A DNA stretch of 64,000 bases from Gammaproteobacteria bacterium. Lineage in GTDB: Bacteria > Pseudomonadota > Gammaproteobacteria > Steroidobacterales > GCA-2729495. This document shows positions 1-64,000 of the stretch, piece after piece. The position numbers and the translations under genes were made by a program. Position 1 is the stretch's first letter. Each line of letters starts with the position of its first letter. The notes under the pieces are model-generated. The model did no database searches and had not been told where the DNA came from. It was given only the letters and a program-made list of their open reading frames with translations. The DNA lies in contig CP054183.1 of NCBI GenBank assembly GCA_015709695.1, positions 1,054,001-1,118,000 of the forward strand, written 5' to 3'.

Positions 1-2577
1 ATGGCACTGGCGCAGGTCGACACGATGATCCAGGAGATCGTCGTCACCGCGCGCAAGAAGGCCGAGAACCTGCAGGAGGTGCCGGTGGCCGTCACGGCCT
101 TCACCTCCGACGCCATCGAGAGTGCGGGCATCCGTGACCTCTATGACGTCGCGGAGCTGACACCAGGCCTGTCCTTCTTCAATGCGCAGGGCGAGTTCCT
201 CGCGGTGCCGGTGATCCGGGGCATGGCACCCACGGACATCTTCGGCGAGAACAACGCGGCGATCTTCGTCGATGGCATCTACGTTTCGGGTCGCGAGGGG
301 CTGAACTTCTCCCAGCTCGACCTGGAACGCATCGAAGTGGTCAAGGGGCCGCAGAGCGCGCTGTACGGCCGCAATGCCTTCAGCGGCGCCATCAACTACG
401 TGACGAAGATGCCCTCCGACCAGTTCGGCATGAAGGCGGAGATGACCGGTGGCTCGGATGGCCGGATGGGGGGGCAGGCGGCGATCACCGGGCCCATCTT
501 CTCCGACCAGCTGACCGGGCGCCTGTCGGCGCTCTACGACGAATTCGACGGCACCTATGGCAATCCGCTGGGCCACCAGGACATATCCGGCTACCGCTAT
601 CGCAGTGCCCAGGGAACACTGCGCTGGGTGCCGGCGGAAAGCTTCAGCATGACCGGCGCGCTGTACTACTCCAATGACGAGATAGACGACTCGGCGACCA
701 CGGCCTACCCGGCCACCTGCCAGAACCGCGTGGATGCCAACCTCAACCTGAAGCGCCTGCAGGACTTCTGCGGCCGGATCCCCAGCATGGACGAGTATGC
801 CGACAGCCTGCGCGGCATCGGCACCCCGTCTGCGCAGTACCTTGCCGATGCGCTGGCCAACGAGTCCATCCCCAAGATCGCGCGCGCACTCGGCGAGGAC
901 CGGGACCTCGCGCGGGGCCACCTGACGATCGACTGGGACGTGCTCGGCGGGACGGTCACCGCCCTGACCGGCTATTCCAGAACCACGCAGTCTGCCCTGG
1001 TCGATGGCAACCGCAGCCTCGGCGTCGACCTGCCCTTCGTCTTCTGCACCAGCACCACCGACCTCGGTGGCGGGGCCTACACCTGCAACCGCCTCGCTGG
1101 CGTGCTCCAGGTCGACCGCCTCACCACTGGGCTGCTGCAGCTCCAGCAGGAGAGCGAGACGCAGGAGATCAGCCAGGAAATCCGCTTCACCAGCGGCCAG
1201 GACCAGCCCTTCCGCTGGTCGGCCGGTGCCTACTGGTACGACGTGGATCGAGACGTGCGCGAGCGTGGCGTCGAGGCGACCAATCAGCCGGCGCCCGCCT
1301 TCCCGGCCAACCAGTTCGGCCCCATCGTCACGACCTTCCCGATCATCATCGGCGATGCCGCCTTCCGCCCCTGGTTCAAGCCCGGGGGTGATGCCGATCC
1401 GCTCGAGCGTCACATCCAGGAGAACCGGGACAATTCCTGGTCGGTCTTCACCTCGGGCGAGATGGATGTGACCGATGCCCTGACGCTCGATGCCCAGCTG
1501 CGCTACGGGCATGAGGAAAAGGAAGTGCAGGGGTACCGCTGGGACGAGGTGAATCTCGCCGCTGCCGACCCGCTCCTCAGTGCCCACGACAAGGACAGCT
1601 GGGATGCCGTCACCTGGCGGCTGGGCGCAAAGCTCGACGTCTCCCCCGACTGGATGACCTACGCGTCGGTGTCCAGGGGTGAAAAATCCGGCGGCTTCGA
1701 CGTCGTCAGCGTCAACTATGTCGATCTCAGCTCGGGACTGCTCATCAAGCCCTTCGACGAGGAGAAGCTGCTGGCCACCGAACTGGGCATCAAGGGGCAC
1801 ACGCCCGACGGGCGCATGGCGATCGACATGTCGGTGTACCTCAACAACTGGGATGACGTGGTCATTCCCGAGGTCTACGAGAGCAGCCCCTTCGATGGCC
1901 GGGCTTTCCAGACACCGGTGAGCTTCAACGGCAACCTGGGCAACGCGACGATCATCGGCTGGGAAGTGGTGATGGACGTGCAGATCACCGATGACCTGTC
2001 CATGCGGCTGAGCGGCTCGCATACCGATGCCACCTGGGACCATGGGACCCGCCAGGCGACGCTGGCGACCTTCCCGGGTTTCCGGCCCGATGACTGCCAG
2101 GCGGCGGTGACCAACCCTGCCGCGGAAGCGGACTGCAAGGCCCGCTCCGGCGATATCTCGGGGAACACCATGCTGCGCCAGCCGGAGTGGCAGGCCAGCG
2201 CCAGCCTGGATTACCGGCGGCAGCTGTCCGGCGAATGGAGCCTGTTCTCGCGTGCCGACTACAGCTACCAGGGCAAGGTCTACGAGGGCAACAGCAACGA
2301 CAGCTGGTTGCCGGACCACAGCTACGTGAACCTGACGCTCGGCATCGAATCGGGCCGCTACTCGGTCGAGCTCTGGGGACGGAACGTCTTCAACGACGAC
2401 AGCCCGATCGCCGCCTATCGGGACGTCTTCTTCACCAATGCCACGGACGTCTACCAGCAGGCGCCGCCATCCTCGACCCCGGACGACTTCTTTCCCTGGC
2501 GGCTGACGGTGACGCATCCCCGCCTGGCCACCTGGGGCCTCACGGCGCGCGTGCGCTTCGGCGGGGAGGAACGCTGA
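1..2577 (+). CDS. TonB-dependent outer-membrane receptor (5' end cut by window edge)
   Basis: This is an outer-membrane beta-barrel transporter that takes up a ligand using TonB/ExbBD energy. A TonB-box-like stretch (EIVVTARK) lies near residues 12-19. A plug domain follows with the usual NVIRG-like (PVIRGM), VDGIY and VEVVKGPQSALYGRNA-type motifs, and then a long barrel ending in an aromatic/charged strand (GLTARVRFG). The first residues (MALAQV) look like the end of a signal peptide (ALA-Q), so the real start is probably upstream of the window and the ATG at base 1 internal. The length of about 858 residues and the Tyr/Asp-rich extracellular loops resemble the large proteobacterial receptor group often annotated for catabolic substrates rather than iron. 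The ligand cannot be told from sequence. A cognate TonB system is encoded at about 40.5-44.3 kb. Confidence 0.93.
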   Translation: MALAQVDTMIQEIVVTARKKAENLQEVPVAVTAFTSDAIESAGIRDLYDVAELTPGLSFFNAQGEFLAVPVIRGMAPTDIFGENNAAIFVDGIYVSGREGLNFSQLDLERIEVVKGPQSALYGRNAFSGAINYVTKMPSDQFGMKAEMTGGSDGRMGGQAAITGPIFSDQLTGRLSALYDEFDGTYGNPLGHQDISGYRYRSAQGTLRWVPAESFSMTGALYYSNDEIDDSATTAYPATCQNRVDANLNLKRLQDFCGRIPSMDEYADSLRGIGTPSAQYLADALANESIPKIARALGEDRDLARGHLTIDWDVLGGTVTALTGYSRTTQSALVDGNRSLGVDLPFVFCTSTTDLGGGAYTCNRLAGVLQVDRLTTGLLQLQQESETQEISQEIRFTSGQDQPFRWSAGAYWYDVDRDVRERGVEATNQPAPAFPANQFGPIVTTFPIIIGDAAFRPWFKPGGDADPLERHIQENRDNSWSVFTSGEMDVTDALTLDAQLRYGHEEKEVQGYRWDEVNLAAADPLLSAHDKDSWDAVTWRLGAKLDVSPDWMTYASVSRGEKSGGFDVVSVNYVDLSSGLLIKPFDEEKLLATELGIKGHTPDGRMAIDMSVYLNNWDDVVIPEVYESSPFDGRAFQTPVSFNGNLGNATIIGWEVVMDVQITDDLSMRLSGSHTDATWDHGTRQATLATFPGFRPDDCQAAVTNPAAEADCKARSGDISGNTMLRQPEWQASASLDYRRQLSGEWSLFSRADYSYQGKVYEGNSNDSWLPDHSYVNLTLGIESGRYSVELWGRNVFNDDSPIAAYRDVFFTNATDVYQQAPPSSTPDDFFPWRLTVTHPRLATWGLTARVRFGGEER

Positions 2578-2613
2578 ATGGGGGGCTGCGTTATCGCAGC
2601 GGCAGCAGGAGAC

Positions 2614-2688
2614 TGGCTCCCCGGGCCGGACTCGAACCAGCGACCAATCGGTTAACAGCCGATCGCTCTACCACTGAGCTACCGGGGA
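2614..2688 (-). tRNA. tRNA-Asn (anticodon GTT)
   Basis: Read on the minus strand, a full cloverleaf folds. The acceptor stem is TCCCCGG/CCGGGGA, the D arm is AGCTC...GAGC, and the anticodon stem ATCGG/CCGAT has loop CTGTTAA (anticodon GTT). The T arm has loop TTCGAGT. The discriminator is G and CCA is encoded. It sits between the receptor gene and the aminotransferase gene. Confidence 0.95.
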
Positions 2689-2792
2689 GTGGATACCAGA
2701 CTCATGCTGCGGGGCTTAAGCCCTTGAGAAGCGGGGCGATTCTGTTTTAAGCGGCAGGCCAAGTCAAGGCACCTGTCCGTCGGCCGGGCCAA

Positions 2793-3974
2793 TCAGGCCA
2801 GGACGCGGCGCATCCGGCCGATCGCTTCCTTCAGGGTGTCGATACCGCAGGCATACGACAGGCGGAAATGCCCCTGGGCACCGAAGGCCGATCCCGGCAC
2901 GACCGCGACGTCGGCCTCGCGCAGCAGCAGCTCGCACAGGGCCACGTCATCCGCCAGACCAAGGCGGCGGATGGCTTCGCCCGCATCGGGGAAGGCGTAG
3001 AACGCGCCGGCAGCCGGAATGCAGCGCAGGCCCGGGATGGCATCCAGGGCGGCCACGATGTAGTCATGGCGCACGCGAAATGCCTGCGTCATCTCCCGCA
3101 CGCAATCCTGCCCACCCTCCAGCGCGGCGATGCTGGCAGCCTGGGAGATGCTGCAGGGATTCGACGTGCTCTGGCCCTGCAGTTTCTTCATGGCGGCCAC
3201 CAGCTTCCGCGGTCCCGCCGCGTAGCCGATGCGCCAGCCCGTCATCGCGTAGCACTTGGAGACGCCATTGATGGTCACCGTGCGATCCGCAAGCGACGGA
3301 CAGGCCGCCGCGAAGCTCACGAACGGCTCCGGGCCCCAGTAGATGTGCTCGTAGATGTCGTCCGCGCCGATGACGATGTTCGGGTGCTGCTCCAGGACCG
3401 CACCCAGCGCCTGCCATTCGGCGCGGCTGTACGCGGCCCCGGTGGGATTGCCCGGGCTGTTGAGGAACAGCAGCCGCGTGCGTTCGGTGATGGCGGCCTG
3501 CAGCGCGCGCGGCGTGATGCGGAATCCGTCGGCGAGACTGGCATTGACCATCACCGGCTCGGCGTCCGCCAGCCGGACCATGTCGGGATAGGACACCCAG
3601 CAGGGCGCCGGGATGATGGCTTCGTCACCCGGATTCAGCACGGCCATGGCCAGGTTGAAGCAGGACTGCTTGGCGCCCGAGGAGGCGATGACCTGCTCCG
3701 GCGCGAATTCCAGGCCGTTCTCGCGCCGGAACTTGCCGATGATGGCAGCCTTCAGTGCCGCCGATCCCTCGACCGGCGTGTAGCGCGTCAGGCCGCTGCC
3801 GATGGCCTCGATGGCGGCGGCACGGACGTGGGCCGGCGTGTCGAAGTCCGGCTCCCCGGCGCTGAGGTCGATGATCGGACGGCCCTGGCTGCGCAGCTCC
3901 GTGGCCAGCGCGCTGGTGGCCATGGTGGGTGAGGGCCTGGCGCGTTGCAGGCGCTGGGAAACTGATAGGCTCAA
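2793..3974 (-). CDS. aspartate aminotransferase (class I/II, PLP-dependent)
   Basis: Fold-type I PLP transaminase that interconverts aspartate/2-oxoglutarate and oxaloacetate/glutamate in the cytosol. The 393 residues match the Ib-subgroup (Bacillus/Rhizobium-type) aspartate aminotransferases. N-terminal SPT and GEPDFDTP motifs are present, along with NSPGNPTG, GADDIYEHIYW and the PLP-lysine segment NGVSKCYAMTGWRIGY, and the substrate-carboxylate Arg lies near the C-terminus (FRLSYA). The start is taken as TTG because it restores the typical N-terminus (SLSVSQRLQRARPSPT) of the family; an internal ATG at 3923 would remove it. It is divergent from uvrB with an 80-bp gap. Substrate preference within the family (aspartate versus other amino acids) is inferred. 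Confidence 0.9.
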   Translation of the reverse strand: MSLSVSQRLQRARPSPTMATSALATELRSQGRPIIDLSAGEPDFDTPAHVRAAAIEAIGSGLTRYTPVEGSAALKAAIIGKFRRENGLEFAPEQVIASSGAKQSCFNLAMAVLNPGDEAIIPAPCWVSYPDMVRLADAEPVMVNASLADGFRITPRALQAAITERTRLLFLNSPGNPTGAAYSRAEWQALGAVLEQHPNIVIGADDIYEHIYWGPEPFVSFAAACPSLADRTVTINGVSKCYAMTGWRIGYAAGPRKLVAAMKKLQGQSTSNPCSISQAASIAALEGGQDCVREMTQAFRVRHDYIVAALDAIPGLRCIPAAGAFYAFPDAGEAIRRLGLADDVALCELLLREADVAVVPGSAFGAQGHFRLSYACGIDTLKEAIGRMRRVLA

Positions 3975-4015
3975 CGGCTGATCCCCGGCAATCCGGCCGA
4001 TACGAGGCGGCTGCA

Positions 4016-4029
4016 GATACTAAGGTATC
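4016..4029. promoter_or_regulatory. 14-bp inverted repeat in the divergent aspartate aminotransferase/uvrB promoter region
   Basis: GATAC-taag-GTATC is a perfect 5+5 inverted repeat with a 4-nt centre. It ends 24 bp before the uvrB ATG and about 40 bp from the divergent TTG start. It could be an operator or chance. It is not the enterobacterial LexA box (CTGT-N8-ACAG). Confidence 0.3.
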
Positions 4030-4053
4030 CCCCTGCGGCAACCAAGGGCGCAC

Positions 4054-6084
<2,031 letters not shown>

Positions 6085-6159
6085 GTGCCTTGCGGCGGGG
6101 GCGGCCGATTGGGTATCGTTGCGCCTCCGTGGCCGCCTGCCGGCGGCCCGAATGCCCAC

Positions 6160-6235
6160 AGGCGCGTAGCTCAGCGGTTAGAGCACTTGCTTGACATGCA
6201 AGGGGTCGGTGGTTCGATTCCACTCGCGCCTACCA
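6160..6235 (+). tRNA. tRNA-Val (anticodon GAC)
   Basis: Complete cloverleaf with acceptor AGGCGCG/CGCGCCT, anticodon stem CTTGC/GCAAG, loop TTGACAT (anticodon GAC), T loop TTCGATT, discriminator A and encoded CCA. It lies 75 bp after uvrB and just before thrS. Confidence 0.96.
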
Positions 6236-6263
6236 TTCCAGCGTACAGCCCCGAAGGCCACCG

Positions 6264-8192
6264 ATGCCCGTCGTTACCCTGCCCGATGGCAGCACCCGCA
6301 GCTTCGATCACCCGGTCACGGTGGCCGGGGTGGCCGCCGCCATCGGCCCCGGCCTGGCACGCGCCGCGCTGGCGGGCCGCGTCGATGGCCGGCTGGTCGA
6401 TACCTCGTTCCGCATCGACGGCGATGCGCGCGTCGCCATCGTCACCGACAAGGACGCCGACGGTCTCGAGGTCATCCGGCATTCCACCGCGCACCTGCTG
6501 GCGCAGGCGGTCAAGGCGCTGTTCCCCGCCGCGCAGGTGACCATCGGCCCGGTGATCGAGGACGGCTTCTACTACGACTTTGCCTTCGAGAGGCCCTTCA
6601 CGCCCGAGGACATCGCCGCCATCGAGGCGAAGATGAAGGAGCTGGCCAGGGCCGACCTGCCCGTCAGCCGGCGCGTGCTGCCGCGCGATGAGGCCGTCAG
6701 GGTCTTCAGCGACCTCGGCGAGAAGTACAAGGCGGAGATCATCGCCGGCATCCCGGCAGGCGAGGAGATCGGCCTCTACGGGCAGGGCGACTGGTTCGAC
6801 CTCTGCCGCGGCCCGCACGTGCCGTCCACCGGCAAGCTCAAGGCGTTCAAGCTGATGAAGGTGGCCGGCGCCTACTGGCGGGGTGACTCGCGCAACGAGA
6901 TGCTCCAGCGCATCTACGGTACCGCCTGGCCGGACGAGAAGTCGCTCAAGGACTATCTGCACCGTCTCGAGGAGGCCGAGAAGCGCGACCACCGCCGCAT
7001 CGGCCGCGAGCTCGACCTGTTCCACTTCCAGGAAGAAGCGCCCGGCGCCGTCTTCTGGCACCCGAAGGGCTGGACGCTGTTCCAGCAGCTCATCGGCTAC
7101 ATGCGCGAGCGCCAGCAGCAGGCGGGTTATCTCGAGGTCAACACCCCGGAGGTCATGGACCGCAGCCTCTGGGTGCAATCCGGTCACGTCGAGAAGTTCG
7201 GCGAGAACATGTTCATGACCCGGACTCCGGACGAGCGGGTCTACGCCATCAAGCCCATGAACTGCCCGGGCCACATCCAGGTGTTCAACCAGGGCCTGAA
7301 GAGCTACCGCGAGCTGCCGCTGCGGATCTGCGAGTTCGGCAAGGTCCACCGCTACGAGCCCTCCGGGGCGCTGCATGGCCTGATGCGCGTGCGCGCCTTC
7401 ACCCAGGACGATGCCCACGTGTTCTGCACCGAGGAGCAGATCACCGCGGAGTCGGTGGCGATCACCCACCTGATCCTCGGTATCTACCGCGACTTCGGCT
7501 TCGAGGACATCCGCATCAAGTTCTCCGACCGGCCGGAGAAGCGTGTCGGCAGCGACGCCATCTGGGACCGGGCCGAGGCGGCCTTGCTGGCCGCGGCCGA
7601 GGCGGCGGGCCTGGAGATGACCCGCAACCCGGGGGAGGGGGCCTTCTACGGCCCGAAGCTCGAATTCGTGCTGCGCGACGCCATCGGCCGGGACTGGCAA
7701 TGCGGCACCCTGCAGGTGGACTTCAACCTGCCGGGGCGTCTGGGGGCCAGCTACGTCGCCGACGACAGCCAGCGGCGGGTGCCGGTCATGCTCCACCGGG
7801 CCATGTTCGGTTCCCTGGAGCGGTTTTGCGGCATTCTGCTCGAACACCACGCCGGCCGGCTGCCGTCCTGGCTGGCGCCGGTGCAGGCCGTGGTCCTCAA
7901 TATCACCGACCGCCAGGCCGGCTACGCCGGCACGGTCAAGGAAGTACTGGAAAATCAGGGCTTTCGAATCGCGGCGGACTTGAGAAACGAGAAGATCGGC
8001 TTTAAGATTCGCGAACACACGCTGCAGCGGGTTCCCTATCTCCTGGTGACGGGCGACCGGGAAGCCGAAACGAAGACCGTGGCCGTGCGCACGCGAAGCG
8101 GCAAGGATCTGGGCACGATGTCCCTCGAGGCACTGTCCCGGCACCTTGGTTCCGAGGTCGCGAGCCGCGGCCGCGTCGCTATGGAGGATTGA
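6264..8192 (+). CDS. thrS: threonyl-tRNA synthetase
   Basis: Class II aminoacyl-tRNA synthetase that charges tRNA-Thr. At 642 residues it matches the E. coli length. Order of domains: N-terminal TGS domain ([10 protein letters not shown]), the editing domain with the [10 protein letters not shown] motif near residue 73, the catalytic core with KPMNCPGH (zinc Cys) and [14 protein letters not shown], and [12 protein letters not shown], then the C-terminal anticodon-binding domain ([20 protein letters not shown]). It heads the thrS-infC-rpmI-rplT-pheS-pheT-ihfA cluster conserved in gammaproteobacteria. The stop codon lies 3 nt before the infC start, so the two are probably translationally linked. 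Confidence 0.98.
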
Positions 8193-8195
8193 CGC

Positions 8196-8714
8196 ATCGT
8201 CGCTAGCAAGAGGATTCGGCGGAACGAGGAAATCGACTCCCGCCAGTTGCGGGTCATCGGCGCCGACGGGCAGATGATCGGGGTGATGACCAGAGAGCAG
8301 GCGCTCGAGATGGCATCGTCCCAGGAACTGGACCTGGTGGAGGTTTCCCCCACCGCCGACCCGCCGGTATGCCGGATCCTGGATTTCGGCAAGTTCCTGT
8401 TCGAGCAGAACAAGAAGGCCCATGCTGCCAAGCGCAAGCAGAAGCAGATCCAGGTCAAGGAAGTGAAGTTCCGCCCCGGCACCGAGGAAGGCGACTACCA
8501 GGTCAAGCTGCGCAACCTGGTGCGCTTCCTGAGCGAAGGTGACAAGGCGAAGGTGACCCTGCGGTACCGGGGGCGCGAGATGGCGCACCAGGACCTGGGT
8601 TTCAAGCTGCTGCAACGTGTGCAGCAGGACCTTCAGGAGCATGGCGCAGTCGAGCAGATGCCGAAGCTCGAAGGCCGCCAGCTGGTGATGGTGATTTCAC
8701 CAAAGAGAAAGTGA
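8196..8714 (+). CDS. infC: translation initiation factor IF-3, starting at an AUC codon
   Basis: IF-3 binds the 30S subunit, prevents premature 50S joining and proofreads the start codon. The 172 residues carry the N-domain ([15 protein letters not shown]) and the C-domain hallmarks ISPNADPPVC-like ([12 protein letters not shown]), [14 protein letters not shown] and [11 protein letters not shown]. No ATG, GTG or TTG precedes the conserved N-domain in frame; the first TTG at 8247 would delete about 17 conserved residues. ATC at 8196 has an excellent Shine-Dalgarno (GGAGGA, 8183-8188) 7 nt upstream. IF-3 genes are known to use rare starts (AUU in E. coli) for autoregulation by IF-3's own discrimination. 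A second in-frame candidate, ATT at 8214, has no comparable ribosome-binding site. Confidence 0.95.
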
Positions 8715-8811
8715 GTGACGGCCAGCCAGCGCCGGGCATCCCGCCCGGAGCCTCTGGCCGAAACCCGCCTGCCCCGGCCGCGAGGTTCGGTTCAGGCCCC
8801 AGGAGAGTGAC

Positions 8812-9009
8812 ATGCCGAAGATGAAGACCAAGCGCGGCGCTGCAAAGCGTTTCCGTGCAACGGGGAATGGCGGTTTCAAGCACGGCCAGTCCCACTTGAA
8901 CCATATCCTCACCAAGAAGAGCGCCAAGCGGAAGCGCCAGCTCGGCCCGATGCACCAGGTCGAGGAATGCGACGTGCCGGGCCTGCGCAAGCAGCTGCCC
9001 TACGCGTAA
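8812..9009 (+). CDS. rpmI: 50S ribosomal protein L35
   Basis: Small basic protein of 65 residues in the large ribosomal subunit. The N-terminus [14 protein letters not shown] and the [14 protein letters not shown] core are diagnostic of bL35. A Shine-Dalgarno-like AGGAGAG precedes the ATG. The roughly 97-nt infC-rpmI spacer corresponds to the region used by L20 for repression in E. coli. I did not find a convincing conserved pseudoknot by eye. Confidence 0.97.
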
Positions 9010-9024
9010 CGGGAGGAACAGGAC

Positions 9025-9384
9025 ATGGCAAGAGTCAAGCGTGGCGTTACCGCAGGCAAGCGCCACAAGAAGATCCTCAAGAAGGCCAAGGGCTACTACA
9101 ACGGTCGCCGCAAGGTCTACCGTGCGGCCAAGCAGGCTGTCATCAAGGCGGGGCAGTATGCGTTCCGCGACCGCCGCGTGAAGAAGCGCGAGTTCCGCGC
9201 CCTGTGGATCGCCCGCATCAACGCCGCCATCCGGCCCCACGGCCTGTCGTACAGCCGGTTCATCAACGGACTGAAGCTGGCCGGCATCGAGGTCGACCGC
9301 AAGGTCCTCGCCGACCTGGCGGTGCACGATGCCGAGGCCTTCGCCGCCCTGGCCGAGCAGGCCAGGGGCCAGCTCGCGGCCTGA
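9025..9384 (+). CDS. rplT: 50S ribosomal protein L20
   Basis: Primary rRNA-binding assembly protein of the 50S subunit (119 residues). It begins [22 protein letters not shown] and contains [18 protein letters not shown] and [11 protein letters not shown], all typical of bL20. It follows rpmI by 15 bp with a GGGAGG ribosome-binding site. In enterobacteria the protein represses its own rpmI-rplT mRNA; that is family knowledge, not shown here. Confidence 0.97.
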
Positions 9385-10443
<1,059 letters not shown>

Positions 10444-10450
10444 GGCGCCG

Positions 10451-12832
10451 ATGAAGATCTGCGACTCCTGGCTGCAGGAACAGGTTCCCCACGGGCTGGA
10501 CCCGCAGGCGCTGGCCCGGCGGCTGACCATGCTCGGCCTGGAGGTCGATGCCCTGGACAGGGCAGGCGAACCGCTGGAGCGGGTGGTCGTCGGGCGCGTC
10601 GTCGGCCTCAGGCGGCATCCCAACGCCGACAAGCTGTCGCTGTGCCAGGTGGACATCGGCGCCACCGAGCCGCTCGGCATCGTCTGCGGCGCCGCCAATG
10701 TCCGCGAAGGCGGCCTGTACGCCACGGCGCTGGAAGGTGCGCGGCTGCCGGGTGGCCTGGTCATCAAGCCGACGCGACTGCGCGGGGAACCCTCTGCCGG
10801 AATGCTGTGCTCGGCCAGGGAGCTGGGCCTGGAGGCCGGTGTCGACGGCCTGCTGGAACTCGATGCCGATGCGGTGCCGGGCAGCGATGTCACGGGCCTG
10901 CTGAAGCTGGGCGATCCGGTGCTCGATCTCAACATCACGCCGAACCGCGCCGACTGCTTCAGCATCCTCGGCATCGCCCGCGAAGTCGCGGCCCTCGAGG
11001 CGGCACCGCGGGCCGAGGCCGCGCAGCCGGCCATCGCGGCGACGATTGCCGATGTGCAACCGATCGAACTCGCCGATGCTGGCGCCTGCCCGCGTTTCGC
11101 GGGCCGCATCATCCGCGGCCTGCGGCCCGATGCGGCAACGCCGCTGTGGATGCGCGAGCGGCTGCGCCGCTGCGGCGTGCGCCCTATTCACCCGGTAGTG
11201 GACGTGACCAACTACGTGATGCTGGAGCTGGGCCAGCCGATGCATGCCTATGACCTGGCGCGGCTCGATGGCGCTGTCACCGCGCGGCTCGCCAGGCCGG
11301 GCGAGGCCTGTGTGCTGCTCGATGGCCAGGAGGTCCACCCGCAGGAAGACGTGCTGGTCATCGCCGACGGGACGGGGCCGGTGGGGCTGGCGGGCATCAT
11401 GGGTGGCAGCCGTACGGCGGTCAGCGCCACCACGCGGGACATCTTTCTCGAGGCCGCCTTCTTCACGCCGGCCGCCATGGCCGGCCGGGCCCGGCGCTTC
11501 GGCCTGCATACGGAGGCCTCGCTGCGCTTCGAGCGTGGTGTGGATCCGACGCTGCCGCCACGTGCCATCGAGCGCGCCACGGAACTGGTGCTGGCCATTG
11601 CCGGTGGCCGGCCCGGGCCGGTGGTGGATCGCTGCGAACCGGCCCGGCTGCCGGTGCGCCATGCCGTGCGGCTGCGCCGCGCGCGTCTCGCCCGGGTGCT
11701 GGGCGTGGAGATCGACCCGGCGGAGGTGCAGGAGATCCTGGTGCGTCTGCGCATGCAGGTAAAACCGGACGGGGAGGGCTGGCTGGTGACGCCGCCGGCG
11801 GCACGCTTCGACATCGAGCGGGAGGAGGACCTCATCGAGGAGGTTGCCCGCGTCCACGGCTATGAGCGCATTCCCGCCCTGCCCGGTGCGGCAACGGTGC
11901 AGCCGGCAGCGGTGGGCGAGGTGCCGGATCCGGTGCGCCATGCAGCGATGCTGCTGGTGGCGCGCGGCTACCAGGAGGCCATCACCTACAGCTTCATCGA
12001 GCCGGCCATGGCGAGCCGCTTCGGCGCCGATCCGGCGGCGGCACTGCAGCTGGCCAACCCGATCTCCGCCGAGCTGGCGGTGATGCGCCAGTCGCTGTGG
12101 CCCGGACTGGTGCTGGCGGCGCGCGAGAACCTCCGCCGGCAGCAACCGCGGCTGCGCCTGTTCGAGACCGGCGCGCGCTACCTGGGGCGTGACGGGCAGG
12201 CGCCGGAGGAGCAGCGCTGCCTGGCCGGCATCGCCATCGGCCCGCGCTGGCCCGAGCAATGGGGCGAGCGCGCCCAGCCGGTGGACGTGTTCGACGTGAA
12301 GGCGGACGTCGAAGCCCTGCTGGCCCGGGGTGGCCGGCTGGATGCCGTCAGCTTCGAGGTGGCGTCGCATCCGGCGCTGCACCCGGGCCGGTCCGCCCGC
12401 ATCCGCGTGGCGGGCCGTGATGCCGGCTGGCTCGGCGAGCTGCACCCGGCGCTCGCCGCGGAACTGGAGCTGCCGGGCACGATGCTCTTCGAGTTGTCGC
12501 TGGAAGCGCTGATCCCGTCGAAGCCTTCGTTCGCGGGTTTCTCGCAGCTGCCGGCGGTGCGCCGCGATATCGCCATGGTGGTGACGCGGGACATTCCCGT
12601 GGCGAGCCTGCTGGCACGGGTGCGTGCCACCACGCCGCCCGCGCTGCTGCGGGATGCGTTCGTATTTGACATATACACCGGTCCGCAGGTTGGCAACGCT
12701 GAAAAAAGCGTTGCTATAGGCTTGATTTTGCAGGATACATCCCGCACCCTAACGGACGAGGAAGCGAACGGCGTCCTGCAGGAAGTGACTGCGGCGCTGG
12801 GCCGCGAATTCAAGGCCAGAATCAGACAATAG
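10451..12832 (+). CDS. pheT: phenylalanyl-tRNA synthetase beta subunit
   Basis: Structural and editing subunit of PheRS, 793 residues (795 in E. coli). The N-terminus is MKICDSWLQ. An EMAP/tRNA-binding domain (about residues 40-150) and the B3/4 editing region follow, with the B5 domain, the catalytic-like module and the C-terminal anticodon-binding FDX-ACB domain (about residues 700-793, [15 protein letters not shown]) after that. Its last 170 bases are less GC-rich than the rest, with different codon choice (about 12660-12760). That patch coincides with promoter- and IHF-like elements for the downstream ihfA. Confidence 0.97.
12711..12739 (+). promoter_or_regulatory. candidate internal ihfA promoter with IHF-like site, inside pheT
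   Basis: A possible sigma-70 promoter is TTGCTA (12711-12716), a 17-nt spacer and GATACA (12734-12739). Overlapping it, the minus strand at 12715-12727 reads AATCAAGCCTATA, matching the IHF consensus WATCAA-N4-TTR at all but one defined position. The surrounding AT-rich patch also holds an inverted repeat CAACGC/GCGTTG around an A-rich loop. E. coli ihfA is transcribed from a promoter inside pheT and is repressed by IHF; the same arrangement is inferred here. Confidence 0.4.
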
Positions 12833-12858
12833 GCCGGCCAGCGAGAGAATCAGCAGTC

Positions 12859-13158
12859 ATGGCCCTGACAAAAGCCGATATGGCAGAATCCCTGTTCAAC
12901 GAGCTTGGCCTCAACAAGCGTGAAGCCAGGGAACTCGTCGACCTCTTTTTCGAGGACCTGCGAGCGTCCCTTGCCAGCGGCGAACAGGTGAAGCTGTCCG
13001 GATTCGGCAACTTCGATCTGCGCGACAAGAATACCAGGCCGGGCCGGAACCCGAAGACGGGCGAAGAAATTCCCATCACCGCGCGGCGGGTCGTGACCTT
13101 CCGTCCGGGACAAAAACTAAAAGCCCGAGTGGAAGCCTATGCTGGAACCGGGAAATAA
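12859..13158 (+). CDS. ihfA: integration host factor subunit alpha
   Basis: DNA-bending nucleoid protein subunit that pairs with IHF-beta. At 99 residues it matches E. coli. It begins [23 protein letters not shown] and carries the DNA-intercalating arm motif [23 protein letters not shown] with the Pro at the arm tip. The position downstream of pheT is the conserved gammaproteobacterial one. Its 3' end overlaps the next gene by 20 bp, implying coupled translation. Confidence 0.97.
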
Positions 13159-13495
13159 CGACGAACTGCCGCCCATCCCAGGGAAGCGGTATTTCACCAT
13201 CGGCGAAGTCAGCGAGCTGTGTGCGGTCAAGCCGCACGTGCTGCGCTACTGGGAGCAGGAGTTCCCGCAGCTCAAGCCGGTGAAGCGCCGCGGCAATCGG
13301 CGCTATTACCAGCGTCAGGACGTGCTGATCATCCGCCAGATCCGCAGCCTGCTGTATGACGAAGGCTTCACCATCGGCGGTGCGCGCCAGAAGCTCACCG
13401 GCGAGGAAGCGAAGAGCGACGTCTCCCAGAGCCAGCAGATCGTGCGGCAGCTGCGCGTCGAGCTCGAGGAAATCCTGAAGATCCTGCGCCGCTGA
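13139..13495 (+). CDS. MerR-family transcriptional regulator
   Basis: Small DNA-binding regulator (118 residues). A winged helix-turn-helix occupies about residues 16-85 ([27 protein letters not shown], then [16 protein letters not shown]), and a short leucine-rich coiled-coil tail follows ([16 protein letters not shown]). There are no effector-domain cysteines of the metal-sensing type. It overlaps the ihfA 3' end by 20 bp, an arrangement common in gammaproteobacteria. Its target is not evident from sequence. Confidence 0.92.
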
Positions 13496-13644
13496 GCGCC
13501 CGCGGTTCCCCGGCGGCGGCGGCTGGGTTATGATTGCGCGCCCTTGCGGGCTCTTTACCCCCGACCGGCGGTCTCCGCACACGTTGCGCGGCTCGCCGGT
13601 TCGCACGATCCGCAGGTGGCAGGATCATTCCGCAGTTTCCGATT

Positions 13645-13721
<77 letters not shown>

Positions 13722-13887
13722 TTTTCCGTTCAAGGCCTCGCGGCGTCATGCTGCTTTCACTCCGGGGCTTTTTTCGGCATTCTATTGTCATTACGACATG
13801 ACAAAGCCCGGCGCCCGGCCGATTTGCCGGGCGCGTCGTTCCGGTGCAGAGTCCGGCCAGCAAGCGCATTCACGGAGATCCACAGCC

Positions 13888-14895
13888 ATGGCACGTCCGC
13901 ATATCGAGCCTTTCGTCGACCGCGATGTCGATTTCAAGAGAATGACCCTGCCGGGTTTCCCCAAGGGGATGAAGTACAAGATGCTGAGCCTGGATACCGA
14001 CACCGGGGCCTGCTCGATGACGGTGCGGTTCGAGTCGGGCTATCGCCAGCCTCCGGGCATGAGCTATTCGGAGATGGAACTGTTCATCCTGTCCGGATCC
14101 GTGCAGTACGGCGACAAGGTGTACGGGAAGGGCAACTACTTCTTCGTCCCGGCGGGCGTGTCCATGCCGGCGATGAGCTCGCCGCGCGGTGCCGAGGGCC
14201 TGATGTTCTACAACTACGGCGAGCCGAGCTTCCTCGAGTCCGACGAGGACCACCCGCGGGCGCTGCGTGACCAGCTCATCATGGTGGACGCCTACGAGGG
14301 CCTGCAGTGGAAGGTCGCCAACTTCGTCAATCCGTCGGTGGCGCCCGGCTGCATGGTGAAGATGCTGCGCTCGGACCCGCAGACCCACGCGCACTCGCTG
14401 CTCTACTGCATGACGCCCAACTACTGGCAGGACAACATCTCCTACCACGACTGCGCGGAGGAGAGCTACCACATCTGGGGCACCTCCTCGATGATGCAGT
14501 TCGGCAACCTGCCGACCGGCGGCTACTTCTGGCGGCCCGCCTGGATCAACCACGGCGCCTTCGCCAGCGAACTCGGCGTGCTGGGCTTCGGCCGCACCGA
14601 CAGCATCCTGCACAACTACTTCCACTTCAACCCGTGGTCCACTCCCGACGAGAACCGCGAGCGCTCCGCCGCCCAGCTGCGCCGGAACAAGCCGAACCTC
14701 TACAAGTGGATCCGCTCGCCGGACGGCCACAACCATCCGCACGACTTCGAGTTCCCCGCCTACGACTACGCCAACGAGGACGGCCAGGCTGGCGCAGGCA
14801 CTGCCGACCTCTACGTTCACGACCACGGGGACGGCGAGGCGCACGCTCATGAACGCAGCAGCCGCAAGGGCGGCGCGAAGGGGCGGCGTCGCTAG
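13888..14895 (+). CDS. cupin-fold protein with two cupin-like halves (unknown function)
   Basis: 335-residue soluble protein. The N-terminal half contains a cupin-type metal-site region (MSYSEMELFILSGSVQYGD followed by GNYFFVPAGVSMP), in which Glu replaces some of the classical His ligands. The second half has a similar pattern (THAHSLLYCM, HDCAEESYHIWG, YFWRPAWINHGAF). The last 40 residues are His/Asp-rich and basic (VHDHGDGEAHAHERS), perhaps metal-binding. The ATG at 13888 follows a GGAG ribosome-binding site; longer upstream in-frame sequence runs through tRNA-Pro and is not coding. Related cupins include DUF4437/ChrR-like proteins. No function is assigned. The next gene is convergent. Confidence 0.75.
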   Translation: MARPHIEPFVDRDVDFKRMTLPGFPKGMKYKMLSLDTDTGACSMTVRFESGYRQPPGMSYSEMELFILSGSVQYGDKVYGKGNYFFVPAGVSMPAMSSPRGAEGLMFYNYGEPSFLESDEDHPRALRDQLIMVDAYEGLQWKVANFVNPSVAPGCMVKMLRSDPQTHAHSLLYCMTPNYWQDNISYHDCAEESYHIWGTSSMMQFGNLPTGGYFWRPAWINHGAFASELGVLGFGRTDSILHNYFHFNPWSTPDENRERSAAQLRRNKPNLYKWIRSPDGHNHPHDFEFPAYDYANEDGQAGAGTADLYVHDHGDGEAHAHERSSRKGGAKGRRR

Positions 14896-14911
14896 CTGGC
14901 CACGCTGGCCC

Positions 14912-15967
14912 TCAAATCAACCCCAGCCCCGCCAGCCGCTCGATGTCGCGCAGCTGCGCTTCGCGCAGCGTGGCGGTCTCGGCGGTGATGCCGGCTGCTT
15001 CGAGCTGGCCGGCGGCGTGGAAGGTGACGCTGCGGTAGCTCTCGGCATAGGCCTGGAAGGGCTGGCGGACGAGGACGTTGGTGAGTCCCGGCTGGCGACG
15101 GCGCGCGCGCAGGGCGTGCAGGTCGATTTCGGCGTGGGCGGCGAGGCTGTCACCGCCGCCGGGTGCGGCGGCGAGGATGCGTCCTTCGTAGTCGATGATC
15201 TTGGCCATGCCGGTGGTGGACTGGGCGGGTAGCGGGGTGTTGACCACGCCGGCGGCGTTGGCGGAGACCACGTAGGCGAGGTTCTCGGCGGCCCGCGCCC
15301 GCTTGGCGATGTCCTTGGCGGTGGGCCGTGGGCTGCCCATCTCGCTGGTGGAGTGCACGAGGATCTCGGCGCCGCGCATGGCGTGGCAGCGGGCGATCTC
15401 GGGATAGAGAATCTCCTCGGAGGCGACCGCGGCCAGGCGCCCGATGTCCGTGTCGACCACGGGAAACAGCGCCTGCGGGCCGTAGAGGTCGAGGTAGCGC
15501 TGCAGGACATCGTAGGGTGAGGGCGAATACAGCGAGACGATGCGCCGGTAGCGCAGGATGACGTCGCCGGCCGGGCCGATGATGAAGCAGGCCTGGAAAT
15601 ACAGATCGGGGAAGGCGGGATCGGCCTCGTAGGCATTGCCCGCCAGGTACAGGCCGCCATCCTGGGCAATCCTCCCCAGCGCCTCGTATTCCGCGCCGCC
15701 AGGCACCAGCGCCGCCCGCGCGCGCCAGATGGCGAACCGGCCCGGCGTCGGCGAGCCGGTGAGCGCGTATTCCGGCAGTACCACGAGCCGCACGGCCGAG
15801 CCGCTGGTGTGGGCGACGAGCTGCGTGCTGGCAGCGACGGTCCGGGCCAGGCGCGCGATGTGCTCCCGCAGCTGCCGCCGGGTGTCGTCGCCGCTGGCGA
15901 GATGCCCCACGGAGTGCGTGGTCACCTGCAGCGCCAGCGCGCTGTAGCGTATGGATTGCCGGTTCAT
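14912..15967 (-). CDS. nitrilase-superfamily protein with two altered catalytic residues (probable pseudoenzyme)
   Basis: 351 residues with the alpha-beta-beta-alpha nitrilase fold signature throughout. The catalytic Glu is present (VVLPEYALTG, E66). The catalytic Lys position reads Arg (LRYRRIVSLY, R142), and the nucleophile Cys position reads Ser (VASEEILYPE, S183, where the family has ICYDxxFPE). The rest of the fold motifs, including the GAEILVHST region after the nucleophile and the RAAENLAYVVSANAAG segment, are well kept, so the gene is under selection rather than decayed. It may be a binding or regulatory protein. Its ATG overlaps the stop of a short upstream reading frame (TGATG) whose end is identical to that of the cyclase-like gene 3.2 kb away. 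Confidence 0.85.
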   Translation of the reverse strand: MNRQSIRYSALALQVTTHSVGHLASGDDTRRQLREHIARLARTVAASTQLVAHTSGSAVRLVVLPEYALTGSPTPGRFAIWRARAALVPGGAEYEALGRIAQDGGLYLAGNAYEADPAFPDLYFQACFIIGPAGDVILRYRRIVSLYSPSPYDVLQRYLDLYGPQALFPVVDTDIGRLAAVASEEILYPEIARCHAMRGAEILVHSTSEMGSPRPTAKDIAKRARAAENLAYVVSANAAGVVNTPLPAQSTTGMAKIIDYEGRILAAAPGGGDSLAAHAEIDLHALRARRRQPGLTNVLVRQPFQAYAESYRSVTFHAAGQLEAAGITAETATLREAQLRDIERLAGLGLI

Positions 15968-15994
15968 CAGTGCGTGGTGGCCGGGCGGACGATG
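15964..15994. repeat. direct repeat copy A (31 bp, one mismatch to copy B)
   Basis: Bases 15964-15994 match 19161-19191 at 30 of 31 positions, in the same orientation. Both copies encode, on the minus strand, the peptide end IVRPATTH and its stop; the mismatch is synonymous. Identity stops abruptly on both sides. The two copies bound a roughly 3.2-kb segment containing the acyl-CoA ligase remnant, the RHS fragment and an orphan gene. Confidence 0.85.
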
Positions 15995-16035
15995 TTGGCC
16001 GCAGCGTCGTCGCGTATAGGACGTTCAAAGCCCAT
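15967..16035 (-). CDS. 22-codon reading frame ending in the duplicated cyclase tail, coupled to the nitrilase-like gene
   Basis: An ATG at 16035 opens 22 codons (MGFERPIRDDAAAN then IVRPATTH) whose TGA overlaps the nitrilase-like ATG as TGATG. A TACACT -10-like hexamer (16044-16049) lies only 8 nt before the ATG, as in leaderless transcripts, but no good -35 is seen. The second half is the duplicated C-terminal tail of the cyclase-like gene. It may be a fusion of new upstream sequence to a leftover tail rather than a selected gene. Confidence 0.3.
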   Translation of the reverse strand: MGFERPIRDDAAANIVRPATTH

Positions 16036-16190
16036 GCCGCCGGAGTGTAGCCGACCGGCGCGCAGCCGGCGACCTGCGGTAGCGGTGATCGAGTGACGCA
16101 GCAGCCGGTTGCCAGTGAGCTTCCGCGACCGGACGTTCCGGCATTTCGCCTGGCAGCCTGGTTTTGCCGGATGTCGGGAACCCAGACGCA

Positions 16191-16630
16191 TCATTGCATG
16201 ACCCGATGCGGGCAGATTCGCTCGGCCGCTCGGGTCGAGCCGGCCAGCAGCCGCTCCGCCAGCGCGTGCCGGTTGACCTTTCCGGCGCTGGCCCTCAGTG
16301 GCTGGGTTTCGCACCAGATGCGTACAGGCAGCTTGTGTTCCGACATGCGGCCGGCGAGTCATGCGCAAAGATCCGCTTCCCGCAATGTGTGTCCGGCCGC
16401 GATGGTGACGGCTGCGGCGATGGCCTGGCCATACACAGGGTCCGGGATCGGGAAGACCACGCAGTCCTCGATCGCCGGATGGCTGAGGATGAGCTGCTCG
16501 ATCTCCTCCGGGTAAACCTTGAGGCGCCCGTTGTTGATGACCTCATCGATCCGTCCGCTGAGATAGAGATAGCCCTGTGCGTCGAGCCAGCCGCGGTCAC
16601 CCACCGACACGAAGTCCGTCGGGCCGATGG
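16191..16630 (-). pseudogene. C-terminal remnant of an AMP-dependent acyl-CoA ligase with an in-frame TGA
   Basis: On the minus strand the sequence encodes the C-terminal subdomain of an adenylate-forming ligase: FVSVGDRGWLD, GYLYLSGRIDEVIN, KVYPEEIEQLILSHPAIED, then after a TGA at 16361-16359 it continues in the same frame with GRMSEHKLPVRIW and SAGKVNRHALAERL, ending at TGA 16193-16191. The GKVNR lysine is the adenylation catalytic Lys of this family. The N-terminal two thirds are missing; homology ends near 16620-16635, exactly where the RHS coding sequence begins on the other strand. It is a truncated, nonsense-mutated relic of a recombination event. Confidence 0.8.
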
Positions 16631-18102
16631 CACGGCGGCCAGACCCGCTCGGCCGCCCCCTGACCCGGACCGAACCCGAGGGCACCAGCACCTGGACCTG
16701 GGGCACCCAGGCGGGGCTGCACGAGATCGGCCAGCTGCGCCAGGTCAGCGGCCCGGACGGCTACGCGGAGGTCTATGATTACGACTCGGCCGGCCGACTG
16801 GCACAGACCACGATCACGGCCGATGGCGGACCCTATGTGCTCAAGCGCGACTACAACGCTGCCGGGATGCCCGACTCGCTGACCTACCCGGCGAGCACGG
16901 GCACGCCGCTGCGGGTGCGCTACGGCTACGACCACGGCCTGCTGAACAAGGTCTCGGACTACGACAACCCGGCCACGGTGTTCTGGCAGCTGAACACCAT
17001 GGATGCCCGCGGCCAGGCGCTCGATGAGACGCTCGGCAGCGCGAGCCCGGGGATCGGCGTGATCAGCAGCCACGATCCGCTGACCGGTCTGCTGGAGAGC
17101 CGCACGGCGAGCGTGGGCAGCGCGGTGCGCCAGGACCTCTCGTTCAGCTGGGATGCCGGCGGCAACCTGAAGACCCGCACCGACCACACCCAGGGCGGGC
17201 TGACCGAGACGTTCTTCTACGATGCGCTGAACCGCCTGTCCTATTCCCAGCGCGCCGGGATGCAGAACCTCGCGCTCGGCTACAACGCCAACGGCAGCAT
17301 CGCGAGCCGGCTGGAGGGCGGGATGAGCTACAGCTACCAGTACAGCAACGCGGCCCACCCGCACGCGGTGAGCGAGGTGCTCCACGACTGCGGCTGCGAC
17401 TGCCTGAGCGATACCTACGCCTACGACGCCAACGGCAACATGACTACCCGCGGAGGTGCTACCGACGGCAGGACCATCAGCTGGAGCAGCTACGACCTGC
17501 CCGTCCTGATTACCCAGGACGGTGTCTCCAGCCAGTTTGCCTCCAGCCAGTTTGCCTATGGGCCCAACCGCAGCCGCTGGAAGCAGGTGGCGGTGTACTC
17601 CGCCAGCACCACGGAGACCACGCTCTACCTCGGCGGGGTGATGGAGAAGGTGACCCGCGGCGCGGTGACCGAGTGGAAGCACTACATCCCGGCAGGGGCG
17701 GGCACGATGGCGCTGCAGGTGCGCAAGAGCGCCGGCAGCCCGGCCAGCGCCACCTACTACGTCACCGGGGATCATCTGGGCTCGGCCACCGCGGTGATGC
17801 AGGCCGACGGCACGCTGCTCAGCCAGCTGAGCTTCGCTGCCTTCGGGACCCGCCGCGGCAGCGCCTGGCAGGACCAGCTGCTGGCGGCGGAGTGGACCAC
17901 CATCACGGCGACCACACGGCGCGGGTTCACCGGGCACGAGCACCACCCGCTCTATTTTCGTCAGGAAGGGCGCCCGGCCCGTGACATTGGAGTACTTCTG
18001 CAATCCGACCGTGTCGGCGGCTTAAGAAAGTCTTCTGCACGAGAGGCCTATCACGCCTCCGTGCAGCGCATAGATCAGACCCTTCTTAGGTTCAGCGACT
18101 AG
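16627..18102 (+). pseudogene. RHS-repeat protein fragment (3' part only, probably non-functional)
   Basis: 491 codons of an RHS/YD-repeat protein lacking its N-terminal secretion and delivery portion. Several YD-type repeats are visible (YDYDSAGRL, YNAAGMPDSL, YDALNRLSY, YNANGSIAS, YDANGNMTT). The core-end segment follows (GDHLGSATAVMQADG, FAAFGTRRG, RGFTGHEH). After GHEH the usual RVYDPxLGRF continuation is replaced by a divergent tail (LYFRQEGRPARDIGVLLQSDRVGG) of 44 residues. The first ATG at 16627 lies at the junction with the acyl-CoA ligase relic, so the 5' part was lost. Full-length RHS proteins are polymorphic-toxin or adhesion scaffolds; this piece has no signal or delivery domain. 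Confidence 0.75.
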
Positions 18103-18105
18103 GAC

Positions 18106-19095
18106 ATGTGTTTTCCAAAGTTGCTCGCGTACCCAATAAGGGCCAATGGCCCTGCCGGAGCATTGCTTCTTTTTGCCTTATGGTCGCTCCCGGTTACTGC
18201 CACTGGGGAAAGTATGCACAGTAGCATCTTGCCGCGCGGGACCCTCATTTATACGACAAACAATGAGGGGGTCATCGAATTCGATCTGGAATCACGAACA
18301 AGTGTCCGATTGATCGAGTGGTCCGCGTCGGCGTATGCGCCGTACGGGTCGCTGGCAGTGGTTGACGAGAGGAGACTGTTGGTGGATACCAGCAGAATGG
18401 GCCCACCATCGAGAATTGTGGTGATTGATCGGGACACTTCAGCCGCGTATGACCGTCATGCGGGCTACCACCCGACGTTTCTGGCTGGTTCCGACAGCTA
18501 TGTTTTTTTTCGTACCTCCACCGAAACAGGCCCTCGCCTGTTCCTGGCGGATCTGATTGATGACCACGATGTTCAGGAGGTAGTGCCCGCATTGGGTCGT
18601 CTTCCCTCGTATAACAATGTGGTTCAGGTCGGCCTTCATCAGATCGTGCTCCAGGCAGGCAGTGGGGTGGGGCAAGCAATAGCTCCCTGGCTGGTCAATC
18701 TAGCGACAAATCAAGCCGCCCGGCTGCCGTTTGCACGACGATGCACCCCATACGCATGGCGGACAATAACGCACCAACTTCTGTGTGGCATAGATGGAAC
18801 GGACGAGCACTATTTTGTCGGCCTCGATGGCAGAGATTATCAGGAGCTGAAACTGCCGCCGCATGCATCACCCCTTGTCTACATTGAGGAGTACAACGCT
18901 TTGCTTGTGCAACTGACACGCGGCGCGTGGTGGCGTGGCTTCCCGGTGGAGACTTGGCACGTCGCAGCGGTGTCTCTGACGGATGGGAGGCAAGAGATTC
19001 TGATTCGGGATGAGCCACTGACTCGAGGACAGATTGTCTGGATTCCTCAAGGTCGCATCTCGAACGGGAAAGCAGGCAATACCAGTGCCCACTGA
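18106..19095 (+). CDS. secreted protein of unknown function following the RHS fragment
   Basis: 329 residues starting 3 bp after the RHS stop. The N-terminus has a signal-peptide-like hydrophobic run (ALLLFALWSLPVTATG, about residues 18-34). The remainder alternates short beta-strand-like stretches with acidic turns (LIYTTNNEGVIEFDLESRT, RIVVIDRDTS, LFLADLIDDHD, HYFVGLDGRDYQEL), suggesting a beta-propeller-like or beta-rich periplasmic fold. Base composition is clearly less GC-rich than its neighbours, with A/T-ending codons, which fits horizontal acquisition along with the RHS piece. I recognise no family. A role as an RHS-linked immunity or accessory protein is only a contextual guess. Confidence 0.7.
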   Translation: MCFPKLLAYPIRANGPAGALLLFALWSLPVTATGESMHSSILPRGTLIYTTNNEGVIEFDLESRTSVRLIEWSASAYAPYGSLAVVDERRLLVDTSRMGPPSRIVVIDRDTSAAYDRHAGYHPTFLAGSDSYVFFRTSTETGPRLFLADLIDDHDVQEVVPALGRLPSYNNVVQVGLHQIVLQAGSGVGQAIAPWLVNLATNQAARLPFARRCTPYAWRTITHQLLCGIDGTDEHYFVGLDGRDYQELKLPPHASPLVYIEEYNALLVQLTRGAWWRGFPVETWHVAAVSLTDGRQEILIRDEPLTRGQIVWIPQGRISNGKAGNTSAH

Positions 19096-19160
19096 TGTAT
19101 TGCATGCGTAAGTGACGCCGCCCCCGCCCCGGACACAGCTGATACTGGACTCTCCCTTGA

Positions 19161-19191
19161 TCATCAGTGCGTGGTGGCCGGACGGACGATG
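19161..19191. repeat. direct repeat copy B (31 bp), at the 3' end of the cyclase-like gene
   Basis: This is the partner of copy A at 15964-15994 (30 of 31 identical, same orientation). Here it is the genuine 3' end of the cyclase-like coding sequence, whose TGATGA end resembles the TGATG coupling now found at the nitrilase-like gene. Confidence 0.85.
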
Positions 19192-20483
19192 TGGCCGGCC
19201 GTGGCCAGCGCCCCCTGGTCGCCCTGCAGGTAGCGGTCCTCGATGCCGAGCAGGATGGGCTCGGCGGCCCGCCGGTAGATGTTCACCTTGGCGTTGAACA
19301 CGCGGTGCGTGAGGCCGTGCTTGTCGCTGATGGCGAGGCGGCGGATGGTGAAGGTGCCGTCGGCCCGGGCGCGGCCGGTGAGGTAGCACTTGATGGACTC
19401 GATCGCCTCGCCGGCCAGCTCCAGGCCGTTGAGGCGCGAGAGGTTGCCCTGGGCGCGGTCCATGAACTGCACCGCATCGAGGTCGAAGGTGCGGCCGGCC
19501 GCGGCGTCGTCGTCCGGCAGGCTGGCATGGAAGTCGCCGACCAGGATCTGCCCCGGCAGCGCGCGCTCGATCATGCGCGCCAGCTCGATGGTGACGTCGC
19601 CGACGATCTGCGTGGTCAGCGTCGGGTTCAGGCCCTCGGCATGGTGGAACTCGTAGCAGCTGCCGGCATGGAAGCAGGCGCGCAGCAGCGGCACGGAGCG
19701 GCCGACGGCCTTGCGCCGGGCGATGGCGTTGTCGGCCAGCACCAGGTGCATGAGGTGGTACAGGTTGGTGTTCGCCTCGACGCCGAGGTCGCGGTTCCAG
19801 ATGTAGAAGCCATCACCGGTGCCCGAGCGGGCGAAGTTGACGTTGACGCGGCTGCCGATCATCTTGCTGTGGGCGGAATTCAGCGAGTGCGCCAGGCTGT
19901 TGAGCTGGGTCATCTGCTCGAAGGGCCGCAACAGGCTGAAGCCGACGATGTCGAACAGCGCCACCGCACGGCTCGGCACGAAGCTCACCCCGTAGCGGCG
20001 CACCATGTGGTCGATGAGCTGCGTTTCCCCGTCGCTGCCCGCCAGCGGCTGGCGCAGCGCGAGGTACACCGGCTCGGCATGCAGCAGCCGGGCGGCATTG
20101 CTGATCTGGCGCAGGTCGAAGCGGCGCGGCCCCGACAAGAGCCGCAGCACGAAATCCTGGCGCGCATCCTCCGCGGCAGCGGCGCCACCGCCTGCGCTGG
20201 CGTACTCGGCCACGGCGTAGTGGGGCACCACCAGTGCAAGCACGCCGCTCTCGTACGGGCACCAGGCCAGGATCAGGTTGCGACCGAGGTTCCAGTGCGC
20301 ATGCAGTTGCCGGTCGAGGTCCAGCAGGGTGCTGCGCTGGCGCAAGCCCAGGCTGGCGCCGGCCAGCGTGCCGTCGGCTTCCCGCTCCGCGTCAGCCGAC
20401 ATGCCGTGGCCTCGCAAGATTTCATCCATCCAGTCACTCGTGGGCCCGGCAGGGGTACGGGCCAGGCTTGGCTCCCCGGCCAT
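19164..20483 (-). CDS. class III nucleotidyl cyclase-domain protein
   Basis: 439 residues. The C-terminal half carries a class III (adenylate/guanylate) cyclase catalytic-domain pattern: VALFDIVGFSLL with the first metal Asp (D178), SGTGDGFYIWN with the second metal Asp (D224), then TQIVGDVTIELARMIE, which corresponds to the GxxVNxAARL segment with its Arg (R303). The N-terminal half (about 1-165) is a non-membrane region without a recognised sensor. No transmembrane helix is seen. The purine-selecting residues cannot be assigned by eye, so cAMP versus cGMP is open. The true start may be 20483 (ATG) or a later ATG (20429). It probably once formed a two-gene unit with the nitrilase-like gene, now split by the RHS insert. 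Confidence 0.75.
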   Translation of the reverse strand: MAGEPSLARTPAGPTSDWMDEILRGHGMSADAEREADGTLAGASLGLRQRSTLLDLDRQLHAHWNLGRNLILAWCPYESGVLALVVPHYAVAEYASAGGGAAAAEDARQDFVLRLLSGPRRFDLRQISNAARLLHAEPVYLALRQPLAGSDGETQLIDHMVRRYGVSFVPSRAVALFDIVGFSLLRPFEQMTQLNSLAHSLNSAHSKMIGSRVNVNFARSGTGDGFYIWNRDLGVEANTNLYHLMHLVLADNAIARRKAVGRSVPLLRACFHAGSCYEFHHAEGLNPTLTTQIVGDVTIELARMIERALPGQILVGDFHASLPDDDAAAGRTFDLDAVQFMDRAQGNLSRLNGLELAGEAIESIKCYLTGRARADGTFTIRRLAISDKHGLTHRVFNAKVNIYRRAAEPILLGIEDRYLQGDQGALATAGHIVRPATTH

Positions 20484-20572
20484 GGGGAACTAACATGAGG
20501 CGCGGTAGAACGTACTGCATCCATCGGCGACGGCGCAAGCCGCAGGCCGGCCGCCGGAGCGTCGCAAGGAAC

Positions 20573-22006
20573 ATGAGCAGCATCATCGACTCCGCGGTCG
20601 CCCGCGAACTGCGGGACATCGTCGGGCCAGGTGGCTGCCTCGAGGATCCTGCGGATCTCGATCCCTTCCTGGCCGAGTGGCGCCGCCTGTATCGTGGCGT
20701 GGCCGAGCTGGTGCTGCTGCCGGCCACCACCGAGGAAGCCGCCGCTGTCATCGGCCTCTGCGCCCGCCACGGCATCGGCGTGGTGCCCCAGGGGGGCAAT
20801 ACCGGCCTGGTGGGGGGCGCCGTCGCGCGCTCGACCGTCGGGGCCCCGGAGATCATCCTCTCGGCACGGCGCATGGCCGATATCCGTGACCTGGACCCGG
20901 ACAACTACACCATCACCGCGGAAGCCGGTTGTGTGCTGGCGGCCCTGCAGTCGGCCGCCGCGGAGGCCGACCGTTTCTTCCCGCTGAGCCTCGCCTCCGA
21001 GGGCAGCTGCATGCTCGGCGGCAATCTCTCCACCAACGCCGGGGGCACCAACGTCCTGCGCTATGGCACGGCGCGGGAGCTGGTCCTCGGCCTCGAGGTG
21101 GTGCTGCCCGACGGGCGGGTCTTCGACGGCCTGCGCTCGCTGCGCAAGGACAATGCCGGCTACGACCTCAAGCAGCTGTTCATCGGCGCCGAGGGCACGC
21201 TGGGCTTCATCACCGCGGCCACCTGCATGCTCTACCCGCGTCCGCGCGGCGTGGCGACCGCGGTCGTGGCGCTCGCGGATGCCGCGGCAGCCATCGCCCT
21301 GCACAGCCGTGCGCGCCTGGCGCTCGGCGACGAGCTGATCGCTTTCGAGCTCATGAGCCGCCAGTCGATCGAGTTCGTGCTGGCCAGCCTCGCCTCGGCC
21401 CGCGAGCCGTTCGACAAGCCGGCGCCCTGGACCGTGCTGCTGGAAATTGCTACGGCCCGCGACCAGGCGGGGACCGAGGAGGATCTCGAGGATTTCCTCG
21501 GCGACTGCCTGGAGTCCGGCCTGGTGCTCGACGGCGTGGCGGCGCGCAGCGGCGCCCAGCGCGAGGAATTCTGGGCGCTGCGCCACCACATTTCCGATGC
21601 GCAGAGGGTCGGCGGGGCGAGCATCAAGAACGACGTCTCGGTACCGGTGTCGCGGGTGGCGGAGTTCCTCGGGCAGGCGACGCAGCGCGTGGCCGAGGTG
21701 CTGCCCGGCGTCCGCGTGGTGGCCTTTGGCCACGTCGGCGACGGCAACATCCATTTCAACCTCACGCAGCCGACCGGCATGGAAGCCGCGGCCTTCGTCG
21801 ACCTCTGGGAGACGCTGACGGCCGAGGTCAACCACATCGCCGTCGGGCTCGGCGGCAGCTTCAGCGCGGAACATGGCATCGGCCTGCTCAAGGCGCGCGA
21901 GCTGCGCCGCTTCCGCAGCGGCGTGGAACTGGACCTGATGCGCGCCATCAAGCAGGTGCTCGACCCGGCCGGCATCATGAACCCCGGGAAGATCCTCGGC
22001 GACTGA
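20573..22006 (+). CDS. FAD-linked D-2-hydroxyacid dehydrogenase (GlcD/D2HGDH-type)
   Basis: 477-residue flavoprotein of the PCMH/VAO superfamily. The FAD-binding half shows VVPQGGNTGLVGGAV, LGGNLSTNAGG and GAEGTLGFIT. The C-terminal FAD-oxidase domain has the metal-site motifs FGHVGDGNIHFN and SAEHGIG. Members oxidise D-2-hydroxyglutarate, D-lactate or similar D-2-hydroxy acids and pass electrons to a quinone, cytochrome or ETF. An ETF pair is encoded at about 60.5-62.3 kb but is not adjacent. The ATG at 20573 has an AAGGA ribosome-binding site; longer in-frame upstream sequence overlaps the divergent cyclase gene and is rejected. The exact substrate is undetermined. Confidence 0.88.
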   Translation: MSSIIDSAVARELRDIVGPGGCLEDPADLDPFLAEWRRLYRGVAELVLLPATTEEAAAVIGLCARHGIGVVPQGGNTGLVGGAVARSTVGAPEIILSARRMADIRDLDPDNYTITAEAGCVLAALQSAAAEADRFFPLSLASEGSCMLGGNLSTNAGGTNVLRYGTARELVLGLEVVLPDGRVFDGLRSLRKDNAGYDLKQLFIGAEGTLGFITAATCMLYPRPRGVATAVVALADAAAAIALHSRARLALGDELIAFELMSRQSIEFVLASLASAREPFDKPAPWTVLLEIATARDQAGTEEDLEDFLGDCLESGLVLDGVAARSGAQREEFWALRHHISDAQRVGGASIKNDVSVPVSRVAEFLGQATQRVAEVLPGVRVVAFGHVGDGNIHFNLTQPTGMEAAAFVDLWETLTAEVNHIAVGLGGSFSAEHGIGLLKARELRRFRSGVELDLMRAIKQVLDPAGIMNPGKILGD

Positions 22007-22101
22007 GGGCGCGGCCGGCGCGCCGCGGATGCTAGACTAGGCGGATCCAGCCGCGGGCACCGTGCGTGGCCGCGCCAATCCAGCAGCACCAGGAACCGGA
22101 C

Positions 22102-23802
22102 ATGACGGACAAGGGCTCCAGGCCAGGCGGCGAACGCCGCTATTCCAGCGTGGTCGTCGACGGCATCGCCCAGGCACCCAGCCGGGCCATGCTGCGGGCG
22201 GTGGGCTTCACCGAAGCCGACTTCAGGAAGAGCCAGATCGGCATCGCCTCGACCTGGAGCATGGTCACGCCCTGCAACATGCACATCGACACGCTGGCGC
22301 GCGAGGCGGCGGCCGGTGCGGATGCGGCCGGGGGCAAGGCGGTGGTGTTCAACACCATCACCGTCTCCGACGGCATTTCCATGGGCACCCCCGGCATGCG
22401 CTACTCGCTGGTGTCCCGCGAGGTCATCGCGGATTCCATCGAGACCGTGGTCGGCGCCGAGGGCTTCGATGGCTTCGTCTCCATCGGCGGTTGCGACAAG
22501 AACATGCCCGGCTGCGTCATGGCCATGGCGCGCCTGGACCGGCCGTCGGTCTTCGTCTATGGCGGCACCATCAAGCCGGGCGCCGCGCGCCGCGACATCG
22601 TCTCGGTATTCGAAGCGGTGGGCGCGGTGGCCAGCGGGCGCATCAGCGAGGCGCAGCTGCTGGAGGTGGAGCAGACGGCCATTCCGGGCCCCGGCTCCTG
22701 CGGCGGCATGTACACCGCCAACACCATGGCCTCGGCCATCGAGGCGCTGGGCCTGTCGCTGCCCGACAGCTCGGCCCAGGAGGCCGTGTCCAGCCACAAG
22801 CACAGCGACTGCCGACGCGCCGGCGCGGCAGTGGTCGAGCTGGTCCGCCGCGGCATCCGTCCCTCGGACATCCTCTGCCGGGAGGCCTTCGAGAACGCCA
22901 TCACCCTGGTCATCGCCGTCGGTGGATCCACCAACGCGGTGCTCCACCTGCTCGCCATCGCCCACGAGGCGGGCATCGAGCTCGGCCTCGCGGATTTCAC
23001 CCGCATCGGCGCACGGGTGCCGGTGCTGGCCGACCTGCGGCCCAGCGGCTACTACAGCATGTCGGAGCTGGTGGCCATCGGCGGCATCCAGCCGCTGATG
23101 AAAATGCTGCTCGACGCGCGCCTGCTGCACGGCGACTGCCTGACCGTCACCGGCAAGACCCTCGCCGAGAACCTCGCCGGCGCCGGCAGCTATCCGGCCG
23201 GCCAGAAGATCATTCGTGGTTTCGACCAGCCCATCAAGAAGGACAGCCACCTGGTCGTGCTCCAGGGCAACCTCGCGCCGGACGGTGCGGTCGCCAAGAT
23301 CACCGGCAAGGAGGGCCTGAGCTTCTCCGGCAAGGCGCGGGTGTTCGGTTCCGAGGAACTGGCGCTCGATGCCATCCTCGGTGGCGTCGTCGTCGCCGGC
23401 GATGTGGTCGTCATCCGCTACGAGGGGCCGAAGGGCGGCCCCGGCATGCGCGAAATGCTCAGCCCGACCTCGGCCATCATGGGGCGCGGCCTGGGCGACA
23501 GCGTCGCGCTGATCACCGACGGCCGGTTCTCCGGTGGCAGTCACGGCTTCGTGGTCGGCCACGTGACGCCCGAGGCCGCGGTGGGCGGCCCGATCGCCCT
23601 GGTCCGGGACGGGGATGTCATCACCATCGATGCCGCGGCCCGGGCCATCATCCTGGACGTCACGGAAGCCGAGTTGCAGCGCCGCCGGGCGCAATGGACG
23701 CCACCCGCGGCCACGGCGCGGCCCGGGGTGCTGACCAAGTACGCGCAGCTGGTGAGTTCGGCCTCGCGCGGTGCCGTCACCACGGGCCAGCCGGACCCTT
23801 GA
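22102..23802 (+). CDS. ilvD: dihydroxy-acid dehydratase
   Basis: Iron-sulfur dehydratase of the IlvD/Edd family that makes 2-keto acids for valine and isoleucine (and leucine and pantothenate) synthesis. The 566 residues are typical of the shorter IlvD type. Cluster cysteines lie in MVTPCNMH and [11 protein letters not shown], with a further Cys in [14 protein letters not shown]; the C-terminal [10 protein letters not shown] is the family signature. The ATG at 22102 follows AGGAA; an earlier in-frame start at 22066 lacks a ribosome-binding site. The downstream leader ends in a strong terminator (23952-23985). Together with ilvE and leuBCD in this window it covers most of the branched-chain pathway. 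Confidence 0.96.
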
Positions 23803-23951
23803 CCGGCTGGCCTGCATCCGGTCTACTTGCGCCCCATGTCAGCCACCCCCCGCCAGTCCAGGCTCAAGCGCAAGGCCTCCCGGGCCCCGGCGCCGTGTTG
23901 CGGGGGTGAAGGCGCTTAATCGCAAGGCCCGGAACCAGGCGTTCATCCAGG

Positions 23952-23985
23952 AAGCCCGCAACGGTACGACCGGCGCGGGCTTTTT
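23952..23985 (+). terminator. intrinsic terminator between ilvD and the lysine fusion gene
   Basis: An outer stem AAGCCCGC (23952-23959) pairs with GCGGGCTT (23975-23982), with an inner CGGT/ACCG stem, followed by TTT. It ends 55 bp before the lysC-lysA fusion start. It either ends the ilvD transcript or attenuates the lysine gene. The 237-bp gap holds no other convincing gene; a K/R-containing short frame is visible but not Lys-rich enough to call a leader peptide. Confidence 0.75.
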
Positions 23986-24039
23986 GCATGTGGGCGCAGC
24001 CAATGCCGGTGCAGCCGCATCAACGCAGGAAAACCACCC

Positions 24040-26670
24040 ATGACCACACTGGATGCCGATACCTTTCCCGCCCGGCCCCGCGCAGCCTCGCTGCGCGAGG
24101 CGCCGTGGATCGTGCTCAAGTTCGGCGGCACCAGCGTGTCGACTGCCGGCAACTGGGCCGGCATCCATGACCTGCTGCTGGAGCGGGTGGCGGCGGGCTA
24201 CCGGCCGCTGGTGGTGCATTCGGCGCTGGCCGGCGTCTCCAACCGCATCCAGGACGCCCTGGGCCGTGTCGCCCGCGAGGACGTGCGCGAGCAGCTGGCG
24301 GCGATCGAGGCCGCTCACCTGGCGCTGGCCGCGGAGATGCGCGTGGATGGCAGGGCCCTGGTCGGTGGCCTGCTGCTCGAGCTCGAGCAGCTGTTCGCCG
24401 GCATGCGCCTCACCGGGGAAGTGACGCCACGCCTGCATGCCCGCGCCATGGCCATGGGGGAACTGATGTCGACGACGCTGGGCGCGGCCTACCTGCAGGC
24501 GCGCGGCCTGGCGACCACCTGGCTCGATGCCCGGCAGGTCCTGCAGTCGGTCGATGTGCCGGGCACCAGCGAACGTACCCGCTACGTCAATGCCAGCTGC
24601 GGCTTCGATGCCGATGCGACGCTGCAGGAACGCTGCCGCGAAGCCGACGGGGTGGTGCTGACGCAGGGCTTCATCGCCAGCAATGCGCGTGGCGAGACCG
24701 TGATCCTCGGGCGGGGTGGCTCGGATACCTCCGGCGCCTACTTTGCCGCCAAGCTGGGCGCGGCCGGGCTGGAGATCTGGACCGACGTGCCGGGCATGTT
24801 CAGCGCCAACCCGCGCACCGTGCAGGGTGCGCGGCTGCTGCGCGCCCTGAGCTATGCCGAGGCCCAGGAAATCGCCTCCACGGGTGGCTCGGTGCTGCAC
24901 CCCCGCTGCCTGGCGCCGGTGCGCCACCAGGGCATCCCGCTGCGGGTCAAGGACACCACCCAGCCGGGCCTGCCCGGCACGCTGGTGAGCCGCGATGCCG
25001 GCAGCGATGCGCCGCGCGTCAAGGCCATCTCGGGGCGCACCCGGGTGACGCTGGTGTCCATGGAGACGCTCGGCATGTGGCAGGCGGTGGGCTTCCTCGC
25101 CAGCGCCTTCCGCTGCTTCGCCGATCTCGGCCTGTCCATCGACCTGGTGTCGACCTCCGAGAGCAACGTGACGGTGACCCTGGATCCCGGCGCCAATGCC
25201 ATCGACGCCGCCACGCTCGCCGCGCTGCGCGCCGCGCTGGAGAAGCTCTGCCGGGTGAAGATCATCGAGAACGTGGAGGTCGTCAGCCTCGTTGGCCAGA
25301 AGATCCGCTCCGTGCTCCACCAGATCGGTCCGGCGTTCGATGTATTCCAGGAGTTGCCGATCCACCTCATGAGCCAGGCCGCCAGCGACCTCAACCTCAG
25401 CATCGTCGTGGAGGAGGGCCAGTCGCGCCGCGTCATCCAGGCCCTGCACGAGCTGCTGGTGCAGCCCGCGCGCCAGGACGCCGTGTTCGGGCCGACCTGG
25501 GAGGAGCTGCGGGAAGCTGCCCCGGCGCCGGCATCGCTGCCCGAACCCTGGTGGGCGCGGCGGCGCGCCGAGCTGATCGGCCTCGCCGCCCGGCATTCCT
25601 CGGCCTACGTCTACGACCTCGAATCGGTGCGCGCGGCCATTGCCCGGCTCAAGGCGGTTCCCGCGCTGGGCCGCGTGCTGTTCGCCATGAAGGCCAACAG
25701 CAATCCCGCGGTACTGCGCGAGGTGCATGCGGCCGGCCTCGGCTTCGAGTGCGTGTCACCCGGCGAGATCCGCCGCGTGCTGGAGCTGTTCCCGGACATC
25801 GACCGCGGCCGCATCCTCTTCACGCCCAACTTCGCGCCGCGCGAGGAATACCAGTTCGGCCTCGAGCAGCAGGTTTGGCTGACGCTCGACAACCTGTATC
25901 CGCTGCGCGAGTGGGGCGGCCTGTTCGCCGGACGCGAGGTGTTCCTGCGCATCGACACCGGCCATGGCCACGGCCACCACGAGCACGTGCGCACCGCCGG
26001 CGTGCATTCCAAGTTCGGCATCCCGCTGTTCGAGCTGGCGGAAGCACGCGCCCTGGCCGAGCGCGCCGGCGCGCGCGTCGTCGGCCTGCATGCCCATACC
26101 GGCAGCGGCATCCTCAGCCACGGCAACTGGCAGCAGGTCGCGCGCCTGCTGGCCGCGGCGGCACAGGATTTCCCGCAGCTGCGGTTCCTCGACCTCGGCG
26201 GCGGGCTGGGCGTGCCCGAGAAGCGCGATGGCCGGCGGCTGGACCTGGCGGCGCTCGGCGCCAGCCTCGAGGAGATCCGCGCCGCCTGGCCGGCCTACGA
26301 GCTGTGGCTCGAACCGGGCCGTTACCTCATCGCCGAGGCCGGCGTGCTGGTCACCACGGTGACCCAGACCAAGGGCAAGGGCGAGGTGCAGTACGTCGGC
26401 GTGAGCACCGGGATGAATTCGCTGATCCGGCCGGCCCTGTACGGCGCCTACCACGAGATCGCCAACCTCTCGCGCTGGGGCGAGCCCTCGGCCGAGGTGG
26501 TGAACGTGGTCGGCCCGAACTGCGAGACCGGCGACCGGCTCGGCACGGACCGCCTGCTGCCCCTGTGCCGTGAAGGCGACGTGCTGGCGATCGCCAACGC
26601 CGGCGCCTACGGCCATGTGATGAGCTCGCGCTACAACCTGCGCGAGCCAGCGGTGGAAATCGCCATCTGA
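24040..26670 (+). CDS. bifunctional aspartate kinase / diaminopimelate decarboxylase
   Basis: A natural fusion of the first and last enzymes of the lysine pathway (876 residues). Residues about 15-290 are the aspartokinase (VLKFGGTSVST, GRGGSDTSGAYFA, AEIWTDVPG-like EIWTDVPGMF), and residues about 325-475 are paired ACT regulatory domains (LVSTSESNVTVTLD). Residues about 515-876 are the PLP decarboxylase, with the PLP Lys in FAMKANSN, the phosphate loop in DLGGGLGVPE, and NVVGPNCETGD carrying the catalytic Cys. Such fusions are known in Xanthomonas and some other gammaproteobacteria. The ACT domains imply feedback control, presumably by lysine. The gene overlaps the convergent Ada-like gene by 40 bp at the 3' end. 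Confidence 0.95.
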   Translation: MTTLDADTFPARPRAASLREAPWIVLKFGGTSVSTAGNWAGIHDLLLERVAAGYRPLVVHSALAGVSNRIQDALGRVAREDVREQLAAIEAAHLALAAEMRVDGRALVGGLLLELEQLFAGMRLTGEVTPRLHARAMAMGELMSTTLGAAYLQARGLATTWLDARQVLQSVDVPGTSERTRYVNASCGFDADATLQERCREADGVVLTQGFIASNARGETVILGRGGSDTSGAYFAAKLGAAGLEIWTDVPGMFSANPRTVQGARLLRALSYAEAQEIASTGGSVLHPRCLAPVRHQGIPLRVKDTTQPGLPGTLVSRDAGSDAPRVKAISGRTRVTLVSMETLGMWQAVGFLASAFRCFADLGLSIDLVSTSESNVTVTLDPGANAIDAATLAALRAALEKLCRVKIIENVEVVSLVGQKIRSVLHQIGPAFDVFQELPIHLMSQAASDLNLSIVVEEGQSRRVIQALHELLVQPARQDAVFGPTWEELREAAPAPASLPEPWWARRRAELIGLAARHSSAYVYDLESVRAAIARLKAVPALGRVLFAMKANSNPAVLREVHAAGLGFECVSPGEIRRVLELFPDIDRGRILFTPNFAPREEYQFGLEQQVWLTLDNLYPLREWGGLFAGREVFLRIDTGHGHGHHEHVRTAGVHSKFGIPLFELAEARALAERAGARVVGLHAHTGSGILSHGNWQQVARLLAAAAQDFPQLRFLDLGGGLGVPEKRDGRRLDLAALGASLEEIRAAWPAYELWLEPGRYLIAEAGVLVTTVTQTKGKGEVQYVGVSTGMNSLIRPALYGAYHEIANLSRWGEPSAEVVNVVGPNCETGDRLGTDRLLPLCREGDVLAIANAGAYGHVMSSRYNLREPAVEIAI

Positions 26671-27563
26671 CCGCCGGCGGCAGCCCCGCCGCACAGGCTG
26701 CCCTCGCGTTCCAGCAGCCTGCGCTTGCGGGTGACGCCCCAGCGATAGCCCGCCATCGAGCCGTCTGCCGCGATCACCCGGTGGCAGGGGATCAGCAGTG
26801 CCACGCGGTTGGCGCCGCAGGCGGCGGCGACTGCCCGCGCCGCGCTGGGCCGGCCCAGCGCCTGCGCCAGCTCGCCATAGCTGCGGGTATGGCCGAGCGG
26901 AATCCTCCGCAGCGCCTGCCACACGCGCGCCTGGAAGGCGGTGCCGCGCACGTCCAGCGGCAGCTCCAGCGCCGCCTCCGGCAGCAGGATGTGCTGGCGC
27001 ACCTGCTCGAACCAGGCGCGCAGGCGCGAGCCGTCGGCCACCCAGGTGGCACGCGGGAATGCGGTGGCGAGTTCATCGAGCAGCGCCTGCGGCGCCGGCC
27101 CGAAGCTCAGCCAGCAGATGCCCGCGGGTGTCGCCGCCATCAGCATCCAGCCGAGTTCGGAGAGCCCGAGCCACCAGCCCATGCGCAGCTCGCGGCGCAG
27201 GCCGCCCGGGGCCACGCCGAGCGCCTGGCGTGCCGCCGCGTAGCCCCGTGAGCCGGACTCGAAGCCCGCCGCCAGGGTGGCCGCCAGCGCGCCCGGCTCC
27301 TGCGTGGCGCGGCGCACCAGCCGGGTCAGCCGCAGGGCCTGCAGGTAGGCTTTGGGCGTCGTGCCCAGCCGGGCGCGGAACTGGCGGCGCAGTTCGGCCG
27401 GGCTGGCGCCGGGGCCGGCGAGCAGTTCGCCGATGGGCATGCCGGGTTCGGCATCCTCGATGCGGCGGCAGGCTGCCACCACCAGTCCGGCCCAGTCGGG
27501 CGCCGGACGCCGGGCTTCGGCTGCCGGGCGGGGTGGGCGGGACGCAGGCGGGCGCTTCTTCAT
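26631..27563 (-). CDS. Ada-like methylated-DNA-[protein]-cysteine S-methyltransferase with AraC-type HTH
   Basis: 310 residues. An AraC/Ada-type helix-turn-helix region (about 35-125: LLAGPGASPAELRRQFRARLG, TPKAYLQALRL) precedes an O6-alkylguanine methyltransferase domain with the active-site motif IPCHRV (Cys near 262) and FQARVWQALRRIPLGHTRSYGELA. The zinc/Cys N-terminal Ada domain that senses phosphotriester damage is absent, so adaptive-response induction by methyl-phosphotriester transfer is unlikely. The extra C-terminal tail is read from sequence antisense to the lysine fusion gene (40-bp overlap). It probably repairs O6-methylguanine. Confidence 0.9.
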   Translation of the reverse strand: MKKRPPASRPPRPAAEARRPAPDWAGLVVAACRRIEDAEPGMPIGELLAGPGASPAELRRQFRARLGTTPKAYLQALRLTRLVRRATQEPGALAATLAAGFESGSRGYAAARQALGVAPGGLRRELRMGWWLGLSELGWMLMAATPAGICWLSFGPAPQALLDELATAFPRATWVADGSRLRAWFEQVRQHILLPEAALELPLDVRGTAFQARVWQALRRIPLGHTRSYGELAQALGRPSAARAVAAACGANRVALLIPCHRVIAADGSMAGYRWGVTRKRRLLEREGSLCGGAAAGGQMAISTAGSRRL

Positions 27564-27642
27564 GCGCGCAAGGGTAATGCCGCGCCGGCGTCGGGTCTTC
27601 CCGTTTTCGGCGCCGGCCGGCGGCGAGGTGGCCGGCGCCCGG

Positions 27643-27936
27643 CTAGCGCTGGCGCTGGCTGAGCTCGCGGGCCACGTCGGCCAGCGTCAGGTCGTGACTG
27701 CGCAGCAGCACCAGCAGGTGGTAGACCAGGTCGGCGGCCTCGGAGAGGGTGCGTTGCCGGTTGCCCTGGACACTGGCCAGCGCCAGCTCGACGGCTTCCT
27801 CTCCCAGCTTCTGCGCGATGCGCGATGGTCCGGCGGCATACAGGCGCGCGGTATAACTCTGCTCCGCAGAGGCGGCCTTGCGCTGCTCGATCACCCGTTC
27901 CAGTTCCTGGAGGTAGCTGATTCCCGCGTCGCTCAT
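27643..27936 (-). CDS. hisE: phosphoribosyl-ATP pyrophosphatase
   Basis: Second step of histidine synthesis: hydrolyses PR-ATP to PR-AMP. It is a 97-residue all-alpha NTP-pyrophosphohydrolase of MazG-like fold with the metal-binding KLGEEAVEL and [12 protein letters not shown] segments. It overlaps hisF by 4 bp (ATGA) and is the last gene of the operon seen here. No separate hisI (PR-AMP cyclohydrolase) is fused to it or present in the window, so that activity must be encoded elsewhere. Confidence 0.95.
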
Positions 27937-28700
27937 GTCCTGACCTCGATCGCCTGCCCGCGCAGGTATTCCTTCAGTTCACCGATGTCGATCGCCGCCG
28001 TGTGGAACACGCTGGCAGCCAGGGCGCCATCGACCCGTGCGTCGCGGAACACGTCCGCGAAGTGCGCGGGGGCGCCGGCGCCTCCCGAGGCGATGAGCGG
28101 CACGCTGCAGATCGCGCGCACGCGGCGCAGCTGCGCAATATCATAGCCGTGCCGGACGCCGTCCTGGTTCATGCAGTTCAGGACGATCTCCCCGGCGCCG
28201 CGCTCCTGCACCTCGCGCACCCAGTCGAGGGTATCGCGTCCGGATTCGCCCGACCTGGCCGGGTCGCCGGTGTTCTGGTGCACGCGATAGGCGCCGTCCT
28301 GCTCCTTGCTGTCGATGCCGACCACCACGCATTGCGAGCCGAAACGCCGTGCCAGCTCGCCGATCAGCGCCGGATTGGCCAGCGCAGGGGTGTTGACCGA
28401 GATCTTGTCGGCACCGGCGTGCAGCACGGCCTCGGCCTCGGCGACGCTGCGGATGCCGCCCGCGACGCAGAAGGGGATGTCGAGCACCCCGGCCACGCGA
28501 TGCACCCAGCCGCGGTCCACGCCGCGCCCCTCGGGGCTGGCGGTGATGTCGTAGAACACCAGTTCGTCGGCGCCCTGGTCGCGGTAGCGGCGCGCGAGTT
28601 CGAGGATGTCGCCCATGACGCGGTGGTCGCGGAAGCGGGTGCCCTTGACCACCTGGCCATCGCGGACGTCGAGGCAGGGAATTATCCGGCGCGCGAGAAT
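27933..28700 (-). CDS. hisF: imidazole glycerol phosphate synthase cyclase subunit, starting at an AUU codon
   Basis: TIM-barrel subunit that cyclises PRFAR with ammonia from HisH to IGP and AICAR. The 255 residues start [14 protein letters not shown] with catalytic Asp in CLDV and the second catalytic Asp in NMNQDG-like (NCMNQDG). E. coli HisF begins [12 protein letters not shown], so the start corresponds exactly to ATT at 28700-28698. No ATG, GTG or TTG is available near it in frame. GAGGAG (28714-28709) sits 8 nt upstream. An ACG one codon earlier is the only alternative. The gene overlaps the hisA 3' end by 19 bp. Confidence 0.95.
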
Positions 28701-29425
28701 CGTCCCATCTCCTCGAGGCTGATGCGCCCTTCCAGCAGGGCCTTGCCGGTGACCACGGCCGCCACGCCCGTGGCGGCGAGCGCCGGCAGGTCGGCTGCCG
28801 ATGACAGGCCGCCGGAGGCAATGATGCGGGCTTGCGGATAACGGCGCAGGCATTCGGCGTAGAGCGCGGTGTTGGGGCCGGCGAGCGTGCCGTCGCGGCC
28901 GACATCGGTGCAGAGGAAATGGCGGGCGCCGGCGGCGAGGAACACCTCGAACAGCTCCCACAGCCGGCGCCCGCTGGATTCGCGCCAGCCGTGGGTCACG
29001 GCAACCGGCCCGGCCGCGTCGTCCTGCAGCCGCACGTCGAAGGCGAGGACCACGCGCTCGCTGCCCAGGGCGTTCAGCCAGCCGATGGCGGTCGGCGGCT
29101 CGTTGATGGCGATCGAGCCGAGTACCACGCGGTCGGCGCCTGCCGCGAGCAGCATCTGTGCCGTGGCGAGCTCGCGGATGCCGCCGCCGACCTGCACCTT
29201 CATCCCCGAGCCGGCTGCGAGGCTGCGGAGGAGGTCGAGGTTGCCGGGCTGGCCGGTACGGGCACCATCGAGATCGACGAGGTGGAGGCGGCGCGCACCG
29301 GCGGCCTGGTAGCTGGCGGCGATTTCCAGCGGCCCGCTCTCGTACCCGGTGACGCGCCCGAAGTCACCCTGGTAGAGGCGCACGCAGCGCCCGCCCAGCA
29401 GATCGATCGCGGGAATGATTTCCAT
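28682..29425 (-). CDS. hisA: phosphoribosylformimino-5-aminoimidazole carboxamide ribotide isomerase
   Basis: Fourth step of histidine synthesis (ProFAR to PRFAR), a half-symmetric TIM barrel of 247 residues. [21 protein letters not shown] has the catalytic Asp (D8), and [11 protein letters not shown] carries the second catalytic Asp; QVGGGIR and IASGGLSS bind phosphate. It starts 8 bp after the hisH stop, and its 3' end overlaps hisF. Confidence 0.97.
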
Positions 29426-29433
29426 GGTGTGTG

Positions 29434-30036
29434 TCAGCAGCGGTCCAGGAAGTTGGCGAGGATGGCCGCCCCAGCGGGACCCGAGCGCTCGGGGTGGAAC
29501 TGGGTGGCGTGGAAGTTGCGCATCCGGGCCACGGCGGTGAACTCGCGGCCATAGGTGGCGGTGGCCACGGTGGCGGCGCCCACCGGCAGGGCATAGCTGT
29601 GCACGAAATAGGCATGGCTGCCTGGCGCGATGCCGGCGAGCAGTTCGCTGTCTGCCGTGGGCTGGATGCGGTTCCAGCCCATGTGGGGTACGGGGCGATC
29701 CGCCGCCGGCTCGAAGCGCTGCGCGCGGCCCGGGATCACGCCCAGGCAGCGGACGTCGTCTTCCTCGGACGATTCGTACAGCAGCTGCAGGCCGAGGCAG
29801 ATGCCGAGCACGGGCTGCGTGAGCTGCGGGATCAGGCGGTCGAGGCCGGCGCCGGCAAGCCGGGCCATCGCGGCACCCGCTGCACCGACGCCCGGGAGGA
29901 TCACGTGTCCGGCGCGGCGGATGCAGTCGTGGTCGGTGGTCAGCAGCGCGGTGCGTCCGAGCCGCTCCAGCGCAAAGGTCAGCGAGGCGATGTTGGCGCC
30001 ACCGCCGTCGATGATCGCCACCGGCGCTGCGCTCAC
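29434..30036 (-). CDS. hisH: imidazole glycerol phosphate synthase glutaminase subunit
   Basis: Class I glutamine amidotransferase that supplies ammonia to HisF. 200 residues with the nucleophile elbow GICLGLQLLYESS and the His-Glu pair in TQFHPERSG. The oxyanion motif appears as GGGANIAS rather than the usual GxGNxxS but keeps the DGG start. It overlaps hisB by 4 bp (ATGA). Confidence 0.96.
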   Translation of the reverse strand: MSAAPVAIIDGGGANIASLTFALERLGRTALLTTDHDCIRRAGHVILPGVGAAGAAMARLAGAGLDRLIPQLTQPVLGICLGLQLLYESSEEDDVRCLGVIPGRAQRFEPAADRPVPHMGWNRIQPTADSELLAGIAPGSHAYFVHSYALPVGAATVATATYGREFTAVARMRNFHATQFHPERSGPAGAAILANFLDRC

Positions 30037-31103
30037 AGCACGCCCTTGGTGCTCGGCAGGCTGCTGCCCTGGCGCAGCAGGGCCTGGCGCAGGGCGCGGC
30101 CCGTGGCCTTGAAGCAGGACTCCACCATGTGGTGGCTGTTCTCGCCAGCGACCTTGATCTGGATCGCGGCGCCGAGGCTGTCGGCCAGCGAACGGAAGAA
30201 ATGCGGGACCATTTCGGTCGGCAAGCCGCCCACTTCGTTGCGCGGGAAGATGCCCTCGAAGCTGGAATGCGCGCGCCCGGAGAGGTCGATCGCCACCTGT
30301 GCCTGGGCCTCGTCCATGGGCAGCACGAAGCCGTAGCGGCCGATGCCGCGCTTGTCGCCGAGCGCGCGGCGCAGGGCTTCACCGATGACCAGCGCCGTGT
30401 CCTCCACGGTGTGGTGCTCGTCGACGTGCAGGTCGCCATCGCATCGCAGCTGCAGGGCGAAGCCGCCGTGCCGGGCCAGCTGCTCGAGCATGTGGTCGAA
30501 GAAGGCGATGCCGGTGCGGATCTCGACCGGCTGCTCGGCATCGAGGTCCACGGTGCAGCTGATGCGGGTCTCGCGGGTCTCGCGCCGGATGCTGGCCCGG
30601 CGCGGCAGGTCCACCAGCTCGTGGGCGATGGCGGCCCAGGCGCCCGGCTGGTGCGGATCCAGCCGCAGGCCCCGCAGGCCGAGGTTCGCGGCCAGCTCGA
30701 GGTCGGTCTCGCGGTCGCCGATGACGACGCTGGCGCTGCGGTCGATGGGCGTGGCGGCGAGGAAATCGCGCAGCAGGCCGGTGCGGGGCTTGCGGCAGGC
30801 ACAGCCATCCGCCGGGCGGTGCGGGCAGATGAACACCTCGCGGAACACGAGGCCCTGCGAGGCGAACAGCCGCAGCACGAAATCCTGGACCAGGCGGAAA
30901 TCAGCCTCCGGGAAACTCGCGGTGCCGAGCCCATCCTGGTTGCTCACCATGACGAAGCCGTAGCCGGCGGCCCGCAGGCGCAGCAGGGCGGGAATCACCC
31001 CTTCGACCAGTGCCACCTTGTCGAGGCGGTCCACCTGCTCGTCGGCCGGCTCGAGGATCAGCGTGCCGTCGCGGTCGAGGAAAGCGATTTTCGCGGTACT
31101 CAT
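30033..31103 (-). CDS. hisB: bifunctional histidinol-phosphatase / imidazoleglycerol-phosphate dehydratase
   Basis: Fused enzyme catalysing steps 6 and 8 of histidine synthesis (356 residues; E. coli 355). The N-terminal HAD phosphatase (about 1-165) has FLDRDGTL with nucleophile Asp10 and acid Asp12, and a zinc-loop Cys/His cluster (CPHRPADGCACRKP). The C-terminal IGPD domain (about 168-356) has the duplicated metal motifs FDHMLEQLARHGG and DEHHTVEDTA, and ENSHHMVESCFKA. The fusion is typical of Enterobacteria, Xanthomonadales and Campylobacter. It overlaps hisC by 4 bp. Confidence 0.97.
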   Translation of the reverse strand: MSTAKIAFLDRDGTLILEPADEQVDRLDKVALVEGVIPALLRLRAAGYGFVMVSNQDGLGTASFPEADFRLVQDFVLRLFASQGLVFREVFICPHRPADGCACRKPRTGLLRDFLAATPIDRSASVVIGDRETDLELAANLGLRGLRLDPHQPGAWAAIAHELVDLPRRASIRRETRETRISCTVDLDAEQPVEIRTGIAFFDHMLEQLARHGGFALQLRCDGDLHVDEHHTVEDTALVIGEALRRALGDKRGIGRYGFVLPMDEAQAQVAIDLSGRAHSSFEGIFPRNEVGGLPTEMVPHFFRSLADSLGAAIQIKVAGENSHHMVESCFKATGRALRQALLRQGSSLPSTKGVL

Positions 31104-32161
31104 GGTCGGCCCAGTGCTGCCAGCAGTTGGTCGTTCTCGGCGGGATCGCCGACGGTGATGCGCACGCAGTCGGGCAGCCCGGGGTCCCAGCTGAAGTCGC
31201 GCAGCAGGACGCCCCCACGACGGGCGGCTTCCACCAGGCGCGGCGCATCGACCGCTTCCACCAGCAGGAAGTTGGCGTCACTGGGCCAGACGCGACGGAT
31301 ATCGGGCAGGCTGGCCAGGGCAGCGGCGAGGCGGGCGCGCTCGGCCCGCAGGCGTTCCACGCGCCGGCGCCATTCGGCGGCATGACCGGGCTCGAGACAG
31401 CGCTGGACCGCCTCGGCGCAGGGCGAGGGGAAGGTATAGGGGGGCAGCACGCATCCGAGCAACGCCACCAGTTCGGGCGCGGCCAGCAGCGCCCCGCAGC
31501 GCACGCCGGCCAGCGCCAGCGCCTTGGAGAGCGTGCGCAGGACGATCACGTTGGCATGCTGCCCCAGCAGTTCCTGCGTGGGATCGGTAGCGGAAAATTC
31601 CGCGTAGGCGCCATCCAGCACGACCACGCCCCGGCCGTCCAGCGCCGTCGCCAGCCGGTGGATATCGGCCAGTGCCATGCTGTTGCCGGTCGGATTGTTG
31701 GGCGAGCAGAGGAACAGGACCCGCGTGGCGGCCGACCATTGGTCGAGGATGCCGTCCACGTCGACGGCGTAGCCGCGGTCACGCAGCAGGGCAACGCGCC
31801 GGATCGGCGCATCCTGTATCTGCGCGTAGGTCTCGTACATGCCGAAGGTCGGCGGGCAGATCACGATGCCGTCCCGGCCCGCGCGGCAGAAGCCGCGGAT
31901 GACCACGTCGATGGCCTCGCTCGAGCCGCGGGTCACCAGCACCTGGGCTGCCGCCACGCCGAAGTGGGCCGCGAGGCTCGCGGTGAGTTCGAAGGGGCGC
32001 GGCTCCGGGTAGCGGTTGAGACCCGCGTTGCTCTGGTCGCCGGGCGGCCGCCAGGGATTCTCGTTGGCGTTCAGGCGCACGAGGCCGTCGGCGAACTGCG
32101 CGCTCCGGTACGGCTTCATGCGACGGATCTCCGGACGCACGAGGTCGAGGATGCTGCTCAT
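31100..32161 (-). CDS. hisC: histidinol-phosphate aminotransferase
   Basis: Fold-type I PLP transaminase that converts imidazole-acetol phosphate and glutamate to histidinol phosphate. 353 residues with LNANENPW at the N-terminus, CSPNNPTGN, the PLP Lys in RTLSKALALAG, and a C-terminal substrate Arg (VRITVGDP). It overlaps hisD by 4 bp (ATGA), so the chain from hisR-like gene to hisH is translationally coupled. Confidence 0.96.
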   Translation of the reverse strand: MSSILDLVRPEIRRMKPYRSAQFADGLVRLNANENPWRPPGDQSNAGLNRYPEPRPFELTASLAAHFGVAAAQVLVTRGSSEAIDVVIRGFCRAGRDGIVICPPTFGMYETYAQIQDAPIRRVALLRDRGYAVDVDGILDQWSAATRVLFLCSPNNPTGNSMALADIHRLATALDGRGVVVLDGAYAEFSATDPTQELLGQHANVIVLRTLSKALALAGVRCGALLAAPELVALLGCVLPPYTFPSPCAEAVQRCLEPGHAAEWRRRVERLRAERARLAAALASLPDIRRVWPSDANFLLVEAVDAPRLVEAARRGGVLLRDFSWDPGLPDCVRITVGDPAENDQLLAALGRP

Positions 32162-33483
32162 GGCCGCGACACCCCACCGCCGGTCCGCACGCGCACGGCG
32201 GCGGCGTGGGCCTCGAGGCCTTCGAGGCTGGCCAGGGTCTCGACGGTCGGCGCCAGCGCCGCGAGGCCCGCCGCACTGGCCTCCTGCAGGGTCATGTGCC
32301 GCTGGAAATCCGTCACCGACAGCCCGCTGTAGGCACGGGCATGGCCATAGGTCGGCAGCACGTGGTTGGTGCCGCTGCAGTAATCACCGACCGACTCCGG
32401 CGTCCAGGGGCCGAGGAACACCGAGCCCGCGCTCCAGATGCCGTCGATCCAGCGGCGTGGCTCCGCAACCTGCAGGATCAGGTGTTCCGGCGCATAGCGG
32501 TTGGCGACGTCGACGGCCTCGGCGAGGCTGGCGACGACGATGGCGGCACCATGCAACAGGGATTCGGCCATGATGTCGCGCCGTGACAGGCCGGGCAGCG
32601 CGGCGTCGATCTCGGCGCGCACCCGGTCCACCATGTCGCTGGCGGTGGTCACCAGCAACACCTGCGAGTCCGGCCCGTGTTCCGCCTGCGACAGCAGGTC
32701 GAGGGCCACGAAGCGCGGGTTGGCCCCGGCATCGGCGACCACCATCACTTCGGAGGGGCCTGCCGGCATGTCGAGGGCCGCTCCGGCGGGATCGAGCGCC
32801 ACCGCCTGTTTGGCCGCCGTGACCCAGGCGTTGCCGGGGCCGAAGATCTTGTCGACCTTGGGGACCGTGGCCGTGCCATAGGCCATGGCGGCCACGGCCT
32901 GGGCACCGCCGACCTTGAAGATCTGCTGCACGCCGCAGGCGCGCGCGGCCACCACCACCGCCGGATCCGCGCGGCCGTCGGGCCGCGGTGGCGTGCAGAG
33001 CACACGGATCGGGCATCCCGCCAGCGCGGCCGGCACGCCGAGCATGATCGCCGTGGAGGGCAGGGGGGCGCGCCCGGCTGGCACATAGAGGCCGACGGCC
33101 CGCAGCGGGCGCACGACGCGCTCGCAAACCACGCCGGGCACAGTCTCGACGCGGACCGGCTGGCTCTGCTGGGCGGCGTGGAAGGCCCTCACGTTGCGGA
33201 TGGCGACGTCGATGGCGCGGATGGCTGCCGGATCGAGTTCACGCTGCGTGGCGGCCGCTTCCGCGTCGCTGACCGCGAGCTCGCGCAGGGTCACGCCGTC
33301 GAGCTTCGCGGTGAGGCGCAGCAGCGCGGCATCGCCCTGGCTGCGCACTTCGCCGATGATGTCGGCCACGGCCGCGGGCAGGCCGGTGCCTCCGCGCACC
33401 GCCGGGCGCTCCAGCAGCGAGCGCCGCCCGGCCTCGTCCAGCACGGACCAGTCCACCCGTGTGAGCAGGCTGCCGGTGCTCAT
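32158..33483 (-). CDS. hisD: histidinol dehydrogenase
   Basis: Zinc- and NAD-dependent enzyme that oxidises L-histidinol twice to L-histidine. 441 residues with GLYVPAGRAPLPSTAIM, KVGGAQAVAAMAYGT, the zinc ligands in SQAEHGPDS and the VGDYCSGTNHVLPT signature near the C-terminus, ending in a conserved LEAHAAAVRVR. It is intact and overlaps hisG by 4 bp. Confidence 0.97.
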   Translation of the reverse strand: MSTGSLLTRVDWSVLDEAGRRSLLERPAVRGGTGLPAAVADIIGEVRSQGDAALLRLTAKLDGVTLRELAVSDAEAAATQRELDPAAIRAIDVAIRNVRAFHAAQQSQPVRVETVPGVVCERVVRPLRAVGLYVPAGRAPLPSTAIMLGVPAALAGCPIRVLCTPPRPDGRADPAVVVAARACGVQQIFKVGGAQAVAAMAYGTATVPKVDKIFGPGNAWVTAAKQAVALDPAGAALDMPAGPSEVMVVADAGANPRFVALDLLSQAEHGPDSQVLLVTTASDMVDRVRAEIDAALPGLSRRDIMAESLLHGAAIVVASLAEAVDVANRYAPEHLILQVAEPRRWIDGIWSAGSVFLGPWTPESVGDYCSGTNHVLPTYGHARAYSGLSVTDFQRHMTLQEASAAGLAALAPTVETLASLEGLEAHAAAVRVRTGGGVSRP

Positions 33484-34382
33484 GGCAGCATCTTCTCCAC
33501 GGGCAGTACGAGCAGCGAGCTGGCGCCGGCCTTCTTCAGGTTCTCCAGTGTCTCCCAGAAGACGTTCTCGCGACAGACGACATGCACGGCCACCTTGTCG
33601 CCGCGGCCCTCCAGGGGAATCACGGTCGGCGCGTCGGCGCCCGGCAGCAGGCGCGTGATCTCGGGCAGCGCGGCGACCGGGGCATTCATCATGACGTACT
33701 TGCTCTCACGCACCTGCATGACGCCATCGATGCGCTGGAGCAGCCGCGTGATCCATTCCAGCTTGGCCGGCGGCACCTCGCGCGGGGTCTGGATCAGCAC
33801 CGCCTGGCTGTCGAGGATGGTTTCGCCCTCGCGCAGGCGATTGGCGGCGAGCGTGGCGCCGGTGGACACGAGGTCGCAGATGAGATCGGCGCGGCCCAGG
33901 CTCGGCGCGATCTCCACCGCCCCGGAGAATTCCACGACCTGCGCGGTGATGCCGCTGCGGCGGAGGAAGTCCTGCACGATGCGCGGATAGCTGGTGGCGA
34001 TGCGCCGGCCGGGAAGGTCGGCCAGCGACCTCACCGGCCCGTCCTCCGGATAGCCGAAGGCGAGGTGGCACCGGCCATAATCCAGCGGTCGCACCACGCG
34101 GAACGGCTCGGCGATGCCCTCGGCCTGGAATTGCAGGCGCCGCTCCTCCAGCACGTTCATGCCGACCACGCCGAGGTCGCAGACATCGTCGCGGACCAGG
34201 CCGGGGATGTCGTCGTCGCGGACCAGCAGCACATCGACGGGCATGTTCTCGCCGAAGCCGATGAGCTGGTCGCGGCCGCGCGTGTACTTCAAGCCGCAAC
34301 GTTCGAGCAGTTCCAGGGACCGGTCGGTGAGCCGGCCGGATTTCTGGATGGCGACCTTGATGCGGGAGGCCTGGTCGGTCAT
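33480..34382 (-). CDS. hisG: ATP phosphoribosyltransferase (long form)
   Basis: First, feedback-controlled step of histidine synthesis (ATP + PRPP to PR-ATP). 300 residues is the long form, with a C-terminal ACT-like regulatory domain (about 225-300), so no HisZ partner is needed. Motifs: IQKSGRLTDRSLELLERCGL, LVRDDDIP, the PRPP loop DLVSTGATLAANRL. The start is the ATG that overlaps the upstream regulator by 4 bp; longer in-frame sequence runs into that gene and is rejected. Confidence 0.96.
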   Translation of the reverse strand: MTDQASRIKVAIQKSGRLTDRSLELLERCGLKYTRGRDQLIGFGENMPVDVLLVRDDDIPGLVRDDVCDLGVVGMNVLEERRLQFQAEGIAEPFRVVRPLDYGRCHLAFGYPEDGPVRSLADLPGRRIATSYPRIVQDFLRRSGITAQVVEFSGAVEIAPSLGRADLICDLVSTGATLAANRLREGETILDSQAVLIQTPREVPPAKLEWITRLLQRIDGVMQVRESKYVMMNAPVAALPEITRLLPGADAPTVIPLEGRGDKVAVHVVCRENVFWETLENLKKAGASSLLVLPVEKMLP

Positions 34383-34705
34383 GGTGCGTGTCTTCCCTGG
34401 CGTGTGGTGCGCTGCAAGGCCTTGGCGTAACCGCCGGCGCCGGCGCTGAGGTAGCGGGCGACCCGCCCGATGGTGGTGACGCTGACCCCGGTCTGCTCGT
34501 GGATCTGGCGGTAGCTGAGTTCGCCTGCGGCCAGCAGTTCGGCGACTGCCCAGCGGTCCTTGAGGGCCTGCAGCTCGGCGGGGGTGCACAGGTCGTGGAA
34601 GAAGGCCCGGCACTCGTCGATGTTTCGCGAGGCGAGGATCGCCCGGTAGAGGCGGTCTTCGGCAGCGAGTTCCTCGCGCGCGTTGAGGATGCGATGGTCC
34701 TTCAT
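34379..34705 (-). CDS. TrpR/YerC-family repressor heading the his operon
   Basis: 108-residue all-helical DNA-binding protein of the TrpR superfamily (YerC/YecD type). The helix-turn-helix lies in AAGELSYRQIHEQTGVSVTTIGRVARYL, preceded by the conserved DLCTPAELQALKDRWAVAELL region. It is the first gene of the operon with hisG overlapping its stop codon, and a 26-bp palindrome containing CTAG lies 17 bp upstream of its start. Family members in this position are predicted histidine-operon regulators (often called HisR); the effector is inferred to be histidine or its tRNA pathway state, not shown. ATG at 34705 is chosen over an upstream TTG. Confidence 0.88.
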   Translation of the reverse strand: MKDHRILNAREELAAEDRLYRAILASRNIDECRAFFHDLCTPAELQALKDRWAVAELLAAGELSYRQIHEQTGVSVTTIGRVARYLSAGAGGYAKALQRTTRQGRHAP

Positions 34706-34721
34706 GGGCGTCCGCAATAAC

Positions 34722-34747
34722 GTACTAACACGCTAGCACAGTAGCAC
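34722..34747. promoter_or_regulatory. 26-bp palindromic operator candidate for the his operon regulator
   Basis: The sequence is an interrupted palindrome GTnCTA-N4-GCTAGC-N4-TAGnAC, with every defined position symmetric. CTAG cores and ACTAG-type half sites are the hallmark of TrpR operators. It lies 17 bp upstream of the regulator's ATG and 115 bp upstream of metB, so it should overlap the his promoter; autorepression is the natural reading. Confidence 0.65.
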
Positions 34748-34788
34748 GGCAGTGGATGCCGGGCAAGCCACCCGGCCAGGCGCCCGCC

Positions 34789-34818
34789 TTGACCCCTGCA
34801 AACAGGGCTCCCTACACT
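34789..34818 (+). promoter_or_regulatory. sigma-70-like promoter for metB
   Basis: TTGACC (34789-34794), an 18-nt spacer and TACACT (34813-34818) lie 43 bp before the metB ATG. Both hexamers are close to consensus. No SAM riboswitch or MetJ box was recognised. Confidence 0.5.
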
Positions 34819-34861
34819 TCGCGGTCCCGCCAATCCCTGCCGGAACCGCGAAAGGCAGCGC

Positions 34862-36015
34862 ATGAGCGACAGCTTCCGCCACGAGACCCGCACCGTGCGG
34901 GCGGCCATCGACAGCGACGAGCAGTTCGGCGCGGTGATGCCGCCGATCGTGCTGAGCACCAACTTCACCTTCGAAGGCTTCGGCAAGCCGCGCGAATACG
35001 ACTACAGCCGCACCGCCAATCCCACCCGCGATGCCCTGGCGGCCGCCATCGCCGACCTCGAGGGCGGTGCGGGCGCCACAGTCACCGCCTCGGGCATGGC
35101 GGCGATCACCCTGGCCTGCCAGCTGCTGAATCCCGGCGACCTGGTGATCGCACCGGTGGATTGCTACGGCGGCACATACCGCTTGCTGAGCCGCCTCGCG
35201 GCCAGGGGCCTGTTCCAGGTGCGGTTCATGGACCTGGCCGATACCGGCCAGCTGGCCGCGGCCGAGCGCGAGCCGGCGCGGCTGCTGTGGGTGGAGAGCC
35301 CGACGAACCCGCTGCTGAGGATCATGGACCTCGCGCGGCTGCGCCAGGTGGCCGATGCCTGCGGCGCCCTGCTGGCCGTCGACAACACCTTCCTGTCGCC
35401 AGCGCTGCAGCGTCCGCTGGAATCCGGCGCCGACCTGGTGATCCATTCGACCACCAAATACCTCAATGGCCACAGCGACGTCGTCTCCGGCGTCGTCGTG
35501 GCAAGGGATGCGGCCCTGCACGCCGAGCTGGCGACATGGGCGAATGCGCTCGGACTGACCGGTGCGCCGTTCGACAGCTTCATGGCGCTGCGCGGGCTGC
35601 GCACGCTGTTCGTGCGCATGCGCCAGCACGAGACCAACGCCAGGGCGCTGGCCGAGACCCTGGCCGCCAGCCCCGCCGTGGCCCGTGTCCACTATCCGGG
35701 GCTGCCCGGCCATCCGGGCCACGACCTGGCAAGGCGGCAGCAACGGGGCTTCGGCGGCATGCTCAGCTTCGAGTTGCGCGGCGGGCAGGATGCCGCCCGG
35801 CGGTTCCTCGGCCAGCTGCGCCTGTTCACGCTGGCCGAGTCGCTCGGCGGCGTCGAGAGCCTGGCCTGTCATCCGGCGACGATGACCCATCTGCCACTGG
35901 GCCCGGAAGGGCGCAGGGCAGCGGGGATCGGCGACGGCCTGGTGAGGCTCTCGGCAGGCATCGAGGCCACCGATGACCTGGTGGCGGACGTCCGCGCGGC
36001 GCTCTCGTCCCTCGG

Positions 36016-36019
<4 letters not shown>
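34862..36019 (+). CDS. metB: cystathionine gamma-synthase (Cys/Met metabolism PLP enzyme)
   Basis: PLP enzyme that makes cystathionine from an activated homoserine ester and cysteine in methionine synthesis. 385 residues with [63 protein letters not shown], and the PLP lysine in [16 protein letters not shown]. The family also includes cystathionine beta-lyase and methionine gamma-lyase; the MetB call rests on overall pattern and is probable rather than certain. Its TAG is shared with the convergent leuB stop (4-bp overlap CTAG). Confidence 0.85.
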
Positions 36020-37067
<1,048 letters not shown>

Positions 37068-37080
<13 letters not shown>

Positions 37081-37652
37081 GCGCGGGCTTTCTCGAAGCG
37101 GCTGATGGCATCGGCCTGGCCGAGCAGGTAGCCGAGCTGGTCGACGCCGTTGAGGAGGCAGTAGCGGGAAAAGCCGTCCAGCGGGAACTCGACACGACGA
37201 TCCCCGGGCAGGCCGAGGCTGCGCGATTCGACGTCCACGGTGACCTCCGCGCCGGGATTGGCCAGCAGCCAGGCGTGGGTTGCGCCATCGACGATGACGG
37301 GAACCAGGCCGTTCTTCAGCGAGTTGTTGCGGAATATGTCGGCGATGCCGGTGCTGATGACGGCGCGGATGCCGAAGTCCACCAGTGCCCACGGCGCGTG
37401 TTCGCGCGAGGAGCCGCAACCGAAGTTGTTGCCGGCGACGAGGATCTCGCAGCCGGCGGCCTCGGGCCGGTTCAGCGCGAAATCCGCGCGCGGCTGGCCT
37501 GCCTTGTCGTAGCGCCAGTCCGCGAACAGCGCCTTGCCCAGCCCCTTGCGGGTGGTGGTGGTGAGGAAACGGGCCGGCACGATCTGGTCCGTGTCGATAT
37601 CCGACTGCGGCAGCACGACCGTCCGGGAGGTGAAGCGGGTGATCCTGTCCAT
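37068..37652 (-). CDS. leuD: 3-isopropylmalate dehydratase small subunit
   Basis: Swivelling-domain subunit that pairs with LeuC to isomerise 2- to 3-isopropylmalate. 194 residues with [14 protein letters not shown] and [18 protein letters not shown]. The ATG at 37652 gives the usual N-terminus ([15 protein letters not shown]); an in-frame extension upstream is not family-like. A 34-bp gap separates it from leuC. Confidence 0.95.
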
Positions 37653-37686
37653 GGCTGGCGGCCTCGGCTTGGAGTTTTGCTGGTGC

Positions 37687-39096
37687 TTATTGCGGGAGCA
37701 GTTCGCGCGGGTCGCTGATGCGGCCGGCAATGGCCGTGGCGGCTGCCGTCAGCGGACTGGCCAGCACGGTGCGCGCGCCGATGCCCTGGCGTCCCTCGAA
37801 GTTGCGATTGCTGGTGCTGACACAGATCTGGCCGCGACCCACGGTGTCGCCGTTCATGCCCAGGCACATCGAGCAGCCGGACTCGCGCCATTCGGCGCCC
37901 GCGGCGGTGAAGACCTGGTCCAGTCCCTCGGCCTCCGCCTGCTTCTTGGTGGCCTGCGAGCCCGGCACGATCAGCACGCGCACCGAACCCGCGACCTGGC
38001 GTCCGCGCAGCAGGCTGGCGGCCTCGCGCAGGTCGGAAAGCCGGGAGTTGGTGCAGCTGCCGATGAAGACCACGTCCACCGGGCGACCCAGCATCGGCTT
38101 GCCGGCTTCCACGCCCATGTAGGCCAGCGACTTGCGGAAGCTGGCATCGCCGCTGTCCGCGGGCACGGCGGCATCGACCGGAATGACCATGCCCGGGTTG
38201 GTGCCGAAGGTGATCATGGGCGCGAGCCGCGAGACATCGAGGCTGACTTCGCGGTCGAAGTGGCAGCCGGCGTCGGAGGGCAGGCTGCGCCAGCGCTTCA
38301 CGGCCTGGTCCCAGGCGGCGCCGTCGGGCGCCATCTGCCGGCCGTGGAGGTACTGGAAGGTCACGTCATCCGGGGCGATCATCCCGGCCCGGGCGCCGGC
38401 CTCGATGCTCATGTTGCAGACCGTCATGCGCTCGTCCATGGACAGCGCGCCGATGGCCTCGCCCCGGTACTCGATGACATGGCCGGTGCCGCCGCCGACA
38501 CCGATCTTGCCGATGATGGCGAGGATGATGTCCTTGGCGGTGACGCCGCGGGCCAGGTGGCCGGAGACATCGATGGCGAGCGTCTTCGGCTTGCGCTGCA
38601 ACAGGCACTGCGTGGCGAGCACGTGGCCGACCTCGGTGGTGCCGATGCCGAAGGCCAGCGCGCCGAAGGCGCCATGGGTGCTGGTGTGGCTGTCGCCGCA
38701 GACGATGGTCTTGCCGGGCTGGGTGATGCCGAGCTCCGGCCCGATGATGTGGACGATGCCCCGCTGGTCGGAGTCGAAATCGAGCAGGCGGATGCCGGCC
38801 TCGCGGCAGTTCTCGATCATGACGCGGATCTGCGCTGCCGCCGAGGATTCGGCGACGCGCTCCAGATCTTTCAGGCTGCGCACCGGCACCGTCGGCGTCG
38901 AATGGTCCAGCGTGGCGAGCGTCAGGTCCGGGCGACGCACCGGGAGCCCGCGCGACTTCAGTACGTTAAACGCTTCCGGCGTGGTGACCTCGTGGGTCAG
39001 GTGCAGGTCGATGTAGAGCACCGCCGGCGCGTCGGCGGTCTCCGGCACCACCAGGTGGTCCTGCCAGACCTTCTCGAACAGGGAACGCTTGCTCAT
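37687..39096 (-). CDS. leuC: 3-isopropylmalate dehydratase large subunit
   Basis: Aconitase-superfamily [4Fe-4S] enzyme of leucine synthesis. 469 residues; the cluster cysteines are in FIGSCTNSR and [37 protein letters not shown] and [16 protein letters not shown] are also present. The start overlaps the ilvE stop (ATGA). It is intact. Confidence 0.97.
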
Positions 39097-40031
39097 GTCG
39101 AACTCTCCACGGGCTCGAGCCAGCCCCACTGGTCGCTGGTCGCACCGCTGAACAGGCCGAAGAAGGCATCCTGCAGGCGCCGGGTGACCGGGCCCCGCTT
39201 GCCGGCACCGACGCCGATCCGGTCGACCGAGCGGACCGGCGTGATTTCGGCAGCCGTGCCGGTCAGGAAGATCTCGTCGGCGATATAGAGCATCTCCCGC
39301 GGAATGGGCCGCTCCAGCACCTCGATCCCTGCCTGCCGGGCCAGCACCATGACACTGTCGCGCGTGATCCCGGTGAGGATGGAGGCGGTGGAGGGTGGCG
39401 TGTACAGGATGCCGTCGCGCACCAGGAAAATGTTCTCGCCTGCGCCTTCGCTCACCGTGCCGTCGGTGGAAAGCGCGATGCCCTCGGCAAAGCCGCGCTG
39501 CCTGGCTTCCAGGCTGACCAGCGTGCTGGAGAGGTAATTGCCGCCCGCCTTGGCCAGCGCCGGGATCGTGTTGGGCGCGACGCGCTGCCAGGACGAGACG
39601 CAGACGTCGACGCCTTGCTCGAGGGCGTCGGCCCCGAGGTAGGCGCCCCATTCCCAGGCCGCGACGGCCATGTCGATCGGCTGGCCGGGCGGCGGGGCGA
39701 GGCCGACCTCGCCGTAGCCACGGTAGACGATGGGCCGGATGTAGGCGCCGCGGGTCAGGCCGTTGCGGAGCACGACCTCCCTGCATGCGGCATCGATCTG
39801 CGCCGCGGACCAGGGCACCTCGATGCGATGGATCTTCGCCGATTCGAGGAGGCGGCGCGTGTGCGCCTGCAGGCGGAACACCACGGGGCCACGCTGCGTG
39901 GCATAGACGCGGATGCCCTCGAACACGGAGGAGCCGTAGTGCAGGGCATGGGTCAGGACATGGACCTTGGCCTCGGCCCAGGGCACCAGCTTGCCGTTGT
40001 GCCAGATCCACTCACTCGTCTTGATGGGCAT
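39093..40031 (-). CDS. ilvE: branched-chain amino-acid aminotransferase
   Basis: Fold-type IV PLP transaminase, last step of Leu, Ile and Val synthesis. 312 residues: [29 protein letters not shown], the PLP Lys in [23 protein letters not shown] and [17 protein letters not shown] at 40031 has AGGAAAG upstream. It is the first gene of the unit with leuCDB, so one transcript would complete leucine synthesis from 2-isopropylmalate. Confidence 0.95.
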
Positions 40032-40454
40032 GTTGTCTTTCCTCGGGAAACAGCTGCATCCGCTGTGGCTCGGGAGCCCGCGCTCCAGCCCGGCCCGCAC
40101 ACCGTTTGTCGGTCCGGAGCTACGCCGCGCCGAAGTTGCGGTGGATGACGTCCAGGTGGGCCAGTGCCCCGGTGCCGGCCAGGCCGATGCCGGAGCAGCG
40201 GAATCTGCCGCCATTATATTCCAGCACTGCGTCCTGCAGCTTCACGGCAATTGCGGCGTGCAGGGCAGCCGGCGCGCCCCGAGTGGCGGCCCGGGCCCGG
40301 CCGGCAGCAGCCCACTCCTGCGGTTCGGGTACGAGCGCATGGCGTCCATGCGCTATGCTTGTGGTGATTTGCCCGGAGCTTGTGGCAACATACGCGCCCC
40401 GGCGGCAGCTTGCCGCGGGGGCAAGTCTGAACAGGTTGATCAGTCCAGGTTGAT
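40032..40454. other. 423-bp divergent intergenic region between ilvE and tonB
   Basis: A perfect TATAAT on the minus strand (40218-40213) could drive ilvE-leuCDB, giving a leader of about 175 nt; no matching -35 hexamer was found. A GTG-started 41-codon frame lies in the leader (40245-40120, minus), encoding MKLQDAVLEYNGGRF...HRNFGAA. It has nine Leu/Ile/Val codons but no clustered run, and I cannot say whether it is expressed. Nothing else is recognised on the tonB side. Confidence 0.4.
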
Positions 40455-41090
40455 ATGGCCGTCGCAGTCAGTACACCCATGCTCTCACGGCGCGCGCTGG
40501 TGTTCGTCGGTATCGTGGCGCTGCATGTGGGCTTCGTCTATGTCCTCAATGCAGGTCTCGCGCACCAGGCCGTGGAGATGATCTACGGGCCGATCGAGAC
40601 CAAGATGATCGAGGAGGTCAAGGAAGACCAGGACAAGCCACCGCCGCCGCCGCCGAAGATCGAAACCACGCCACCGCCATTCGTACCGCCTCCGGATATC
40701 TCGATCGACCTGCCGGTCGAGACCACCGCGACCACTGCCATCACGGCCACCACCCAGAAGCCCGTGGCCAAGCCGCCACCGGCCCCGGTGGCCATCGCGC
40801 GCGTTCCGCCAAAGCAGAACCCGCGCCGGCCGCCGAGCCTTCCCGACTACCCGCCGCAGGCCAAGCGCCTCGGCCTCGAGGGCTCCACGGTCCTGCGCTT
40901 GTACATCCTCGAGGATGGCAGTGTCGGCGATGCCCAGATCGCCCAGAGCAGCGGCCACGAGCAGCTGGACGAGGCGGCTTTGCGGCACGCCAAGCGCGCA
41001 TGGAAATTCATGCCTGGCACCGAGGGCGGCAAGCCGGTGCCCATGTGGTTTGAATTCCGCGTCGTCTGGAAGATCGTGAACGAACGGTAG
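40455..41090 (+). CDS. tonB: energy transducer TonB
   Basis: Inner-membrane anchored periplasm-spanning protein that couples ExbBD proton-motive energy to outer-membrane receptors. 211 residues: one N-terminal transmembrane helix (about 12-34), a Pro-rich spacer (KPPPPPPKIE, then TTQKPVAKPPPAP), and a C-terminal TonB domain (about 130-211) with PDYPPQAKRLGLEGSTVLRLYILEDGSV and KRAWKFMPG. Downstream are exbB, two exbD genes and a TPR gene in the same direction. Confidence 0.96.
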   Translation: MAVAVSTPMLSRRALVFVGIVALHVGFVYVLNAGLAHQAVEMIYGPIETKMIEEVKEDQDKPPPPPPKIETTPPPFVPPPDISIDLPVETTATTAITATTQKPVAKPPPAPVAIARVPPKQNPRRPPSLPDYPPQAKRLGLEGSTVLRLYILEDGSVGDAQIAQSSGHEQLDEAALRHAKRAWKFMPGTEGGKPVPMWFEFRVVWKIVNER

Positions 41091-41186
41091 GGGAAGAATG
41101 GCCAGCGTCGCCACGGTTCACGGGGCGACGCGGGTTATGACGGACAGTAACGAACTGAGCTACGTACTTGAGGGGAAGACGCAATC

Positions 41187-42074
41187 ATGGTTGAACTAGC
41201 AGCTCTCGCTCTGAGCATCGCGCTCGCGGCCCAGCAGCCGACGACCGACGCCGCTACAGCAGCACCGGCCACCGCCGAAACGACGACCCTGCCCGCAGCG
41301 GATGCCACCGCGCCGGCTCCGGCCGAAATGGCCCCGGCGGAGGCACCGGTCGATGTCCCGGCCGCCGAGCCGGCACAGACCGAGGAAAAGGCCAACCCGT
41401 ACGGCCTGAGCCAGCTCTGGGCGCAAGGCGACTTCGTGGCCCGCGGGACGCTGGTCATCCTGGTCGTCATGTCGTTCGCTTCCTGGTTCATCATCCTGAC
41501 CAAGCTCTGGGACCAGGCCCGCCTGCGTCGCCAGTTCAACCAGACGGACAAGGGCTTCTGGGCCGGCAAGTCCCTGCAGGATGGCATTGCCACCCTGAAC
41601 GATCCGGACAACGCGTTCCGGCTCATCGCGGAGCAGGGTGTCAAGGCTGCCCGGCACCACGAGGGGCGCCTGACGGACCAGATCCCGTTGCATGAGTGGA
41701 TCACCGCCTCGCTGCAGCGTGCGGTGGACAAGGTGACCAACGACATGCAGAGCGGCCTGTCCTTCCTGGCGACCGCTGGCTCGACCGCGCCGTTCATCGG
41801 CCTGTTCGGCACGGTGTGGGGCATCTACCACGCGCTCATCGCCATCGGCATCGCCGGCCAGGCGAGCATCGACAAGGTGGCGGGCCCGGTGGGCGAGGCG
41901 TTGATCATGACCGCCCTCGGCCTTGCGGTCGCGGTGCCCGCGGTGCTGGGTTACAACTGGCTCCTGCGTCGCAACAAGGCCCTGCTGGAAGAGGTTCGCT
42001 ACTTCGCCACCGAAGTGCAGCAGTACCTGGTGAGCGGTGCCCGCATGGACGCTCCGGGCCAGCGGAGCAAGTAA
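41187..42074 (+). CDS. exbB: ExbB/TolQ/MotA-family proton channel with Ala/Pro-rich N-terminal extension
   Basis: Proton-channel subunit of the TonB energising complex, 295 residues. A signal-like hydrophobic start (1-16) is followed by an unusual Ala/Pro/Glu/Thr-rich stretch (about 17-68). The three transmembrane helices of the family come next: about 86-107, the FLATAGSTAPFIGLFGTVWGIY helix, and the ALIMTALGLAVAVPAVLGY helix. E. coli ExbB has 244 residues; the extra length is the N-terminal extension, as seen in other ExbB proteins of oligotrophic or TBDR-rich bacteria. Confidence 0.93.
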   Translation: MVELAALALSIALAAQQPTTDAATAAPATAETTTLPAADATAPAPAEMAPAEAPVDVPAAEPAQTEEKANPYGLSQLWAQGDFVARGTLVILVVMSFASWFIILTKLWDQARLRRQFNQTDKGFWAGKSLQDGIATLNDPDNAFRLIAEQGVKAARHHEGRLTDQIPLHEWITASLQRAVDKVTNDMQSGLSFLATAGSTAPFIGLFGTVWGIYHALIAIGIAGQASIDKVAGPVGEALIMTALGLAVAVPAVLGYNWLLRRNKALLEEVRYFATEVQQYLVSGARMDAPGQRSK

Positions 42075-42075
42075 A

Positions 42076-42510
42076 GTGGGCATGTCGGTCCCCGGCGAGG
42101 GCGGTGGCGACGACAAGGCGATGTCCGACATCAACGTGGTGCCCCTCGTGGACATCATGCTGGTGCTGCTGATCATCTTCCTGATCACCATTCCGGTGAT
42201 CACGCAGACGGTCCCGGTGGAACTGCCCAAGGTTGCCAACCAGCCGACCAAGACCAAGCCGGAAAACGTCACCGTGGCCATCAACGCCGCGGGTGACGTG
42301 TTCTGGAACCAGGCCCGGGTGCCCGACGACCAGGCGCTGCTGGAACTGGTCAAGTCGGTCGCCGTGCAGGATCCTCAGCCCGAGATCCACATCCGCGGCG
42401 ACGGCCGGGCTAAATTCGAGTCGGTGGGGCGTGTCATCTACCTGATCCAGCGCGGTGGCGTCATCAAGGTAGGCTTCATCACCGAGCCCGACCGCGGCAT
42501 GCGCCGCTAG
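42076..42510 (+). CDS. exbD: ExbD/TolR-family biopolymer transport protein (first copy)
   Basis: Single-pass membrane protein that forms the proton path with ExbB. 144 residues. GTG at 42076 is chosen because it gives MGMSVPGEGG, parallel to MGMNVSGGGR of the second copy, and it sits 8 nt after a GGAG. The ATG at 42082 is the alternative. The transmembrane helix begins VVPLVDIMLVLLIIFLITIPV and has the essential Asp (D in PLVD). The periplasmic domain follows. Confidence 0.93.
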   Translation: MGMSVPGEGGGDDKAMSDINVVPLVDIMLVLLIIFLITIPVITQTVPVELPKVANQPTKTKPENVTVAINAAGDVFWNQARVPDDQALLELVKSVAVQDPQPEIHIRGDGRAKFESVGRVIYLIQRGGVIKVGFITEPDRGMRR

Positions 42511-42545
42511 CCCGCCGGCGGGGCACCCCTGAGGGAGACACAGAC

Positions 42546-42977
42546 ATGGGAATGAACGTTAGCGGCGGGGGCCGCGACGACGACCCGATGCTGGACATCA
42601 ACATGACGCCGTTGATCGACGTCATGCTGGTGCTCCTCATCATGTTCATCGTCACCATCCCGATCATGACCCACGCCGTGAAGCTCGACATGCCGCGGCC
42701 CAATCCGAATGCGGTGACGCCCCCGGTTCCACCGGAGGTCATCGAGCTCGAGATCGATTACGACGGCACCATCCTCTGGAACCAGACGCCAGTTCCGAGC
42801 CTCAACACGCTGGAGCAGTATTTCAGCCAGGAAGCCGTCAAGGAGCCGCAGCCGGAACTGCACATCCGCGCCAACAAGCGGGCCAAGTACGACGTCGTTG
42901 CCAAGGTCCTCGCGCTTGCACAGCGTCAGGGCGTGAACAAGATCGGCTTCGTCGGCATGGAGCAGTTTGCTGAATAG
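42546..42977 (+). CDS. exbD: ExbD/TolR-family biopolymer transport protein (second copy)
   Basis: 143-residue paralogue of the preceding gene, with the same layout: MTPLIDVMLVLLIMFIVTIPI with the proton-path Asp, then a periplasmic domain ending in GFVGMEQFAE. Two divergent ExbD copies behind one ExbB are common in Xanthomonas-like TonB operons, where the second copy may tune receptor specificity. A GGGAG ribosome-binding site precedes the ATG. Confidence 0.93.
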   Translation: MGMNVSGGGRDDDPMLDINMTPLIDVMLVLLIMFIVTIPIMTHAVKLDMPRPNPNAVTPPVPPEVIELEIDYDGTILWNQTPVPSLNTLEQYFSQEAVKEPQPELHIRANKRAKYDVVAKVLALAQRQGVNKIGFVGMEQFAE

Positions 42978-43056
42978 CAGCATGACCTGGCCTGCAACCC
43001 TTTGGCTGCAGGCCAGGTCCAAGCCTTCAATGGCATAGCAGGAGAGAGCCACGATC

Positions 43057-44295
43057 ATGCGAGCAAACGCATCATTCCGCGCCCTGGGCGCCATGCTGGT
43101 CGTCCTGGCCAGCCTGTTGGCTGCCGGCCAGTCCATGGCCGAGGACAAGATCAGCGCCAAGGTCGCCAAGCCGATGAAGGCGGCCCAGGAAGCCATCCAG
43201 AAGAAGCAGTGGGACCAGGCGCTGGCCAAGGTGGCCGAGGCTGACGCCGTCAGCAGCAAGACCGCATTCGACCAGTTCCAGATCAACGAATTCAAGGCCT
43301 ACGTCCTCCTGCAGCAGCGGAAGTATGCGGACGTCGCCAGGCTCTACGAGGGGAGCCTGGCATCGGGCAGGCTGCCGCCGGAGCAGGTCGACGACCGACT
43401 GAAGACCATCGTCCAGCTCAATACCGCGACCAAGAACTACCCGAAGGTCATGGAGTATGGCGATCGCTGGATCAAGGCCGGCGGGCAGGATATCGACACG
43501 CGCGTGCTGGTTGCACAAGCGCATTACCTGCAGAAGGACTACAAGGAAGCGGTTTCCATCATGCAGGGCGCGATCAAGAGCGCCGAGCAGGCTGGCAAGA
43601 CGGTCGACGAGAACTGGCTGCAGCTGGTGCGCAGCGCCCAGGTCAACATGGGCGACAAGGATGGTGCGGCGAAGACCATGGAGAAGCTGGTGCGGCTGTA
43701 CCCGAAGCCGGAGTACTGGAACTTTCTCATCGGTACCCGCCTCAACCAGAAGGCTTCCGACAGGGTCATGCTCAATACCCTGCGCCTCGCACAGCAGGTC
43801 GGCACGCTCAGCTCGGCTGACCAGTACCTCGAGATGGCCGAGTTGCTCCTGGAGGCAGGCCTCCCGGGCGAGGCCAAGAGTGCGCTCGAGGCCGGCTATG
43901 CCGCCAAGGTGGTCGATCCGGCAAACAAGGCCGAGGCGGACCGCTACAAGCGCCGCTTCGACGATGCGAAGGCGGCCGCTGCAAAGGATCTGCAATCGCT
44001 GCCGCAGTTCGAGAAGGACGCCCAGAAGGGCACCACCGGCCAGGGCGATGTGGCCCTCGGCATGGCCTACTCCAGCTTCGGGCAGTACGACAAGGCCGCT
44101 GCGGCCCTGGCCAAGGGCCTCACCAAGGGTGGCGTCCGTGATCCCGACCAGGCGCAGATCATGCTGGGGATTGCCGACCTGAAGCTGGGCAAGAAGGCGG
44201 ATGCCGCCAAGGCCTTCGAGCAGGTCAACGGCGACCCGCAGATGGCCGACCTGGCCCGCCTGTGGACCATCGTGGCACGAAGCGGCACGAGCTGA
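43057..44295 (+). CDS. periplasmic TPR-repeat protein of the TonB/ExbBD operon
   Basis: 412 residues with a clear signal peptide (MLVVLASLLAAGQSMA, cut near residue 28). The rest is helical, with TPR-like pairs (AIQKKQWDQALAKVAEA, LLQQRKYADVARLYE, AHYLQKDYKEAVSIMQ, MAYSSFGQYDKAAAALAKG, DLKLGKKADAAKAFEQV). Its position as the last gene before a strong terminator, after exbD2, suggests a periplasmic scaffold for the TonB complex or its receptors. That role is inferred from context and not from any motif. Confidence 0.85.
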   Translation: MRANASFRALGAMLVVLASLLAAGQSMAEDKISAKVAKPMKAAQEAIQKKQWDQALAKVAEADAVSSKTAFDQFQINEFKAYVLLQQRKYADVARLYEGSLASGRLPPEQVDDRLKTIVQLNTATKNYPKVMEYGDRWIKAGGQDIDTRVLVAQAHYLQKDYKEAVSIMQGAIKSAEQAGKTVDENWLQLVRSAQVNMGDKDGAAKTMEKLVRLYPKPEYWNFLIGTRLNQKASDRVMLNTLRLAQQVGTLSSADQYLEMAELLLEAGLPGEAKSALEAGYAAKVVDPANKAEADRYKRRFDDAKAAAAKDLQSLPQFEKDAQKGTTGQGDVALGMAYSSFGQYDKAAAALAKGLTKGGVRDPDQAQIMLGIADLKLGKKADAAKAFEQVNGDPQMADLARLWTIVARSGTS

Positions 44296-44355
44296 GGCCA
44301 GCTTTGGGGGCCAGTTCCCGGGCCCGGCCCTCCCGGATCCGTTTGTTTGTCACTG

Positions 44356-44386
44356 CACCGCCGCCCGTCAGGGCGGCGGTGTCTTT
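44356..44386 (+). terminator. intrinsic terminator after the tonB operon
   Basis: Perfect 11-bp stem CACCGCCGCCC (44356-44366) / GGGCGGCGGTG (44371-44381), loop GTCA, followed by TCTTT. It ends the tonB-exbB-exbD-exbD-TPR unit. Confidence 0.9.
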
Positions 44387-44451
44387 CCGGTCCTGACTGG
44401 TTGCCGCCTGCGCTCGCCGGAGGCCACGGTCATGTCATGAGGTGCAGCCCT

Positions 44452-44772
44452 GTGCCGAGGGTAATTTATCACGACAGCGAAGGCCGTCGCATCGAGGTGG
44501 ATGTGCCCATCGGTTCCACGGCGATGGAAGGGGCCGTCGACAATGACGTCGCCGGTATCGTCGCCGAATGCGGTGGTGCCTGCGCCTGCGCCACCTGCCA
44601 TGCCTATGTGGCGGACGAGTGGCTGGCGAAGCTGCCGCCGCCGAGCGACATGGAAGAGGCCATGCTGGAATCCGCCAGGGAGCGGCGGGCGAACAGCCGC
44701 CTGACCTGTCAGATCGAAATCACCGATGCCCTCGACGGTCTCGAACTGCAGGTGGCTGACAACGAAGGCTGA
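44452..44772 (+). CDS. [2Fe-2S] ferredoxin, adrenodoxin/putidaredoxin type
   Basis: Small electron carrier, 106 residues from the GTG at 44452, equal to putidaredoxin/terpredoxin length. ATG at 44437 would add five residues. The cluster ligands are in AECGGACACATCHAYV (C-x5-C-x2-C) and LTCQIE. Relatives feed cytochrome P450s or Rieske oxygenases, or serve Fe-S assembly. No P450 or reductase is adjacent, so the partner is unknown. It stands alone after the terminator and is convergent with the VOC gene. Confidence 0.93.
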   Translation: MPRVIYHDSEGRRIEVDVPIGSTAMEGAVDNDVAGIVAECGGACACATCHAYVADEWLAKLPPPSDMEEAMLESARERRANSRLTCQIEITDALDGLELQVADNEG

Positions 44773-44811
44773 CCGGCGGCCCTGCCTGCTGCGGGACGAG
44801 GCTGCCGCTGC

Positions 44812-45666
44812 TCAGCGGCCGCCAACGATCTCGATGATTTCTCCGGCTGGTCCACTCAGCGCTGTGGTTGCGCCTGGTCGCTGGCTGGCAAAGGAAACGA
44901 CCGCAATACCGGGTGGCAGTTCGCCGGAAGGGGTTGGCGGCGGACGGGCCGCGGCCGGCATCTGGTCCGCCTCGATGTAGCATCGTGCCTGCAACGGCAG
45001 GGCGGCGATCGGATAGCGCTCCTCCGGAGACAGCCCGAAGGCCTCCGACATGGCTTTCACACGCGATTCCATCCGCTGCGGGGCGCTGATGCCGAACTGG
45101 TCGGCATAGAAGCCGAGCAGGTCGTCCAGCGAGGGTCCGCCGACAATCACGATGAAGACACGGTCGGCCTTGCAGCGCGCCGGCGGTGCCGGCAAGGCCG
45201 GCAGGTCCCGCTTGAACTGCGTGAGATAGAGGATCTCGCCGGCCGGCCCGCGGATCTGCATGGCGCGGATGGCATCGGTGAAGGACAGGTCCTGGGGCGG
45301 ACCGAGGATCTCGAAATCCCCTCCGGCCAGCTCGCCGGCCAGGGCGTCGACATCGCGGACGATCAGTTCCGCGGCATTCCAGCCAAATGCGGAGAACGCA
45401 CGATAGGGTGCGGGTGGCGCCGGTACCTCGATGAAGCGGAATTCGAAGTCATCGGCGGCTTCCGGCACCAGGCTGATATAGCGCGCGCCGGCTGCCGCGG
45501 GCCGCTGCCAGGCCGTGGCCTGCGTTGCGCTGATCCTCCCACGCTGGCGGACGCGGTATCCGAGGTGGCGCCCATAGGCCGCCTCGCTGGCTGCGAGATC
45601 CGGCGTGGCGATGGTCACGCCGGTGATGGGCCCGATGCCTGGGCCAGGCGCGGCCTGGTCGCCCAC
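44812..45666 (-). CDS. VOC-superfamily protein with two vicinal-oxygen-chelate modules
   Basis: 284 residues with two beta-alpha-beta-beta-beta modules. Module one begins ITGVTIATPDLAASEAAYGRHLGYRV; module two contains RVFIVIVGGPSLDDLLGFYADQFG. Metal ligands are not obvious by eye. The start is GTG, directly adjacent to the CoA-transferase stop (TGAGTG), so it is co-translated with that gene. Members include glyoxalase I, extradiol dioxygenases and methylmalonyl-CoA epimerase; the context suggests an accessory step in the same catabolic route. Confidence 0.8.
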   Translation of the reverse strand: MGDQAAPGPGIGPITGVTIATPDLAASEAAYGRHLGYRVRQRGRISATQATAWQRPAAAGARYISLVPEAADDFEFRFIEVPAPPAPYRAFSAFGWNAAELIVRDVDALAGELAGGDFEILGPPQDLSFTDAIRAMQIRGPAGEILYLTQFKRDLPALPAPPARCKADRVFIVIVGGPSLDDLLGFYADQFGISAPQRMESRVKAMSEAFGLSPEERYPIAALPLQARCYIEADQMPAAARPPPTPSGELPPGIAVVSFASQRPGATTALSGPAGEIIEIVGGR

Positions 45667-46881
45667 TCAGATGATACCGGCGGCGTGCAGCTCGGCCATG
45701 CGCGTGTCGGAGAAACCAAGCAGCCCGCCGTACACCTCGCGGTTGTGCTCGCCCAGTTCCGGAGCCGGGCTGCGAACAGTACCGGGCGTGGCGCTGAGCT
45801 TGGGTGCGACGTTCTGCATCTTCAGCTGGCCGAAGCGTGGATGAGCCACGCTGATGATCGCCTGGCGCGCCTGGAAGTGTGCATCGGCAAGCATCTCGGG
45901 CGTGCGGTAGATCTTGCCCGAAGGGATGCCGAACTCCTCCATCAGCGTCTCCAGGCGTCCGGCGGCGATGGTCCGGGTCCAGTCGGAGATCAGGTCATCG
46001 AGTTCCTTCTGGTTGGCGCCACGCGAGGAATGGCTGGCATAGCGCGGGTCGGCCGCCAGTTCCGGCCGGCCCATGGCCTCCGCCAGGCGCTTGAACACCG
46101 TGTCCTGGTTGGCGGCAATGAGGATGAACTGGCCATCGCTGGTCGGGTAAACGTTCGAGGGCGCCACGTTCGGCAGGATGGCGCCGGTGCGTTCGCGGAT
46201 ATAGCCGGCCTTGTCATACTCGGTGATCAGCGACTCCATCATGTTCAGCACGGCCTCGTAGATGGCCGAATCCACGACCTGGCCCTGGCCGGTCTTTTCC
46301 CGGTGGTGGAGTGCGGACAGGGCCCCGATGCAGGCGAAGGTGGCTGCGAGCGAATCACCGATGCTGATGCCCATCCGGCTGGGCGGTGTCGAGGGATCCC
46401 CGCAGACGTAACGCAGTCCGCCCATCGCTTCGCCGACCGCACCGAAACCGGCACGCTTGGCATACGGTCCGGTCTGCCCGAAACCGGAAACCCGGACCAT
46501 GATCAGCCCCGGGTGGGCCTGGCGCAGCTGTTCGTAACCCAGGCCCCACTTCTCCATGGTGCCCGGCCGAAAATTTTCCAGCAGGAAATCGGCCTTGCCG
46601 ATGAGGGAGCGGGCGATGGCCTGGCCCTCGGCCTCGCGCAGGTTCAGGGTCACGGACTTCTTGTTGCGGGCCACCACCGGCCACCACAGCGACATGCCGT
46701 GCGACTTCTCGCGGCCCCAGTCGCGCATCGGGTCGCCCTGGCCTGGCGGTTCGATCTTGATGATCTCGGCACCGAAGTCGCCGAGCAGCTGGCCGCAGAA
46801 TGGACCAGCCAGCAATGTCCCCATCTCGATGACGCGCACGCCCGCAAGGGGCCCTGGCGTCTTGCTGGTTTCCGTGCTCAT
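45667..46881 (-). CDS. family III CoA-transferase (CaiB/BaiF type)
   Basis: 404-residue CoA-transferase that moves CoA between carboxylic acids. GVRVIEMGTLLAGPFCGQLLGDFGAEIIKIE and GDPMRDWG are the family N-terminal signature; the catalytic Asp is expected in the GISIGDSLAATFAC region (residue about 167), and the LLENFRPGTMEKWGLGY segment is also typical. Its substrate is unknown. It is divergent from an HMG-CoA-lyase-type gene and shares a 240-bp promoter region with it, suggesting a common pathway in which an acid is activated and its CoA ester then cleaved. Confidence 0.92.
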   Translation of the reverse strand: MSTETSKTPGPLAGVRVIEMGTLLAGPFCGQLLGDFGAEIIKIEPPGQGDPMRDWGREKSHGMSLWWPVVARNKKSVTLNLREAEGQAIARSLIGKADFLLENFRPGTMEKWGLGYEQLRQAHPGLIMVRVSGFGQTGPYAKRAGFGAVGEAMGGLRYVCGDPSTPPSRMGISIGDSLAATFACIGALSALHHREKTGQGQVVDSAIYEAVLNMMESLITEYDKAGYIRERTGAILPNVAPSNVYPTSDGQFILIAANQDTVFKRLAEAMGRPELAADPRYASHSSRGANQKELDDLISDWTRTIAAGRLETLMEEFGIPSGKIYRTPEMLADAHFQARQAIISVAHPRFGQLKMQNVAPKLSATPGTVRSPAPELGEHNREVYGGLLGFSDTRMAELHAAGII

Positions 46882-47079
46882 ATCCAATCCCTTCCAAGCA
46901 GTGTGCGCACGCGGCGGCGCAGCCGGCGGCACGGTGTCAATGCGAATGCCAGCCCGCCGTTCGCCTTCCGCGGCATCATGGCATGATGGGCAGCGGTAAA
47001 GCGGGTCGAGGCAAGGCACGGATTCGCTGGGCGTGATGCGTTCAGCTCGCGCTGGCCGCGGGTTGTATCGCCCAATGCC

Positions 47080-47090
47080 TTGTATAACAA
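47080..47090. promoter_or_regulatory. operator-like palindrome TTGT-ata-ACAA upstream of the HMG-lyase-like gene
   Basis: An 11-bp perfect palindrome lies in the divergent CoA-transferase/HMG-lyase region, 31 bp before the chosen start. A TTGTAT half repeats 17 bp earlier (47063-47068). It resembles GntR/FadR-type sites, but no such regulator is nearby; the IclR gene at 52.3-53.1 kb is the closest candidate. Confidence 0.35.
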
Positions 47091-47121
47091 TACCTCATTT
47101 TAGATGGCCTGCAAGGCAGCC

Positions 47122-48054
47122 ATGACGAAGTTGCAACGACGGATTTCCATCATCGAGGTCGGTCCACGGGATGGGCTGCAGAGCGAGCCGGAGATCCTCG
47201 GCACCGAGGCGAAGGTCGAGTTCATCCGGCGCGCCATCGACGCCGGCGTCCGTGCGATCGAGGTCACCAGCTTCGTGCATCCGAAGCGCGTGCCGCAGAT
47301 GGCCGACGCCGAGGCCGTCATCAAGGGCCTGCCACAGAGGAGCGATGTCCGCTACATCGGCCTCGTCCTCAACCTGAAGGGCTTCGAGCGCGCCCGCGAT
47401 GCCGGGCTCGGCGAGATCGGCATGGCGGTGGTCGCCAGCGATACCTACAACCAGCGCAACCAGGGCGTGCCGACCAGCGAGTCGGTGAACGCCTGGCTGG
47501 CGATCGCCAGGGAGGCGAGGGCAGCCGGCATGCGCGCCAACGTGATGATCTCCTCCGCATTCGGCTGTCCGTTCGAGGGCGAGGTTCCGCTGCAGCGGGT
47601 GCTCGATCTCGTGGACCAGGTGCTGGCCGGTGAGCCCGTCGAACTCGGCATTGCCGACAGCATCGGCGTCGGTGTCCCGAACCAGGTGACGGAGATGATC
47701 CAGGCCATCCGCGAGCGTGCCCCGGGCGTCCCCATCCGCTGCCACTTCCACAACACCAGGAACACCGGTCTCGCCAATGCCCAGGCCGCCGTGGATGCTG
47801 GTGTGGCTTCGCTGGACGCGAGCATCGGTGGCATCGGCGGCTGCCCATTTGCGCCGGCAGCGACAGGCAATATCCCCACTGATGACCTGCTCTACATGCT
47901 GGATCGTTCTGGCGTGCAGACGGGCATCTCGCTGGAACGGGTGATCGAGACCAGCAGGTGGCTGCAGGAGCAGCTGGGCCGTAGCACCCCGGCCATGCTG
48001 CCGAAAGCCGGTATCTTTCCGAAGATCGCAGAGCAGCATCGGGCGGCAGGCTGA
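47122..48054 (+). CDS. hydroxymethylglutaryl-CoA lyase-type aldolase
   Basis: DRE-TIM-family metal-dependent lyase, 310 residues. EVGPRDGLQSEP (metal Asp and Arg), VTSFVHPKRVPQMADA, HFHNTRNTGLANAQAA (metal His pair) and GIGGCPFAPAATGNIPTDDL with the active-site Cys are all present. The family cleaves 3-hydroxy-3-methylglutaryl-CoA to acetyl-CoA and acetoacetate; paralogues cleave related hydroxyacyl-CoAs. ATG 47122 has AAGG 7 nt upstream; ATG 47104 is in frame without a ribosome-binding site. Neighbouring CoA-transferase and HyuAB suggest a dedicated catabolic role, not only leucine breakdown. Confidence 0.9.
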   Translation: MTKLQRRISIIEVGPRDGLQSEPEILGTEAKVEFIRRAIDAGVRAIEVTSFVHPKRVPQMADAEAVIKGLPQRSDVRYIGLVLNLKGFERARDAGLGEIGMAVVASDTYNQRNQGVPTSESVNAWLAIAREARAAGMRANVMISSAFGCPFEGEVPLQRVLDLVDQVLAGEPVELGIADSIGVGVPNQVTEMIQAIRERAPGVPIRCHFHNTRNTGLANAQAAVDAGVASLDASIGGIGGCPFAPAATGNIPTDDLLYMLDRSGVQTGISLERVIETSRWLQEQLGRSTPAMLPKAGIFPKIAEQHRAAG

Positions 48055-48204
48055 GCAGGCGCCGCGAACTGCATGCACGGGACACTGACAGCACCAGACC
48101 GAATCCAGTGAGCCCGGACCAATTTTCCCGCAAGCAGGGGCCCGCGTTGGTCCTGTGCGGCTGTGTGGTATGACGAAGAAACGCGAAAGCGTCGAGGTGA
48201 GCGT

Positions 48205-50259
48205 ATGAGCTACCATCTTGGGGTCGATGTCGGCGGAACTTTCACCGACCTGATCCTCGTGAACGAAAAGACCGGGGACTTTCATTCGGCCAAGGTGCCC
48301 AGCACGCCGCATGATTCCTCGGTCGGCGTGCTCAATGGCATCGAGCGCGTCTGCCAGATTGCCGGCATCGATCCGAACGAAATCACCCATGTGATGCACG
48401 GCACCACGGTCGCCACCAACACCATCCTCACGCACACCGGTGCCAAGGTGGGGCTGGTCACCACCAAGGGCTACAGGCAGGTGCTGCAGATTGCGCGATC
48501 CTTCGTTCCCGGAGGACTCGGCGGCTGGGTCATCTACAACAAGCCGCCACCGCTGGCGCCGCTGGCCCTCACCATCGAGGCCGTGGAGCGCATCGGTGCG
48601 AGGGGCGAGGTGGTGACCCGGCTGGACAAGACCAGGCTCGCCAGGGACCTCAAGGCGCTTGGCAAGAAGGGTATCGAATCCCTCACCGTCTCACTGATCA
48701 ACTCTTTCGCCAACCCTGTCCACGAACAGGAGATCGCCGGGGTCGCGGCCAAGGTGCTGCCGGGCATCCCGGTGTCCCTGTCGTCGGAGGTGGTGCCGGA
48801 GATGCAGGAATACGAGCGCACGGTCACGACCGTGGCGAATGCCTACGTCGGCCCCAAGGTTTCCCGCTACGTGCGCAACCTGCACCGCGAGCTGAAGAAG
48901 AAGATGAAGAACGTGCAGCTCCATGTGCTGCGTTCGGACGGTGGCCTGGCATCCGCCAAGGCAGCCGAAGCGTATCCGGTCAACATGCTGATGAGCGGTC
49001 CCGCAGGCGGCGTGACCGGTGCCATCTGGGTCGGCACCCAGGCTGGTTTCAAGGATATCCTCACCTTCGACATGGGCGGCACCTCGACGGACGTGGCGCT
49101 GATCCAGGATGGCAAAGCGCAGCTGCGTCGTGAGACCAGCGTGCACGAGGTCACGGTGCGTGCTTCGTCGGTGGACGTGCGCACCGTAGGCGCCGGTGGC
49201 GGATCCATTGCCTACGTGCCGGAGATCACCGGGGCACTCCGCGTGGGCCCGCAAAGCGCGGGTGCGGTGCCGGGGCCCGCAGCCTACGACAAGGGTGGCG
49301 TCGAGCCGACGGTCACCGATGCCAACGTGGTGCTGGGTTATCTGCCGAGTGGCGAAGTGCGCCTCGGTGGTGACATGGTGATTCGCCGCGACCTGGCAGA
49401 GGCTGCCGTCTCCAAGGTGGCCAAGGCCCTCAAGCTGTCGGTGAAGCAGGCGGCTGCCGGCATCATCGACATCGTCAACGAGAACATGTACGGCGCGCTG
49501 CGCCTGGTGTCGGTCGAGAAGGGCTACGATCCGCGCGACTTCGCGCTGATGGGCTTCGGCGGGGCCGGCCCGCTGCACGCCAACGCGCTCGGCAAGCTGT
49601 CCAGCGCCTGGCCGGTCATCATCCCGCAAGGCCCCGGCGTGCTCTGTGCCCTGGGCGATGCCACCACCAGCGTGCGTGACGAGGCTTCACGCACCTTCAT
49701 CCGCGGTTTCAGCCAGACCAGTGGCAAGGAGATCAGCAAGATCTTCCGGCAACTGGCGGCCAATGCCGCAAAGGCGCTGGACCAGGAGGGAATCCCGCGC
49801 GCGGAGCAGACGCAGTCCTACCAGGTGGATATCCGCTACCACGGGCAGGGGTTGCTGCTGACGGTGGACTTCGACATTGCCGAGCTGGAGCAGCGCGGCC
49901 TGGACGTGGTGGGCGAGCGCTTCGACGAGATGCACCGTCATTTGTTCACTTTCGCGCTTCCGGAGGAGAAGGAGATCGTCAACCTCCGCGCAGTAGCCCA
50001 GGGCAAGGCGACGGCCGTCATGGCGCTGCGCCTCGAGAAGGGTGGCAGCGACGCCTCGGCCGCCGTGCTGGGCGAACACACGATGTTCGTGGAGGGAAGG
50101 GACCAGAAGGGCAAGCTCTACGATCGCAGCAGGCTCAAGGCCGGAAACGTCGTGAAGGGTCCGGCCGTGATCCTGCAGATGGACACGACCACGCTGATCC
50201 TTCCCGGCCACATCGGCCGCGTCGATGATTTCAGCAACATTCTGATCACCCCGGAATAG
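48205..50259 (+). CDS. hydantoinase/oxoprolinase A-type subunit (HyuA family)
   Basis: ATP-dependent ASKHA-fold subunit, 684 residues. Motifs: YHLGVDVGGTFTDLILVNE (phosphate-1), HGTTVATNTILTHTGAKVGLVTTKGYRQVLQIAR, FDMGGTSTDVALIQDG (phosphate-2), RTVGAGGGSIAYV, GFGGAGPLHANALG. Homologues are N-methylhydantoinase A, 5-oxoprolinase and the beta-type subunits of acetone and acetophenone carboxylases; the substrate is unknown. ATG at 48205 has GAGGTGA 4 nt before it. It is coupled to the B subunit 27 bp downstream. Confidence 0.92.
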   Translation: MSYHLGVDVGGTFTDLILVNEKTGDFHSAKVPSTPHDSSVGVLNGIERVCQIAGIDPNEITHVMHGTTVATNTILTHTGAKVGLVTTKGYRQVLQIARSFVPGGLGGWVIYNKPPPLAPLALTIEAVERIGARGEVVTRLDKTRLARDLKALGKKGIESLTVSLINSFANPVHEQEIAGVAAKVLPGIPVSLSSEVVPEMQEYERTVTTVANAYVGPKVSRYVRNLHRELKKKMKNVQLHVLRSDGGLASAKAAEAYPVNMLMSGPAGGVTGAIWVGTQAGFKDILTFDMGGTSTDVALIQDGKAQLRRETSVHEVTVRASSVDVRTVGAGGGSIAYVPEITGALRVGPQSAGAVPGPAAYDKGGVEPTVTDANVVLGYLPSGEVRLGGDMVIRRDLAEAAVSKVAKALKLSVKQAAAGIIDIVNENMYGALRLVSVEKGYDPRDFALMGFGGAGPLHANALGKLSSAWPVIIPQGPGVLCALGDATTSVRDEASRTFIRGFSQTSGKEISKIFRQLAANAAKALDQEGIPRAEQTQSYQVDIRYHGQGLLLTVDFDIAELEQRGLDVVGERFDEMHRHLFTFALPEEKEIVNLRAVAQGKATAVMALRLEKGGSDASAAVLGEHTMFVEGRDQKGKLYDRSRLKAGNVVKGPAVILQMDTTTLILPGHIGRVDDFSNILITPE

Positions 50260-50286
50260 CCGCGGGACACCAGGGAGCGAAGACAA

Positions 50287-52215
50287 ATGCCAGCCAAGAT
50301 TGTCGAGACCAGGCCCAGGGCGTTCAAGCGGGTATCCGTAGACCCGATCACCCTGGACATCATCGAGAACGCGATGCTCAACGCGCGCTACGAGATGGAT
50401 GCGGTGCTGTTCCGTACCGCGATGTCGCCGGGCATCCGTGAACAGCACGATGAATTTCCGATGATCGCCAATGTCGACGGCAAGATGGTCGTCGGCCAGT
50501 TCGGCAGTTTCATCTACGGCTTCAAGGAGGCCTACCATGGCACGATCGAGGAAGGCGACATGTTCCTCACCACCGACCCCTATTCCTGCAAGGGAGCGGT
50601 GAGCCACATCAACGACTGGTTGCTGCTGCGTCCCATCTTCAAGGATGGCCGGCTGGTTGCCTACGCCGCCATGTTCGGACACATGACGGACGTGGGTGGC
50701 AAGGTCCCGGGCAGTCTGCCGACCGACGCCCGCCAGATCTTCGAAGAGGGCATCCGCATCCCGCCGACGAAGATCTTCCGCAAGGACGTGCTGCAGGAGG
50801 ACATCCTCAACCTCATCCTGCACAACTGCCGGCTGCCGCACTGGAACCGCAGCGATTTCAACGCCATCGTCGCGGCGATCCGCACGGCGGAAAAGCGCGT
50901 CATCGAGATGGCCAACCGCTTCGGTGATGACGTCTACTACTCTGCCCTGGAGGACCTGCTGGACCGCAACCGGCGCGCCATGGCCCACCTCATCAAGACG
51001 ACAGTCCCCACGCACAAGCAGTACTTCGAGGACTATATCTGCGATGACGGCATGGGAATGGGCCCCTACAAGCTCCGCTGCGCCATGTGGCGCGAGGGCG
51101 AGAAGGTCAAGTTCGACTTCGAGGGAACCGATCCGCAGTCCATCAGCTCGGTGAACTTCTACCTCAACGAGGAGATGTTCAAGATGTTCTGCGGCGTGTA
51201 CATGATCATGGTGTTCGACCCCAAGATCATGTTCAACGACGGCTTCTACGACCTGATGGAAGTGCACATCCCCGAAGGCACCCTGCTCAAGCCACGGGAG
51301 CCGGCTGCGCTCTCCTGCCGTACCCATGCGCTTGGCCGCCTGTTCGACGTGCTGGGGGGGCTGCTGGGCCAGGGCAATCCCGCGTTCCTCAACGCCGCCG
51401 GGTTCTCCGACAGCCCGCACTTCATGTACTCCGGCTATGACCGCAACGGCAAATGGTTCCAGCTGTTCCAGATCGGCTTCGGTGGCGTGCCTGGCCGGCC
51501 CTTCGGCGATGGCCCGGACGGTCATTCGATGTGGCCGAGCTTCACCAACGTGCCCAACGAGTTCGTGGAGAGCTACTTCCCGCTGCGCATCGAGACCTAC
51601 GAGACCATTGCGGACAGCGGTGGCGCCGGCAAGCACCGTGGCGGCAACGCGCTGCGCGTGGGCTACCGCTTCCTCGAGGATGGCGAGATTTCCATCCACG
51701 ATGACCGCTGGCTGACCTATCCGTGGGGCGTCAACGGCGGTACCCCGGGGAAGCGCAGCCGCAAGGAGCTGCGCCGCAAGAATGGCGGCAAGGAGATCAT
51801 CCCGTCCAAGTGCGACCGCATTCCGGTGCAGGAGGGCGACCTGCTGCTCTTCGATACCTGGGGCGGTGGCGGCTGGGGTGACCCGTACCAGAGGGATCCG
51901 GCAGCAGTGATGTTCGATGTCGAGGCGGGCCTCGTGACCGCAGCAGGCGCCAGGGCCAACTACGGCGTGGTGCTGAAGAAGGATGGCAGCCTGGACCAGA
52001 AGGCCACTGCTGCCCTGCGCGGCAAGCTGGCGAAGAAGCGGGGCAAGACGCAGGTCTTCAACTTCGGTGGCACGATCCCGGAACTGAAGAAGCGCTGCAA
52101 GGCGGAAACCGGCCTGGCGCCGCCGCTGCAGCCGCAACTGCCGCGCTTCATCGAGGCCGCCAAGAAGGCAGCTTCGAAGTCCACAGGCAAGCGCAAGGGC
52201 AGCAAGGCTGCCTGA
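50287..52215 (+). CDS. hydantoinase/oxoprolinase B-type subunit (HyuB family)
   Basis: 642-residue partner of the preceding gene. SVDPITLDIIENAMLNARYEMDAVLFRTAMSP, GHMTDVGGKVPG, YETIADSGGAGKHRGGNAL and DTWGGGGWGDP are family signatures. It is somewhat longer than N-methylhydantoinase B because of a Lys-rich C-terminal tail (about 600-642, KKAASKSTGKRKGSKAA). ATP-dependent carboxylases for acetone and acetophenone use this pair plus extra subunits; no third subunit is seen here, so hydrolysis versus carboxylation is unresolved. Confidence 0.92.
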   Translation: MPAKIVETRPRAFKRVSVDPITLDIIENAMLNARYEMDAVLFRTAMSPGIREQHDEFPMIANVDGKMVVGQFGSFIYGFKEAYHGTIEEGDMFLTTDPYSCKGAVSHINDWLLLRPIFKDGRLVAYAAMFGHMTDVGGKVPGSLPTDARQIFEEGIRIPPTKIFRKDVLQEDILNLILHNCRLPHWNRSDFNAIVAAIRTAEKRVIEMANRFGDDVYYSALEDLLDRNRRAMAHLIKTTVPTHKQYFEDYICDDGMGMGPYKLRCAMWREGEKVKFDFEGTDPQSISSVNFYLNEEMFKMFCGVYMIMVFDPKIMFNDGFYDLMEVHIPEGTLLKPREPAALSCRTHALGRLFDVLGGLLGQGNPAFLNAAGFSDSPHFMYSGYDRNGKWFQLFQIGFGGVPGRPFGDGPDGHSMWPSFTNVPNEFVESYFPLRIETYETIADSGGAGKHRGGNALRVGYRFLEDGEISIHDDRWLTYPWGVNGGTPGKRSRKELRRKNGGKEIIPSKCDRIPVQEGDLLLFDTWGGGGWGDPYQRDPAAVMFDVEAGLVTAAGARANYGVVLKKDGSLDQKATAALRGKLAKKRGKTQVFNFGGTIPELKKRCKAETGLAPPLQPQLPRFIEAAKKAASKSTGKRKGSKAA

Positions 52216-52238
52216 GGTTCGCGCTGGCGCGGCACCGT

Positions 52239-52269
52239 ACCGGGCCCCTCACACGGGCCCGGTCGTTTT
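52239..52269. terminator. terminator hairpin between hyuB and the IclR gene
   Basis: A 9-bp stem ACCGGGCCC (52239-52247) / GGGCCCGGT (52255-52263) with a 7-nt loop is followed by CGTTTT. It lies between convergent genes and can serve hyuB. Read from the other strand the tail is less convincing. Confidence 0.75.
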
Positions 52270-52292
52270 CCGGGGCAATCGCGCGGAGCGTG

Positions 52293-53117
52293 CTACTGGG
52301 TCGCGACGATGGGTGGCTGGCCTGCCGCGGCGCGAGCGTCCTGTTCCGCCTGAAGCATGAATTCGCTGCCGATCCTCGCCGCGGTGCTGCGCAGGCGCGG
52401 GACGAAGCGCTCGATGCCCTCGGCCTCGGGAACCGCCGTGCAGGCGAAACGAATGGTCAGTGCCGCCAGCAGACGATCCGCTGCCATCACCGGGACCGAC
52501 AGGCTGATCTCGTCGGATACTCGCCGCGCGCGCCGATTCGAGGCAAAGCCGCGCCGACGCACTTCCACCAGGGCCTCGTGGATCTTCTTGCGGTTGCGCG
52601 CGGGCTTGTCCTCCTCGTGCCGCGACTTGGCCAGCATGTCGAGGATAGCCTCGCACTGCTGCTCGGGGCAGAAAGCCAGGTAGGCAACGCCCGATGCCGA
52701 GGCGAGGATCGGCACGCGGAAGCCGGGGCCGCGTTTCTCGATGGCCAGCGGGCTGCGGTGATCGGTGGTCTGGCGCATGAGCATGCTGGTGCCCGACAGC
52801 GTGGCCACGGCTATCGGCCAGACGAACTCGTTGCAGAGGTCGTAGATGTAGGGTCGTGCGATCTGCGTGACCCAGGCCTCGTCGTCGAAGCCGTCGCTGA
52901 GCCCCCTGACCATGATGGTCAGGCGGTAGCGCTCGTCGCTGGCGGCGCGATAGGCATAGCCGGCAATGCAGAGAGTCTCGAGGATGCGGTATGTGGTGGT
53001 TCGCGGCAGGTCGATGGCTGCGGCGACTTCGGAAACCGTGGCGCCGTTCTGCAGGTTGAGCACCTGCAGGACTTCGAGGCCCCGCTGCAGGGCGCGAATT
53101 GGTCGGGTGGATGTCAT
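52293..53117 (-). CDS. IclR-family transcriptional regulator
   Basis: 274 residues. An N-terminal winged HTH (about 8-70: LQRGLEVLQVLNLQNGATVSEVAAAIDLPRTTTYRILETL) is followed by an IclR effector-binding domain (about 85-260, with ILASASGVAYLAFCP and a Cys in RFACTAVPEAEG). IclR regulators of this type control catabolism of aromatic or carboxylic substrates. It is divergent from the aldo/keto reductase gene and convergent with hyuAB, and is the likely regulator of this region. ATG 53117 lies about 30 nt after a TATAAT; an earlier in-frame GTG start is less likely. Confidence 0.9.
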   Translation of the reverse strand: MTSTRPIRALQRGLEVLQVLNLQNGATVSEVAAAIDLPRTTTYRILETLCIAGYAYRAASDERYRLTIMVRGLSDGFDDEAWVTQIARPYIYDLCNEFVWPIAVATLSGTSMLMRQTTDHRSPLAIEKRGPGFRVPILASASGVAYLAFCPEQQCEAILDMLAKSRHEEDKPARNRKKIHEALVEVRRRGFASNRRARRVSDEISLSVPVMAADRLLAALTIRFACTAVPEAEGIERFVPRLRSTAARIGSEFMLQAEQDARAAAGQPPIVATQ

Positions 53118-53152
53118 TGTGTTGGTATCGAAATCAGTCTGACAGGTGGACA

Positions 53153-53158
53153 ATTATA
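53153..53158 (-). promoter_or_regulatory. -10 element (TATAAT) for the IclR regulator gene
   Basis: On the minus strand the hexamer at 53158-53153 is a perfect TATAAT, 36 bp before the ATG. A weak -35 (TGGCAA, 16 nt upstream) is the best match. The location also overlaps the divergent aldo/keto reductase control region. Confidence 0.45.
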
Positions 53159-53278
53159 GAGGGCGCGCCTGCCATTGCCAGCGGCCTGGTCCCGGACAAT
53201 CTGCTAGATTCGGGCGCGCAGGCCAGTCCAGCAACGACCGGTACCTGATAAGTATTTGAATAAAGTGGTTACAAGACA

Positions 53279-54334
53279 ATGAAATACAAGAAATTAGGAC
53301 GCAGCGGCCTGCAGGTTTCCGAACTCTGCCTGGGGACCATGACCTTCGGCGAAGAAATGGGCATCGGGGCCGCGGAAACCGAATGCCGGGCGATCTTCGA
53401 CGCCTTCCTGTCTGCCGGCGGCAATTTCATCGATACCGCCAATGTCTACAACCGCGGGACCAGCGAACGCATGCTTGGCCGGTTCATCGGCACCGAGCGT
53501 GATCGGCTGGTCATCGCCACCAAGTTCAGCCTCAACACCCGTACCGATGATCCCAATGCAGGCGGTAACCACCGCAAGAATCTGGCGCAGGCACTGGAAG
53601 CCAGCCTGCGTCGCCTGGGCACCGGATACGTGGACCTCTTCTGGGTACACGGCTGGGACGCCAGCACCAGGCTGGATGAACTGATGCGTGCCCTCGACGA
53701 CCAGGTGCGCGCGGGCAAGGTGCTGCATATCGGGGTGTCCAATGCCCCGGCCTGGGTGGTGGCGAGTGCCAATACGCTCGCGGCGGAGCGCGGCTGGACG
53801 CCGTTCACCGCGGTGCAACTGCACTACAACCTCGTCGAGCGCAGCATCGAGCGGGAATTCTTCCAGCTGGCGGCGGCCCAGGACATGGCCATCACGCCCT
53901 GGAGTCCGCTGGCTGGCGGATTGCTGACCGGGAAGTTCGATGCCGCAGCGCCGGCTTCGGGACGCGAGGGCGCACGCCTGGGGCAGGGCCCACGTGCCGC
54001 CCGCGTCCTCAACGACCGCAGCCGGGCGGTGGCCGAGGCGCTGTCCACCATGGCGGTGGAGACCGGCTGTCGTCCTGCACAGCTGGCGCTGGCCTGGCTC
54101 TGCCAGCGCAGCACCGTCACCGTGGTGCCGATCATCGGGGCGCGCAGTCTGCGTCAGTTCGAGGAGAACATCGGCAGCCTGGGGCTGCAGCTCACCGCTG
54201 CACAGCTCGCCCGCATCGATGGCCTGTCGGCGCCGGTACCCGAGTACCCGCAAGCCCTCCTGGGGAGCGAGTTTTTCCAGCGCCTCATGCACGGCGAGGT
54301 CGTGGACCGCATGCAGCCGGGGCGCATTTCCTGA
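53279..54334 (+). CDS. aldo/keto reductase
   Basis: NADPH-dependent oxidoreductase, 351 residues, TIM barrel. The catalytic tetrad is visible: Asp and Tyr in FIDTANVYNRG, Lys in VIATKFS and His in FWVHGWD. LGTMTFG at the N-terminus and VVPIIGARS near the C-terminus are family motifs. Its substrate is unknown. It is transcribed away from the IclR gene, which may regulate it. The stop is followed by a convergent aldehyde dehydrogenase. Confidence 0.92.
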   Translation: MKYKKLGRSGLQVSELCLGTMTFGEEMGIGAAETECRAIFDAFLSAGGNFIDTANVYNRGTSERMLGRFIGTERDRLVIATKFSLNTRTDDPNAGGNHRKNLAQALEASLRRLGTGYVDLFWVHGWDASTRLDELMRALDDQVRAGKVLHIGVSNAPAWVVASANTLAAERGWTPFTAVQLHYNLVERSIEREFFQLAAAQDMAITPWSPLAGGLLTGKFDAAAPASGREGARLGQGPRAARVLNDRSRAVAEALSTMAVETGCRPAQLALAWLCQRSTVTVVPIIGARSLRQFEENIGSLGLQLTAAQLARIDGLSAPVPEYPQALLGSEFFQRLMHGEVVDRMQPGRIS

Positions 54335-54418
54335 CGGTCCGGCCATGCCGGCGCAGGCGGCTGCTCGCTGCCGGCATTCCGGGGTGCGATTACCGAAACC
54401 GTAACACCGGCACCCGTA

Positions 54419-55927
54419 TCAGAACATGACGGTGGTGGCCTTGGTTTTCAGGTAGGGGTCCAGGCCCTCGCGACCGAATTCGCGGCCCCAGCCCGACTGG
54501 CGATTGCCGCCGAAGGGAATGGCAGGGTCTACTGCCGCGTGGCAGTTGATGCTGACCTGGCCGGAGTCGATCAGGTTGACCATCCGGTGGGCGACCGAGA
54601 TGTCGCGGGTCCAGACGCTGCCGGAGAGCCCGTAGATGGTCTTGTTCGCCTCCGCGGCGACAGCCTTCAGGTCGCTGTCGTTGAAGGACTGTACGCAGAG
54701 CACCGGTCCGAAGATCTCCTCGCGGGCGATCTTCATGTCCATGCTGGTGTGCGCGAACACCGTGGGACGCACGAAGAAACCCTTGCCGGCCGGCGCGTCA
54801 CCGCCGCAGACCAGTTCGGCACCGGAGTTGCGTCCGTCGCCGATGTAGCCCATGACGCGCTGCCGCTGCTCGGCCGAAATCAGCGGCCCGAGGTCGGATT
54901 CGGGTGACAGGCCGGGTCCAAGCCGAAATGCTCCCGCGAGCTTCGCAATGCCTTCAACAACCGGCTCGAACACGTCGTCATGGACGAACAGGCGCGTGCT
55001 CGCCATGCAGTTCTGGCCCTGCAGGAAGAATGCGCCGCGCGCGGCGCCGGGAATCACCCTCGTCAGGTCGGCATCGGGGAACACCACGAAGGGTGACTTG
55101 CCCCCGAGTTCCAGGGTGACCCGCTTGAGGTTGCCGGCAGCTGCCAGCAGGATCTTCCGGCCCACCTCGGTGGAGCCGGTGAAGGCGATCTTGTCGACGC
55201 CATCATGTGCCGCGAGGGCGGCGCCGGCATCATGGCCATATCCCGGGACGATGTTCACGACGCCGGCCGGGATGCCCACCTTGGCGATGATGTCGCCGAG
55301 CAGCAGCGCCGTCATCGGCGTGAGCTCCGCGGGCTTCAGCACCACGGTGCAGCCGGCCGCAAGCGCCGGGGCCAGCTTCAGGACCGCCATGATCAGCGGT
55401 GAGTTCCACGGCACGATGGCACCTACCACGCCGATGGGTTCGCGGCGCGTGTAGGTCAGCGACTCGCCATTGGCAACGTCGTGCGGCTGCACGGGGATCG
55501 TCTCGCCGAGGATCTTGGTGCACCAGCCGCCGTAGTAGCGCAGGAAATCGCAGCCGAACTTGGCGATGGAGTAGTGGGCAATGGGCCGGGGCATGCCATT
55601 GTCGAGGACCTCGAGTTCCACCGCCAGGTCGAGATGCGCCTCCAGTTCGTCGGCAAGGCGGAACAGCAGGCGCGAGCGCTGGTGCGAGCCGATGCGTGAC
55701 CACTCTCCCTCGAAAGCGGTGCGGGCGGCGGCGACGGCGCGGTCGATGTCGCGCGGCCCACCCCGGGCGACCGTGGCGATCCGCGCCTCGGAGGCGGGAT
55801 CGAACACTTCGATGCTGCCGGGTTCGGCCGGATCCACCCATCGGCCGCCGATGAAGAGCTGGTGGCGGCGGGCGAGGAAATCTCGGGCAGCCTGTGACGG
55901 GGTGATGCTGCGGGGCGCGGCGCTCAT
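54419..55927 (-). CDS. NAD(P)-dependent aldehyde dehydrogenase
   Basis: Oxidises an aldehyde to its acid; 502 residues. Motifs: GVVGAIVPWNSPLIMAVLKLAPALAAGCTVVLKPAE, the Rossmann FTGSTEVGRKI, the catalytic Glu in LELGGKSPFVVF, the catalytic Cys in GQNCMASTRLFV, and REEIFGPVLCVQSF with the conserved Glu-Phe. The C-terminal half is complete. The upstream ATG at 55927 is taken; long extension upstream overlaps the divergent SDR gene and is rejected. Substrate not assigned. Confidence 0.93.
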   Translation of the reverse strand: MSAAPRSITPSQAARDFLARRHQLFIGGRWVDPAEPGSIEVFDPASEARIATVARGGPRDIDRAVAAARTAFEGEWSRIGSHQRSRLLFRLADELEAHLDLAVELEVLDNGMPRPIAHYSIAKFGCDFLRYYGGWCTKILGETIPVQPHDVANGESLTYTRREPIGVVGAIVPWNSPLIMAVLKLAPALAAGCTVVLKPAELTPMTALLLGDIIAKVGIPAGVVNIVPGYGHDAGAALAAHDGVDKIAFTGSTEVGRKILLAAAGNLKRVTLELGGKSPFVVFPDADLTRVIPGAARGAFFLQGQNCMASTRLFVHDDVFEPVVEGIAKLAGAFRLGPGLSPESDLGPLISAEQRQRVMGYIGDGRNSGAELVCGGDAPAGKGFFVRPTVFAHTSMDMKIAREEIFGPVLCVQSFNDSDLKAVAAEANKTIYGLSGSVWTRDISVAHRMVNLIDSGQVSINCHAAVDPAIPFGGNRQSGWGREFGREGLDPYLKTKATTVMF

Positions 55928-56009
55928 GTGCAGGTCCTTTGCTGGCGTCGATGCGAAAAAGCTGGCCGGTGAGCATAATTGGCCGGTCATCGGCGAATCA
56001 AGGCAAGCC

Positions 56010-56720
56010 ATGCCAGCCATCCTCGTGACCGGTGCCAGCCGCGGCCTGGGACTGGAGTTCACGCGGCAGTATGCCGCGGCAGGCTGGCGTGTCTGGGCCT
56101 GCAGCCGGGCTACGGCGCCCGAACTCGAGGCCCTGGCGGCGGCTTCGCCGACGGTGACCCTGGCGAGGCTGGACGTGACCCGGCACGCGGAGATCGACCG
56201 ACTTGCGGCAACGCTGGAAGGCGAGGCCATCGACGTGCTCCTGAACAATGCGGGCGTCATGGGCGGGCGTGATTTCGCCGCGGGTGCCGGAGCAGACCAG
56301 GCTTTCGGGCAGTCCGACTTCGCCGCCTGGGAACTGGCCTGGCGCACCAACGTGGTGGGACCGATGAAAATGGCCGAGGCGTTCGTTGCGCACGTCGCCC
56401 GCAGCAGCCAGCGGAAGATCATCACCCTGAGCAGCATGGTGGGCAGCAACACGCTCAATACCAGCGGCGGGCTGTACGGCTACCGGGCCAGCAAGGCGGC
56501 GGTGACCGCGGTCATGAAATCCATGGCCATCGACCTGCTTCCCCGGGGGATACTCGCGGCGGCAGTCCATCCGGGCTGGGTCCGCACCGGCATGGGTGGC
56601 CCCGGGGCGCCACTGGATGTGGCGACGGCCGTTGCCGGTGTGCGCCGGGTCATCGACGGGCTGACGGCAGCCCAGGCGGGACAACTGCTCGCCTGGGATG
56701 GCGCGATCCTGCCCTTTTGA
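56010..56720 (+). CDS. short-chain dehydrogenase/reductase
   Basis: 236 residues of the classical SDR family. The Rossmann cofactor motif is TGASRGLGLEF (TGxxxGxG), NNAG is present (LLNNAGVMGG), the catalytic Ser lies in ITLSSMVGS and the catalytic Tyr-Lys pair in YRASKAAVTA. It may use NAD or NADP; the residue after the second beta strand (CSRAT) has an Arg, favouring NADP. The MFS gene follows at once, its possible TTG start overlapping the SDR stop. Confidence 0.92.
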   Translation: MPAILVTGASRGLGLEFTRQYAAAGWRVWACSRATAPELEALAAASPTVTLARLDVTRHAEIDRLAATLEGEAIDVLLNNAGVMGGRDFAAGAGADQAFGQSDFAAWELAWRTNVVGPMKMAEAFVAHVARSSQRKIITLSSMVGSNTLNTSGGLYGYRASKAAVTAVMKSMAIDLLPRGILAAAVHPGWVRTGMGGPGAPLDVATAVAGVRRVIDGLTAAQAGQLLAWDGAILPF

Positions 56721-56722
56721 GG

Positions 56723-58078
56723 ATGGTGTCGCTGCGTCCAGGCCGCCTGGCCCTGCGATGGTGGATCGCCATCCTGCTGTGCCTGATCACCACCATCAAT
56801 TATCTCGACCGGCAGGCACTGGCGGTGGCCGGCCCCGTGCTCATCGACGAGTTCCGGCTGAGCAACACCGAGTTCGGGCTGATCAACTCGGCTTTCCTGC
56901 TGGCCTACGCCCTGGGCCACCTGGCCTGCGGCCCGTTGATCGACCGGGCCGGCACCCGGCGGGCATTCTTCATCGCGGTACTCGCGTGGAGCATCGTCGG
57001 CATGGCCCATGCGGGTGGCGGCGGCTTCCTCGGCTTGCTCGGCCTGCGGGCACTGCTGGGGCTCACCGAGGCCGCGAACTTCCCGGCCGCGGTCAAGGCG
57101 GTTGCCGAGTGGTTCCCGCGTGCCGAGAGGTCGCTCGCCGTGGGCATCGTCACCGTCGGGCCCGGGCTTGGCGCCGTCATCGCTCCGCCGCTGCTGGGCG
57201 GCCTGGTCGCCGTGGCAGGCTGGCAGGCGGCATTCCTGGTGCCCGGGGCCGTTGGCCTGGCCTGGCTGTGGGTCTGGCAGCGCTGGTACTGGTTGCCGGA
57301 GGATCATCCGCGATTGCACCCCGACGAACGGGCGCTGATCCTCGCGCAGCGTGAGGAGGCTGCTGGCGGCGCAGGCAGCCAGTCCTGGCGCGATCTGGCC
57401 GGGTATCTGCGCCACCGCGAAGTCTGGGGCCTGGTGCTCAGCCGTTTCGCGAACGACGGCGGATTCTATTTCTTCATTGCCTGGCTGCCGACCTACCTGG
57501 CGCAGGCCCGCGGCTTCGATATCCGCGAAATCGCTGCCTTCGCCTGGCTGCCATTCCTCGCCGCCGACGCCGGCAGCCTCGCGGGGGGCTGGGCCAGCCG
57601 TCGCCTGATATCGGCCGGCATGTCGGTGGACCGCGCGCGCAAGCGGCTGATCTGGGCCGGTGCGCTGGTGGTGCCACTGACATTGCCGGCGGTCAGCGTC
57701 GACTCCGCGGCGCTGGCGCTGGGACTCATCGCCGTGGCCATGTTCGCCATCCAGTTCAAGGCCGCCAATTTGTTCGCGCTGCCGATCGACCTGTTTGCTT
57801 CGACGCGCGCGGGCAGCGTCTGGGGCCTGTTCGGGGCGGTGGGCAGCTTCGGCGGCATGGCGTTCGTCACGGCCGCCGGCTGGATCAGCGAACACATGGC
57901 CTATGCGCCGGTGTTCTGGGCGGTCGGCCTGACGCAGCTGCTCTCGGCGCTGTTCATCAGTTGGTTGGTGCCGCAGATTCGCAGGATCGACGAGCCGGCG
58001 GACGGGGCAGGCCCGGCGGGCGGCGCGATCGATTCTGGTACGATACCGGCCCTCGATTCACCGCGACGGGGAGAATGA
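56723..58078 (+). CDS. MFS transporter of the anion:cation symporter (ExuT/GarP-like) group
   Basis: 451 residues, about 12 hydrophobic segments. NYLDRQALAVAGPVL near the first helix is typical of the ACS family, which moves organic anions such as hexuronates, glucarate and phthalate-like acids. Later motifs include the LIDRAGTRRAF loop between helices 2 and 3 and EAANFPAAVKAVAEWFP. It is tightly coupled to the SDR (TTG 56717 or ATG 56723) and overlaps the peroxiredoxin start. The substrate is an organic acid by family only. Confidence 0.88.
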   Translation: MVSLRPGRLALRWWIAILLCLITTINYLDRQALAVAGPVLIDEFRLSNTEFGLINSAFLLAYALGHLACGPLIDRAGTRRAFFIAVLAWSIVGMAHAGGGGFLGLLGLRALLGLTEAANFPAAVKAVAEWFPRAERSLAVGIVTVGPGLGAVIAPPLLGGLVAVAGWQAAFLVPGAVGLAWLWVWQRWYWLPEDHPRLHPDERALILAQREEAAGGAGSQSWRDLAGYLRHREVWGLVLSRFANDGGFYFFIAWLPTYLAQARGFDIREIAAFAWLPFLAADAGSLAGGWASRRLISAGMSVDRARKRLIWAGALVVPLTLPAVSVDSAALALGLIAVAMFAIQFKAANLFALPIDLFASTRAGSVWGLFGAVGSFGGMAFVTAAGWISEHMAYAPVFWAVGLTQLLSALFISWLVPQIRRIDEPADGAGPAGGAIDSGTIPALDSPRRGE

Positions 58079-58080
58079 CC

Positions 58081-58563
58081 ATGACGATCAAAGTCGGCGA
58101 CCGCATGCCCGAAGGCAGCTTCGGCATCATGACCAAGGATGGCCCGGGAAGCCTGTCCTCCGCGGATCTCTTCAAGGGCAAGACCGTCGTGCTGTTCGCC
58201 GTGCCCGGCGCCTTCACGCCGACCTGCTCGATGAACCACCTGCCGGGCTACGTGAAGCACGCAGCGGAGATCCGCGCGAAGGGCGTGGACACTATCGCCT
58301 GCATGGCAGTCAACGATGCCTTCGTCATGGATGCCTGGGGACGCGACCGGCAGGTCGGCGACAAGGTGCTGATGCTGGCCGATGGCAATGGCACCTACAC
58401 CAGGGCGCTGGGCCTGGAACTCGACGTCTCCGGCCTTGGCCTCGGCATGCGCAGTCAGCGCTTCGCCATCGTCGTCAAGGACGGCATCGTCAGGCAGTTG
58501 CACGTCGAGGCGCCGCGCGAGTTCAAGGTCAGCGCCGCCGAGCATGTGCTGAAAAGCCTCTGA
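58081..58563 (+). CDS. peroxiredoxin of the Prx5 type
   Basis: Thiol peroxidase, 160 residues. The peroxidatic Cys lies in VPGAFTPTCSMNHLPGY (PxxxTxxC). A resolving Cys may be in TIACMAVND. It ends in EHVLKSL. This group reduces H2O2 and organic hydroperoxides using thioredoxin or glutaredoxin. ATG at 58081 has GGGGAG 8 nt upstream; an ATG at 58075 overlaps the MFS stop. Confidence 0.93.
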   Translation: MTIKVGDRMPEGSFGIMTKDGPGSLSSADLFKGKTVVLFAVPGAFTPTCSMNHLPGYVKHAAEIRAKGVDTIACMAVNDAFVMDAWGRDRQVGDKVLMLADGNGTYTRALGLELDVSGLGLGMRSQRFAIVVKDGIVRQLHVEAPREFKVSAAEHVLKSL

Positions 58564-58572
58564 GGACGCGGC

Positions 58573-58621
58573 GGCCGCCTGCGGCGGCCAGCATGCACGG
58601 GCCGCCAGCCGCTGGCGGCCC
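58573..58621. repeat. two tandem GC-rich hairpins between peroxiredoxin and membrane-protein genes
   Basis: The first has a 7-bp stem (GGCCGCC/GGCGGCC) with a 3-nt loop. The second, arms 58599-58608 and 58612-58621, has a 10-bp stem (GGGCCGCCAG/CTGGCGGCCC) with loop CCG. There is no T-run. This resembles a REP-like element or a strong mRNA-stabilising hairpin. No second copy was found elsewhere in the window. Confidence 0.5.
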
Positions 58622-58642
58622 GCCCAGGCCAGCGGAGAGCCC

Positions 58643-59341
58643 ATGGAAGAATCACTCGTCCACACCCTGCCCATCAGCTACGCGCTGGTGAAGTACCTGC
58701 ACGTGCTGCTGTTCGTCTACTGGCTCGGCGCCGATGCCGGCGTGTTCTATTCCAGCACCTTCGTCGTCAACGAGAAGTTGTCGAAGGAAGCCCGACTGAC
58801 GGCCTTCAAGATCTTCGTCAACCTGGACATGCTGCCGCGCTACTGCCTGGCGCTGATGCTGACGGTGGGCGGGGTGCTGGCCGAGTTCGTCGGTTACCGG
58901 CATCCGCTATGGCAGATGATCGGCATCGTCGCCCTGGGTCCGATCTGGGTATGGGTCGTTCACATGGTGCACGCGAAGGAGGGCACAACGTTTGGCCAGC
59001 ATCTGGCCAGGGGTGACTACTACTTCCGCGGCGTCATGATCGTCGGGCTCGTCGTGTCGGTCGTCTATCACTGGGTCACGGGCCCGCTGCAGCCGTTTCC
59101 CTGGATCGCCGCCAAACTGCTGGTCTTCGCCTTCCTGATCTTCTGCGGTTTCATGATCCGCAAGAAACTGCCGCCGTTCATCGAGGGTTTCCGCATGATG
59201 GCCGGCCAGGGCGCCACACCGGCCAGCAACCAGAAGATGCTCGACGGCCTGATGGCCTGCCGGCCCTACGTCTGGGCGATCTGGGTGGGGGTTGCCCTGT
59301 CGGCATTCATCGGCGTCTGGAAGCCCGGCGCCGGCGGCTGA
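58643..59341 (+). CDS. integral membrane protein of unknown function
   Basis: 232 residues with about five or six transmembrane helices (LHVLLFVYWLGADAGVFY, LALMLTVGGVLAEFVGY, IGIVALGPIWVWVVHMV, MIVGLVVSVVYHWVTG, LLVFAFLIFCGFMI, VWAIWVGVALSAFIGV). His residues lie within helices (YLHVLLF, VVHMVH, VYHW), as in heme- or copper-related membrane proteins, but no established signature is seen. The GGAGA ribosome-binding site supports this start. Function not assigned. Confidence 0.8.
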   Translation: MEESLVHTLPISYALVKYLHVLLFVYWLGADAGVFYSSTFVVNEKLSKEARLTAFKIFVNLDMLPRYCLALMLTVGGVLAEFVGYRHPLWQMIGIVALGPIWVWVVHMVHAKEGTTFGQHLARGDYYFRGVMIVGLVVSVVYHWVTGPLQPFPWIAAKLLVFAFLIFCGFMIRKKLPPFIEGFRMMAGQGATPASNQKMLDGLMACRPYVWAIWVGVALSAFIGVWKPGAGG

Positions 59342-59346
59342 GCCGG

Positions 59347-60537
59347 TCAGCCGACGGGCTGGCCACGGGTCATCCACCAGGCACAGGCGCTCAGCGTGGC
59401 CGAGGCGGCGATCATCCAGGCCACGGGGGCGAACGAGCCGTCGTAGAGCTGGCCGGCGATGATGCTGAAGCTGCCGCTGGTGACCAGCGCCAGGGAACTC
59501 GACAGACCCGATGCGGTGCCGGCAATGTCCGGCCGGTGGTTCACCGTGCCCGCGGTGGAAAGCGGTGTGGTGATACCCGCGGTCAACATCAATCCGGCCA
59601 GCGGCAGCATCAGCCCGGCCAGTGACACGCCCAGGGCCGAAGCGGCGAGCGCCAGCGCGATGCCGGCGGCAGCGGCGCCGAGGGCGGCCCAGCGCAACGC
59701 CTTCGACACGCTGATGCCCGAGCTGAGCCGCGCGCCCATGGTTGCCCCGGCGATGTAGACCAGGCCCATGCTGCTCCAGATCAGGCCGAATTGCTGCTGG
59801 CCCAGGCCCAGATGCTCCTGGAAGACGATGGCGCCGACAGCGAGGAAGGCGAAGAAGCAGCCCTGGGTGAACGCATACATCAGCGTGTAGCCCATGAAGA
59901 CACGGGAGCCCAGCAGCTCCCGGTAGCTGACCAGCCAGCTGGTGGTCTGGCGTCTGGTCGTGGCGCCCGTGCCCCGTGTCTCGGGCAGGTGCATGCCGAG
60001 CGCGATGGTGACGACGAATCCCAGCACTGCGCTGGCCCCGAAAACCGATGTAGGGCCTGCCGATGCACCCAGCAGGCCGCCCACAGCCGGCCCGACCACC
60101 GGCGCGACACCCATGGCCGCTCCGATCCAGGCCAGTGCCCGCACCGCACCCAGGGCGTCGTGGGTGTCGCGCACGATGGCGCGGGAGCCGACGGTACCGA
60201 CGCTGGCACCGAGGGCCTGCAGGATGCGCATGAGGACCAGTGCCGGATAAGTCGGGCTGAACAGGCAGCCGAGGCTTGCCAGGGTGAACAGCGCGAAGCC
60301 GGCCAGCATCACCGGCCGGCGTCCGATGCGGTCGGACAGCGCGCCGGCCAGCGGCTGGCCGACCCCGAGACCGAACAAATAGGCGGCGATCAGGTATTGC
60401 GCCTCGCCGTTGTCGATGCCGAAGGCGGCAGCCATGGCCGCCAGTGTCGGCACCACGACGATCATGCCGAATGGCGAGAGCGAACTCGCCAGGCTGAGCA
60501 GGACCAGCGAGGGCCGTGCTGCCTCGGCGTCGGGCAA
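59347..60537 (-). CDS. MFS multidrug efflux transporter, Bcr/CflA type
   Basis: 396 residues, 12 transmembrane helices. Typical segments are [50 protein letters not shown] (the DRxGRR loop) and [21 protein letters not shown] (motif C region). Such pumps export diverse small molecules. The start is TTG at 60537, right after the etfA TGA, so it is in the etfBA transcription unit. The 3' end is convergent with the membrane-protein gene. Confidence 0.88.
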
Positions 60538-60538
60538 T

Positions 60539-61483
60539 TCAGGCCAGCCGCTTTGCCAGCGCGGGAATGACTTCGAACAGGTCGCCCACCAGGCCGATGT
60601 CGGCGACCTGGAAGATGGCTGCCTCGGGATCCTTGTTGACGGCGACGATCAGGCCGGCGTCCTTGATGCCCGTCAGGTGCTGGATGGCACCGGATATGCC
60701 GAATGCCATGTACAGCTCCGGTGCGATGATCTTGCCCGTCTGGCCGACCTGCATGTCATTGGGTACGTAGCCGGCATCGACCGCTGCGCGCGAGGCACCG
60801 ACGGCGGCGCCGACTTTCGCGGCGAGATCATAGAGCAGGGCGAAGTTGGCCTCGCTGCCGACACCGCGGCCGCCGGAGATCACCACGCGGGCGGTCTGCA
60901 GGTCCGGGCGGTCGCCACCGCCGCCCGCGCGCAGTTCCACGAAGCGCGTGTGCCCTGGCAGTGTTGTCGCCGCTTCCGCTGTCTCCACCGGCGCCGGCCC
61001 GCCGGGCCCCGCCGGCTTGAACGAGGCGGCACGCACGGTGGCCACCACCGGCACGCCATCTGCCACTTCCACCGTGATGAGCGCGTTGCCCGCGTAGACC
61101 GGCCGCTTGAAGCGGCGTGGTCCCTCGACGCTCATCAGGTCGCTGACCTGGTCGACGCCAAGCAGTCCGGCGATGCGCGGCATGAGGTCCTTGCCAAAGG
61201 TGGTGGAGGGTCCGAGCACGTGGCTGTAGCCGGCTGCGAGTGCCGCCACCTGCGGCGCCAGCACCGCGGCCAGCGGCGCGGCGTTCTCGGCCCTCTGCAG
61301 GGTGCGCACCCGGGCCACGCCCTGCAATGCCGCGGCCTGCGCCGCCGGTGCGGCGCAATCGCTGCCGAGCACCACGACGTCGGCGCCCGCCGCATCGATC
61401 TGCAGCGCACAGCTGATGCAACGGGCCGTGCTCTGGTTGAGGCTGCCCCCCGAATGTTCGGCGACGACGAGTACCTTGGCCAT
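60539..61483 (-). CDS. etfA: electron transfer flavoprotein alpha subunit
   Basis: FAD-carrying subunit of ETF that accepts electrons from acyl-CoA and other flavin dehydrogenases. 314 residues: [13 protein letters not shown], the C-terminal FAD domain with [24 protein letters not shown] and [27 protein letters not shown]. It follows etfB by 41 bp. Confidence 0.96.
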
Positions 61484-61524
61484 CTTGGTCCAGTCCTGGT
61501 TGGAAGTTCGGCGTGAAGGGGAGG

Positions 61525-62277
61525 TCAGTTGAAGAAGCCCTTGTCGCGAAGGCTGGCCAGCAAGCCGTCGACATCGCTGACCATGGTGCCCTTCTGGCGC
61601 GGCTGCGGCGCTTCCCATGCCACGGTCCGCAGGTGGCTGGCTGCCTCGATACCCAGCGCGGCCAGCGTCAGCGTCTCCAGCGGTTTCTTCTTCGCCTTCA
61701 TGATGTCCGGCAGCTTCACGTAGCGGGGCTCGTTGAGGCGCAGGTCCGTGGTCACCACCGCCGGCAGGTCGACGTCGATGACCTCCAGGCCGGCATCGAC
61801 TTCGCGGGTCACGCTGGCGGTGGTTCCCGTCACCTCCAGCCTGGAGGCGAAGGTGGCCTGCGGCCGGTCCCAGAGGGCAGCCAGCATCTGGCCGGTCTGG
61901 TTGCAGTCATCGTCGATGGCCTGCTTGCCGAGCAGCACCAGGCCCGGCTGCTCGCGCTCCACGAGCCGCAGGAAAGCGCGTGCCGCGGTCAGCGGCAGGA
62001 TCTCCCCGGCATGCTCCACGAGGATGGCGCGGTCGGCTCCCATGGCGAGCCCGGTACGCAACTGCTGCTGGCAGTCCGCCGGGCCGATGGTGACCACCAG
62101 CACTTCCGCTGCTGCACCGCGCTCGCGCAGGCGCAGTGCTTCCTCGAGGGCGATCTCGTCGAAGGGGTTGATGCTCATCTTGACCCCCTCGGTGACCACA
62201 CCTGAATTGTCCGCTTTCAGGCGCACGCGGACGTTGTAGTCAACGACCCGCTTGAGGCATACCATGATCTTCTGCAA
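61525..62277 (-). CDS. etfB: electron transfer flavoprotein beta subunit
   Basis: AMP-binding partner of EtfA, 250 residues: CLKRVVDYNVRVRLK, the recognition-loop region NPFDEIALEEALRLRERG, and GKQAIDDDCNQTGQMLAALW. Start is TTG 62277, which yields QKIMVCLKRVV aligned to the usual MKILVxVKRVV; ATG 62265 would trim it. Both ETF genes with no dehydrogenase alongside serve multiple enzymes in the cell, perhaps including the flavoprotein at 20.6-22.0 kb. Confidence 0.95.
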   Translation of the reverse strand: MQKIMVCLKRVVDYNVRVRLKADNSGVVTEGVKMSINPFDEIALEEALRLRERGAAAEVLVVTIGPADCQQQLRTGLAMGADRAILVEHAGEILPLTAARAFLRLVEREQPGLVLLGKQAIDDDCNQTGQMLAALWDRPQATFASRLEVTGTTASVTREVDAGLEVIDVDLPAVVTTDLRLNEPRYVKLPDIMKAKKKPLETLTLAALGIEAASHLRTVAWEAPQPRQKGTMVSDVDGLLASLRDKGFFN

Positions 62278-62425
62278 GTTCGGGACTCCGCTGTGGGGCT
62301 GGCGGCGCCAGCCCTGGCCGCCGTCCGGCGGTCGGTACTTACCGGTCCGGTCGGCGGCAGCAAGGCCGGTATTTTCGTCTGGCCCGTGCGGCGGTTACAA
62401 GCACCCGTGGCGGAAGGAGGCTGCC

Positions 62426-63289
62426 ATGCCTGCTGAGCACACATCGGCCATGCTGTTGTCGGCGGCGCAGCTGGCCGCGCCGGCCGATGATCGCGTCATC
62501 GTCGATTGCCGCTTCGATCTCGCCCGGCCGGAGGCCGGCGAGCAGGCCTGGCGGGCCGGCCATATTCCGGGAGCCTGGTACGCGCACATGGATCGCGACC
62601 TTGCCGGGCCGGTCACGCCGGCCAGCGGCAGGCATCCGCTGCCGGCACCCGCGGCACTGGCTGCGTTGTTTTCCCGCTGGGGCGTAGGCAGCACGACCCT
62701 GGTCGTGGCCTACGACGATGCCGGCGGCGCCATTGCCGCGCGCCTCTGGTGGCTGCTGCGCTGGATGGGGCACCGGCGGGCCGCACTGCTCGACGGCGGC
62801 CTCGGCGCCTGGCTGGCGCAGGGCTTGCCGCTGTCGACCACCGCACCGCAGCCTGGGCCGGGCCGGTTTGCCGGGACACCCGGGCAGATGCCGACATGCG
62901 ACGCCCGGGAGATCACCGCCGGGTTGCGTGACCGGTCCCTCGCCTTGCTGGACGCCCGCGCGCCGTCACGCTATCTGGGCCGCGATGAGGCCCTCGATCC
63001 GGTGGCTGGCCACGTTCCCGGCGCGCTGAATGCACCCTACCAGCACAACCTGGGTGCGGACGGCCGGTTTCTCGATCCCGCCGGCCTGCGGACGGCCCTG
63101 TCAGGCCCGGCACAGGCGGCGCGGCAAGTCGCCGCCATGTGCGGTTCAGGGGTGACGGCCTGCCACCTCATCTTCGCGCTGGAGCGGGCGGGTCTCGGCA
63201 CTGCCAGCCTGTATCCCGGCTCCTGGAGCGAGTGGATCCGTGATCCGGCCCGGCCGGTAGCGACGGCGGCGGATGGCGGGCCGGGCTGA
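62426..63289 (+). CDS. 3-mercaptopyruvate-type sulfurtransferase (tandem rhodanese domains)
   Basis: 287 residues, two rhodanese domains: an inactive N-terminal one (VIVDCRFDLARPEAGEQAWRAGHIPGA) and an active C-terminal one with CGSGVTACHL (Cys of the CGxGVTA mercaptopyruvate type). It transfers sulfur to thiols or cyanide. ATG 62426 has GGAGG 6 nt upstream; earlier in-frame starts lie under etfB. It is divergent from etfB across a 148-bp region. Confidence 0.9.
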   Translation: MPAEHTSAMLLSAAQLAAPADDRVIVDCRFDLARPEAGEQAWRAGHIPGAWYAHMDRDLAGPVTPASGRHPLPAPAALAALFSRWGVGSTTLVVAYDDAGGAIAARLWWLLRWMGHRRAALLDGGLGAWLAQGLPLSTTAPQPGPGRFAGTPGQMPTCDAREITAGLRDRSLALLDARAPSRYLGRDEALDPVAGHVPGALNAPYQHNLGADGRFLDPAGLRTALSGPAQAARQVAAMCGSGVTACHLIFALERAGLGTASLYPGSWSEWIRDPARPVATAADGGPG

Positions 63290-63290
63290 C

Positions 63291-63791
63291 ATGCGGCTGC
63301 ACCGACAGGCGCTGGCATGGCTGGTCCTGCCGCTGTTGTCGGCCTGTGCCGGCGGCGGAGGCGAGGAGCAACCGGCGCGGCCTTTCGTCCGCGCCGGCGA
63401 ATTCGGCCAGGCCGACTGCTTCCTCAGGCGCACGGTCATGGACTTCGAGGTGCTGGACGACCGCAACCTGATCGTGTTCGCGCCGAGCCGCTCCGATCCG
63501 TACCATATGCAGGTCAGCCCGCCATCGTCCGGCCTGCGTCACGCGACGGTGCTCGCCTTCGAGGCCAGCAGCGCGCGCATCTGCGGCTACGCCGGCGAAG
63601 CGCTGCTGGTGGAGCAGCCTGGCGGCGGCCTCCAGAGGCTGTCGGTGATCGGCGTGTACCGGCTCGACGAACCAGCCCTGGCTGGCCTCGAAGCGCGTTT
63701 CGGCAAGGCGGCGGTGCCGGCGAAGCCGGTACCGCAACCGGCCGCCGGCGCGGAAATCGAGCGGGACCTGGCGGGTGAGCAGCGCCACTGA
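63291..63791 (+). CDS. lipoprotein of unknown function
   Basis: 166 residues with a lipobox (LPLLSACAGG; lipidated Cys near residue 19) after a basic start MRLHRQALAW. The rest is soluble and largely beta, with DRNLIVFAPSRSDPYHMQV and ARICGY. A DUF6491-like pattern is possible, but I do not assert it. It starts 1 bp after the sulfurtransferase stop and so is probably co-transcribed. Confidence 0.75.
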   Translation: MRLHRQALAWLVLPLLSACAGGGGEEQPARPFVRAGEFGQADCFLRRTVMDFEVLDDRNLIVFAPSRSDPYHMQVSPPSSGLRHATVLAFEASSARICGYAGEALLVEQPGGGLQRLSVIGVYRLDEPALAGLEARFGKAAVPAKPVPQPAAGAEIERDLAGEQRH

Positions 63792-63834
63792 CCGCGGGCA
63801 TCATGGAAAGACATCAAGGCGAGGAATGAAAACG

Positions 63835-64000
63835 ATGAGCAGCATCCTGCAGCGTGACCACCGTTCGGTACGGGGCACGATCCGCTACACCAGCAACAAG
63901 CCCGACCGGCTCGGCCAGGAGCGGGGGCGCGAGTATTTCATGATCGATACCCACAGCGATGGCCGCCGCAGCTGCATCGCCCACTGCGAGATCGACGACC
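63835..64000 (+). CDS. start of a gene running off the window end (unknown)
   Basis: The frame starts at ATG 63835 (GAGGA 9 nt upstream; ATG 63826 also in frame) and reads MSSILQRDHRSVRGTIRYTS and RGREYFMIDTHSDGRRS in the 55 codons seen. It looks like the N-terminus of a beta-rich soluble protein (ligand-binding or lipocalin-like at a guess). It is cut at the window end, so no assignment is made. Confidence 0.55.
   Translation, partial: MSSILQRDHRSVRGTIRYTSNKPDRLGQERGREYFMIDTHSDGRRSCIAHCEIDD

Follow-up and report, generated by a model that had tools for sequence, protein, structure and literature searches.

The locus and its direct repeat

The window considered here is a stretch of 64,000 nucleotides from a gammaproteobacterial genome (G000, a 3.1-Mb single contig), and it was compared with the congeners G001 to G009. 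On its minus strand lies a nitrilase-like gene (14912-15967) with an intact frame and a match to the CN_hydrolase family (Pfam PF00795, E 1.1e-25). Its upstream partner on the same strand, the ORF at 19164-20483, owes the name cyclase-like to an earlier note made from the sequence alone; it is 88% identical to its G002 orthologue, and it gave no match in Pfam (E ≤ 0.001) or NCBIfam (E ≤ 0.01) and none in PDB better than E 0.19. The two genes now stand 3.2 kb apart, with an RHS fragment and an orphan ORF on the opposite strand between them.

This interval is bounded by two copies, in the same orientation, of a 31-bp sequence, copy A at 15964-15994 and copy B at 19161-19191 (both given here on the minus strand), which are identical at 30 of 31 bases, as the original prediction had stated. 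The sole mismatch, CGC/CGT, leaves the encoded residue unchanged in the cyclase frame. Apart from this pair and its one-base shifts, the window has no direct pair that matches at 28 or more of 31 positions, and ten third-order Markov windows yielded none. Gapped extension of the repeat past 31 bases is not significant, with 10% of random stretches scoring equally well. Copy B had been proposed as the place where the cyclase-like gene genuinely ends, and it does hold the 3′ end of that ORF. Copy A, likewise as proposed, directly abuts the nitrilase-like gene, whose ATG overlaps a TGA as TGATG; it is a cyclase tail retained in front of the nitrilase-like gene.

The uninterrupted junction in relatives

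In G002 the cyclase-like and nitrilase-like genes overlap directly at TGATG, with a single copy of the 31-bp sequence to which copy A aligns, and the overlap reads ...CACTGATGG... there. When the window is aligned to this G002 locus (L112), the nitrilase side, 14909-15995, corresponds to 6729-5643 and the cyclase side, 19162-24848, to 5673-1. The flanks of the window thus overlap on G002 by exactly 31 bases (5643-5673), and hence the window has gained about 3.2 kb together with a 31-bp duplication of the target. What entered, between genes with overlapping stop and start codons, was a mosaic segment, and their junction is now present twice over a length of 31 bases. The original prediction had been that the two genes were once adjacent and coupled and that an insertion duplicated their junction, with related genomes as the place to look both for the coupled pair and for an empty site with one copy of the repeat. 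G002 supplies both, and in G004 and G006 the pair also abuts, with TTG, by inspection, as start codon. The single G002 copy matches copy A and copy B at 25 of 31 bases each and, being equally distant from them, does not tell which is the older.

In a further three congeners (G001, G007 and G009) the pair is present with about 200-290 bases between the genes, and in G003, G005 and G008 the cyclase-like gene is followed by a block with a tRNA-Pro gene in place of the nitrilase-like gene. The pair is adjacent, then, in six of nine congeners. Among the best 80 of 143 named loci, for each of which up to 6 kb of flank was fetched, a same-strand downstream nitrilase gene is found in 6 and is absent in 68, the other 6 ending within 400 bases; at least five of the nitrilase-bearing loci are these same congeners. 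The cyclase-nitrilase pairing is old within the genus and is not general.

Separation from its former partner has not freed the nitrilase-like gene from constraint. Its protein is 88% identical to the G002 orthologue, and the comparison of the genes gives dN 0.076 and dS 0.476, a ratio of about 0.16. The dN value to G004 is 0.128, next to 0.148 for the G002-G004 pair. Judged by these substitution rates, constraint on the gene has continued after the insertion.

Content of the inserted segment

From the nitrilase side inward, the segment starts with about 20 bases that match no identified source, followed by what appears to be the truncated end of an IS91-type element (16014-16117, minus strand), discussed below. 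Next is a 37-bp tail of thiL (16119-16155, plus strand), 95% identical to the thiL 3′ end (TIGR01379) elsewhere in the same genome at 717449-717485. There follows, at 16235-16647 on the minus strand, the C-terminal relic of an acyl-CoA/AMP-forming ligase, for which the AMP-binding_C and acyl-CoA synthetase models match the ORF at 16359-16706. Pieces homologous to it are present in G002 (C30) and in G004 (C38, C27 and C49). The RHS core fragment (16642-17944, plus strand; RHS_repeat, PF05593) is cut inside the motif GFTGHEH and its C-terminal tip is missing. It is 82% identical to the RHS sequence on G002 C30, and parts of it are 92-98% identical to the genome's own RHS locus near 2780k. Seven RHS matches extend as far as the junction; the last matching position is 17944 for six of them and 17940 for the other.

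Beyond the RHS fragment is an orphan ORF of 329 amino acids (18106-19095, plus strand) with, by eye, a signal-peptide-like start. It has no family match in Pfam (E ≤ 0.001) or NCBIfam and none in viral contigs or plasmids, and a search of 296 genomes of the order returned only itself and two weak matches (E 2.7e-5 and 3.4e-4). Its predicted structure, with a mean pLDDT of 42, was not used. The region is of lower GC: four 500-base windows with starts from 17900 to 18650 have values of 0.55-0.58, as against 0.69-0.72 in four flank windows (starting at 15400, 15650, 19150 and 19400).

The segment is thus a mosaic of an IS91-like end, a thiL tail, a ligase relic, an RHS fragment and a lower-GC orphan. 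The earlier description of it as a set of unrelated fragments is borne out for the contents, but these are not foreign to the genus, since the relic, the RHS sequence and the IS91-type end recur in congeners. As for the further claim that the event is not recent, one difference in 31 bases dates little, and it is the mosaic and broken content of the insert that suggests age. Pfam (E ≤ 0.001) returned neither a transposase nor an integrase for any of 14 ORFs that lie in the insert or extend across it, and at the insert ends no terminal inverted repeat was found, the best ungapped score of 2 being reached by 916 of 1000 random pairs. The right end was considered as a dispersed element end and set aside, as only short matches to it were found in 40 genomes (best E 0.006).

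The IS91-type end and the 22-codon frame

The sequence at 16014-16117, the inner limit of which is approximate, is a dispersed repeat of which about 104 bp is left. It has a sharp outer boundary, and the outer side faces the nitrilase-like gene. Its terminal motif has 29 matches in seven of the ten genus genomes, and the reversed control has one. Three of 20 Y2_Tnp loci (L124, L125 and L132) bear the motif, in each case 3′ of the Y2_Tnp gene and on the same strand, and it is on this ground that the repeat is read as the oriIS side of an IS91-type element; L125 has an additional copy 5′ of the gene. Y2_Tnp was not found in G000, where an end alone of such an element is present.

A frame of 22 codons (translated as MGFERPIRDDAAANIVRPATTH; 15967-16035, minus strand) starts at an ATG in the IS91-type end and runs through copy A, in frame with the cyclase tail, to a stop that overlaps the ATG of the nitrilase-like gene. 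That the leader and the cyclase tail share a frame has a one-in-three chance of arising by accident. Elsewhere this ATG is absent from some copies of the end and, where present, is followed by frames that differ in length, which means that these ends do not generally provide a coupled leader. Functional outward promoters have been described in ISCR1 oriIS regions (PMC6218425). A search of 15900-19300 found no sigma-70-type consensus promoter. We hypothesize from the arrangement that the IS91-type end may supply a promoter and the 22-codon leader to the nitrilase-like gene, in replacement of the lost link to the cyclase-like gene; the negative promoter search counts against such a role.

Other RHS insertions

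Contig C30 of the sister species G002 starts with the end of pgpA, after which come the ligase relic and an RHS sequence that, there, runs past GFTGHEH. On the kinase side (C35), RHS debris and a second pgpA tail precede the kinase gene. The two tails are of 145 and 120 bp and are identical at all 120 aligned bases, with one 25-bp gap. This duplication is put together across contigs, the link between C17 and C30 being an identical 53-base overlap with no contig that spans it. No such duplication is present at the continuous pgpA-kinase junction of G000, at G004 C35 or in G006. The open frame of the G002 kinase overlaps pgpA; the kinase family match begins only at residue 97-98 of the frame and there are in-frame start codons past the pgpA stop, and with the kinase start uncertain the overlap is an unproven candidate. 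In the sister species a related insertion seems to have had a similar outcome, again between closely packed genes.

At an RHS site between argS and priA in G000 no flanking duplication was found; argS and priA abut in five of the nine other loci read. The empty site can be read for three RHS sites, one of which is without duplication, and the duplication lengths are 31 bp in G000, 145/120 bp in G002 (linked across contigs) and none found at argS/priA. Other RHS loci were considered and not retained. At G003 C92 a 21-23-bp repeat is present on both sides, but panD was not found beside purU in the other purU loci (BLASTN of panD gave no match), and the repeat therefore does not qualify as a target duplication. 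In two RHS loci of G007 (L160 and L187) the repeats are inside RHS-like stretches, and in L160 also within the neighbouring gene, and no flanking duplication is shown by them. Contig C44 of G004 was set aside as a probable contaminant, being 100% identical to G000 over 682 bases whereas G004 C35 is 88% identical.

How the segment may have been inserted

The locus is best explained, with a probability that we place somewhat above even, by illegitimate insertion with target duplication. Incoming or ectopic DNA, in which the relic and RHS block was accompanied by an IS91-type end, would have been joined into a staggered break or, alternatively, into a template-switch intermediate, and the offset at the joint would then have been filled in to give the target duplication. 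As the duplication spanned TGATG, both genes stayed whole, the cyclase-like one with its own stop codon and the nitrilase-like one with its own start codon, whereas an insertion at the same site that duplicated nothing would have cut one of them. The exact placement at the overlap is then explained by survivorship, as only duplications that cover the overlap leave both genes whole, and a target preference is not needed. The seemingly differing duplication lengths, the mosaic interior and the lack of inverted repeats, transposase and integrase favour illegitimate joining and fill-in over classical transposition, since variable lengths are to be expected of illegitimate joining and not of a transposase with a fixed stagger. 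A search for Ku gave no match in any of the ten genus genomes, which makes classical end joining unlikely.

A broader reading is that the RHS toxin blocks of the lineage spread by insertion with long and variable target duplication, a route reported for restriction-modification systems, and that tightly packed or overlapping gene pairs are tolerated as sites since, with the tail copied, neither gene is broken, with the IS91-type end re-supplying transcription and a coupled leader. As a generalization this is at present doubtful.

Two transposition accounts are each improbable. Transposon families with long target duplications exist, and one of these could have made the 31-bp repeat and later lost its transposase, the present content being subsequent debris. 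The precise duplication and the single-copy empty site are what such an element would leave, but the insert has neither terminal inverted repeat nor transposase match, a search of 40 genomes with its right end gave nothing beyond short matches (best E 0.006), and the duplication lengths seem to differ between sites; we regard this origin as unlikely. To a like degree we discount one-ended rolling-circle transposition of an IS91-type element, in which 16014-16117 would be oriIS, DNA to its right would have been carried along past terIS, and the duplication would be a separate event. No identifiable piece lies further left than the outward-facing end, which is directed toward the nitrilase-like gene, and on G002 C30 the end of pgpA, which follows thiL, is beside the relic and RHS sequence in matching orientation. 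Target duplication is, though, not expected of IS91-type transposition; one is present here, and it may or may not stem from the same event. Moreover, about 20 bases intervene between the IS end and copy A, G000 has no Y2_Tnp, and on the far side the cyclase-like gene is whole, whereas one-ended insertion into a single junction would not have left it so.

The remaining two accounts we consider very improbable. Genomic islands commonly insert at the 3′ ends of genes and are then flanked by direct repeats, and the copies might be the attL and attR of a decayed island that carried an integrase and had entered where the cyclase-like gene ends; however, none of the 14 ORFs matches an integrase (Pfam E ≤ 0.001), none of nine congener loci has an island at that end, and the related G002 block is at an unrelated target sequence with a longer repeat. 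A tandem cyclase-nitrilase duplication, in which debris then took the place of the inner nitrilase and of all but a 31-bp tail of the second cyclase, would likewise yield two tails with one mismatch, but needs one of its two breaks to fall precisely at TGATGA, has no further cyclase or nitrilase piece among the repeats listed (20 of 35 direct families) and is at variance with the lack of significant extension of the repeat.

Relation to known systems

The locus affords a clean before and after view of a large insertion through a stop/start overlap with neither gene destroyed. It gives a hint that toxin blocks, besides restriction-modification systems, may take the same route of insertion, and with two sites in sister species the idea can be tested by a genome-wide count. 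Among the matches listed in a literature search for which most subscription journals were outside its scope, no link of RHS loci to long target duplication was found.

With RHS polymorphic-toxin loci the segment shares the RHS repeat core and the GFTGHEH junction common to the longer RHS genes of the genus, but the fragment in the window is without a C-terminal tip or recognised immunity gene. It resembles IS91/ISCR-type elements with outward oriIS promoters (PMC6218425) in that a Y2_Tnp-associated end adjoins a gene that it could transcribe. It differs from them in having only about 104 bp of the end, no transposase in G000, no promoter found and a target duplication.

The known pattern that it best fits is ‘insertion with long (variable) target duplication’, which three papers describe for restriction-modification genes in Helicobacter pylori and credit to Nobusato et al. 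2000; restriction-modification cargo is frequent among the cases described and is not stated as a requirement in the passages that describe them (PMC1643837, PMC3154945, PMC3031569). As in those accounts, long direct repeats of the target enclose a segment, and a relative retains the single-copy empty site; the repeat length varies there, as it may do here. In contrast to the cases described in them, the cargo is RHS sequence, a ligase relic and IS91 debris instead of restriction-modification genes, and in the window the target is an overlapping gene pair. The locus is a well-documented case of a known pattern, set apart by its unusual cargo and instructive location.

Possible insertions around the cupin and nitrilase-like genes

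The cupin gene and the nitrilase-like gene lie on separate contigs in the congener genome G004 (C49 and C111), the former contig ending, after the cupin gene, in a ligase relic (locus L061) and the latter starting with a fragment (L113, 1-530) that by eye resembles an IS5-type transposase. The neighbourhood may therefore have received insertions more than once. At another site, between thiL and pgpA in the congener G002 (L158, 2860-3804, contig C17), approximately 945 bases separate the two genes and are absent from G000, the genome of the window.

IS91-type ends and other repeats

In many copies of the IS91-type end (loci L077, L079, L080, L087 and others) TACACT stands 8 or 9 bases 5′ of an ATG, and the frames opening there begin MGFERPI and are fused to sequence beyond the end; a few copies are missing the ATG. 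Congener G007 has an imperfect palindrome of about 400 bp (L063, 4456-4867; 68% across 394 bases). One of its ends carries the IS91-type motif and the other a diverged copy, so that it looks like a miniature derivative. IS91-type pieces are also present in the same genome in the region of a 111-bp direct repeat (L122, 441-551 and 7100-7210) with 86% identity and a spacing of 6.7 kb. An RHS locus of congener G003 is flanked by a 21-23-bp repeat, two copies of which are at one flank (L058, 3651-3706 and 6475-6497, contig C92).

The nitrilase-like protein

Judged by residue alignment, the nitrilase-like protein (14912-15967, reverse strand) seems to be without the usual catalytic cysteine. Aligned with NIT2 (2w1v), it has a serine at the cysteine of ICYD and RR where NIT2 has RK before the strand.
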